A stretch of DNA of 36,157 nt, taken from assembly GCA_017469425.1 (NCBI GenBank), contig JAFUGJ010000009.1, positions 1 through 36,157 on the forward strand, in the 5' to 3' direction. The translations under genes and the position numbers were made by a program. Below the pieces are notes generated by a model, which saw only the letters and a list, made by a program, of their open reading frames with translations, was not told where the DNA came from and searched no databases. This DNA comes from Bacteroidales bacterium. GTDB lineage: Bacteria; Bacteroidota; Bacteroidia; Bacteroidales; UBA932. Positions 1 through 36,157 of this stretch are shown here, in pieces. The first letter of the stretch is position 1. Every line of letters starts with the position of its first letter.

Positions 1-641
1 CCGAAAAGCAGGGTGCGAAGCTCCGTAACGCTCCCTGCGTAAGACCAGTCCTGTGAGGGCGCCATGGCCCTGTATCCCCATCCTACGGCGATTGCCGAAA
101 CGCCGCCATTGATGGCTGTCTGCATGTCGGTGCCGGAATCTCCTACGAACACTGCATCCGAGCGGGAAAGCCCCGATGCCCTAAGCACCTCTCCCACAAT
201 TTCCGGGTCCGGCTTTAGCGGGTATCCGTCACGGTTCCCGAGAATGGCGACGAACGGTATCCCCGGGAAGAACTCTGCAACCAGGTGCTCCGTTCCTGCC
301 TGGAATTTATTGGATGCCACGGCCATGCGCACTCCCGCTGCGTGAAGGTCCTGCAGTAGTTCCACGATTCCGGGGTAGGGATGCGTGTGGACATCGATGT
401 GGGAGTTGTAGTATGCCTTGAAGTCGGCCAGGGCCTCGTCGACAAGGCTTTCCGCCGAGCCGTCCGGAAGGGCCTGCGTTACAAGGTTCCGGATGCCATG
501 GCCTACCATTCGCCTGTATTCTTTCATGTCGTGCAGGGGAAAGCCGCGCAGGCTCAAGGCGTGATTTACGGCTGCACCCAGGTCTTCAATAGTGTCTATG
601 AGAGTTCCGTCAAGGTCGAAGATGACCAGATTATATTTCAT
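1..641 (-). CDS. gph: HAD-superfamily phosphatase, phosphoglycolate phosphatase-like (3' end cut by window edge)
   Basis: This is a haloacid-dehalogenase-type phosphohydrolase, most like phosphoglycolate phosphatase, which removes phosphate from 2-phosphoglycolate in the cytoplasm. The frame stays open from the start codon to the window edge. It shows all HAD motifs in order: the nucleophile motif FDLDGTL with its two aspartates near the N-terminus, the motif II serine in VASNKF, the motif III lysine in LKPDPEI, and the acidic motif IV FVGDSGTD. About 213 residues are visible and the family is usually 210-225, so only a few C-terminal residues should be missing. Three in-frame ATGs exist, at 656, 650 and 641. 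I chose 641 because it gives the usual MKYNLVIFDLDGTL start and leaves a short leader after the -7 box at 667-674. It is divergent from the SIS gene. The substrate is uncertain, because HAD phosphatases are promiscuous and beta-phosphoglucomutase-like relatives look similar. Confidence 0.85.
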   Translation of the reverse strand, partial: MKYNLVIFDLDGTLIDTIEDLGAAVNHALSLRGFPLHDMKEYRRMVGHGIRNLVTQALPDGSAESLVDEALADFKAYYNSHIDVHTHPYPGIVELLQDLHAAGVRMAVASNKFQAGTEHLVAEFFPGIPFVAILGNRDGYPLKPDPEIVGEVLRASGLSRSDAVFVGDSGTDMQTAINGGVSAIAVGWGYRAMAPSQDWSYAGSVTELRTLLF

Positions 642-666
642 GTTCTGCATAACCATTCGCGAGGCG

Positions 667-674
667 CAAATTTA
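667..674 (-). promoter_or_regulatory. Bacteroidales -7 promoter element for the HAD phosphatase
   Basis: The minus strand reads TAAATTTG, an exact match to the TAnnTTTG -7 element of Bacteroidota sigma-ABfr promoters. The predicted start site falls near 661, about 20 nt upstream of the chosen ATG at 641. No convincing -33 TTTG is at the usual spacing. Confidence 0.55.
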
Positions 675-715
675 CTAAATTCTTCTCAAGTTCTTTTCCT
701 TTGTGATAGTTTTAG

Positions 716-723
716 TATATTTG
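716..723 (+). promoter_or_regulatory. Bacteroidales -7 promoter element for the SIS/GHMP/mutarotase cassette
   Basis: TATATTTG matches TAnnTTTG exactly. The predicted start site is near 728, leaving a leader of about 19 nt before the ATG at 747. It is back to back with the HAD promoter, so this 100-nt gap is a divergent promoter region. Confidence 0.6.
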
Positions 724-746
724 CATAGATATAGTTAATCTTTATT

Positions 747-1754
747 ATGAACCTGAAAGAAACCAAGTACAGCCAGTTCCATCTCTGCAGGGAAATGATG
801 GACACCGTAGATGTCATACGCAAGTTCAATCCGGCAGATGCCGATTTTATCGTAGATTCCGCCAGGAAAACCGGACATATCCTTTTCTCGGGGGAGGGCT
901 CCAGCCGCATCATGCCGGCAAAGAACGCCATCCGCAAGGCCCTCAAGTGGGGGATTCCTGTCGTAACCCATACCGAAGGCTCCCACCAGGCAAGCGAGTA
1001 CGAGCTTGGCAATTACACCGTGCTGTGCGATTCCAATTCCGGCCGCACCAAAGAAACCCTCATGCTTGCAAACCAGCTGAAGGCTGCCGGTCATAAAGAC
1101 TTCTTCGGCGTAACCGCAAACGACGGCACTCCTCTTGCCGAAGTGTGTGTCAAGACCCATGTGCTCGGCTGCGGTTGGGAAGAAGCCGTTGCCGCTACCA
1201 AGAGCGTTGCAGAGCAGGCCCTTCTTTTTGAAAGCGTGGTATGGAAGCTCGCCGGAAAAGACATCGCTTCTGCCCTGAAGACTCTGCCCGAGAAGGTTGA
1301 GCAGGCCCTTACCCTGAACATCCCCGCTGAAGTTGTGGAGTGGGTCCGTGGCGCAAAGACCATCTATTTTGCAGGAATGAACGACGGTGTCACCGAGGAA
1401 CTAACCCTTAAGACCAACGAAATCACCCGCCGCAAGAGCGACTTCCTTGAGGGAACCTACGCCCTTCATGGTCCGGAAGAGGTGATGGAGGACGGCGATG
1501 TCGTTTTCGTGGTGAATCCCATCGAAAGCGAATATGCAAAATATCAGACCGTGTTCGGCGGCGCAAATGTCCATGTCGTTGCCATCGATACAAAGCAGAC
1601 CCCCTTCACCACTATCGTGGTGCCCGATGCCGGAGAGCTTCAGGCTTATGTATATCTCTGTGCAGGCTGGAACCTTCTGGTGGAGATTGCAAGTGCCGAC
1701 GGCATCAACCTCGACAAGCCTACCCGCGCCCGCAAAGTTGGTAACGAAATGTAG
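747..1754 (+). CDS. SIS-domain sugar-phosphate isomerase/deaminase-like protein
   Basis: This 335-residue protein has two SIS (sugar isomerase) folds, as in AgaS and the isomerase half of GlmS, which act on phosphorylated ketoses or aminosugars. The first SIS half shows a phosphate-binding GEGSSRIMPAKNA stretch near residues 49-61 and a second serine-rich patch, CDSNSGRTKET, near 92-102. The segment WEEAVAATKSVAEQALL near 145-161 matches the typical sugar-phosphate-binding helix (ATKS.. pattern). The second half, from about residue 195, repeats the fold (FAGMNDGVTEELTLKTNEI). It is 5 nt upstream of the fused cytidylyltransferase/GHMP kinase and clearly in one transcription unit with it. I infer it supplies or interconverts a sugar phosphate for that enzyme. 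The substrate is unknown, and AgaS-like ketose isomerase or GlmS-like deaminase would both fit. Confidence 0.8.
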   Translation: MNLKETKYSQFHLCREMMDTVDVIRKFNPADADFIVDSARKTGHILFSGEGSSRIMPAKNAIRKALKWGIPVVTHTEGSHQASEYELGNYTVLCDSNSGRTKETLMLANQLKAAGHKDFFGVTANDGTPLAEVCVKTHVLGCGWEEAVAATKSVAEQALLFESVVWKLAGKDIASALKTLPEKVEQALTLNIPAEVVEWVRGAKTIYFAGMNDGVTEELTLKTNEITRRKSDFLEGTYALHGPEEVMEDGDVVFVVNPIESEYAKYQTVFGGANVHVVAIDTKQTPFTTIVVPDAGELQAYVYLCAGWNLLVEIASADGINLDKPTRARKVGNEM

Positions 1755-1759
1755 CTGTC

Positions 1760-2965
1760 ATGCCTAAAAAAGTATTTGTTTCCGGTTGTTACGACCTGCT
1801 GCACAGTGGGCATGTGGAGTTTTTCCGCCAGGCTTCGCAGTTCGGCGACCTCTATGTCGGAATAGGTTCCGACGCCACTGTGCTCCACTACAAGAACCAC
1901 AAGACCCTGTATCCCGAGCAGGAGCGCCTGTTCATGGTAAAAAGCATCAAGTATGTGAAGGATGCTTTCATCAACCAGGGTGACGGCGTGATGGACTTCA
2001 TCCCTACGGTGGAAGCCCTGAAGCCGGATGTGTTCGTGGTGAATGCCGACGGAAGCAATGAGCAAAAGCGCCGTTTCTGCGAGGAGCGGGGGATTGAGTA
2101 TGTCGTCCTGCAGCGCACCCCGGCATCCGGACTCAAGGCACGCTCGTCCACCGACCTGAAAGCGGAAAGTTCCCGTATTCCTACGCGTCTCGACCTTGCA
2201 GGCACCTGGATCGACCAGCCCTATGTGAGCTATCTCGCTCCCGGCTGGGCCATCACCATCAGCCTCGAACCCACCTTCGAAGTGCGCGAGCGCTGCGGGC
2301 TCAGTACCAGCACCCGCAACATGATAAAGAAGATATGGCCTGTGAAACTTCCGGACATGGAACCCGAAATGCTGGCAAAGCTGGTGTTCTGTTTCGAGAA
2401 CGACCCCGAGCGCAGCGACGGCATCATCTCCGGAGCCCAGGACAGCATAGGAATCTGCATGCCCGGTCTTGCGCGCCACTATTACAACAACCGTTTCTGG
2501 CCTGAAAAAATCGAGAGCTGCACCGACGAAAAGGTGCTCGCATGGCTGGAAGGCCATCTTGCGATGATTCCGCTCTCCCCCCGCAAGCCGGGTTGCAGCG
2601 TGATAGCAGGCCGCGACATTAACGAAGACAAGGTAAACGACCTTGCCGATGCCGCCGACGATTGCTGGAAAGCCATCCTTGCAATGGACCTCAATGCTTT
2701 TGCCGCCGCGTATAGGGCAAGTTTCGCAGCCCAGATTGCCATGTTCCCCGCCATGGTGAACCCCGTGGTGAATGGAGAAGCGGAGCCCCGGCCCGAGAAT
2801 TCGGTGCAGCCCGCCATAGACCGCTGGTCGGCGGAGCCCGGCGTGCTTGCATGGAAGATGCCCGGTGCCGGTGGCGGCGGTTATCTCGCCCTCGTGGTGG
2901 ACGATGCCGCAAGCTTTGCCGCAGCCCATGAAGAAGCCATAACCCTTACCATACGCCGCAAATAA
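1760..2965 (+). CDS. Bifunctional cytidylyltransferase-like / GHMP sugar kinase-like fusion protein
   Basis: This 401-residue protein fuses two enzymes. Residues 1-125 form a cytidylyltransferase-like (TIGR00125/RfaE-C type) nucleotidyltransferase with the HxGH signature in YDLLHSGHVEF (His15, His18) near the N-terminus. Residues 138-401 form a GHMP-family sugar kinase. RIPTRLDLAGTWIDQP (139-154) is the N-terminal substrate strand, GLSTST (180-185) corresponds to the glycine/serine ATP loop, and KMPGAGGGGYL (366-376) is the C-terminal GHMP motif. The kinase half is short (about 260 residues versus 320-350 usually). The logic resembles Bacteroides Fkp, where kinase and nucleotidyltransferase are joined to activate a free sugar, but domain order and families differ. 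I infer phosphorylation and nucleotide activation of a sugar whose anomer the downstream mutarotase supplies. Neither the sugar nor the nucleotide can be told from sequence. Confidence 0.8.
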   Translation: MPKKVFVSGCYDLLHSGHVEFFRQASQFGDLYVGIGSDATVLHYKNHKTLYPEQERLFMVKSIKYVKDAFINQGDGVMDFIPTVEALKPDVFVVNADGSNEQKRRFCEERGIEYVVLQRTPASGLKARSSTDLKAESSRIPTRLDLAGTWIDQPYVSYLAPGWAITISLEPTFEVRERCGLSTSTRNMIKKIWPVKLPDMEPEMLAKLVFCFENDPERSDGIISGAQDSIGICMPGLARHYYNNRFWPEKIESCTDEKVLAWLEGHLAMIPLSPRKPGCSVIAGRDINEDKVNDLADAADDCWKAILAMDLNAFAAAYRASFAAQIAMFPAMVNPVVNGEAEPRPENSVQPAIDRWSAEPGVLAWKMPGAGGGGYLALVVDDAASFAAAHEEAITLTIRRK

Positions 2966-2967
2966 TC

Positions 2968-3303
2968 ATGAAACGCTACTGCCAAACCCTTGAATTGATG
3001 GATGATCCGGACATGATCCGGCGTTACTGCGATGTGCACAAACATGTCTGGCCCGAAATCATGGAAGGCCAGAAGCAGGTCGGAATCCTGGATATGCAGA
3101 TATTCCGCCGCGGCACCCATGTGTTCATGATTTGCGACACGGTTGACGACTTCGAATGGGAGCGTGATTGGGAGCGCCTTGGCGCCATGCCCCGTCAGGC
3201 GGAATGGGAAGCCTTCGTGGCTAAGGCGCAGGGTGCAGACCCTTCGCTTCCGAGCCACAAGAAATGGCGTCTGATGGAAAAAATATTTGAATTGGAAAAG
3301 TAG
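2968..3303 (+). CDS. L-rhamnose mutarotase family protein (RhaM-like; L-fucose/L-rhamnose anomerase)
   Basis: The 111-residue length and the HKHVWPEI segment (His24 to Ile31) match the HNPIWPEL core of RhaM/YiiL-type mutarotases, where the histidine is catalytic. These dimeric alpha/beta-barrel proteins convert alpha and beta anomers of 6-deoxysugars such as L-rhamnose; related Bacteroidota proteins are called type 2 fucose mutarotases. The C-terminus (LMEKIFELEK) matches the family's conserved EVFYL-type end. The gene starts 2 nt after the GHMP fusion gene stops, so the two are almost certainly co-translated. That supports a role of providing the anomer used by the kinase. The stop codon lies inside the terminator stem. 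The sugar is not determined. Confidence 0.85.
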   Translation: MKRYCQTLELMDDPDMIRRYCDVHKHVWPEIMEGQKQVGILDMQIFRRGTHVFMICDTVDDFEWERDWERLGAMPRQAEWEAFVAKAQGADPSLPSHKKWRLMEKIFELEK

Positions 3304-3319
3304 CGGCAACGCTACTTTT
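3296..3319. terminator. Bidirectional intrinsic terminator between the mutarotase and acyl-CoA synthetase genes
   Basis: There is a perfect 10-bp stem, aaaagtagcg (3296-3305) with cgctactttt (3310-3319), closed by a GCAA (GNRA) tetraloop. A T-run continues to 3322 on the plus strand and the A-run gives U's on the minus strand. It overlaps the stop codons of both convergent genes (TAG at 3301-3303 and, on the minus strand, TAG at 3314-3312). Confidence 0.85.
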
Positions 3320-5021
3320 TTTCGTCACCCTTGGAATTCTTGTAGAGGAAGCGGCGTATCTTCTGCGTCGCAGTCTTCTCGAAGGGCTCCTTCATTGCAT
3401 CCACCTCGCTTACCTGTGAATTCTTGCCCAGGAGTTTGTTGATGTTCTCCATGAGCGAGGCCGTGCGTGCCTGCAGGGTCTCATAGAACTTGTCTTCCTC
3501 GGCGAGATTCCAGTCCAGCACATTGTCTTCGAACTTCACCAGGGCGACCAACTTGCCGTCGCGCTCAACCACCAGGCTTTCGCTCACGCCTTCTTCGTTG
3601 TTGATGAGCTGTTCGATTTCTTCTGGATAGATGTTCTCGCCGGAGGCGCCCAGGATTGTGTTGTTGAGGCGTCCTTTGATGTAGTAGTTGCCGTATTTGT
3701 CAACCGATGCAATGTCGTTGGTGTGGAACCAGCCGTCGTCGTCGATGACACTCATGGTGCGTTCCGGGTCCTTGTAGTAGCCGAGCATCACATTGTCGCC
3801 CCGGCAGACTATTTCGCCTTCGCCGGTTTCAGGGTCGACATTGTCCAGCCTCACATCCACCTTGCAGGAGGGGATACCGATGGAACCCACTATGGTGCGG
3901 CCTACCATGGCGTTGCACACCAGCGGTGCGCATTCGGTAAGGCCGTAGCCGATGGCATAGGGGAAGTGGCATTTCTTCAGAAAACTTTCCACTGCGGGGT
4001 CAAGCTTGCTTCCGCCCACTCCGAAGAAATGGAGCTTGCCCCCGAAGCTCTTGTAAAGGCGCCCTCCCACGAGGCGGTAGAACAGCCATGGGATGTTTTT
4101 GCGTATCCAAGTAAGGGTGCGGCTCTTGTCGACCGTGGGTACGATGCTCTTCTTGTAAACCTTTTCGATGATGAGCGGCACGGCGCACATCACAGTAGGG
4201 CGCAGCTGCTTCATCGTTGCCATCAGCACCGACGGGGTAGGGGGCTTCTGTATGTAGTACACGCAGGCTCCCACATAAATGGGATAGAGGCATCCGATAG
4301 CCATCTCGTAGGTATGTGCCATGGGAAGGATGCTCAGGAACCTGTCTTTGGAGTAGCACCTTTCCGCCTTGTGCGAAGCCATGATGTTCTGGCAGAGGTT
4401 GCGGTGGCTAAGCATCACTCCTTTTGCCTTTCCTGTGGTGCCGGAAGTGTAGATGATGGCGGCGAGTTCGTCGGCGGTAGGGGCTTTTACCCATCCGTCG
4501 CACTGGAAGGCATCTTTTTCCTTTTTTATTATGTCGAAGGTTTCGATGTCGATTACGAGGGTGAGCATGTCGATGCACTCCTGGCTCAGCTTGGGCAGGA
4601 GGCGCTTGGAGATGTAAATGACTTTGCTCTCGGAGTGCCTGAGGATGTTGGTAATCTCATTCTCCGAACTGTCGGGCAGGATGGGGATGGCTACGCGCCC
4701 GAATGCGGTGGCGGTGAAGAATGCCACGGTCCAGTTGGGCATGTTCTGCGAGAGTATCGCAACCTTGTCGCCCGAACTGACGCCAAAGCGCGATAGGCGC
4801 AGCGACTCCCTGTCGCAGACATCGCGAAAGCGTGCGTAGCTGTATTCCTGGCTGCCGTCGGTATAGCGGTTGAGCGTGCGTTTTGCAAAGCGTTCGGTGG
4901 AATTTTCGAAAAGTTCGCGAAGCGTCTGCGGATAGCGGTCGCGGCGCGACGGAAGCAGGCGAAGGGGGTTCCATCTGCGGAAAACATTCCTTATCCTGTA
5001 GGGGTGTTTGTGTTTTCTCAT
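3312..5021 (-). CDS. AMP-binding long-chain fatty acyl-CoA synthetase / acyl-ACP synthetase family
   Basis: This 569-residue member of the ANL adenylate-forming family activates a carboxylic acid with ATP and transfers it to CoA (or ACP). Visible motifs are the P-loop-like YTSGTTGKAKG (191-201), the A5-type GYGLTECAP (358-366), the A7/A8 stretch WFHTNDIASVDKYGNYYIKG followed by NIYPEEIEQ, and a C-terminal KIRRFLY lysine region. The basic N-terminus (MRKHKHPYRIR) carries no signal peptide. It sits 9 nt downstream of the lipid acyltransferase gene and probably shares a transcript with it and parE. A joint role in acyl chain activation and phospholipid or lipid A remodelling is inferred. The family call is firm; chain length and acceptor are not known. 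Confidence 0.88.
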   Translation of the reverse strand: MRKHKHPYRIRNVFRRWNPLRLLPSRRDRYPQTLRELFENSTERFAKRTLNRYTDGSQEYSYARFRDVCDRESLRLSRFGVSSGDKVAILSQNMPNWTVAFFTATAFGRVAIPILPDSSENEITNILRHSESKVIYISKRLLPKLSQECIDMLTLVIDIETFDIIKKEKDAFQCDGWVKAPTADELAAIIYTSGTTGKAKGVMLSHRNLCQNIMASHKAERCYSKDRFLSILPMAHTYEMAIGCLYPIYVGACVYYIQKPPTPSVLMATMKQLRPTVMCAVPLIIEKVYKKSIVPTVDKSRTLTWIRKNIPWLFYRLVGGRLYKSFGGKLHFFGVGGSKLDPAVESFLKKCHFPYAIGYGLTECAPLVCNAMVGRTIVGSIGIPSCKVDVRLDNVDPETGEGEIVCRGDNVMLGYYKDPERTMSVIDDDGWFHTNDIASVDKYGNYYIKGRLNNTILGASGENIYPEEIEQLINNEEGVSESLVVERDGKLVALVKFEDNVLDWNLAEEDKFYETLQARTASLMENINKLLGKNSQVSEVDAMKEPFEKTATQKIRRFLYKNSKGDEKK

Positions 5022-5030
5022 GTTTGAAGT

Positions 5031-5612
5031 TTAGTTGGTCAGGTATTTGTCTTTATGCTTGCCCACCAGGCCGAGCGAAGCGTAGTGCTTCTGCACGGTT
5101 TCCAGGTCGGCCTTGATGTCGCCGCTGAGTTCGAGCTTCTGCCCGCAGCTCACGCGCTTGGTGCCCCAGTCGAAATATCCCGCATACACGGGCACTCCGG
5201 TTTCGGCTGCAATCTTGAGGGCCCCTGCCTTCCAACGGCGCACGGGTTTGCGCGTGCCTTCGGGGGCGATGGCGAGCTTGAATACATCATCCTGCTCCAT
5301 CTGCTCAATGAGGCTGCGAAGGAGCGTAGAAGCATTGCTGCGGTCGACGGGTATGCATCCGCAGGCCCGGAGAATGGGCCCGAGGGGCCAGAAGAAAAGC
5401 TCTTTCTTTATCATCACATGGGCCACATCCCCGAAGCTGGTGTAAAATAGATAGGAAATTACGAAATCCCAGAAACTGGTGTGCGGAGCACCCAGGACTA
5501 TGGCTTTTTTCTCGGGGATTGCTCCACCCACGGGAGTCCATCCGAGCCTGCGCAGACACCAGCCGCAGAAATTCGCCCAGGTTTTGCTGTATGAAGTCTT
5601 GTTCTTTGCCAT
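5031..5612 (-). CDS. 1-acyl-glycerol-3-phosphate acyltransferase-like (PlsC superfamily) protein
   Basis: This 193-residue protein is of the lysophosphatidic-acid acyltransferase superfamily. It has the catalytic HX4D motif as APHTSFWDF and the acyl-acceptor motif APEGTRKPV, in the expected order and spacing. It is shorter than full PlsC (about 240) and lacks an obvious N-terminal membrane anchor, like the compact Bacteroidales forms. The start ATG (5612-5610) overlaps the parE stop by one base (TGATG), so it is translationally coupled to parE. A longer open frame extends upstream but only reads through parE in another phase, so I rejected it. It is followed at 9 nt by an acyl-CoA synthetase gene, which suggests the pair makes an acyl donor and transfers it to a lipid. 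The exact acceptor is unknown. Confidence 0.85.
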   Translation of the reverse strand: MAKNKTSYSKTWANFCGWCLRRLGWTPVGGAIPEKKAIVLGAPHTSFWDFVISYLFYTSFGDVAHVMIKKELFFWPLGPILRACGCIPVDRSNASTLLRSLIEQMEQDDVFKLAIAPEGTRKPVRRWKAGALKIAAETGVPVYAGYFDWGTKRVSCGQKLELSGDIKADLETVQKHYASLGLVGKHKDKYLTN

Positions 5613-7515
5613 CAGTTGAAGTCTATGTCTTCGAGTTCCTTTTCGCTCTTGAGGTTGCCGCGCAGCCAGTTCTGGCGCTCTATGGTGTTGTCTCCCATGT
5701 AGAATTCCATGATTTCGGCAATGGATTCCTCTTCCGCAAGGCTGACTTCGTCGAGGCGCATGCCTTCTCCGATGAAGTCGGCGAACTCGTCGGACGAAAT
5801 CTCTCCGAGACCTTTGAACCGGGTGATTTCCACCTTGTTTTTGAGGGCGGCGATTGCTTCTTCCTTCTCTTCGATGGAGTAGCAGTAGCGGTTCTCCTGC
5901 TTGTTGCGCACGCGGAATAGGGGAGTCTGCAGGATGTGCACATGCCCGCGGCGGATGAGGTCGGGGTAGTATTTCATGAAGAAGGTGCACACCAGCATGC
6001 GGATGTGCATGCCGTCGTTATCGGCATCGGTTGCCACGATGATGTTGTTGTAGCGGAGGTTTCGATGTCGTCCTCCACTCCGAGGGCGGAGATGAGCAGG
6101 TTGAGCTCTTCGTTTTCCGCAATCTTCTTGCGGCTTTCCTTGTAGGAATTGATGGGTTTTCCCCGCAGGCTGAACACTGCCTGATAGTTTGCGTTGCGGG
6201 CCTTGGTGATGGTTCCGCTTGCGGAGTCGCCCTCGGTGATGAAGATGCTTGAGCGCTCTATGTTCTCGGCGTTCTTCTCGTTGATTTTGTCGTTGAAATG
6301 GAAACGGCAGTCGCGCAGCTTGCGGTTGTACACATTCGCCTTCTTGTTGCGCTCGCGGGTCTTTTTCTGTATGCCGGAAATCTCCTCGCGCTCTTTCTGC
6401 GACGACTTGATTTTCTCTTCGATTATCGGCACCAGGTCCTTGTGGATGCGCAGGTAATTGTCCAGCTGCTTGCCCACGAAGTCGTTCACATAGCTGCGTA
6501 TGGTGGGGCCCACATCGAGCTTGAGCGTGCCGTGCTCGTCGTGGGTCTGCTTTTCCCACATGTAGTTGGAACCGAGCTTGGTCTTGGTCTGGCCTTCGAA
6601 GTTCGGTTCCTGAATCTGGATGCTGATGGCCCCGACGATTCCCTGGCGGCAGTCTTCGGGAGCATAGTTTTTCTTGAAGAACTCCTTGAAGGTCTTGGCG
6701 ATGGCTTCGCGGTATGCTGCGAGATGCGTGCCTCCGTCGCGGGTGTTCTGCCCGTTCACGAAGGAGGATATGTTTTCGCCATAGGCGTTGCCGTGGCTCA
6801 GCACAATCTCTATGTCCTCGCCCTCCAGGTGGATGGGGGGATAGAGCGGAGCTTCTGACATGTTCTCGTTCACGAGGTCCAGAAGGCCGTTTTCGCTCTT
6901 GTAGGGGGTGCCGTTGAAGTTGAGCGTAAGACCCTTTTTGAGGTAGGAATAGTTCTTCATCATGGTTTCGACGAAGTCGAAGTTGTATTCGAACTTGCCG
7001 AACATCATGGGGTCGGGGAAGAAGCTTACCAGAGTGCCGCTCTTTTCCTTGGAAGGTCCTTTCCCGCTGTCTTTCAGCTCTCCGCGCTCGAATGTGGCCC
7101 AGGAGCACTCTCCGTCACGGTAGGAACATACATGGAAGCTCTCCGAAAGGGCGTTCACAGCCTTGGTTCCCACGCCGTTGAGGCCGACGCTCTTCTTGAA
7201 TACCTTGTCGTCGAACTTGCCGCCGGTGTTCAGGATGCTCACGGCCTTCACGACGGAGTCCAGAGGGATGCCGCGGCCGAAGTCGCGCACTGTAACCTTG
7301 TTTTCCTTTATCTCTACATTAACCTGCTTGCCGAAGCCCATCGCAAACTCGTCCACCGAGTTGTCGATGATTTCCTTGAGCAGTACATAGATGCCGTCGC
7401 CGGGGTTGTTGCCGTTGCCAAGGCGCCCGATATACATGCCGGGGCGCAGGCGGACATGCTGCACGCCTTCAAGGGTACGGATGTTATCGTCTGTATAGTT
7501 CAAATTCTCAGGCAT
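5612..7515 (-). CDS. parE: DNA topoisomerase IV subunit B (ParE), with an apparent single-base frameshift
   Basis: This is the ATPase/TOPRIM subunit of topoisomerase IV, which decatenates chromosomes. In the first phase (7515 to about 6058) the GHKL motifs are clear: [15 protein letters not shown] and [14 protein letters not shown], then the transducer, then [15 protein letters not shown] and [11 protein letters not shown]. After ALGVEDDIE, near 6058-6062, the phase is lost. The continuation ([19 protein letters not shown] and the C-terminus ending EDIDFN) lies in another phase down to the stop at 5614-5612. Adding one A to the AAA run in the sequence gaaacctccgc restores a 634-residue protein, the normal ParE length. 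The gene is essential and otherwise intact, so a sequencing or assembly error is the likely cause. ParE rather than GyrB is chosen on the Bacteroidales-type N-terminus and the short C-terminus. Confidence 0.85.
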
Positions 7516-7519
7516 TCTA

Positions 7520-7527
7520 CAAAAATA
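7520..7527 (-). promoter_or_regulatory. -7 promoter element directly before parE
   Basis: The minus strand reads TATTTTTG, matching TAnnTTTG. Its last base is only 5 nt from the A of the parE ATG (7515), so transcription from it would start at or beside the start codon, giving a leaderless message. It lies in an A/T run, so a chance match is possible. Confidence 0.4.
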
Positions 7528-7539
7528 ATAAAAAAAGCG

Positions 7540-7887
7540 CTATTTCACTACTCCCCGGAGGTGCAGTACGACGGGTTTGCGTATGTCGGACAGATAGACG
7601 GTGACGGTCTTGTCGAAAGGGTAGGGACCATCTTCATTGGAGTAGGTGGCCTCGATGGTGCCTTTTTCGCCCTTTTCGAGGGTGGTGCGGGTCCAGCGCA
7701 CATTGGTGCAGCCGCAGGATGAGATGGCGGAAAGTATGGTGAGAGGCCCGTCGCCTACATTGGTGACGGTGAACCGGCATTCCTGCGGACCGGCATCCTT
7801 CGAAACCGTTCCGAAATCGTGTACCGTGCGGTCGAATTCGGCCCGGCCTCCTATCAGGACCGTAAGAAGAATCAGCAATATTTTCAT
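7540..7887 (-). CDS. DUF1573 domain exported protein
   Basis: This 115-residue protein has an N-terminal signal peptide (MKILLILLTVLIGGRA) followed by one DUF1573 domain, an immunoglobulin-like fold common in Bacteroidota exported proteins. Family hallmarks are FDRTVHDFGTVSKDAG, the F-x-V-T-N-V-G-D strand, the SSCGCT cysteine motif and a TATYSNED-type segment (here IEATYSNEDG). The function of the family is unknown; it is thought to be periplasmic or surface-associated. It lies 24 nt upstream of parE on the same strand, but parE has its own -7 match, so co-transcription is uncertain. Its own -7 box (7892-7899) is 5 nt from the ATG, which again implies a leaderless transcript. Confidence 0.85.
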   Translation of the reverse strand: MKILLILLTVLIGGRAEFDRTVHDFGTVSKDAGPQECRFTVTNVGDGPLTILSAISSCGCTNVRWTRTTLEKGEKGTIEATYSNEDGPYPFDKTVTVYLSDIRKPVVLHLRGVVK

Positions 7888-7891
7888 ATTG

Positions 7892-7899
7892 CAAATTTA
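7892..7899 (-). promoter_or_regulatory. -7 promoter element for the DUF1573 gene
   Basis: The minus strand reads TAAATTTG, an exact TAnnTTTG match. It ends 5 nt before the ATG at 7887, so the start site would coincide with the start codon. Confidence 0.55.
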
Positions 7900-7911
7900 C
7901 AACAAATATCT

Positions 7912-7919
7912 TACCTTTG
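7912..7919 (+). promoter_or_regulatory. -7 promoter element for the ferredoxin gene
   Basis: TACCTTTG matches TAnnTTTG. The predicted start is near 7924, leaving a 25-nt A/T-rich leader before the ATG at 7949. It forms a divergent pair with the DUF1573 promoter. Confidence 0.6.
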
Positions 7920-7948
7920 CGGACGATATCAGTTTTTAATTTTAAAGT

Positions 7949-8119
7949 ATGGCATACAAAATTTCACCTGACAGCTGTGTAGCTTGTGGAACCTGTCAGG
8001 GAGAGTGCCCCACCGGGGCCATCCACGAGGGAGACGTTTACACCATCGATCCCGATGTGTGCATCAGCTGTGGCACCTGCGCAGGTGCTTGCCCCATGGG
8101 CGCTATCAGCGAAGAATAA
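7949..8119 (+). CDS. Small 2x[4Fe-4S] ferredoxin
   Basis: This 56-residue clostridial-type ferredoxin is a soluble low-potential electron carrier. It has two CxxCxxCxxxCP cluster motifs, CVACGTCQGECP (residues 10-21) and CISCGTCAGACP (residues 38-49), each followed by the usual G-A-I strand (TGAI, MGAI). Length and symmetry are those of a complete bacterial ferredoxin. It has its own promoter and is monocistronic, since the next gene is convergent. In anaerobic Bacteroidales such a protein serves pyruvate:ferredoxin oxidoreductase, Rnf or hydrogenases; the partner cannot be told from this window. Confidence 0.95.
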   Translation: MAYKISPDSCVACGTCQGECPTGAIHEGDVYTIDPDVCISCGTCAGACPMGAISEE

Positions 8120-8122
8120 TAC

Positions 8123-8494
8123 TCATTCTGGAAGTTCCAGATGAATATCGTTTCCGGAGGCCCATACAAGGGCCTCCTTTCCGTTTCCAAGAGTCAGCCT
8201 TGCAGGTTTGAGCCCCTGCGGATGAATTGCCAGGGGGTCCGGATGAAAAGCATCGTAAGCCACTTTGTACCAGTGGCTTATTTGTTTTGCATAACCCAGG
8301 AACTGTTCTCCTTCCGGGGTAAGCCCGGCTTCGGTGCGGGAGCGCTGCAGCAACTGCACTCCGAGCTGTTTCTCGAGTTCCGCGATATTCTGGCTTACTG
8401 CGGGCTGGGTGATGCCCAGTTTTCTCGCAGCGGCGGAGAAGTTGCCTTCTTCCACCACCGTTAGGAATATCCTGAGCCTGCTGTCTTCGAACAT
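8123..8494 (-). CDS. LysR-type DNA-binding protein lacking the effector domain
   Basis: This is a 123-residue protein. Residues 1-70 are a complete LysR-type winged helix-turn-helix: LRIFLTVVEEGNFSAAARKL, then the recognition helix region ITQPAVSQNIAELEKQLG, then LLQRSR..GLTPEGE. Residues 71-85 look like the start of the linker helix. The remaining 38 residues are not the periplasmic-binding-type effector domain that normally makes LysR regulators about 300 residues long. The frame is clean, starts with MFEDSRLRIFL and sits 2 nt downstream of the first PNP gene, at the end of the salvage operon. It may be a genuine mini-regulator sensing nothing directly, or a truncated remnant. I infer local control of purine salvage, without direct evidence. 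Confidence 0.75.
   Translation of the reverse strand: MFEDSRLRIFLTVVEEGNFSAAARKLGITQPAVSQNIAELEKQLGVQLLQRSRTEAGLTPEGEQFLGYAKQISHWYKVAYDAFHPDPLAIHPQGLKPARLTLGNGKEALVWASGNDIHLELPE
8156..8177 (+). terminator. Possible terminator hairpin downstream of the ferredoxin gene
   Basis: There is a perfect 8-bp GC-rich stem, ggaggccc (8156-8163) with gggcctcc (8170-8177), a 6-nt loop, then ttt. It begins 36 nt after the ferredoxin stop and lies inside the 3' end of the convergent LysR-type gene. The T-run is short, so termination strength is doubtful. Confidence 0.4.
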
Positions 8495-8496
8495 CG

Positions 8497-9330
8497 TCAG
8501 AGACTTTTTATAAGTTCGCTGAAAAGCCCCGTCATCTTCCTGGACGCGAGGTCGGCCTGGCGCACGATTTCGTTTTCGTCGGTAACATAGTCGTCGCCGG
8601 CTTCATGAGCAACATCGGTGATGACCGACATCCCGAGTACGCGAATGCCTGCATGCCTTGCCACGATCACCTCCGGGGTTACGCTCATGCCCACATCGTC
8701 ACCGCCTATGGCGCGGTAGAATGCGTATTCGGCAGGGGTTTCGTAGGTGGGGCCGGTGCATGAGACATATACGCCACGCTGTAGTTTCACGCCCTGGCGC
8801 CCGGCAATGTCGAGCATGCGCTTCTGCAGCTGCAGGTCATATGCGCAGGTCATGTCAGGAAAGCGCGGGCCGAATTCGTCGAGGTTGGGTCCGATGAGCG
8901 GGTTGGGAAGGAGGTTGATATGGTCGCGGATGAGCATCAGGTCGCCGATTGCAAAGCTTTTGTTCATCGCACCTGCGGCGTTGGAAACGAAGAGGTACTT
9001 GATTCCGAGCTTTATCATCACCCTGACGGGGAGCACCACCGTGTCCATGGGGTATCCTTCATAATAGTGGTAGCGCCCCTGCATGGCGAGCACGCATTTG
9101 CCTCCGAGTTTGCCGCAGATGAAATTCCCCTTGTGGCCTATCGCAGTCGCGGCGGGGAATCCCGGCACCATCACATAAGGCACCACTATGGGGTTCTCTA
9201 TCTGCTCGGCAAGCTGCCCCAGACCGCTGCCGAGGATTATTCCGGCCAGAGGCTTGCGTCCGTCCAGCCACGATTCGAGAAATGCCGCGGCATCCTCGAT
9301 AATCTGCATTCTTTTATCCTTTCCTGCCAT
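8497..9330 (-). CDS. Purine nucleoside phosphorylase paralogue, Asp at base-recognition position (PNP-1)
   Basis: This 277-residue trimeric-type purine nucleoside phosphorylase cleaves purine nucleosides with phosphate to base and ribose-1-phosphate. Visible are the phosphate loop ILGSGLGQLA (32-41), MQGRYHYYEGY (83-93), the base-binding Glu in GPTYETPAE (193-201), and [13 protein letters not shown] (214-226). The base-contact loop reads MSVITDVA, with Asp239 where human PNP has Asn243 and the neighbouring paralogue has Asn240. In human PNP an Asn-to-Asp change at this site confers activity on 6-aminopurines such as adenosine, and MTA phosphorylases carry Asp here. I therefore infer adenosine, deoxyadenosine or methylthioadenosine as substrate. 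The gene starts 1 nt after the paralogue's stop (TGA g ATG), so it is co-translated. Confidence 0.9.
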   Translation of the reverse strand: MAGKDKRMQIIEDAAAFLESWLDGRKPLAGIILGSGLGQLAEQIENPIVVPYVMVPGFPAATAIGHKGNFICGKLGGKCVLAMQGRYHYYEGYPMDTVVLPVRVMIKLGIKYLFVSNAAGAMNKSFAIGDLMLIRDHINLLPNPLIGPNLDEFGPRFPDMTCAYDLQLQKRMLDIAGRQGVKLQRGVYVSCTGPTYETPAEYAFYRAIGGDDVGMSVTPEVIVARHAGIRVLGMSVITDVAHEAGDDYVTDENEIVRQADLASRKMTGLFSELIKSL

Positions 9331-9331
9331 C

Positions 9332-10171
9332 TCAGAGCAATTCTACCATCTTTTCGAAGAGGACGCTCATCCACTGTGCCGCTTTGTTGGCCTGCATCAC
9401 CACATCTTCCCCGTCATTGAAATTGCGTTCCACATTCTCGGTGTTGGCAACATTGGTCACCACCGACATTCCGAACACCCTGATGCCGCTGTGCCGCGCC
9501 ACTATGACTTCCGGCACGGTGGACATGCCGATGAGGTCGCCGCCTATGGCTCGGAAATAGCGCACTTCCGCAGGGGTTTCATAGGTGGGGCCGGTTCCGG
9601 CGATGTAGATGCCCCTTTTGAGGCTGTGCCCGAGGCTCTGCGCAATCGCGTCCGCCCTGTCCTGAAGCTCAAGGTCGTAGGGGCAGGTCATGTCCGGGAA
9701 GCGGGGGCCGAAGTCGTCCATGTTGGCACCGATAAGGGGATTGGGCATAAGGTTGATATGGTCGCGGATGACTACGGTGTCGCCCACGGCATAGCCGGGA
9801 TTGAGCCCTCCCGCGGCGTTCGATACGAACAGGTATTCGATGCCGAGCTTCTTCATCACCCTTACAGGCATCGTAACCGCTTCCATGGCGTAGCCTTCGT
9901 AGTAATGGAAGCGGCCCTGCATTGCAAGAACGCATTTGCCGCCGAGCTGACCTGTTATCAGGTTCCCCTTGTGTCCGATTACGGTCGATACGGGGAAGCC
10001 GGGAATCTCCGTATAAGGGATTACTGTTGCATCGGTTATCTTCTCTGCAAGGTTTCCGAGCCCGCTGCCGCAGATGATGCCGGCAATGGGTTTGCGGCCT
10101 TCCAGGCGTGAGCTGATGTACTCGGCTGCCTGGTTGATTCTTTCGATTCTTGAGTCCATTTTCCGTTTCAT
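9332..10171 (-). CDS. punA: Purine nucleoside phosphorylase, canonical 6-oxopurine type (PNP-2)
   Basis: This 279-residue trimeric PNP should act on inosine and guanosine. Motifs are [10 protein letters not shown] (33-42), [11 protein letters not shown] (85-95), GPTYETPAE (194-202), [15 protein letters not shown] (215-229) and the 6-oxopurine-binding loop MSVVTNVA, with Asn240 in the position of human Asn243. It is closely similar to the adjacent downstream copy along its whole length, so the two arose by tandem duplication. I place the start at 10171 ([11 protein letters not shown]), where ATGA overlaps the stop of the upstream deaminase gene. A longer frame upstream only reads through that gene out of phase. 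An alternative start at 10159 (MDSRIER) would remove the overlap. Confidence 0.92.
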
Positions 10172-11445
10172 TTGATTTTGCTTATCACCTTCCGGGCTTC
10201 GTGCAGGATTTCGCGCTCTCCGGGAATCTCCCTTCCGCGCATGACTACCTTGCCTCCGGCGATTACGGTTTCGATGCAGTCGGAATGGGCCGAGTACACG
10301 AGGTTGGCAAGGAAGGGGCCGGGGGAAAGGAAGTAGCTGCTGTCGGTTTCCACGATGGAGATGTCCGCCAGGGCGCCTTCGCGCAGCACTCCGCTGTCGA
10401 GCTGCAGGGCCTTGGCGCCGTTGATGGTGGCCATGTCGAGCAGTTCGTCGAGCGGGAGCGCCTTGGGGTCGTTCCGCCAGGCTTTCTGGAAGAGGGCCGA
10501 GGTTTTCATGGCCTCGAGGATGTCGAGGTTGTTGGACGAGGCGCATCCGTCGGTGCCTATGCACACATTCACGCCTGCATCGCGCAGTTCGTTGTACAGA
10601 AACCTGTAGCCCGAAGACAGTTTGGTGTTGGAATTGATGTTATGTATGCAGTGGACGCCGTGCCTGGCGAGCAGTTCGATGTCGTGTTCGCTCAGCCAGA
10701 GGCAGTGTGCCGCCAGAAGGTTGGGGCCGAGCACGCCTATGGCGTCCAGGTATTCTACGGGAGTGAGCCCGCCGTGGGCTGCCTTGCAGTCTTCCACTTC
10801 CTTGCGGGTTTCGCTGAGGTGGATATGAAGGGGAATGCCATGGCTGCGGGCGAATTCCGCGGCCCATGTCATCATGGGTTCGCTCACTGAATAGATGGCG
10901 TGGAATGCGAGTTCGTAGATGGAGCCTTCCTTCTTCCAGAGGTCTTCCACCTCTTCATATTTGCGCTGGCACTGCTCCATCTGGCGTTTTGCCTCTTCCG
11001 GGTCGCCATGGTCGATGATGTCGTAGCCTACCGCGGGGCGTATTCCCATTTCGGCGGCGGCTTTCTGGCAGGCTTGGAAGAACCAGTACTGGTCGTTGAA
11101 TGTGGTGGTGCCGGAGCGTATCATTTCGATGCAGGCGACCTTGGCGCTCCAGTAGACGAAGTCGTAGTCGAAATTGTCCTCAATCGCCCAAATCTTCCGT
11201 ATCCAGTCCTGGAATACCATGTCCTCGCCTATGCCCCTCATCAGGGCCATCCCTGCGTGGGTGTGCATGTTGATGAATCCCGGAATCGCCACCTTGCCGC
11301 TGCAGTGCATCACTTCAAGCTCTCCTGCGAGGTCCCAGTCGACGCAGGAACCCGACGGCTCTATGCGGAGGATACGGCTGCCGCCGATGAGCACATCTTT
11401 GCGCTCATCGGCGATGGTTATGTCTTTCAGGAGAATGGAGACCAT
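10168..11445 (-). CDS. Amidohydrolase, 5-methylthioadenosine/S-adenosylhomocysteine deaminase-like (MtaD/TrzA family)
   Basis: This 425-residue metal-dependent hydrolase is of the TrzA/AtzA/MtaD family, which deaminates MTA, SAH or adenosine at the 6-amino group. Metal and catalytic positions are visible in order: [13 protein letters not shown] (His61, His63), PLHIHLSET (His207/His209), [11 protein letters not shown] (His247) and [11 protein letters not shown] (Asp299). The segment [12 protein letters not shown] (268-279) corresponds to the family's H-N-P-x-S-N-x-K-L-x-S-G loop, with Ile for Pro. It starts overlapping the stop of the PUR-domain gene by one base (TGATG) and ends in an ATGA overlap with the PNP-2 gene. 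Deamination of an adenine nucleoside to its inosine form followed by PNP-2 cleavage would make a coherent salvage path. Guanine or cytosine deaminase-like activity is less likely. Confidence 0.85.
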
Positions 11446-11777
11446 CAGAAAGCGTCCTCGCTTTCGGTCTCGGGCCTCTGGGGAATCTCTCCTCCAAAGC
11501 AGTTGTCGGTAATGTAGCGGATGACCTCGTCGAGCCCTTCCCTGAACTTCTCGAAATCCTCTTTATAGAGGAAAATCTTGTGCTTGTCGTAGGTGAAAGA
11601 ACCGTCGGGATTGTTGCGGCGCTTGCTTTCGGTAATTGTGAGATAATAGTCGTTCTGCCCCCTCGTGGACTTGACATCGAAGAAGTAAGTGCGCTTCCCG
11701 GCCCTCACAGGCTTGGAAAAAACATCCTCGGCACCCCTTTCCTGATAACCGAACTGATCTCTGTCCTCTCTGTACAT
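11445..11777 (-). CDS. DUF3276 / PUR-domain nucleic-acid-binding protein
   Basis: This 110-residue protein matches the DUF3276 family of Bacteroidota, which belongs to the PUR (Pur-alpha) fold that binds single-stranded DNA or RNA. Typical segments are FSKPVRAGKRTYFFDVKST, NDYYLTITESKRR, and HKIFLYKEDFEKFREGL, which trace the beta-beta-beta-beta-alpha PUR repeat; the last 15 residues are acidic and disordered. It is the first gene of the minus-strand salvage operon with a -7 box 31 nt upstream of its ATG. A link between an RNA-binding protein and purine salvage is not established; co-transcription may be incidental. Confidence 0.85.
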   Translation of the reverse strand: MYREDRDQFGYQERGAEDVFSKPVRAGKRTYFFDVKSTRGQNDYYLTITESKRRNNPDGSFTYDKHKIFLYKEDFEKFREGLDEVIRYITDNCFGGEIPQRPETESEDAF

Positions 11778-11807
11778 ATTAGCAATTTTTACGATGTTTT
11801 ATTTTTG

Positions 11808-11815
11808 CAAAAATA
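11808..11815 (-). promoter_or_regulatory. -7 promoter element for the PUR-domain/salvage operon
   Basis: The minus strand reads TATTTTTG, matching TAnnTTTG. The predicted start is near 11803, with a leader of about 26 nt before the ATG at 11777. Confidence 0.5.
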
Positions 11816-11837
11816 TAATTTTTTGAGGATTAGATGC

Positions 11838-11845
11838 TATATTTG
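11838..11845 (+). promoter_or_regulatory. -7 promoter element for the nusB operon
   Basis: TATATTTG matches TAnnTTTG. The predicted start is near 11850, giving a leader of about 19 nt before the ATG at 11869. It is divergent from the salvage-operon promoter. Confidence 0.6.
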
Positions 11846-11868
11846 CACATTATTTTTGTTTGAAAAAG

Positions 11869-12786
11869 ATGCTTAACCGCAGAATTCTTCGTATAAAGGC
11901 TTTCAAGGCCATATACAGTTTTACGGAAAACCAGTCTGTGACGCTGAAAGAACTCGAAGCCCAGCTGGACCGTTCCCTCGAATCCACGAGGGACCTTTAT
12001 CTCTTCATGCTTGCATCCATAGGCCCCGTCACCACCGAGGCCGGCAACCGTATCGAGGCTGCCCGGGGCAAGTTCAATCCCACCGAAGAGGAACTTCATC
12101 CCAACCTTAAATTTACCCGCAACCTCATCGCCCCGCTTCTCGAGGAAGACCCTGATTTCCAGAAGCTCATCCAGAAGAAGAAGTTCAGCTGGGACCAATA
12201 CGATGTGCTGCTCCGCCATCTGTACGAATCCATACGCTCCAAGGACTATTTCAAAGAGTACCTTGCCGCGGGCGAAAACACCCTCAAAGGCGACGCCGAA
12301 CTCTGGGTGCGCATTTTCGAGGAGGAATTCGTGGACAGCGTAGAACTCGAAAGGATACTCGAGGACATGTCGATATGGTGGAATGACGACCTCCCCTATG
12401 CCCTCAGCTGGTGCTGCCGTACCATGGAGGACCTTGGCCGCGGCAAGCGCTGGAATCTGCCCCCGCTGTTCATGAGCGACCTTGACAAGACCGGCTCGAA
12501 GCAGAGCGACAAGGCTTTCGTAGTGAAGCTGCTTCGCACCGCATACGCAGGCTTTGAGCGCTACATAGGCGAAATTTCCGCCATTACTCCCAAGTGGGAC
12601 CGCAGCCGCATCTGCACCACCGACCTCGCCCTCATAGTCTGCGGACTTGCCGAGTCGGAGGCTTTCCCGGAGATTTCTCCGAGGGTTACCATCAACGAAT
12701 TCGTGGAAATATCCAAGTTTTACAGCACTCCCGAAAGCCGTGCTTTCGTGAACGGAATACTTGACAAACTGATAAATAAAAGATAA
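11869..12786 (+). CDS. nusB: Transcription antitermination protein NusB (long Bacteroidota form)
   Basis: This 305-residue NusB-family protein binds boxA RNA with NusE (S10) and takes part in rRNA antitermination. The first residues MLNRRILRIKAFKAIYSF match the N-terminal helix of Bacteroidota NusB, and the C-terminal third (WDRSRICTTDLALIVCGLAE, PEISPRVTINEFVEISKFY, SRAFVNGILDKL) is the conserved NusB core. The family in other phyla is about 140 residues; the extended middle helical part is normal for this phylum. I chose ATG at 11869 over a TTG at 11860, which would add MKK but sit within 10 nt of the predicted start site. It leads a five-gene operon with yajC 5 nt downstream. Confidence 0.9.
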   Translation: MLNRRILRIKAFKAIYSFTENQSVTLKELEAQLDRSLESTRDLYLFMLASIGPVTTEAGNRIEAARGKFNPTEEELHPNLKFTRNLIAPLLEEDPDFQKLIQKKKFSWDQYDVLLRHLYESIRSKDYFKEYLAAGENTLKGDAELWVRIFEEEFVDSVELERILEDMSIWWNDDLPYALSWCCRTMEDLGRGKRWNLPPLFMSDLDKTGSKQSDKAFVVKLLRTAYAGFERYIGEISAITPKWDRSRICTTDLALIVCGLAESEAFPEISPRVTINEFVEISKFYSTPESRAFVNGILDKLINKR

Positions 12787-12791
12787 GCGTT

Positions 12792-13124
12792 ATGATTAAC
12801 ATGCTTCTTCAGGCACAGGGCGCCCAGGGTGGCGGTGCCAGCTTTTGGATTATGATACTGCTGCTTTTCGCAGTGATGTACTTTTTTATGATTCGCCCTC
12901 AGCGCAAGCAGCAGAAAGAACTTGAAAAGTTCCGCAATGAACTCAAGAAGGGCGACAAAGTCGTTACCGCAGGAGGCATCTACGGCACTGTGGCCGAAAT
13001 CCAGGAGCGCAGCGTGCTCATCAAGGTCGACGGCGATGTGAAGCTTCGCGTGGACAAGAACTCCATCGTGCGCGACTACGCCGCCGACGCACAGGCTGCA
13101 AACGACCAGGCCCAGCAGAAGTAG
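12792..13124 (+). CDS. yajC: Preprotein translocase accessory subunit YajC
   Basis: This 110-residue single-pass inner-membrane protein of the SecDF-YajC complex assists protein export. It shows a glycine-rich N-terminus, one transmembrane helix (FWIMILLLFAVMYFFMI, residues 18-34), and immediately after it the family motif RPQRKQQKE. The cytoplasmic part has GDKVVTAGGIYGTV and VDKNSIVRDYA, both typical of YajC. It lies between nusB (5 nt upstream) and the YbbR-like gene (12 nt downstream). Both length and order are normal for Bacteroidales. Confidence 0.95.
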   Translation: MINMLLQAQGAQGGGASFWIMILLLFAVMYFFMIRPQRKQQKELEKFRNELKKGDKVVTAGGIYGTVAEIQERSVLIKVDGDVKLRVDKNSIVRDYAADAQAANDQAQQK

Positions 13125-13136
13125 TCCTTTCCCGAG

Positions 13137-14069
13137 GTGAAGCGCTGGCAATCCTTCATCGTATGCCTTGTCGTTTCGGCGGGCATCTGGCTCATCCATA
13201 ATCTGTCGCACATGCAGACGGATGTGGTGTCCGTGTCGGTAATTGCCGAGAGCAACATCGAAGGGAGGTCGCCCCGCTCCAGCGACATAGTCGTGCTTTC
13301 CGCCCGCTGCAAGGCGTCGGGTTTCCGGTTGCTGTACCTGGGCTGGAAGGAAGCTCCTGTGGTGGTGCGGCTCGAGCCCGAGGATTTCCAACAGGGGGAG
13401 GGGGATTATTTCTCCATCTCCGCACCTCAGCTCTACCGCTATGTGCCCGAAATTTTCGGCGCCGGGGTGAGCGTGGAGTCCTTTCTGTTCGAGAACATAC
13501 AGTTCCGCTTTATCCGCGAGCTCAACCGCAAGGTGCCGGTGGTGCCTGTTAGCGTGCTGGGTTTCCGCCCGCAGTATATGCAGATGGGAGACCTGAAAGT
13601 GGTGCCGGATTCGGTGCTGGTGTATGGCCCTGCCGACATGCTCGGAGGCATCAATGCGGTCTATACGAAGGCCATAGTCAAAAGCGACATACGGGGCAAT
13701 CTCCATGGCGAAGTGAATCTTGAGCAGCCGGAGGGAATGCGCCTTTCGGCATCCAGCGTGAGCTGGGAAGTGGCAGTCAGCCGCTATGTCGAAATAAAGG
13801 CATCCCTTCCCGTTAATCTCAGGGGCGCTCCCGCAGGTGTGGACCTGTCCATCTTCCCGTCTACAGTTTCGGCCACCTTCAAGTGTGTCTTCCCTCTCAT
13901 CGCCGACCCGGTGGAGCAGGCCGAGTGCTATATCGACTATGACGATTTCGCGGGCTCCGTCACCGGGCGTTGCGTGGTCGGATGCGACCGTCTGCCCCAG
14001 GGGGTAATCAGCGTAAAGCTCAGCCCCGAGGTGGCGGAATGTGTTGAAAATATAGGCTCCGGGCTATGA
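13137..14069 (+). CDS. YbbR-like domain membrane-anchored protein
   Basis: This 310-residue protein starts with GTG (13137) directly after gag. It has an N-terminal membrane anchor (FIVCLVVSAGIWLIHNL) and an exported region with YbbR-like beta repeats, including the recognisable RELNRKVPVVPVSVLGF, VVPDSVLVYGPADML and LRLSASSVSWEVAV-type segments (here MRLSASSVSWEVAV). YbbR (CdaR in Firmicutes) controls the diadenylate cyclase there; in Bacteroidota the role is not known and no cdaA is adjacent here. It is 12 nt after yajC and overlaps coaE by 4 nt (ATGA), the usual Bacteroidales order. The domain call is by pattern, moderately sure. Confidence 0.78.
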   Translation: MKRWQSFIVCLVVSAGIWLIHNLSHMQTDVVSVSVIAESNIEGRSPRSSDIVVLSARCKASGFRLLYLGWKEAPVVVRLEPEDFQQGEGDYFSISAPQLYRYVPEIFGAGVSVESFLFENIQFRFIRELNRKVPVVPVSVLGFRPQYMQMGDLKVVPDSVLVYGPADMLGGINAVYTKAIVKSDIRGNLHGEVNLEQPEGMRLSASSVSWEVAVSRYVEIKASLPVNLRGAPAGVDLSIFPSTVSATFKCVFPLIADPVEQAECYIDYDDFAGSVTGRCVVGCDRLPQGVISVKLSPEVAECVENIGSGL

Positions 14070-15013
14070 AAACGATTCTGGTCACGGGCGGAATAGCCAG
14101 CGGAAAATCGGAAGTGTGCCGTTATCTCTCATCCAAGGGGATGCCGGTTTATGACAGCGATTCCCGCACCAAGGCGCTTTACGGCTCAGTGCCTGGGCTG
14201 CGGCAGAAAGTGGAGGAAGCCATCGGAGTGCCTTTTTCCCGCATAGGCATAATCTTCGAAGATGCCGCCAGGCGCGAAGCCCTGGAGGCCGTGGTTTATC
14301 CCGAGGTGCTGAAGGATTTCCTCTCCTGGCGCTCTTCCACCGGTGCCGGAACGGTTTTTTTTGAATCCGCCATAGCGCTTTCAAAACCAATCTTCGACGG
14401 ACTTTGGGATGAAGTGTGGCTGGTGACGGCTCCCTTGGAACAGCGCCTTGCGCGGAGTGCCAAGGTGGCGGAACGCCTTGCTTCACAGCCTGATACGGAC
14501 ATCGCGCTTGCCGATGTGCTCATCAGCAACGATTCCGACATTGAATCATTACATTTGAAAATCGATAAATTACTAAATGATATGAAAACAGATCTCAGCA
14601 AAATCCTTTCCGTTTCCGGAAAGCACGGGCTCTATAGGTTCCTTGCCCTCTCACGCAACAATTCGGCCATTGCCGAGGCCCTGAGCGACGGACACCGCAC
14701 CGTATTCGACCCTCACAGCCGCATTACCACCCTGGCCGACATCGCCATCTTTACCGACGAAGGCGAATTCAAGCTAAAGGATGTTTTTCTTGCTATCGAA
14801 AAGGCTCTCGAAGGGGCGGAAGCTCCCACTTCGAAGTCGGCCGATGCCGATATAAAGGCCCTCTTTGCAAAGGCGGTTCCCAACTACGATGCCGAGCGCT
14901 TCTATGTTTCGCACATGAAGAAAATCCTCGACTGGTACGGCGAACTGGTGAAATACGCTTCGCTCGACTTCGTGGAAGAGGAAGAAGAAGCAGCTGAAGG
15001 GGAGAATGCATAG
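14066..15013 (+). CDS. coaE: Dephospho-CoA kinase fused in frame to a DUF5606 domain
   Basis: This is one 315-residue frame with two parts. Residues 1-172 are dephospho-CoA kinase, which makes CoA from dephospho-CoA and ATP: P-loop TGGIASGKS (7-15), the VYDSDS acidic motif (28-33), ARREALEAVVYPEVL, and the lid-like region LEQRLARSAKVAERLASQ. Residues 173-315, beginning MKTDLSKILSVSGKHGLYRFL, form a DUF5606 domain of unknown function that I know as a separate small protein in other Bacteroidales. The joining Met173 (ATG at 14582) may still serve as an internal start, giving a free DUF5606 protein. The CoaE part is a little shorter than usual (about 195-205). The start overlaps the ybbR-like stop (ATGA); the end overlaps rimO by 8 nt. 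Confidence 0.85.
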   Translation: MKTILVTGGIASGKSEVCRYLSSKGMPVYDSDSRTKALYGSVPGLRQKVEEAIGVPFSRIGIIFEDAARREALEAVVYPEVLKDFLSWRSSTGAGTVFFESAIALSKPIFDGLWDEVWLVTAPLEQRLARSAKVAERLASQPDTDIALADVLISNDSDIESLHLKIDKLLNDMKTDLSKILSVSGKHGLYRFLALSRNNSAIAEALSDGHRTVFDPHSRITTLADIAIFTDEGEFKLKDVFLAIEKALEGAEAPTSKSADADIKALFAKAVPNYDAERFYVSHMKKILDWYGELVKYASLDFVEEEEEAAEGENA

Positions 15014-16310
15014 CATTCAGGTCATAACCCTCGGTTGCAGCAAAAACACCGTGGATACCGAGCATCTGCTGGCGCAACTGCCTCCAGATGCTTTTACCAT
15101 CCTGCCGGAGGACCATGAAGGCCCCGCAGACTATCTTCTCATCAATACCTGCGGATTCATAGGCGACGCCAAGCAGCAGTCCATCGATACCATACTGGCC
15201 CATGCCGCGAGGCGGAAAAGCGGGGAAGTGGGGAAATTCTTTGTTTTCGGATGCCTCTCGCAGCGCTACGCTTCGCAGCTTCCCTCTCTCATCCCGGAAG
15301 TGGACGGATGGTTCGGAGCCCGCGACCTCGACCCTGTGCTGAAGGCTCTCGGGGTTACACCGCAGAGGGCGCTGCGCAATTCCCGCCGTTTCGAAAGCGA
15401 CGGCAGGGCCTATGCCTACATAAAGATTTCCGAAGGCTGCGACCGGCGCTGTTCTTATTGCGCCATCCCGTTCATACGCGGTGCGCACCGTTCCGTGCCT
15501 ATGGAAGATGTGCTCGAGGAAGCGCGCCTGCTTGCCGAACGGGGGGTGAAGGAACTCATAATCATAGCACAGGACACGACTTATTACGGGCTCGACCTTT
15601 ATGGACGCAGGGCGCTCGCCGAACTTCTGCGGAAGTTGTCGGCTGTCGACGGCATAGAATGGTTGAGGCTGCATTATTCCTATCCGGAAGGCTTTCCCGA
15701 GGATGTGCTCGACGAGATGGCATCCAACCCCAAGATATGCAAGTATCTTGACATCCCTCTCCAGCACATTTCCGACAAGGTGCTTCACAACATGCACCGC
15801 GGCGTCACCGGGCAGTGGACCCGCTCACTGATTGCAAGACTCCGCGAAAAGGTTCCCGGTCTGGTGCTCCGCACTACCGTAATAGTAGGGCATCCCGGAG
15901 AAGGGCCGGAGGAATTCGGAGAACTGCTGGATTTTGCCCGCGAAGCCCGCTTCGAGCGTCTCGGCGCCTTTACCTACAGCGAGGAAGAAGGCACCTGGGG
16001 TGCGGAAAATCTTGCCGACGATGTGCCGCAGGAGGAAAAGCAGCGTCGCTATGATGAGCTGATGGCCATGCAGGAAGGCATTTCCGCCCAGTACAACGCC
16101 TCCCGCGTAGGCAGCATCGAAAAGGTGCTTGTGGATGATGTCGTGGGAGCTAAACTCATCTGCCGTTCGCAGTACGAAAGTCCCGAGGTGGACGGAGAGA
16201 TAATTGTCAGCTGTCCGGAAGGCTCCGACCCCCGCTCTTTCGTGGGGAAGTTCGCCCAAGTGCGCATACTTGCCTCCGAAGATTATGATTTGATTGGCGA
16301 AATCATATAG
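15006..16310 (+). CDS. rimO: Ribosomal protein S12 methylthiotransferase RimO
   Basis: This 434-residue radical SAM methylthiotransferase adds a methylthio group to the conserved aspartate of ribosomal protein S12. It has the three domains in order: UPF0004 with Cys11, Cys49 and Cys83 (ITLGCSKNTVDTE, INTCGFI, FGCLSQRY) for the auxiliary cluster; the radical SAM domain with C145-x3-C149-x2-C152 (EGCDRRCSYCAIPFIRG); and a C-terminal TRAM domain (SIEKVLVDD, GKFAQVRI). LGCSKN and the absence of the MiaB-specific pattern favour RimO over MiaB. It ends the nusB-led operon, overlapping coaE by 8 nt. No clear intrinsic terminator follows. Confidence 0.96.
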   Translation: MHSIQVITLGCSKNTVDTEHLLAQLPPDAFTILPEDHEGPADYLLINTCGFIGDAKQQSIDTILAHAARRKSGEVGKFFVFGCLSQRYASQLPSLIPEVDGWFGARDLDPVLKALGVTPQRALRNSRRFESDGRAYAYIKISEGCDRRCSYCAIPFIRGAHRSVPMEDVLEEARLLAERGVKELIIIAQDTTYYGLDLYGRRALAELLRKLSAVDGIEWLRLHYSYPEGFPEDVLDEMASNPKICKYLDIPLQHISDKVLHNMHRGVTGQWTRSLIARLREKVPGLVLRTTVIVGHPGEGPEEFGELLDFAREARFERLGAFTYSEEEGTWGAENLADDVPQEEKQRRYDELMAMQEGISAQYNASRVGSIEKVLVDDVVGAKLICRSQYESPEVDGEIIVSCPEGSDPRSFVGKFAQVRILASEDYDLIGEII

Positions 16311-16349
16311 CAATCATTAAAAATACTTGCTTTTTTACGCTGAATATCA

Positions 16350-16357
16350 TATATTTG
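16350..16357 (+). promoter_or_regulatory. -7 promoter element of the surface lipoprotein locus
   Basis: TATATTTG matches TAnnTTTG. The predicted start is near 16362, which would leave an unusually long leader (about 180 nt to the small peptide gene, 350 nt to the lipoprotein gene). Confidence 0.6.
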
Positions 16358-16376
16358 CCGGGATACTGAACCTGAG

Positions 16377-16445
16377 ATGAGACCGTTATCTTACAACACC
16401 GCCGCATCCGCTTGCTTCCCGTCCGTTCCGGGGGGGGGTATCTAA
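16377..16445 (+). other. Possible 22-codon leader ORF containing a G9 tract
   Basis: ATG at 16377 opens a 22-codon frame that begins MRPLSYN and ends PGGGI with TAA at 16443-16445. A run of nine G (16430-16438) encodes part of its end, so a one-base slip would change its stop. I see no ribosome-binding signal, and it could be chance. The rest of this 220-nt gap holds the promoter before it and a hairpin after it. Confidence 0.3.
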
Positions 16446-16478
16446 TCATCCAGTTTCCATTCTGCCAGACAAATTGAA

Positions 16479-16505
16479 CTCCATGCATGGCGACCATGCG
16501 TGGAG
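16479..16505 (+). promoter_or_regulatory. Leader hairpin upstream of the small peptide and lipoprotein genes
   Basis: ctccatgcatgg (16479-16490) pairs with ccatgcgtggag (16494-16505) with one mismatch, around a cga loop. It is followed by gagtttt, too short a T-run for a confident terminator. It could be an attenuator or a 5' stabilising stem; it lies 24 nt before the first small-peptide ATG. Confidence 0.45.
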
Positions 16506-16529
16506 GAGTTTTGTGCATCGCAACCAATA

Positions 16530-16700
16530 ATGATTACCGATATGAACCCTAAAAAAGACATGTACGACCCGCCACGGGTGAATTTCGCCGACATAGAGCT
16601 TGGGCAGCTCGTATGCGCCTCCTCCGCCGAGGACAAGTATGAATTTTTCGAAAATCCCGGCCTCCCGGTAGGTGATGGCGGAGTGGAACAGATGTTTTAA
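16530..16700 (+). CDS. Small Bacteroidales leader-type peptide (unknown function)
   Basis: This is a 56-residue peptide if started at ATG 16530 (MITDMNPKK), or 52 residues from ATG 16542 (MNPKKDMYDPPRV). I do not know its function. It has the look of short Bacteroidales proteins with a K-K-x-Y-x-x-P-x-V start, then an I-E-L-x-x-L-V-C-x-S-S stretch (here FADIELGQLVCASS), and a variable Gly-rich tail; I have seen such peptides encoded near surface lipoprotein and fimbrillin genes, a memory I could not check. No signal peptide or membrane helix is visible. It is 12 nt upstream of the fimbrillin-LRR lipoprotein gene and must share its transcript. The start is not settled by any RBS. Confidence 0.55.
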   Translation: MITDMNPKKDMYDPPRVNFADIELGQLVCASSAEDKYEFFENPGLPVGDGGVEQMF

Positions 16701-16712
16701 AATCACACAGCC

Positions 16713-19577
16713 ATGAAAAATATCAGCAAATACATTATTCTTGCAGCATCCGCGCTTGCTGCCCTCGCATGCTCAAAAACAATTGGGCCGGAGGAATTGA
16801 CTGCTCCCGACAGCCCTGCCGCAGGCACCAAAGGAACGAAAGTCACCATCATCGGCCGTGAGGCTCCCGAGACCAAGGCCATTCATGGAACCGACATCGA
16901 GAGCGGTGAAAGCACCTTCAAATGGTTTGAGACCGAAGACCAGCTGGGAGTGTATACATACAATTCGCAGTACGAATACTGGAGCGGAGAGTTCGGCTAC
17001 AGGTTCATGAATTCCGAAACCGGGGATGTCGCCAAGTTCGTTCCTTACAAAAATACGGAAGTGGAGCTGAATGTCGGAGACCGTATTACCGGCTTCTACC
17101 TCTGGGGCAATGCCTATGCAACCAGCACCTATACTGCCGACGGCGAGGCCAAGACTGTCCTTAGAAGCAACTTGAGTTCTCTTCTCCAACTTGGCAACAA
17201 CGACACCGGGCACCTCACCTACGGCGATTACATGGTGACCAAGTCGCAGGTGCTGACGGAGGACAACTTCGACAGCGAAGGCAATGTAACCCTCGAGATG
17301 CAATTCCGCCACATCTTCTCAAAAATCAGGTTCACGGTCCGCAACAGCACCTCCGAACCCCTGGACATCTACAGCGTGATATACCGTTCCACCTGCGAGA
17401 GCGACATCCTGCAGGGAACGCTCTACATGGACATCGAGACCGGAGACATCGTGACCCCCGAGTACTATGAATACGGAGATGTCCAGCCCAGCAACTCCGG
17501 AGTCCTTGAAGTACAGGATGTACGAGTGCAGCCCGGAGAGGATGCATATCTGTGGCTCTGGATGCTGCCTTATGACTTCTCGGAAGGCAACAGCGCCGAC
17601 CGCAAGGCCGATGTGATGGTAAATACCTCCGCCGGAGTGTTCCGCGTGCAGGACATCGTTTTCAACCAGCCTTTCGAGGCAGGAAAGGTTTACCGTCAGG
17701 GCATGGAACTCACCCCTGCAAAACTCCTTTCGGACTATGCTTATGTAAGCGACCCGAACTTCGTGAAAATGCTTTGGGAAGGCCCTATGAGCAGCGGCGA
17801 CAGCTATTGCCCTGTATATAATCTCGACCTGACCCCGATGGACAGCCCTTCGAGCGATTACAGCGTGCGGGCGACCCAGCTGAGCGCCATCACAAGCGGC
17901 CGCTTCATCCGTCCGAGCGAGGCAAAGACCGTTACCGAAATGCAAGTGAACGGGTTCTCAAACAATATGCTGAGCCTCGACGGCCTCCAGTATTTTACCG
18001 GACTCAAGAATCTCACCATAATGCTGAACGGTGACATGTCAACGCCCATGTCGCTGAAGGCTTTCCATTTCGAGACCCTGACAGAGCTTGAGAACCTCAA
18101 TATCCTCCAGTCCCAGATAAGGGGCCTAGACCTCTCCAAAAACAAAAAGCTCAAGAGCGTGGACTTAGGCACCGCTCCCTATCTGGAGTATGTCACCGGA
18201 CTGGAGAACCTCTATGAACTGGAAAGTTTCAGCGTACGCGAAGCTCCAATCGGAGTGCATCTTGATTTCCGCCGCCCCGGCACTGTCAAGAAAATCTCGA
18301 TAAGCATCGGTCAAAATGAAGTCTTCAACACATCCTACACCGGCCGTATCCTCATGCACGATCTGTCCCTCGATGTTCTTGAATTGAGCCTGCCGTCCAC
18401 AATGGACGAGTGCGGGGTCAGCGTCAAGAACCTGAGTGCCAAGAGCGTCGCCTGCGACCTGGCCTTCCCCGAAGTTGTCCAGGGAGTGGAGAGGTTGACT
18501 TTCATGGTAGACAAGTCGACCGTGGAAAGGGGCTCCATCGTGGAGCAGCTCAACCAGATGGACCAGCTCCGGTACTTCAACCTTTCCATTTACAGTGGCG
18601 CCCTGCCTGAATTCTCGCTTCCCTTCACTCCTGCCCAGAGCAAGATAGATACCCTCTTAATGACTATTGACAGGAACCTGGATCTGGATATTTCAGGCTG
18701 GTCCAATCTTACGAGCCTCGACACTCTCTTCTATTATGGCCCGTCTCTGCAGAATGCCGACCTTTCCGCATCCACCCTGCAAGGCGCGAAGATTTATGCC
18801 GATGCGGTGAACCTCAAGATTCCCGGAACGGCCAAACGCCTGGAACTCGACTATCTGAGAACCGGAGTTTCGCTTGAGCCGAAGAATCTGGAGTATCTGG
18901 ACATCCGCTCCAACAAAGGCAGCATCACGCTGGGCGATGCTCCTGCCCTGAAGACCCTCTGGATTGAAGGCGGAGGAAGTGGCAATTCGCTCACGCTCGG
19001 CAGCGCTCCCAGCTTGGAATTTTTCCACCTGGAGTCCTACTATGGCAACAGCGATAACGGCAGCTTCGAGAAAATCAATTGGGCCGACAGCTATCCATCG
19101 CTGAAGACTCTGTCCGTCGGAGGCACCAACATCCACCGGCTTCCTTCCGGGGCAGTCCTTCCGGCGCTTGCGGATCTTACTATCGGAGGCGTTGTCGGGT
19201 ATCTTGTCCACTGCGGCATCGGCGAGGTCGACCTGAGGGAATATCCGAACCTGACGAACTTCAAGGTTACGAACCTCAGCATGAATTACCCCTATAACGG
19301 TTCCAGCAACCGCTATTACGACGAAGACGGATACCTGAGAATACGCATGCCCGGAAGCTTTACGCTGTCGGATGCCCAGTGGGAGGCAATCAAGGCAGGC
19401 ACCTTCACAGTAAGCGGCTACAGGTCGACGACTGCAACCCTGGACGGCAATCCTGTCAAAGTGCATTATATCAACAGCGATTACGGAAAGAAGGATGCTG
19501 AAGGAAACATAGTATCCTTGCAGGATTTCGACTACTCCGACGGCGAAATCACCTATCTCGAACAGAGTAATACCTAA
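16713..19577 (+). CDS. Fimbrillin-like / leucine-rich-repeat surface lipoprotein
   Basis: This 954-residue predicted lipoprotein has a signal peptide (MKNISKYIILAASALAALAC) with Cys20 as the likely lipidated residue, though the lipobox is loose. Residues about 40-335 resemble the fimbrillin-like (Mfa/FimA-like) domain of Bacteroidales: ETKAIHGTDIESG, the FRHIFSKIRFTVRN strand typical of these proteins (198-211), and a closing FEAGKVYRQGMEL (321-333). From about 405 to 905 there are irregular leucine-rich repeats, e.g. LDGLQYFTGLKNLTI, LTELENLNILQSQIRGLDLS, NLTSLDTLF, LKTLWIEGG. It probably sits on the cell surface and binds a host or polymer ligand (inference). It is followed by a strong terminator and preceded by a small peptide gene and a long leader. 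Confidence 0.8.
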   Translation: MKNISKYIILAASALAALACSKTIGPEELTAPDSPAAGTKGTKVTIIGREAPETKAIHGTDIESGESTFKWFETEDQLGVYTYNSQYEYWSGEFGYRFMNSETGDVAKFVPYKNTEVELNVGDRITGFYLWGNAYATSTYTADGEAKTVLRSNLSSLLQLGNNDTGHLTYGDYMVTKSQVLTEDNFDSEGNVTLEMQFRHIFSKIRFTVRNSTSEPLDIYSVIYRSTCESDILQGTLYMDIETGDIVTPEYYEYGDVQPSNSGVLEVQDVRVQPGEDAYLWLWMLPYDFSEGNSADRKADVMVNTSAGVFRVQDIVFNQPFEAGKVYRQGMELTPAKLLSDYAYVSDPNFVKMLWEGPMSSGDSYCPVYNLDLTPMDSPSSDYSVRATQLSAITSGRFIRPSEAKTVTEMQVNGFSNNMLSLDGLQYFTGLKNLTIMLNGDMSTPMSLKAFHFETLTELENLNILQSQIRGLDLSKNKKLKSVDLGTAPYLEYVTGLENLYELESFSVREAPIGVHLDFRRPGTVKKISISIGQNEVFNTSYTGRILMHDLSLDVLELSLPSTMDECGVSVKNLSAKSVACDLAFPEVVQGVERLTFMVDKSTVERGSIVEQLNQMDQLRYFNLSIYSGALPEFSLPFTPAQSKIDTLLMTIDRNLDLDISGWSNLTSLDTLFYYGPSLQNADLSASTLQGAKIYADAVNLKIPGTAKRLELDYLRTGVSLEPKNLEYLDIRSNKGSITLGDAPALKTLWIEGGGSGNSLTLGSAPSLEFFHLESYYGNSDNGSFEKINWADSYPSLKTLSVGGTNIHRLPSGAVLPALADLTIGGVVGYLVHCGIGEVDLREYPNLTNFKVTNLSMNYPYNGSSNRYYDEDGYLRIRMPGSFTLSDAQWEAIKAGTFTVSGYRSTTATLDGNPVKVHYINSDYGKKDAEGNIVSLQDFDYSDGEITYLEQSNT

Positions 19578-19607
19578 AAGACGACAGGTGTAACAGCATG
19601 AAAACAA

Positions 19608-19645
19608 ATGAGACCGGCTGAAAAGTGATTTCCAGCCGGTCTCAT
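19608..19645 (+). terminator. Strong hairpin terminator after the fimbrillin-LRR gene
   Basis: There is a perfect 13-bp stem, atgagaccggctg (19608-19620) with cagccggtctcat (19633-19645), and a 12-nt loop, 31 nt after the TAA. No long T-run follows. Because rnpB ends just beyond on the other strand, it may insulate both. Confidence 0.75.
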
Positions 19646-19664
19646 CGCAATTATCATAAAAAAA

Positions 19665-19988
19665 GGCAGAGCCGTAAGCCGGTTTCTGTTTTTAAATCCG
19701 CCATTTATCTTCGCAACCTACCCCCCGGCATCAGGCGGGCCGCCCTCAACTGCCGGTATATTTGGTTTTGCAGGCCCCGGTGGCGTACCCGCATGGCGTC
19801 GCCGCCATACGCCGTGAGCTCTTGCCTCGCATTTTCACCCTTGCCTTGGCGCTCCCTTGCGGGGGCGGGGAAGGCGGTTGTTTTCTGTTACGCCATCCGA
19901 AAGATTACTCCCTCCTGCGCTTTCCGCAGCGGGGTGCCCTTTCCTGTCCGGACTTTCCTCCCTTGCGGGCGACGGATCGCTCTGCCTT
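19665..19988 (-). ncRNA. rnpB: RNase P RNA (M1 RNA)
   Basis: This is the RNA subunit of ribonuclease P, which removes 5' leaders from tRNA precursors. On the minus strand the 5' region reads GGGAGGAAAGTCCGGAC (19962-19946), the universal bacterial CR-I sequence, and the 3' region reads CAGAAACCGGCTTA (19688-19675), the CR-V sequence. The ends pair as P1: GGCAGAGC (near 19986-19979) with GCTCTGCC (19672-19665). A seven-U run (19664-19658) follows the 3' end and should terminate transcription. The size of about 324 nt fits bacterial type A RNase P RNA. The ends are placed from P1; the true 5' end may be a few bases further, near 19997. Confidence 0.95.
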
Positions 19989-20001
19989 ATGAAAAGGTCT
20001 G

Positions 20002-20009
20002 CAAAGATA
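20002..20009 (-). promoter_or_regulatory. -7 promoter element of rnpB
   Basis: The minus strand reads TATCTTTG, matching TAnnTTTG, with a predicted start near 19997, just upstream of the P1 stem. Confidence 0.55.
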
Positions 20010-20030
20010 AACAATTTCATCTTTTTTTGC

Positions 20031-20038
20031 TACATTTG
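20031..20038 (+). promoter_or_regulatory. -7 promoter element of the radical SAM operon
   Basis: TACATTTG matches TAnnTTTG. It ends only 7 nt before the ATG at 20045, so the message would be leaderless or nearly so. Confidence 0.5.
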
Positions 20039-20044
20039 TTTTCT

Positions 20045-21100
20045 ATGTACAAGTTGACGGATTATCTGCACAATGGATTGCTGTATGTGAACAACATGGC
20101 AAGGGGGCGGCACAAGAAACTCAGCCAGCTCATGATTTATGCCACGACCATCTGCCAGTCCCGCTGCAAGCACTGTTCGATATGGCAGAAACCCCACGAG
20201 TCGCTGACCCTCTCCGACATCAAGGCCATAGTCGGAAGCCGATGCGTGGGCCGCCGCACTGTCGTGGGGCTGGAAGGGGGAGAGTTCGTGCTGCATCCCC
20301 AGGCGGGTGAAATCATGCAGTGGCTGCATGAGAACCATCCCAACTACACCCTTCTCTCCAACGGCCTGGCTCCTGCAAAGGTTGTGGATGCTGTGCGCAG
20401 ATATCATCCGGTGCGTCTTTACATCTCGCTCGACGGCGGGCGCGAAACATATAAAAACATGCGTGGAGTGGATGGCTATGAGAGGGTTGTCGAACTTATT
20501 GAGACCATCAAGGACGAAATTCCGGTTTCGCTCATGTTCTGCCTCTCTCCATGGAACGGTTTCGAAGACATGGACTATGTGATAGGCATAGCCCGCAAAT
20601 ACGGCGTGGATGTGCGCATAGGCATCTATGGCACCATGGCCTTCTTCGACACGAAGGCGGAGATGCTGAACGAAGACGACTTTGCCGCACGCATCCCCGA
20701 CAGCATTCACGGCACCTCCGAAAACTACGATTTCGTCGCCCTATACGACGAGTGGCGGAAGGGCCGCCTCAATCTCCGCTGCCAGAGCATTTTCAGCAGC
20801 CTCGTCATCCACAGCAATGGCGATGTTCCGCTGTGCCAGAACCTGGATGTGGTGCTGGGCAACATTCACGAGAATTCCCTTGACGACATCTTCAACGGCA
20901 AGGCGGCCTGCAAAACGCAGTGCAGGTATTCGAAGGAATGCAACGGCTGCTGGATAAATTTCCACCGCAAGTACGACATCATCCTCCTGCGCAACTTCGA
21001 AAAGCTTCTTCCGAAGCGGCTTATAGAAAAGTTCTACGGCCCTTACAGCTGGACGGACGATGCCGGGATTACCTACAAACGCTATTTCGAGAAGATATGA
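20045..21100 (+). CDS. Radical SAM / SPASM-type protein of unknown substrate
   Basis: This 351-residue radical SAM enzyme has the cluster motif CQSRCKHCSIW (C-x3-C-x2-C, about residues 38-45) and a GLEGGEF stretch (about 79-85) that aligns with the SAM-binding GGEP motif (here GGEF). The C-terminal region has a cysteine set (CQSIFSS, PLCQNLDVVLGNI, CKTQCRYSKECNGCW), the pattern of a SPASM-type auxiliary-cluster domain with the usual L-G-N-I-x-x-x-S-L strand. Such proteins modify peptides or other substrates by radical chemistry. I took ATG 20045, because a longer frame upstream runs through the rnpB gene. The stop overlaps the next start (ATGA). The substrate is unknown; no precursor peptide gene is evident nearby. 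Confidence 0.88.
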   Translation: MYKLTDYLHNGLLYVNNMARGRHKKLSQLMIYATTICQSRCKHCSIWQKPHESLTLSDIKAIVGSRCVGRRTVVGLEGGEFVLHPQAGEIMQWLHENHPNYTLLSNGLAPAKVVDAVRRYHPVRLYISLDGGRETYKNMRGVDGYERVVELIETIKDEIPVSLMFCLSPWNGFEDMDYVIGIARKYGVDVRIGIYGTMAFFDTKAEMLNEDDFAARIPDSIHGTSENYDFVALYDEWRKGRLNLRCQSIFSSLVIHSNGDVPLCQNLDVVLGNIHENSLDDIFNGKAACKTQCRYSKECNGCWINFHRKYDIILLRNFEKLLPKRLIEKFYGPYSWTDDAGITYKRYFEKI

Positions 21101-22122
21101 TAAAAGAACTGACAGGCCGATTCAAGCGCATCCGCAGCGAACAGTTCCTTTCCCGCACCTACTGCGCGGGCTATGCTTTCGTGGGGATGGGGCAGCACAG
21201 CCTTACCAATCTCTACCCGGTGCTTTCCTATCTTGGAATACCTCTCAGATATGTCTGCGTCACTTCCGAGGCAAAGGCACGGCAGATTGAAAAGAAGTAT
21301 CCCGGAGTGAGGGGAACCACTTCGCTCGACGAGATTCTTTCCGACCCGGATGTGAAAGGGGTTTTCGTGGCTGCTTCGCCCTCGGCGCATTTCAGCATAG
21401 CTTCGAAGGTTCTGGGCAGCGGCAAGGCCCTGTTCATAGAGAAGCCCCCGTGCATGAGCTCTTCCGAACTGGAGAGCCTTATATCCATGGGAGGCTTTGC
21501 AGAAGTGGGATTGCAGAAGCGCTACGCTCCCGCAGTGCAGATACTCAAAAGCAAGCTTTCATCGCGTCTTGACAAGGCGCTCAGCTACGACATTCATTAT
21601 GTAACCGGGGCCTATCCCGAAGGCGATGCCCTGGGGGAGCTGTATATCCATCCGCTCGACCTTGTAAACTGGCTTTTCGGCAAGGCGGAAATCCTCTCTT
21701 TGCGGAAAACCGCCGACAATGATTATGTCCTGATGCTCGACCATGGAGGGGTTGTCGGAACGATGGAACTTTCCACCGGCTTTTCGTGGGATGATGCCCG
21801 CGAGGACCTGACCGTCCGCACCCGTACAGGCATATATCAACTGCACAATACCGGCAGCCTTTCCTTTACTGCCCGTCCTGCGGTGGTGCTCGGTGTGCCG
21901 CTCGAAAAGATTGGCCTCGCGGAACCGCGCGAATCGGTGCTTGCCGAGCGCAATTCCTTCAGCCCCGTGCTTGCCGGGAACATAGTCTATACCCAGGGTT
22001 TCTATGACGAAATCCTTGCTTTCGCGGAGGCGGTGGAAGGGCGCAAATCCTGCAATCTTTCTTCATTGGAGTCGCTTCGCGACACATTCTCGTTGATTGA
22101 ATCTTTACGCAAGGCAAAATGA
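21097..22122 (+). CDS. Gfo/Idh/MocA-type oxidoreductase
   Basis: This 341-residue protein has an N-terminal NAD(P)-binding Rossmann fold (FVGMGQHSLTNLYPVL, the acceptor strand RYVCVTS, TSLDEILSDPDVKGVFVAASPSAHF) and the family EKPP motif (FIEKPP). It has an unusual 24-residue N-terminal extension before the dinucleotide loop. The C-terminal alpha/beta domain includes GELYIHPLDLVNWLFG, where the conserved His (IHPLD) is the usual catalytic position of the family. It is coupled by ATGA to both neighbours. Members oxidise or reduce sugars, inositols, biliverdin or modified amino acids, so the substrate cannot be named; the radical SAM partner suggests a joint pathway. Confidence 0.88.
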   Translation: MIKELTGRFKRIRSEQFLSRTYCAGYAFVGMGQHSLTNLYPVLSYLGIPLRYVCVTSEAKARQIEKKYPGVRGTTSLDEILSDPDVKGVFVAASPSAHFSIASKVLGSGKALFIEKPPCMSSSELESLISMGGFAEVGLQKRYAPAVQILKSKLSSRLDKALSYDIHYVTGAYPEGDALGELYIHPLDLVNWLFGKAEILSLRKTADNDYVLMLDHGGVVGTMELSTGFSWDDAREDLTVRTRTGIYQLHNTGSLSFTARPAVVLGVPLEKIGLAEPRESVLAERNSFSPVLAGNIVYTQGFYDEILAFAEAVEGRKSCNLSSLESLRDTFSLIESLRKAK

Positions 22123-22877
22123 AAACCGGAAGATTAGTCTTTTTGGCAGCCATGCTGCTCTTTTCCGTTTCGTGCAAGGCCGGAGGCCCCGTCCGCTATG
22201 GTGTGGAGGTGGTAAAAGAATATCCGCATGATACCGGAGCCTATACCCAGGGGCTCTTTTTCAACGGCGGGCGGCTTTACGAGAGCACCGGGCAGTTCGG
22301 GGAAAGTTCTTTCCGCATCGTGGACATCGAAAGCGGAAGGGCCCTGCGGAAATTGGATTTTGCCGCGCGCTATTTTGCGGAAGGTTCGGTCATGCTCGAC
22401 GGAAAGCTTTATATCCTCACCTGGACCAACAAGGTTGCGTTCGTTTATGATGCCGCCACTTTGGAGTATCTTCAGACATACTCATATCCCCGGGAGGGAT
22501 GGGGGCTCACTACCGACGGCAAGAGCCTCATCGCATCCGACGGCTCTTCGCGCCTGTATTTCCTTTCGCCTGAATTCAAGCAGCAGAAGGCGCTTACCGT
22601 GAAGCTGAACGGGCGTCCGGTGCGCAATCTCAACGAACTTGAATGGATAGACGGACGCATCTGGGCCAATGTCTATATGACTGACCTGATTGTGATTGTG
22701 AATCCTTCTTCAGGAGAGGTGGAGGCCACCGTGGACTGCGGAGGGCTGCTGCCTTCTAAGCTGCGAAGTGCCGATACCGATGTGCTCAACGGCATTGCCG
22801 TGTCGGAAGATGGCAGAATATATCTGACGGGAAAGAACTGGCCCCGCATGTATGAGATAAAATTGCGGAAAAAGTAG
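22119..22877 (+). CDS. Glutaminyl-peptide cyclotransferase (plant/bacterial type) lipoprotein
   Basis: This 252-residue protein has a lipoprotein signal (MKTGRLVFLAAMLLFSVSC, Cys19) followed by a five-bladed beta-propeller glutamine cyclotransferase. Family motifs are HDTGAYTQGLFF, GRLYESTGQFGESS, ILTWTNKVAFVYD, and NELEWIDGRIWANVY. It converts N-terminal glutamine of a peptide to pyroglutamate. It should be anchored in the periplasm or outer membrane. ATG at 22119 overlaps the oxidoreductase stop at 22122 (ATGA), so the three genes are translationally coupled. The -7 box of the next gene begins directly after the TAG. Confidence 0.9.
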   Translation: MKTGRLVFLAAMLLFSVSCKAGGPVRYGVEVVKEYPHDTGAYTQGLFFNGGRLYESTGQFGESSFRIVDIESGRALRKLDFAARYFAEGSVMLDGKLYILTWTNKVAFVYDAATLEYLQTYSYPREGWGLTTDGKSLIASDGSSRLYFLSPEFKQQKALTVKLNGRPVRNLNELEWIDGRIWANVYMTDLIVIVNPSSGEVEATVDCGGLLPSKLRSADTDVLNGIAVSEDGRIYLTGKNWPRMYEIKLRKK

Positions 22878-22885
22878 TATATTTG
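22878..22885 (+). promoter_or_regulatory. -7 promoter element upstream of the TPP riboswitch
   Basis: TATATTTG matches TAnnTTTG and starts at the first base after the cyclotransferase stop codon. The predicted start is near 22890, immediately before the riboswitch. Confidence 0.65.
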
Positions 22886-22891
22886 CGCCAC

Positions 22892-22980
22892 AAATTGCGG
22901 GGGTACCCGGCTGAAGTCCGGGTTGAGATTATACCCATTGAACCTGATGCGGGCAATGCCGCCGTAGGGAAGCAAGCATA
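22892..22980 (+). ncRNA. TPP (thiamin pyrophosphate) riboswitch, THI element
   Basis: The conserved core is present in order: GGGGTACCCGG, TTGAGATTATACCC, GAACCTGATGCGGG, then AATGCCGCCGTAGGGAAGCA. A closing stem can form between TTGC (22895-22898) and GCAA (22972-22975). The 3' strand GCAAG (22972-22976) can alternatively pair with CTTGC (22993-22997), and ACCCC (22989-22993) with GGGGT (22900-22904), which may be the switching element. TPP binding would repress the receptor gene that starts at 23014. Confidence 0.93.
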
Positions 22981-23013
22981 ATTCTCGCACCCCTTGCATC
23001 AATATTAATTATT

Positions 23014-25221
23014 ATGCGAGGTTTTTTTATTTGCGCAGCGCTTCTTGCCTGCACCATGCTTCCTGCCGCAGCGCAGGAGCAGGACGAAAAAGTGGAACAG
23101 CTTGACAGCATCGTCGTGAGCGTATCCCGTGCCGGACGCAACACTCCGGTAACTTACACAACCGTCGGGCGTGACGCCCTTCGGGGTTCTTCTTCCGTGA
23201 ATTCCCTTCCCATGATTCTTTCCCTTCAGCCGTCGGTGGTGAGCTCCAATGAGGGAGGTACCGGACTGGGATACTCCAAAATGACCGTGCGTGGTTCGAA
23301 GGGGTCGCAAATCAATGTCACCCTGAACGGTATCACCCTGAACGACAGCGAGTCGCAGGAGGTGTTCTGGGTAAACATCCCCGCGCTCGGCAACATACTT
23401 TCCAATGTGCAGCTGCAGCGCGGCCTCGGCACTTCCGCCAACGGGGCCGGAGCCTTCGGGGCCAGCATCAACATGAGCACTGCCTATGTGCATCCCGAGC
23501 CTGCATTCAGCTACGAATTGAGCGCAGGTTCTTTCGGCACTTTCAACACCACCATATCCGGTGCCACCGGGCTGACTCCTACCGGAATTTATGCCGACCT
23601 GGCCTTCTCCTATGGCCGGACCGACGGCTATATACGCAATGCCTGGGCAGATGTATATTCCGCGTATGCCGTTCTTGGATGGATGCGTGGCAGCAATTCC
23701 CTGAAATTTACCTTCCTCTCCGGCGACCAGCATACCGGCATTACCTGGGAAGGTATCTCTGCTGCGCAGATGGATGCCGACCGCAGGTACAATCCCGCGG
23801 GGGAGTACTATGATGCCGACGGCAATGTGCGTTACTACGACAATGAGTCGGACAACTACGCCCAGCGGCATTTCCAGCTCAACTACACCCACCAGTTCGA
23901 CATGCCTCTCTTCTGGAGCACCACCGTCAATTTCACCAAGGGCGACGGCTATTACGAGCAGTACAAGGCCGACAAGAAATACGGCAAGTATGGCTACAGC
24001 CTGTCCGGAAAGGGTGATTTCATTACCCGCAAGCTGATGGACAACGGCTACTGGGTGCTTAATTCCAATCTCAAGTACAAAGCCGGTGCCGCCGATTTTA
24101 CTGCCGGAGTGTATGCTTCCACCTATTCGGGCGACCATTTCGGAATTGTGGACTGGAACAGCGCGATGGGGGAGACCTCCGACGAATGGTACCGCAACAA
24201 CGGACGGAAGCGTGAAGCTACGGCTTTCCTTCGTGCCGAGGGTCAGCTCGCAAATTGGCTGACGCTTTATGCCGAGGCCCAGTACAGGGTTATCGGCCTC
24301 AGGATGAAAGGTATCGACGACGAATTTTCCGACCTTGCCTACAGGCATACATGGTCGTTCTTCAACCCCCGTGCCGGTCTTACCGGAAGGTGGGGAGCCC
24401 ACAAAGTCTATGCTTCATTTGCCATGGGGCACCGCGAGCCCGGAAGAAGCGACCTTAAAGAGCAGATAGAATCGGTGAATACTTTGAATTCGGCGGGCGT
24501 TGCCGCAGAGGTGACCCTGCGTCCCGAGCGCATGTTCGACACCGAACTCGGTTATGAGTTCGCTTCCGACAATCTTACTGCTGCCGTGAACCTCTATTCG
24601 ATGGAATATCACGACATGCTTCTGGAAACCGGCAAGCTTTCCGATTCGGGTTATGCTATAAAGGAAAATGTTGACCGCAGCTGGCGCAGGGGAGTGGAGC
24701 TTTCCGCGGCTGCCAGGCCCCTTAACTGGCTGACACTTAATGGCAACCTTACGCTAAGCACCAACAAAATCAAGGACTATGTCTGCTATGAGGACCAGTA
24801 CGACAATGCTACCGACTGGCATCCTGTCGCCCAGAAGAGGATAGAGTACGGCACGGTGGATATGCTGATGTCGCCTTCGCTTGTGGGAATGGCCGGTCTC
24901 GCTTTTCTTCCCTGGAAAGACGCGAACCTTGGCCTTGTGGCCAAATATGTGGGCAAGCAGTATTGGGACAATTCACAGAATGCCGACCGATGCATACCCG
25001 CATATTATGTGCTGAACGCATCTGCCGAGCAGGTATTCCGTTGTGCAAAAAGCCGTCTGACGCTGGGAGTTTATGTGAACAACCTCCTCGGAAGGGAATA
25101 TTATGCCGACGCATGGGTGTATCGTGCCGCTTTTGCAAACGGCGACCCGGAGTATGTTGAGGAGGGACTTTTCCCCCAGGCGCCCCGTAATTTTTCGGTA
25201 AAGCTCAGACTGGAATTTTAG
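23014..25221 (+). CDS. TonB-dependent outer-membrane receptor, probable thiamin transporter
   Basis: This 735-residue TonB-dependent receptor has a signal peptide (MRGFFICAALLACTMLPAAAQ), a TonB-box-like DSIVVSVSRAG, a plug domain (about 30-150, with GYSKMTVRGSKGSQINVTLNGI and IPALGNILSNVQLQRGLG) and a 22-strand-type beta-barrel ending in the aromatic FSVKLRLEF. It lacks the SusC N-terminal carboxypeptidase-like domain, so it is a classical TBDT rather than a SusC. A TPP riboswitch lies directly upstream, the arrangement known for outer-membrane thiamin uptake in Bacteroides (OMPthi). Import of thiamin or its phosphates or precursors is therefore the best inference. It appears monocistronic, since a palindrome follows. 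Confidence 0.92.
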   Translation: MRGFFICAALLACTMLPAAAQEQDEKVEQLDSIVVSVSRAGRNTPVTYTTVGRDALRGSSSVNSLPMILSLQPSVVSSNEGGTGLGYSKMTVRGSKGSQINVTLNGITLNDSESQEVFWVNIPALGNILSNVQLQRGLGTSANGAGAFGASINMSTAYVHPEPAFSYELSAGSFGTFNTTISGATGLTPTGIYADLAFSYGRTDGYIRNAWADVYSAYAVLGWMRGSNSLKFTFLSGDQHTGITWEGISAAQMDADRRYNPAGEYYDADGNVRYYDNESDNYAQRHFQLNYTHQFDMPLFWSTTVNFTKGDGYYEQYKADKKYGKYGYSLSGKGDFITRKLMDNGYWVLNSNLKYKAGAADFTAGVYASTYSGDHFGIVDWNSAMGETSDEWYRNNGRKREATAFLRAEGQLANWLTLYAEAQYRVIGLRMKGIDDEFSDLAYRHTWSFFNPRAGLTGRWGAHKVYASFAMGHREPGRSDLKEQIESVNTLNSAGVAAEVTLRPERMFDTELGYEFASDNLTAAVNLYSMEYHDMLLETGKLSDSGYAIKENVDRSWRRGVELSAAARPLNWLTLNGNLTLSTNKIKDYVCYEDQYDNATDWHPVAQKRIEYGTVDMLMSPSLVGMAGLAFLPWKDANLGLVAKYVGKQYWDNSQNADRCIPAYYVLNASAEQVFRCAKSRLTLGVYVNNLLGREYYADAWVYRAAFANGDPEYVEEGLFPQAPRNFSVKLRLEF

Positions 25222-25225
25222 CATG

Positions 25226-25262
25226 GAATCAAAATTTCGTATATTTACCGAAATTTTGATTC
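25226..25262. repeat. Perfect 14-bp inverted repeat enclosing a -7-like sequence
   Basis: gaatcaaaatttcg (25226-25239) and cgaaattttgattc (25249-25262) are perfectly complementary, separated by tatatttac. The spacer contains TATATTTA, one base off the TAnnTTTG promoter element, and the next ATG is at 25270. It could be an operator around the promoter of the downstream gene, or a terminator for the receptor gene; no T-run follows. Confidence 0.7.
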
Positions 25263-25269
25263 TTTGCGG

Positions 25270-28230
25270 ATGAAACGCTTTATTATCACGCTGTTGCTTC
25301 TCGCCGGATGCTGTGCCGCCGGTGCGCAGGGGCTCTATCTTACGGACAGGTTCCGGCCCGTGGATTCCAAGAAATATGAGGCGGTGCCATCAAATGGAAG
25401 CGTCTCCATGTCGCTTGCCGCTTTCCCCTATAAAGGGGGATTTACGCTGAGCGCCGGCGGAGGCGGACTGATTGCCGACGATGTCGACGGATATGCGGTC
25501 TTTCATCTCGGGGGAGACTATGAGAAACTCTCTTTCGTGGTCGCTCCCGGAAGCAAGTCGGAACCGCGCTCCGCAAGTGACGACGGACACACAATAATGA
25601 CCGTTAAGGGAGACGGGCGCATCCTTGCAGACGATGTAATCCGTGTTCATGACGCTCCGAAGGAGTATGTGCTTGATGTCAGGGGAGTCGGTGAACTGTC
25701 CTTCCGCAATTACAAAGGAGACATCTCCCTTGCTTTTGGCGAAGTGCGGCTCTGGAGCGCCGGACAGACACCCGTTCCTGCCCGTGATCCGCAGGCCGGA
25801 ACCCTTCCTGCCGGAAAGGTGAAACTCGGTACGCAGCTCAAGCCCTATTTCATACGGCACGGCGGATGGGTGGCGCTTATTACGGGCGACGGAAGTTGGA
25901 ACCGCTCCCACAAGGAAAGTTCCATAAGCATCAACCGCCACGAATACACTTCCGGCCTGCAATTTACCGCAGACCAGGCATTCATGGGGCACAATACGGC
26001 CTGGGCCTATTTCTGGCTTCAGAAAAAGTACGACAAGGTCTCCTTTATAATCGGCCCGCGCGACAACCAGAGCTCCAACGCCAACGGCTGGCTGACCGTG
26101 AAGGGGGATGGCAAAATCCTCTATGAGCGCTTGATAGGCCAGAATGAACTTGCCGAGCAGATCGTGCTTGATGTGCGCGGCGTGAACCAGCTTTCCTTCG
26201 ACAGCATCGACGAGGGCAGTGACTTCCTGGGCGGCCTTACCTTCGGGGTGGTGGATATTTTCGCCTATAAAGCCGGAGATGCATCGGTTCCGCCCCCCGG
26301 TGTCGTCAACGCCAACAAGGACAAAGTCTCCCGTCTTCCGGATGCCACGAGGCTCGCCTCCAGCATCCAGCCTTTCTCCGTCCGAGGGGTTGGCAAGTAC
26401 AACGACACCTATTTCAACGGGGAATCTTCCCATTACACCTTCTCCATGGGTGGAGAGAAGTTCAGCGAAGGTTTTGTCCTCACCACGGGCAACACCCTTT
26501 TCGACGACAATATCTCCTCCTATGCAAGCTTCGACCTCGCCGGAGAATTCGACTGGGTCACATTCACCGTGGGCACCCTTACCAACCACCGCGTGCTCGA
26601 TGAAGACCGCATCATGGTATATGCCGACGACCGCCTGATGCTGGATGTCGATGTGCATTGCACCTGGCCCAACCAGGTCTTCTCCCTGCCTTTGGGCAAA
26701 TGCCGGGTCCTCAAGTTCGTAAAGCCCGGAACAGGCAAGAAAAAGCAGACTTACATCGGTGTCGGCGACATCATGGTCTTCCGCGGCGAGCCGCAGGATA
26801 CGGCGCCTTACTTCTATCATCCCAAGCCGGATTTCCCGGAAACAGCAGACCTCATCGACCTCTGCGGACGCCCTTATTTCCACTATGTAGGACGCTTCCT
26901 TTCGAGTCTCACCAATTTCGACTTCAACGACTGCTTCAAGAACGGCAGTTCGCAGCGCGAGTTCTTCCAGATGAAGGACGGAAGCAAGATTTACAAGGGT
27001 GTCATGCTCGAAACCAATATCCCTCCGGCATTCACCTTCGAAGACATCTCGCTGCAGGAAGCCCTCTTTATATTCCTCACCGGTGCCGGAAGTTCCATCT
27101 CTTCAAGCGCCGTGGGAGCCGTGACGGGAGTTACCGCCGGAGCCGCGCTCGGAGGTGCTTTGGCGGGAGGATTCGCTGCGCTGAACCTTGTGGATGACCA
27201 CCGACAGAGTTCCGCTGCAGCCTTCAATCCCTACGGACAGTACGAGACCCTTACCTTTACGGTTGCAAACAAGATCGCTTTTGTGGATACCGATATTCTG
27301 GGCGCCAGGCAGGACCCTGACAATCCGGTCAAGTTGAGCGTGTTTGCCGACCTGCGGAAAGTGGGAGAGTTCTGGCTTACGAACTCGATGCAGCCCACCA
27401 CATTCACCCTTCCCATCCATAAATGTACCCAGCTGATGTTCTGGATGGAGTGCGGCGAATCCCGTTCGGGGCAGTATGTGCTGTATGACATGACGGTGTC
27501 CAAGACACCGCTGCAGAATGCCTCCCTACCGGTTGCGGACCAGCCTGCAAGCACCGCATCTGCAGCTGCGGGTGACACGGTCCGTCCTTCATCCGTTGCA
27601 GCCCCTTCGGGAAAGAACAAGGGCAAGAAGGAGAAGAAGGCCAAGGAACGCGTCGTGTGGAAACACCCCTCAAGGGGTTCCCGTGTCGCTGCCATCGACC
27701 AACTTGTCTCCGATACCGACGAACTTTGGGCCCTTACCGCCGAGTGCATCGAAAGGGCGCAGGCTCAGAACTATCGCGTGACCGAAACTTACCTCCAGAG
27801 CCAGAGTGGAGGCATCTTCAAGGCCGTGTCGCTTGTAAATGCAGCCGGAGAACGCCTGAACATCCGTGAGGTCATCCAGTACAACAAAGATATTTCGCAG
27901 ACGGCTTCGTCCATCCAGCTGAAAATAGCGACCGCGCTGATTGGAGTGCCAGCCGCCACCCTCGGGATAGCGTCGCTGGAAGGGGATAATCTCTTTGAGT
28001 TCCCCAAAGTGGTTCGTCTTGCTCCCAAAGCCCTGAATCAGTGCCGTTCCGACCTTTCCGGCCTCATTTCCGCAAAGGAAACGGAAAACGACGGGCTTAA
28101 ACTCCTTTTGGACAATGCCGTAGATGTGGGAACGGTTGCATCCACCGACTATGTCCTGATTCACCGCCTTGCTCCCGGCGAAGCCGCCCCCGACGGCAAC
28201 ACACTTCAGCGTCTGGAATACTACAGGTAA
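25270..28230 (+). CDS. Large exported protein with four NPCBM-like repeats
   Basis: This 986-residue protein has a signal peptide (MKRFIITLLLLAGCCAAGAQ). I see four copies of a beta-rich unit like NPCBM (a putative carbohydrate-binding module). The first strand pair recurs as VFHLGGDYEKLSFVV (about 76), YFWLQKKYDKVSFII (246), SFDLAGEFDWVTFTV (419) and FNPYGQYETLTFTV (651). The second recurs as TVKGDGRIL (111), TVKGDGKIL (275), MVYADDRLM (448) and SVFADLRKV (689). The fourth copy is interrupted by an Ala/Gly-rich hydrophobic stretch at about 608-641 that could enter a membrane. A Lys-rich linker (about 782-795) leads to a roughly 190-residue C-terminal domain I do not recognise. ATG 25270 is preferred to TTG 25264. 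Function is unknown; a polysaccharide-binding envelope protein is an inference. Confidence 0.75.
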   Translation: MKRFIITLLLLAGCCAAGAQGLYLTDRFRPVDSKKYEAVPSNGSVSMSLAAFPYKGGFTLSAGGGGLIADDVDGYAVFHLGGDYEKLSFVVAPGSKSEPRSASDDGHTIMTVKGDGRILADDVIRVHDAPKEYVLDVRGVGELSFRNYKGDISLAFGEVRLWSAGQTPVPARDPQAGTLPAGKVKLGTQLKPYFIRHGGWVALITGDGSWNRSHKESSISINRHEYTSGLQFTADQAFMGHNTAWAYFWLQKKYDKVSFIIGPRDNQSSNANGWLTVKGDGKILYERLIGQNELAEQIVLDVRGVNQLSFDSIDEGSDFLGGLTFGVVDIFAYKAGDASVPPPGVVNANKDKVSRLPDATRLASSIQPFSVRGVGKYNDTYFNGESSHYTFSMGGEKFSEGFVLTTGNTLFDDNISSYASFDLAGEFDWVTFTVGTLTNHRVLDEDRIMVYADDRLMLDVDVHCTWPNQVFSLPLGKCRVLKFVKPGTGKKKQTYIGVGDIMVFRGEPQDTAPYFYHPKPDFPETADLIDLCGRPYFHYVGRFLSSLTNFDFNDCFKNGSSQREFFQMKDGSKIYKGVMLETNIPPAFTFEDISLQEALFIFLTGAGSSISSSAVGAVTGVTAGAALGGALAGGFAALNLVDDHRQSSAAAFNPYGQYETLTFTVANKIAFVDTDILGARQDPDNPVKLSVFADLRKVGEFWLTNSMQPTTFTLPIHKCTQLMFWMECGESRSGQYVLYDMTVSKTPLQNASLPVADQPASTASAAAGDTVRPSSVAAPSGKNKGKKEKKAKERVVWKHPSRGSRVAAIDQLVSDTDELWALTAECIERAQAQNYRVTETYLQSQSGGIFKAVSLVNAAGERLNIREVIQYNKDISQTASSIQLKIATALIGVPAATLGIASLEGDNLFEFPKVVRLAPKALNQCRSDLSGLISAKETENDGLKLLLDNAVDVGTVASTDYVLIHRLAPGEAAPDGNTLQRLEYYR

Positions 28231-28240
28231 TACTTTCATC

Positions 28241-30211
28241 ATGCACGCTCATCGTTTTTCCGAAATTCTTGCCGAGGCCGCCCGCAACGACTGGGCCGCC
28301 GTCCTGCAGCTTGCAGGGGCAGAGTATTTTGTTCCAAGGCTCTATTTCAACTGGGGCTTCAGCTTTTCATGCCCCGGGAGGCTTGAGGCAGACGAGGTCA
28401 TGCCATTTCTCAAGAGCCAGGGGGATGAGGCGGTTTTCTGCCTTGATTCCATTTCCTTTGAGCCCGTAGTCGAGGCTTCCGGGGAAAAGAGCGGTGAACC
28501 GGGTAGCTATAAGCCGACGATTTCTTATAGAGGAGACGAGGGGCCCCGCTGGCAGGAACTGCACCTTCGCACCGCAGGAAAAGAAAGTGCCATTTCGCGG
28601 ACAAAACTCCATTCGGGCTGCAAGGTGGCCGATACGCCCTCGGGAGAGCTGAAAGCCCTTGTCGTCGATGACAGGAGCCTTATCCTTGTAGGACCGTCCG
28701 GGGCCGATTCCGTTGAGCTGCGCGAAAATCAGGAATACTGGCATGACTGTTTTCCCGGCGTAGAGGCGTATCTTCAGTACGACCATAAGGAGTTTCCGGC
28801 CCTGTGGAGCTGGCTGCATGTGGATGATGACACCGAAGGGGGAGAGAATCCCTGGTACACCCGCCATCATTTCAGCAAATCGGACCTTTTCAAGGGTATG
28901 GAATGTATAGCCTATGCCGGAAAGGTGGACAAAGTGATTCCCCAGGTGACGGTGTTGAAGATAGGGGAGCGCAGTCTGACCCTCGGCGTCAAGGGAAAGG
29001 GCGTTGACAAGGAAGTGGTGCTGGATAAGCCCAACCATCAGGAAGTGATATGGGAAAAGGGAAAACGCTCACTCAAGGCGGAGCTGTATGTTCCGGCGCC
29101 GGATATGCGCAAGGCCTGCCATTATTATGGGGAACAGACCCCGCCACCCGGCTGCCGCGCTGAAGTAAAGTACCAGTATAAAGACGGTGAACTCTCATTC
29201 CGCTCCGATGTGCGAAGCCTTTACAGCTATCTGTGTCCGGAAGAGTGTCCTTCCGGCACACCTTCGTGGAACTGGCCGTGCGTGTGGGGATTTGTTGGCG
29301 GCAAAATGGTTCTTGCTGATGAAAGCCCCAATGTAAGGGCAAAGTTCAAAGGGCTTCTGGCGGAAGGTGAATGTTGTAACGATGGCGACATCAGTGTCCG
29401 CTGGGAAAATGTGGCCCCGGGATTCGAGGTGGAGGATGGTGTTCTGAAAAGCATTCCCGACTGTAAGGAACTCGTTGTTCCGGGCAGCGTCAGAAAAGTC
29501 GATTACGAGGCGCTGCTTACGGCTCCTTCCCTTAAGCGCATTACAATTCACGGAGCCGTAGAGAGATTTGCCTCTGCGTTGGAGAATTTTCACCGGGAGC
29601 GTCACCGCAAATTGGACATAGTTTTCGAAGGCTCGCTGCAGGACTGGTTCAACCGCGGAGTGGGGCTGTGCGGTCAAATCGGAAAGCTTTATATCGGCGG
29701 AGAGGTGCAGGATTTTTACGACAGGAAGCATCTCGTAATCCCCGCAGGGATAAGCCGTATCGGTGCCGATATGTTTAACGGTAGTGAGATGCTCGAGAGT
29801 GTCGTGCTGGGGCCGGAGGTGGTTTCCGTAGGGGATAGCGCTTTCCGTAACTGCGAGGCGCTGGTGAAGGTTGAGGTGCTGGGCCCTGCCGAAATTGGAC
29901 CTTCAGCCTTCTGCTCCTGCGGAGCCTTGAAGGAAGTGTATCTCTCCGATGGCGTGAAGGCCCTCTATGACGGATGCTTTGACTTCGTGACGACGCTTAA
30001 AAAGCTCTATATCCCTGCAAGCGTGGAGATTGCGCAGTGTCTCAGCAGCCAGAACGACGGCTCTCACCTTGCACCTGTCTTCTACTGCGCCGCGCCTTAC
30101 CGCCCTGAGGGTTGGTGGAACACCTGGAACCTTGCCTACAGTGACCCCCGCTTCGGCCTTGGCCACGGCCACGACCACTACCACGCCGTCCGCTGGGGCG
30201 CTGAGCGATAA
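28241..30211 (+). CDS. BspA-type leucine-rich-repeat protein without signal peptide
   Basis: This is a 656-residue protein. Residues about 403-600 contain BspA/LRR_5-type repeats: LVIPAGISRIGADMF, LESVVLGPEVVSVGDSAFRN, LKEVYLSDGVKALYDGCFD, LKKLYIPASVEI. The first 400 residues are acidic, rich in Trp and Cys, and I do not recognise them; they contain no transmembrane helix. There is no signal peptide, so unlike most BspA proteins it should be cytoplasmic unless exported another way. The end is His-rich (GHGHDHYHAVRW). ATG 28241 was chosen over an upstream extension that overlaps the previous gene; it follows that gene's stop by 10 nt, so the two form an operon and may act together. It is convergent with hsdR (16-nt gap). 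Function unknown. Confidence 0.72.
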   Translation: MHAHRFSEILAEAARNDWAAVLQLAGAEYFVPRLYFNWGFSFSCPGRLEADEVMPFLKSQGDEAVFCLDSISFEPVVEASGEKSGEPGSYKPTISYRGDEGPRWQELHLRTAGKESAISRTKLHSGCKVADTPSGELKALVVDDRSLILVGPSGADSVELRENQEYWHDCFPGVEAYLQYDHKEFPALWSWLHVDDDTEGGENPWYTRHHFSKSDLFKGMECIAYAGKVDKVIPQVTVLKIGERSLTLGVKGKGVDKEVVLDKPNHQEVIWEKGKRSLKAELYVPAPDMRKACHYYGEQTPPPGCRAEVKYQYKDGELSFRSDVRSLYSYLCPEECPSGTPSWNWPCVWGFVGGKMVLADESPNVRAKFKGLLAEGECCNDGDISVRWENVAPGFEVEDGVLKSIPDCKELVVPGSVRKVDYEALLTAPSLKRITIHGAVERFASALENFHRERHRKLDIVFEGSLQDWFNRGVGLCGQIGKLYIGGEVQDFYDRKHLVIPAGISRIGADMFNGSEMLESVVLGPEVVSVGDSAFRNCEALVKVEVLGPAEIGPSAFCSCGALKEVYLSDGVKALYDGCFDFVTTLKKLYIPASVEIAQCLSSQNDGSHLAPVFYCAAPYRPEGWWNTWNLAYSDPRFGLGHGHDHYHAVRWGAER

Positions 30212-30227
30212 ACTTCCTTCAGCCTAT

Positions 30228-33200
30228 TCAAATTATATCCCTGAATCTTTCAAAGAATGCTTTAAGGCGGAACAGGACTGTTTCTTTCTTGGTGGTCCTG
30301 TCCTTGCTGAATCTGGACATCGGAGGTAGGATGGATGCCACCTCGGTACCGTTTTCGCGGATGGCCCCGTCACGGAAAGAAGCCTCTACGAAACGGCGCG
30401 TTTCTTCGGGCTTGAGCTTTTCTTCGTTGATGATGTCCTCCAGTTCCTGCTCTTTCCGGCGTTCTATATACTCCCGCCAGACGACATCCAGGTCGGTGAT
30501 TTCCGGTGTAAGGGAGTCGATGAAGTTCTCGATGAGGTCTTTCTTGTTGCGAAGTTCAATACTGGAGTCGATAGCTTTGGTGATAGACAGGCGGATTTCC
30601 GCATTTCCCGTGTGCTCACTCTGGTATTTCGTTACCAGCAGCATGATGTAGTCGATGTTGACTTCTACCTGCTTTACGAGCTCGATTTCAAATACGAGGT
30701 CTTCGGTGATGTCCTCCTTGTCGTGCTTCTCGCGGTTACGGAACTTGTTGTACACATCGATGTACATACTCTGGTAGTCCTGCATATCCCGGTCGCTAAT
30801 CAACACTTTGTCCTTGAATTCATCAAAGCATTGAAGGAGATTGATGGCTTTTAAAAGATTGCCAAAGAGCTTTGCAAACTGTTTCTGTTTTTCTTCCGGC
30901 ATGATAGGCTGGCCAATCGGAAACTCCCGGAGGAGTTCTTCTACAAGTTCGGTATAGCCAAGATGGTGCTTATCGTTCTCATCGTCGAAACCGTTGTAAT
31001 AGTCCTCGAAATTCCTGAGCACCACGATGCCTCCGGCTTTTTCATCACCAAAAAGGGCAAGGCTTGCATTGGTATTCTCCTCCAGATTTCGGAAGCAGAC
31101 AATGTTGCCGAAGGTTTTGACGGAGTTGAGTTTGCGGTTGGTGCGGGAGAATGCCTGCAGAAGTCCGTGCATCCTCAGATTCTTGTCCACCCAGAGGGTA
31201 TTGAGCGTTTTGGCATCGAATCCGGTGAGGAACATGTTCACCACAATGAGCAAATCCAGTTCCCGGTTTTTCATCTTCTCCGAAACATCTTTGTAGTACT
31301 TCTGGAAACCATCGCCTGATGTGTCGTAGCTGGTATGGAACATCTCATTGTAGTTCTTGATGGCCCTTTCCAGACAATCACGGGAAGTTGCATCCAGCCC
31401 GGTGGTATCGTCCGAGTTCTCTTCGCTCATAAAGCCTTCCTGCTCCAGTTCCGCTTCATTCTGGCCGTAGCTGTAGATGAGGGCTATCTTGAGTTTCTTA
31501 TCCTCCGGAAGCGCCTCCATCTGCCTGATGAACTCATTGTAGTAAAGGATGGCGGCAGGGATGCCGGAGGTGGCCAGGATGGAATTGAAGGATTTACGCT
31601 TGGTCTTCTGGTCGAAGTGCTCAAGGATGTAGCGGGTGACATTCGTGATGTTCTCCGGTGACATGAAAGCCTTGTCGGTATCGATGCCCCAGACCTGGTC
31701 TTCCCGGACACCGTTCTTTTCCTTCATCGTCTTGATGTAGTCGATACGGAAGGGCAGGACATTCTGGTCGTTGATGGCGTTGACGATGGTATAGCTGTGG
31801 AGCCTGTCGCCAAAAGCCTGTTCCGTGGTCTTGAGATTGGGCAGGCCGTTACCGCCGGAATTCTGCGGGAAAATGGGCGTTCCGGTGAATCCGAACATGT
31901 GGTAGCGCCTGAATGCCTTGGTAATGGCCGCGTGCATCTCGTTGAACTGGGAGCGGTGGCATTCATCGAAAATCAGGACTACATGGGCCTCATAGACCGG
32001 GTGCTTCTTATTCCCGGCAATAAAGCGGCTTAGCTTCTGGATGGTCGTAATAATGATACGGCAATTCGGGTCTTCCAGCTGGCGTTGAAGTATGGCGGTG
32101 TTGGCATTGGAGTTGGCTGCGCCCTTTTCGAAGCGGTCATACTCCTTCATGGTCTGGTAGTCCAGGTCTTTGCGGTCCACCACAAAGAGCACCTTATCTA
32201 TCTCCGGCATCTTGGAAGCAATCTGAGCCGTTTTGAAGGAAGTAAGCGTTTTGCCGCTTCCGGTGGTGTGCCAGATGTAGCCTCCTGCCGCGAGGGTGCC
32301 GAGTTTCTTCTTGTCGTAGGTGGCAATCAGGATGCGCTGCAGGATTTTCTCGGTGGCTGCAATCTGGTAGGGCCGCATTACCAACAGCTCCTTCTCGGCA
32401 GTGAACACACAGAATCGCGTGAGGACATTCAAGAGGGAGTGCTTGGCGAAGAATGTGGCCGTGAAGTCCACGAGGTCGTATATAGGATTGTTCTTTTCGT
32501 CGGCCCAGAAAGAAGTGAATTCAAAGCTGCCGGAAGTCTTCTTCAAACTCTTTGCCCGGAGTTCCTGATTCTTTTTTACATGGGCATTTCGGGTGGTATT
32601 GGAATAATACTTGGTAAAAGTGCCATTGCTGATGACGAAGAGCTGAACATACTCGAAAAGGCCGGAGCCGGCCCAGAAAGAATCCCGCTGATAGCGGTTA
32701 ATTTGGTTGAATGCCTCTTTGATGTCCACACCCCTGCGTTTAAGCTCTACATGCACAAGTGGCAGGCCGTTTACAAGAATGGTGACATCGTAGCGGTTGG
32801 GCCTGGCGCCATCGTCCACCACATACTGGTTGATGACCTGCAGGGAGTTGCGGTGGATGTCGTCTTTGTCGATGAGCTTGATGTTACGGAAGATGGAAGA
32901 ACCCTCGCTTTTGGTAATGGTGGCGACCTTCACATAGTCGTCCTGGATGGTATTGGTCTTCTCTACGATGCCGTCGTTGCGGTTGGCAAGGTGGATTCTG
33001 AAAAACGCATCCCAGTCTTCATCGGAAAAATGATGATTGTTGAGCTTTTCCAGCTGGTGGCGAAGATTGGCAATGAGGGCGGCCTCGTCCTTGATTTGGA
33101 TATACTCGTAGCCCTGCTCCCGGAGCTGCATGATAAAGGCATCCTCCAGCATGGCCTCGCTCTGGTAGTTGCGTTCCCTCTTCCGGTCGGAGACGAATTC

Positions 33201-33254
33201 GGCCACCAGGGTACTTTCAGGGTTCCGGGATATTATGTTCAAGCGGGAAGACAT
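30228..33254 (-). CDS. hsdR: Type I restriction endonuclease subunit R (HsdR)
   Basis: This 1008-residue motor/nuclease subunit of a type I restriction-modification complex translocates DNA and cuts it when the HsdM/HsdS target is unmethylated. The PD-(D/E)xK nuclease is visible as Asp156 ... Glu170-Leu-Lys172 (NRYDVTILVNGLPLVHVELK). The SF2 helicase motor has Walker A TTGSGKT (330-336), FDECHRS (429-435, motif II), GFTGTP (motif III) and the motif V/VI region FLTGFDAKTLNTLWVD ... QAFSRTNR. I use ATG 33254 (MSSRLNIISRN), 4 nt after the ATPase stop, rather than a TTG at 33287 that would overlap the ATPase gene. Nothing is truncated. It is the last gene of the hsd locus. Confidence 0.96.
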   Translation of the reverse strand: MSSRLNIISRNPESTLVAEFVSDRKRERNYQSEAMLEDAFIMQLREQGYEYIQIKDEAALIANLRHQLEKLNNHHFSDEDWDAFFRIHLANRNDGIVEKTNTIQDDYVKVATITKSEGSSIFRNIKLIDKDDIHRNSLQVINQYVVDDGARPNRYDVTILVNGLPLVHVELKRRGVDIKEAFNQINRYQRDSFWAGSGLFEYVQLFVISNGTFTKYYSNTTRNAHVKKNQELRAKSLKKTSGSFEFTSFWADEKNNPIYDLVDFTATFFAKHSLLNVLTRFCVFTAEKELLVMRPYQIAATEKILQRILIATYDKKKLGTLAAGGYIWHTTGSGKTLTSFKTAQIASKMPEIDKVLFVVDRKDLDYQTMKEYDRFEKGAANSNANTAILQRQLEDPNCRIIITTIQKLSRFIAGNKKHPVYEAHVVLIFDECHRSQFNEMHAAITKAFRRYHMFGFTGTPIFPQNSGGNGLPNLKTTEQAFGDRLHSYTIVNAINDQNVLPFRIDYIKTMKEKNGVREDQVWGIDTDKAFMSPENITNVTRYILEHFDQKTKRKSFNSILATSGIPAAILYYNEFIRQMEALPEDKKLKIALIYSYGQNEAELEQEGFMSEENSDDTTGLDATSRDCLERAIKNYNEMFHTSYDTSGDGFQKYYKDVSEKMKNRELDLLIVVNMFLTGFDAKTLNTLWVDKNLRMHGLLQAFSRTNRKLNSVKTFGNIVCFRNLEENTNASLALFGDEKAGGIVVLRNFEDYYNGFDDENDKHHLGYTELVEELLREFPIGQPIMPEEKQKQFAKLFGNLLKAINLLQCFDEFKDKVLISDRDMQDYQSMYIDVYNKFRNREKHDKEDITEDLVFEIELVKQVEVNIDYIMLLVTKYQSEHTGNAEIRLSITKAIDSSIELRNKKDLIENFIDSLTPEITDLDVVWREYIERRKEQELEDIINEEKLKPEETRRFVEASFRDGAIRENGTEVASILPPMSRFSKDRTTKKETVLFRLKAFFERFRDII

Positions 33255-33258
33255 GGCG

Positions 33259-34413
33259 TTACAGTTCAAGGTGTTTGTAATTGACAATCTCTATATCCCC
33301 GGCGGAATTCTCAAAATCTCCCGCATATACCACGGCTCTCCGACATACAGGAGTTTTAATCCACCCGGGAAGTTTATTAAGGGCATCTGCAAAAGAAGTG
33401 GAATAGGTTTGAGACGACTTCACTTCCAAAGCCGTAATTTCTCCCTCTTCTTTAAGAATCAGGTCCACTTCATTCTTGTTGGAGTCACGATAAAAGAAAA
33501 CGCCACCGTCCTTGCCAGAGTTTACCCTATGCTTGACTGCTTCCATCACCACAAAGTTTTCAAAGATATTGCCACGCATCTTGTCTCTTGCAAGCTGACG
33601 GGGGCTTTCTATGTCCAGCAGGTAGCAGGCAAGTCCGGGGTCGCAGAAATATAATTTAGGCGACTTGATGAGGCGTTTGGAGATATTCTCATAATAGGGA
33701 GGGAGCAGGTAAATGATATAGGAAGACTGCAAAACCGACAGCCACGACGCAATTGTCTTGCTGTCAACCCCCACTTCACCCGAAAGTTCCGATGCATTGA
33801 AAATCGATCCGATGCGGGCGGCGCAAAGCTTCATGAAGCGGAGGAACTGCATCATGTCTTTGATATTCAGCAGGTCACGGACATCTTTCTCCAGATAGGT
33901 TTTTACATACGACGGGTAATACAGCGTCGAGATATTTTTCCCTGAACACACCGCAGGGTAGAACCCGTCGAACAGTATGGTGTCCAGATCCTTTTGCGAA
34001 AATATTCCGGAAGTCTCGGCAAATGACATCGGAAGGAGTTCAAATACTCCGCTCCTCCCGGCAAGAGACTCCGATACGCCTTTCATCACTTCAAACTGCG
34101 AGCTTCCTGAAAGAAGGAATTTTCTTTCAGGGTGATTGTCCACGATACCTTGAATATACTCGATCAGTCCTGGAGCCTTCTGGATTTCATCAATGAACAG
34201 GGGCTTGTCGCTTTGGCCCAGAAAGGCAACCGGGTCATTCAGGGCAAAGTCCCTGACTTGAATATCTTTAAGGGAATAAGCTTCTGCCTCAGGGAACAAA
34301 TGTCGCAGCAGAGTGGTTTTACCTGACTGACGCGGGCCGGTTAGAGTTATCACCGGGAAATACTGCCACGCAAATTGCAGTGTTTTTTCTATTTCTCGTT
34401 CAATGTAAACCAT
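33259..34413 (-). CDS. AAA_14 / DUF4143 family ATPase
   Basis: This 384-residue P-loop ATPase of the AAA_14 + DUF4143 family is very common in Bacteroidota and poorly understood. Walker A is GPRQSGKTT (26-34), Walker B LFIDEIQ (72-78), and a sensor-like LLSGSSQF follows. The C-terminal half is DUF4143, ending in a PD-(D/E)xK-like pattern (NEVDLILKEEGEITALEVKSS), which suggests a nuclease-related fold. It is inserted between hsdS and hsdR; type I operons usually contain only R, M and S, sometimes with toxin-antitoxin or Fic genes. A 43-bp palindrome touches its start codon and a second copy lies 138 nt further upstream. It may be autonomous cargo rather than part of the restriction complex. 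Its AT-rich upstream region also suggests transfer. Confidence 0.9.
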   Translation of the reverse strand: MVYIEREIEKTLQFAWQYFPVITLTGPRQSGKTTLLRHLFPEAEAYSLKDIQVRDFALNDPVAFLGQSDKPLFIDEIQKAPGLIEYIQGIVDNHPERKFLLSGSSQFEVMKGVSESLAGRSGVFELLPMSFAETSGIFSQKDLDTILFDGFYPAVCSGKNISTLYYPSYVKTYLEKDVRDLLNIKDMMQFLRFMKLCAARIGSIFNASELSGEVGVDSKTIASWLSVLQSSYIIYLLPPYYENISKRLIKSPKLYFCDPGLACYLLDIESPRQLARDKMRGNIFENFVVMEAVKHRVNSGKDGGVFFYRDSNKNEVDLILKEEGEITALEVKSSQTYSTSFADALNKLPGWIKTPVCRRAVVYAGDFENSAGDIEIVNYKHLEL

Positions 34414-34456
34414 ATTTTATGCATTTTCGGAGTCGCACTCCAAAAATACATAAAAT
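34414..34456. repeat. 43-bp imperfect palindrome abutting the ATPase start codon (copy 1)
   Basis: attttatgcattttcggagt (34414-34433) pairs with actccaaaaatacataaaat (34437-34456) at 18 of 20 positions, with a cgc spacer. It is directly next to the ATG at 34413-34411, so in RNA it would occupy the ribosome-binding region; in DNA it could be an operator. Confidence 0.8.
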
Positions 34457-34498
34457 AATTGAGATTGCAAAAGCAGCGTATACTTGTACGAAAAGGAT

Positions 34499-34541
34499 TT
34501 CAATACAACATTGAGGCTGAAATTCAAAATGTTGTTTTGAA
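34499..34541. repeat. Inverted repeat between the two palindromes
   Basis: ttcaatacaacatt (34499-34512) matches the reverse complement of aatgttgttttgaa (34528-34541) at 13 of 14 positions, spacer 15 nt. A flanking gcaaaag (34467-34473) and cttttgc (34542-34548) could extend it. It belongs to the structured 190-nt gap between hsdS and the ATPase gene. Confidence 0.55.
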
Positions 34542-34551
34542 CTTTTGCCTT

Positions 34552-34594
34552 ATTTTATGCAATTTAGGAATTGCACTCCGAAAATACATAAAAT
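34552..34594. repeat. 43-bp imperfect palindrome, copy 2, just downstream of hsdS
   Basis: attttatgcaatttaggaat (34552-34571) pairs with actccgaaaatacataaaat (34575-34594) at 16 of 20 positions, spacer tgc. It is a direct repeat of copy 1 with a few substitutions, 138 nt away, and ends 10 nt before the hsdS stop codon, so it may also end the hsdS transcript. Confidence 0.8.
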
Positions 34595-34604
34595 AATCTC
34601 GGAC

Positions 34605-35816
34605 TTAGCAGGCTTTGCGGGGGAAGGACAGTAGAGAGTCGCGGTAGTATTCGTATTGCTGCTGCCGGGCTTTGATTTCGGCAGGAAGGCCGGAGGTGAG
34701 GTCAGTAGTTAATGCGGAAAATTTATCAAGAATGGCAACAATTTGAGATTGGCGCTCAATGGAAGGAACTGCAATTACCGTGTTTTTCAGATTGTCATTG
34801 TATAGTCTCTTAATTGTACCACCTTCCACTTTCCAATCAATGATTTGATATAAGTAACGAAGATATGTATTAAGAACAGACCGTTCGTCATTGTCAACCC
34901 ACACAATATTGGAATCTTGGTAATAAGCATCGGATCCATCATAAACCACTGCACGGCCAATAGTTCCTGCTGCCGAAATTAATATGTCTCCCACTTTTGG
35001 GAAAGGATACTGTTGTTTGTATTGTTCGTAAAGAGTCCTGCTGATAAAGGCATCCGGAGTCTTGCCAAAGGTCCCTATTTTATAAAATGGAACACCGTCA
35101 GTAGTGTTGGTCTGATTCTTCATGACGCGCTTACACATTTTTACCTCACCGATATCTCCTATTGTTATGTATTTTGCTTCATAGGGGGGGGTAAAGTGGT
35201 TGAAATTCAATAAGTTGTCTCTATAATACTCATATTGTTTCTGTCTTGCTGTGAGCTCCGCTGTGAGCTCCGCTGTAAGCTCCGAAAAATTGTCGAGTAC
35301 CTCGACAATTTTTCTCTGAGCTTCCAGAGGTGGAACAGGAATTTCTATCTTGGCCAAATCATCAACCTTGATGTCAATTACCTTTGCGCCCCGAGCATAT
35401 TTCTTCTTCTGCTGGAAAAAGAAATCGGACTGGAAGAAATATGAAACATATTTGGGGTTAAGAGAATGCCTGAAAACAGCAGAGTGACCACCTGTTACTA
35501 TCTGCTCTTCTCCTAACCAGGCAACCGCTTTGCAAACATCTTCAATGTTCTCGCTCGTACAAGCTATTACCAGATTCCCCTTTTCTATTTTTAGCAACTT
35601 GTCGGCCAATTCGCTGGAAACCTTTGATTTTGTTGTATATGCAAATACCCCGTAGTATGTGTAAATCTGACCATAATGAATACACCCCACTCCCTCTTCG
35701 ACAAAATCCTTCTTCTGGAGTCCATTCCCACGGACAAATGTTCCCACTTCCCCCAACTTCTTATACTCCACCCCATCCGGGCAGAGCCTCGCTATCATAT
35801 CTTGTAATTCACTCAT
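34605..35816 (-). CDS. hsdS: Type I restriction-modification specificity subunit S (HsdS)
   Basis: This 403-residue DNA-recognition subunit pairs with HsdM and HsdR. Two target recognition domains are visible: TRD1 about 15-160 and TRD2 about 215-350. Each is followed by a conserved helical region: PVPPLEAQRKIVEVLDNFSEL plus RQKQYEYYRDNLL (about 160-203), and VPSIERQSQIVAILDKFSAL plus RQQQYEYYRDSLLSF near the C-terminus. The central helix contains ELTA three times (179-190), the TAEL-type repeat whose copy number sets the spacer between the two half-sites in EcoR124-type enzymes. The DNA is AT-rich compared with the rest of the window, as usual for hsdS. It lies 100 nt after hsdM and 191 nt before the ATPase gene. 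Confidence 0.95.
   Translation of the reverse strand: MSELQDMIARLCPDGVEYKKLGEVGTFVRGNGLQKKDFVEEGVGCIHYGQIYTYYGVFAYTTKSKVSSELADKLLKIEKGNLVIACTSENIEDVCKAVAWLGEEQIVTGGHSAVFRHSLNPKYVSYFFQSDFFFQQKKKYARGAKVIDIKVDDLAKIEIPVPPLEAQRKIVEVLDNFSELTAELTAELTARQKQYEYYRDNLLNFNHFTPPYEAKYITIGDIGEVKMCKRVMKNQTNTTDGVPFYKIGTFGKTPDAFISRTLYEQYKQQYPFPKVGDILISAAGTIGRAVVYDGSDAYYQDSNIVWVDNDERSVLNTYLRYLYQIIDWKVEGGTIKRLYNDNLKNTVIAVPSIERQSQIVAILDKFSALTTDLTSGLPAEIKARQQQYEYYRDSLLSFPRKAC
35248..35283 (-). repeat. Three tandem 12-bp units in hsdS (TAEL-type spacer repeat)
   Basis: The unit gctgtgagctcc occurs at 35248-35259 and 35260-35271, and as gctgtaagctcc at 35272-35283. Each encodes four residues of the central helix (ELTA). 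Unequal exchange or slippage would keep the frame and change the distance between target recognition domains. Confidence 0.92.
35284..35314. repeat. Perfect 14-bp palindrome with 3-nt loop inside hsdS
   Basis: gaaaaattgtcgag (35284-35297) and ctcgacaatttttc (35301-35314) are fully complementary around tac. It immediately adjoins the 12-bp repeats and encodes the conserved KIVEVLDNFS helix. The second copy of that helix (QIVAILDKFS) has no such palindrome. Confidence 0.8.
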
Positions 35817-35854
35817 ATCACAAAGTCAAAATAGTTTTAGGTTGATTTTGCTCA

Positions 35855-35918
35855 AACGGCCAAATTCATGCCTATTTTGGCCGTTATAACAGCCAAATTC
35901 GTATATAGTTTGGCCGTT
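35855..35918. repeat. Two tandem 33-bp units with internal dyads between hsdM and hsdS
   Basis: gccaaattc occurs at 35859-35867 and (after an a instead of g) at 35892-35900; tttggccgtt occurs at 35876-35885 and 35909-35918. Both pairs are 33 bp apart. In the first unit aacggccaaa and tttggccgtt pair over 10 bp across 11 nt; in the second 6 bp pair. A further gccaaat sits at 35921. This fills most of the 100-nt gap; it could be an operator array or a processing site. The second unit touches the hsdM stop. Confidence 0.75.
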
Positions 35919-36157
35919 AAGCCAAATCTTCTATGATTTTGTCGATAGCGGCGCGAAGGCGCTCCTCCCGCGTGACAATCTCCTTTATCTGCGCGTTAAG
36001 GGCGTCAATGTCTATAGCCTCCCGCTTGTCTTCTTGCTCTACATAGGAAGACACCGAAAGGTTATAAGCATTGTCTGCAATATCCGTATTTGCCACAAGT
36101 CGGGCGAAATGGGCCTCATCAGACTTGGCCGCATATGCCTCATGAATCCGCTTTATA
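35917..36157 (-). CDS. hsdM: Type I restriction-modification methyltransferase subunit M (HsdM), C-terminal end only
   Basis: The frame is open from the window edge to TAA at 35919-35917 and shows about 79 residues of the HsdM C-terminus. Recognisable pieces are ANTDIADNAYNLSVSSYVE and the coiled-coil end LNAQIKEIVTREERLRAAID then KIIEDLA, which in HsdM contact HsdS. The catalytic N6-adenine methyltransferase domain (with NPPF) is beyond the window. It is first in the visible hsdM-hsdS-ATPase-hsdR order, all on the minus strand. Confidence 0.92.
   Translation of the reverse strand, partial: IKRIHEAYAAKSDEAHFARLVANTDIADNAYNLSVSSYVEQEDKREAIDIDALNAQIKEIVTREERLRAAIDKIIEDLA

Follow-up and report, generated by a model that had tools for sequence, protein, structure and literature searches.

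Tandem trimeric purine nucleoside phosphorylases of Bacteroidales differ at the base-recognition residue, and residue type appears to track deaminase genes

Members of a gut and rumen group of Bacteroidales often carry two neighboring copies of a purine nucleoside phosphorylase (PNP) that differ at the residue that reads the base. One such pair, PNP-2 with Asn and PNP-1 with Asp, lies at positions 8497-10171 on the minus strand of the window, i.e., the whole 36,157-nucleotide stretch of DNA analyzed here, where it is preceded by a gene encoding an amidohydrolase-family deaminase (Table 1). The three genes, for which we infer both the substrates and a shared transcript, probably comprise a purine-nucleoside salvage unit offering two parallel routes.

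Table 1. Genes and marked codons of the predicted three-gene unit in the window
Feature	Position	Strand	Basis
Amidohydrolase-family nucleoside deaminase	10168..11445	-	First gene of three-gene unit; PF01979, 235.5 bits
PNP-2, Asn-type trimer-family purine nucleoside phosphorylase, 279 aa	9332..10171	-	TIGR01700, 351.2 bits (cut-off 293.35)
PNP-1, Asp-type trimer-family purine nucleoside phosphorylase, 277 aa	8497..9330	-	TIGR01700, 334.4 bits (cut-off 293.35)
Asn240 codon AAT, PNP-2 (human Asn243 equivalent)	9452..9454	-	Sequence and alignment
Asp239 codon GAT, PNP-1 (base-recognition position)	8614..8616	-	Sequence; Asn/Asp in 70/70 distinct pairs
Thr250 codon ACC, PNP-1 (lid segment)	8581..8583	-	Thr in 70/70 Asp copies, Asn in 70/70 Asn copies
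Ile255 codon ATC, PNP-1	8566..8568	-	Ile in 70/70 Asp copies, Val in 70/70 Asn copies

As described in the initial annotation, the two PNPs are adjacent and can be aligned. Both are of the trimer type, and they share 61.3% identity over 274 residues. The base-recognition loop reads SVITDVA in PNP-1, with Asp239, and SVVTNVA in PNP-2, where Asn240 occupies the position of human Asn243, and the nearby motif reads GMSVTPEV and GMSTVPEV, respectively, both differences noted earlier being confirmed in the sequence and the alignment. The stop codon of the deaminase gene and the start codon of the PNP-2 gene share four bases (ATGA, 10171-10168), and a single base separates the PNP-2 and PNP-1 genes. 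Two bases past PNP-1, at 8123-8494 of the minus strand, lies an ORF for a 123-residue protein corresponding to the HTH alone of a LysR regulator; its candidacy as a conserved regulator beside PNP-1 was rejected, since among the loci fetched the ORF was matched (E ≤ 1e-8) only by loci of its own genome. Elsewhere in the window, a gyrase B/topoisomerase IV B-like gene (5612-7515, minus strand) is apparently split over two frames (ORFs 5974-7515 and 5612-7108), in what appears to be a frameshift or assembly error, a single ORF (14066-15013, plus strand) combines a dephospho-CoA kinase domain with DUF5606 and DUF6852, and genes for the R and specificity subunits of a type I restriction enzyme (30228-35816, minus strand) are found with an AAA_14/DUF4143 ORF in between.

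Both PNPs exceed the cut-off of TIGR01700, the model for inosine and guanosine-specific PNPs, and both present the fold of solved trimeric PNPs. As the same cut-off was passed by all eight other Asp-type proteins scanned (8/8), as well as by both Asn-type ones, this model does not test the base residue. PNP-1 matched 11 NCBIfam models, none of which was a DeoD model. The solved protein nearest in sequence to the window deaminase is the MTA/SAH deaminase 4f0r (E 2.6e-59). The deaminase satisfies the broad PF01979 model but fails the MTA/SAH deaminase model NF012037 (212 bits; cut-off 779), and lies under the curated cut-off in every NCBIfam match listed (25 of the 45 matches).

The Asn/Asp pairing is conserved. 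Among the best 80 of 148 relatives recovered in a scan of contigs, with titles nearly all naming Bacteroidales or Bacteroidia and some naming Candidatus Cryptobacteroides, 22 loci (L006-L027) present the pair in the order Asn copy, Asp copy. In 21 of these 22, the deaminase gene comes before the pair, the remaining locus (L011) starting within the first PNP. A search of the window's genus revealed a PNP match in 256 of 300 genomes and at least two matches in 103 (counted by hand). Altogether, 90 entries were assembled, namely, 89 tandem loci (the window's own locus included) and the window itself, and 70 distinct pairs remained after identical pairs were removed. In every one of these 70, the window included, one copy carries Asn and the other Asp. 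The Asn copy lies upstream and the Asp copy downstream in 88 of the 89 tandem loci, with the order being reversed in L159, and no locus holding two copies of the same type was found among the scan, family and genus loci. Lone copies in these same collections were of the Asp type in 17 loci and of the Asn type in 92. The loci counted, tandem ones included, overlap in part, as one genome could be reached by two routes, and some are too short to show a neighbor.

Three alignment columns separate the two copies in all 70 pairs, namely, 239 (Asn/Asp) and, in the lid and pocket, 250 (Asn/Thr) and 255 (Val/Ile), and at columns 191, 218, 244 and 254 the copies differ in 91-100% of pairs. The change from GMSTVPEV to GMSVTPEV, corresponding to column 218 and its neighbor, is not universal among the pairs. 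Divergence between the copies peaks at residues 228-257. Column 255 of PNP-1 aligns with Val284 of the K. lactis enzyme, which the available part of PMC5074518 places among the residues surrounding the base and ribose. Of the 86 unique Asp rows in the scan, family and genus loci, unpaired copies included, 84 carry Ile in column 255 and two carry Val; as Ile255 is also present in 25 of 134 Asp rows outside the scan, family and genus loci, it is not peculiar to the window's group. The catalytic residues are intact, and Ser35, Arg86, His88, Tyr90, Glu197 and Met215 do not vary in any of these 86 rows.

When the Asp copy was compared with ten relatives, dN/dS values of 0.05-0.07 were obtained in seven cases and of 0.12 in one, with two not being computable due to saturated silent sites. 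PNP-1 is thus under purifying selection, and these values, together with the conservation of the pair in 70/70 cases, rule out a chance or decaying duplicate. No case could be made for gene conversion between the copies, since, in sliding windows, identity within a locus exceeded identity between loci by no more than 0.03.

The tandem arrangement is also seen in another family of the class, where locus L227 (582-2262, plus strand) presents an Asn copy (582-1424) upstream of an Asp copy (1414-2262). As the Asn row of L227 is sister to its own Asp neighbor in the tree, the tandem arrangement arose at least twice. A deaminase gene is found upstream in 75 of the 92 single-Asn loci and in none of the 17 single-Asp loci, and this synteny suggests the Asn copy to be the ancestral locus. 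In three AU tests, a topology with the Asp rows as one clade yielded p-AU values of 0.945, 0.547 and 0.497, and one with the Asn rows as a single clade and the Asp copies outside yielded values of 0.873, 0.44 and 0.299; neither topology was thus rejected, and the trees neither bore out nor contradicted an ancestral Asn copy that changed to Asp after duplication. Trait columns were removed in the second and third tests, these two tests and one further tree excluded L031_4826, an Asp row on a long branch, and the Asn rows of L238 and L286 were included in the first test and in neither the second test nor the further tree.

According to the available part of PMC5074518, trimeric PNPs are usually stated to carry Asn and to act on 6-oxopurines and hexameric ones to carry Asp, with few exceptions. 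The initial annotation had regarded Asp239 as a natural version of the engineered switch, and the rarity of Asp that this implies is contradicted by the distribution of the residue. In a phylum-wide sample comprising only the best match per genome, L227 excepted, Asp was found in 29 of 30 PNP rows, the sole exception being the Asn row of L227. A first order/family set of 61 rows from 60 genomes contained 36 Asp, 23 Asn and two Ser rows, with the first 40 order loci coming from near the top of the PNP-1 similarity ranking and so leaning towards PNP-1 kin, and with 15 of the 20 regions of one further batch coming from the window's own family. A held-out set of 75 genomes of the order contained 64 Asp and 11 Asn, a count that excludes five second copies, all Asp. 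The Ser-type PNPs are those of L277 and L288, and each of the two genomes has a deaminase match.

Asp also occurs naturally, as in PNP-1, in three solved PNPs, namely, those of Bacteroides fragilis (8swt), Spirosoma linguale (4lna) and Planctomyces limnophilus (4m1e), at 50, 46 and 44% identity, respectively, although their lid sequence differs from that of PNP-1. The Porphyromonas gingivalis PNP (4ns1/4nsn), unlike PNP-1, has Asn at the base position. Hexameric DeoD/adenosine phosphorylases, which form a different subfamily from PNP-1, present Asp at the position equivalent to Asp239 and use 6-aminopurines, according to the available part of PMC5074518. Titles and abstract openings in the literature searched, which mostly did not extend to subscription papers, yielded nothing on natural Asp in trimeric PNPs or on a deaminase link; kinetics of the B. 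fragilis enzyme may have been published in such papers.

The type of residue was next compared with the presence of a deaminase, scored as a PF00962 match over the cut-off or a homolog of the window deaminase at E ≤ 1e-30, with homologs at 31-42% identity possibly having other substrates. In the first set of 60 genomes of known PNP residue, searched for both families, a deaminase was found in 22 of 23 Asn-type genomes (19 with the amidohydrolase and three with PF00962 only), the exception, G588, presenting neither. One genome scored as Asn-type with PF00962, G637, has a second, unlinked Asp copy; without it, the count is 21 of 22. By contrast, a deaminase was found in only 1 of 35 Asp-type genomes (G580, an amidohydrolase, 41% identical), with PF00962 over the cut-off in none of the 35, and in both Ser-type genomes (2/2). 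In the 75 held-out genomes, searched for the window deaminase family alone, a homolog was found in 8 of 11 Asn-type genomes and 1 of 64 Asp-type genomes (G592, E 3e-31), the three Asn-type genomes giving no amidohydrolase match in that search being G574, G587 and G650. Plain Fisher tests yielded values of 9e-14 for the first set and 8e-8 for the held-out set, for genomes that are not independent. A deaminase gene lies directly upstream on the same strand in 7 of the 23 Asn rows and none of the 36 Asp rows of the order/family set. What looks like a new comparative rule, namely, that genomes with Asn-type PNPs carry an adenosine-type deaminase and those with Asp-type PNPs mostly do not, would follow from these gene counts. 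Given that the control genome, Bacteroides ihuae, presents a PF00962 match and that the solved B. fragilis PNP carries Asp, the genus Bacteroides may break this rule.

Within the window's genus, 80 of the 114 listed genomes, all at least 90% complete, were sampled, 40 with at least two PNP matches and 40 with one. The operon deaminase had no match (E ≤ 1e-60) in 13 of the 80, 10 of these having at least two PNPs (Fisher p 0.07). Three further genomes (G226, G233 and G300) present only a 39-41% homolog, of the type occurring as a second gene in other genomes, and when these are counted as lacking the operon deaminase, the figures become 16 of 80, 11 vs 5, and p 0.16. Leaving aside G233, G308 and G351, in which PF00962 matched weakly, the six strong PF00962 matches in the 80 genomes all fall within the 13 without the operon deaminase (Fisher 6e-6, or 3e-5 if the three genomes with 39-41% homologs are also counted as lacking it), as if the two deaminases could replace each other. 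Of the three single-PNP genomes among the 13 (G165, G355 and G370), G165 carries an Asp copy (L198), in line with the rule, whereas G370, in which PF00962 found no match, carries an Asn copy (L200), against the rule.

In the source genome, no PF00962 match and no AdoHcyase match were found, nor did any of its PF01048 proteins exceed the DeoD cut-off. These proteins include an MTA/SAH-nucleosidase-like gene product encoded elsewhere in the genome, above the cut-off of TIGR01704 (133.8 bits; cut-off 73.8) and below that of NF004079 (162.5 vs 169), as well as uridine-phosphorylase-like and fused nucleosidase-like proteins, both below cut-off. Since the assembly is 94% complete with 6.3% contamination, gene absences are not certain.

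The Asp-type B. fragilis PNP was, according to its structure title, solved with Immucillin-H, a 6-oxopurine analog. The effect of replacing Asn by Asp is documented for two enzymes of the same family: K. lactis PNP N256D prefers adenosine to inosine (available part of PMC5074518), and human PNP N243D shows a 5,000-fold higher kcat for adenosine (as quoted in the available part of PMC6128611). These present the same residue difference as PNP-1, although they are engineered single changes and the natural pairs differ also at columns 250 and 255. As the mutants gain the use of adenosine, it is likely that PNP-2 needs the deaminase for adenosine and that PNP-1 does not. The base residue is not the sole determinant, since S. 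mansoni PNP2 uses adenosine despite its Asn (available part of PMC6128611) and the A. migulanus trimeric PNP, whatever its base residue, shows weak adenosine activity (available part of PMC6983109). Given these two cases and that of B. fragilis, PNP-1 is expected to be broad rather than adenosine-only, with Asp239 likely conferring both adenosine and 6-oxopurine activity. In the first of the two proposed routes, the deaminase would convert adenosine-type nucleosides to inosine-type ones, which PNP-2, expected to be restricted to 6-oxopurines by Asn240, would then phosphorolyze. In the second, PNP-1 would act on adenosine or deoxyadenosine directly, and probably on inosine as well, freeing adenine.

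The unit also resembles a known pathway of Pseudomonas, in which an MTA deaminase feeds a methylthioinosine (MTI) phosphorylase. Salvage of MTA/SAH, or of 5'-deoxyadenosine, could proceed similarly, with the deaminase yielding methylthioinosine or S-inosylhomocysteine for cleavage by a PNP and the Asp copy acting on MTA. Such a scheme, consistent with 4f0r being the nearest solved deaminase and with the absence of an AdoHcyase match, is nonetheless quite improbable. The MTA phosphorylase model TIGR01694 (cut-off 274.85) gives PNP-1 and PNP-2 only 70.8 and 70.6 bits, and the MTI phosphorylase model NF006599 (cut-off 223) only 40 and 51.7 bits, such that either identity was rejected for both proteins. 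In MTA phosphorylases, Ser characteristically replaces the pocket Glu (human Ser178), and this Ser is absent in all 86 unique Asp rows, where Glu197 is retained. PNP-1 further presents a polar residue, Glu252, at what we take to be the position of human PNP His257, in contact with the 5' group. Also arguing against the scheme are the MTA/SAH-nucleosidase-like gene elsewhere in the genome and the six genomes of the genus in which an adenosine-deaminase-family (PF00962) gene is found without the operon deaminase. The specificity split put forward in the initial annotation accordingly holds up only in part: its adenosine side gains from the conserved pairs, from Asp at the human Asn243 equivalent and from the mutants, whereas the option of PNP-1 acting on MTA is unlikely.

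It is also unlikely, if slightly less so, that both copies are ordinary 6-oxopurine PNPs, with Asp being neutral for the 6-position and the Asp copy being set apart by its pH optimum, by its regulation or by which of inosine, guanosine and deoxynucleosides it prefers. Both copies scoring above the NCBIfam equivalog cut-off, the binding of Immucillin-H by the Asp-type B. fragilis enzyme and the commonness of Asp in the phylum would all agree with this, yet the split is kept in every distinct pair, two trimeric PNPs acquire activity on adenosine when Asn is mutated to Asp, as far as the available parts of the sources go, and deaminase genes track the residue. Could this tracking be a clade effect, devoid of any functional link? 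Independent switches behind the rule are few, with a quick order/phylum tree containing five state changes (Asn, Asp and Ser together) and just two independent pairs (sign test p 0.5). Against this stand the two unrelated deaminase families that occupy the role and the held-out genomes that obey the rule, and a pure clade effect, although the alternative deserving the most weight, is considered doubtful. The association of residue and deaminase suggests, but falls short of proving, two natural routes of adenosine recycling.

It is, in our estimate, an even call whether the base residue of Bacteroidales trimeric PNPs acts as a switch, with Asp allowing direct phosphorolysis and Asn calling for prior deamination, with retention or loss of the deaminase following, and with the window's genus and, independently, the family of L227 dividing the two states between tandem copies. 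The window's genus can hold both solutions for adenosine in one operon. The name "inosine/guanosine-specific" attached to TIGR01700 is blind to the base residue, and, were the switch real, many Bacteroidota PNPs so named would be adenosine-capable. If Asp in nature entails the use of adenosine as it does in the mutants, a central step of purine salvage in gut and rumen bacteria would be wrongly annotated, and nature would provide, in the tandem pairs, a side-by-side comparison of the two specificities within one cell.
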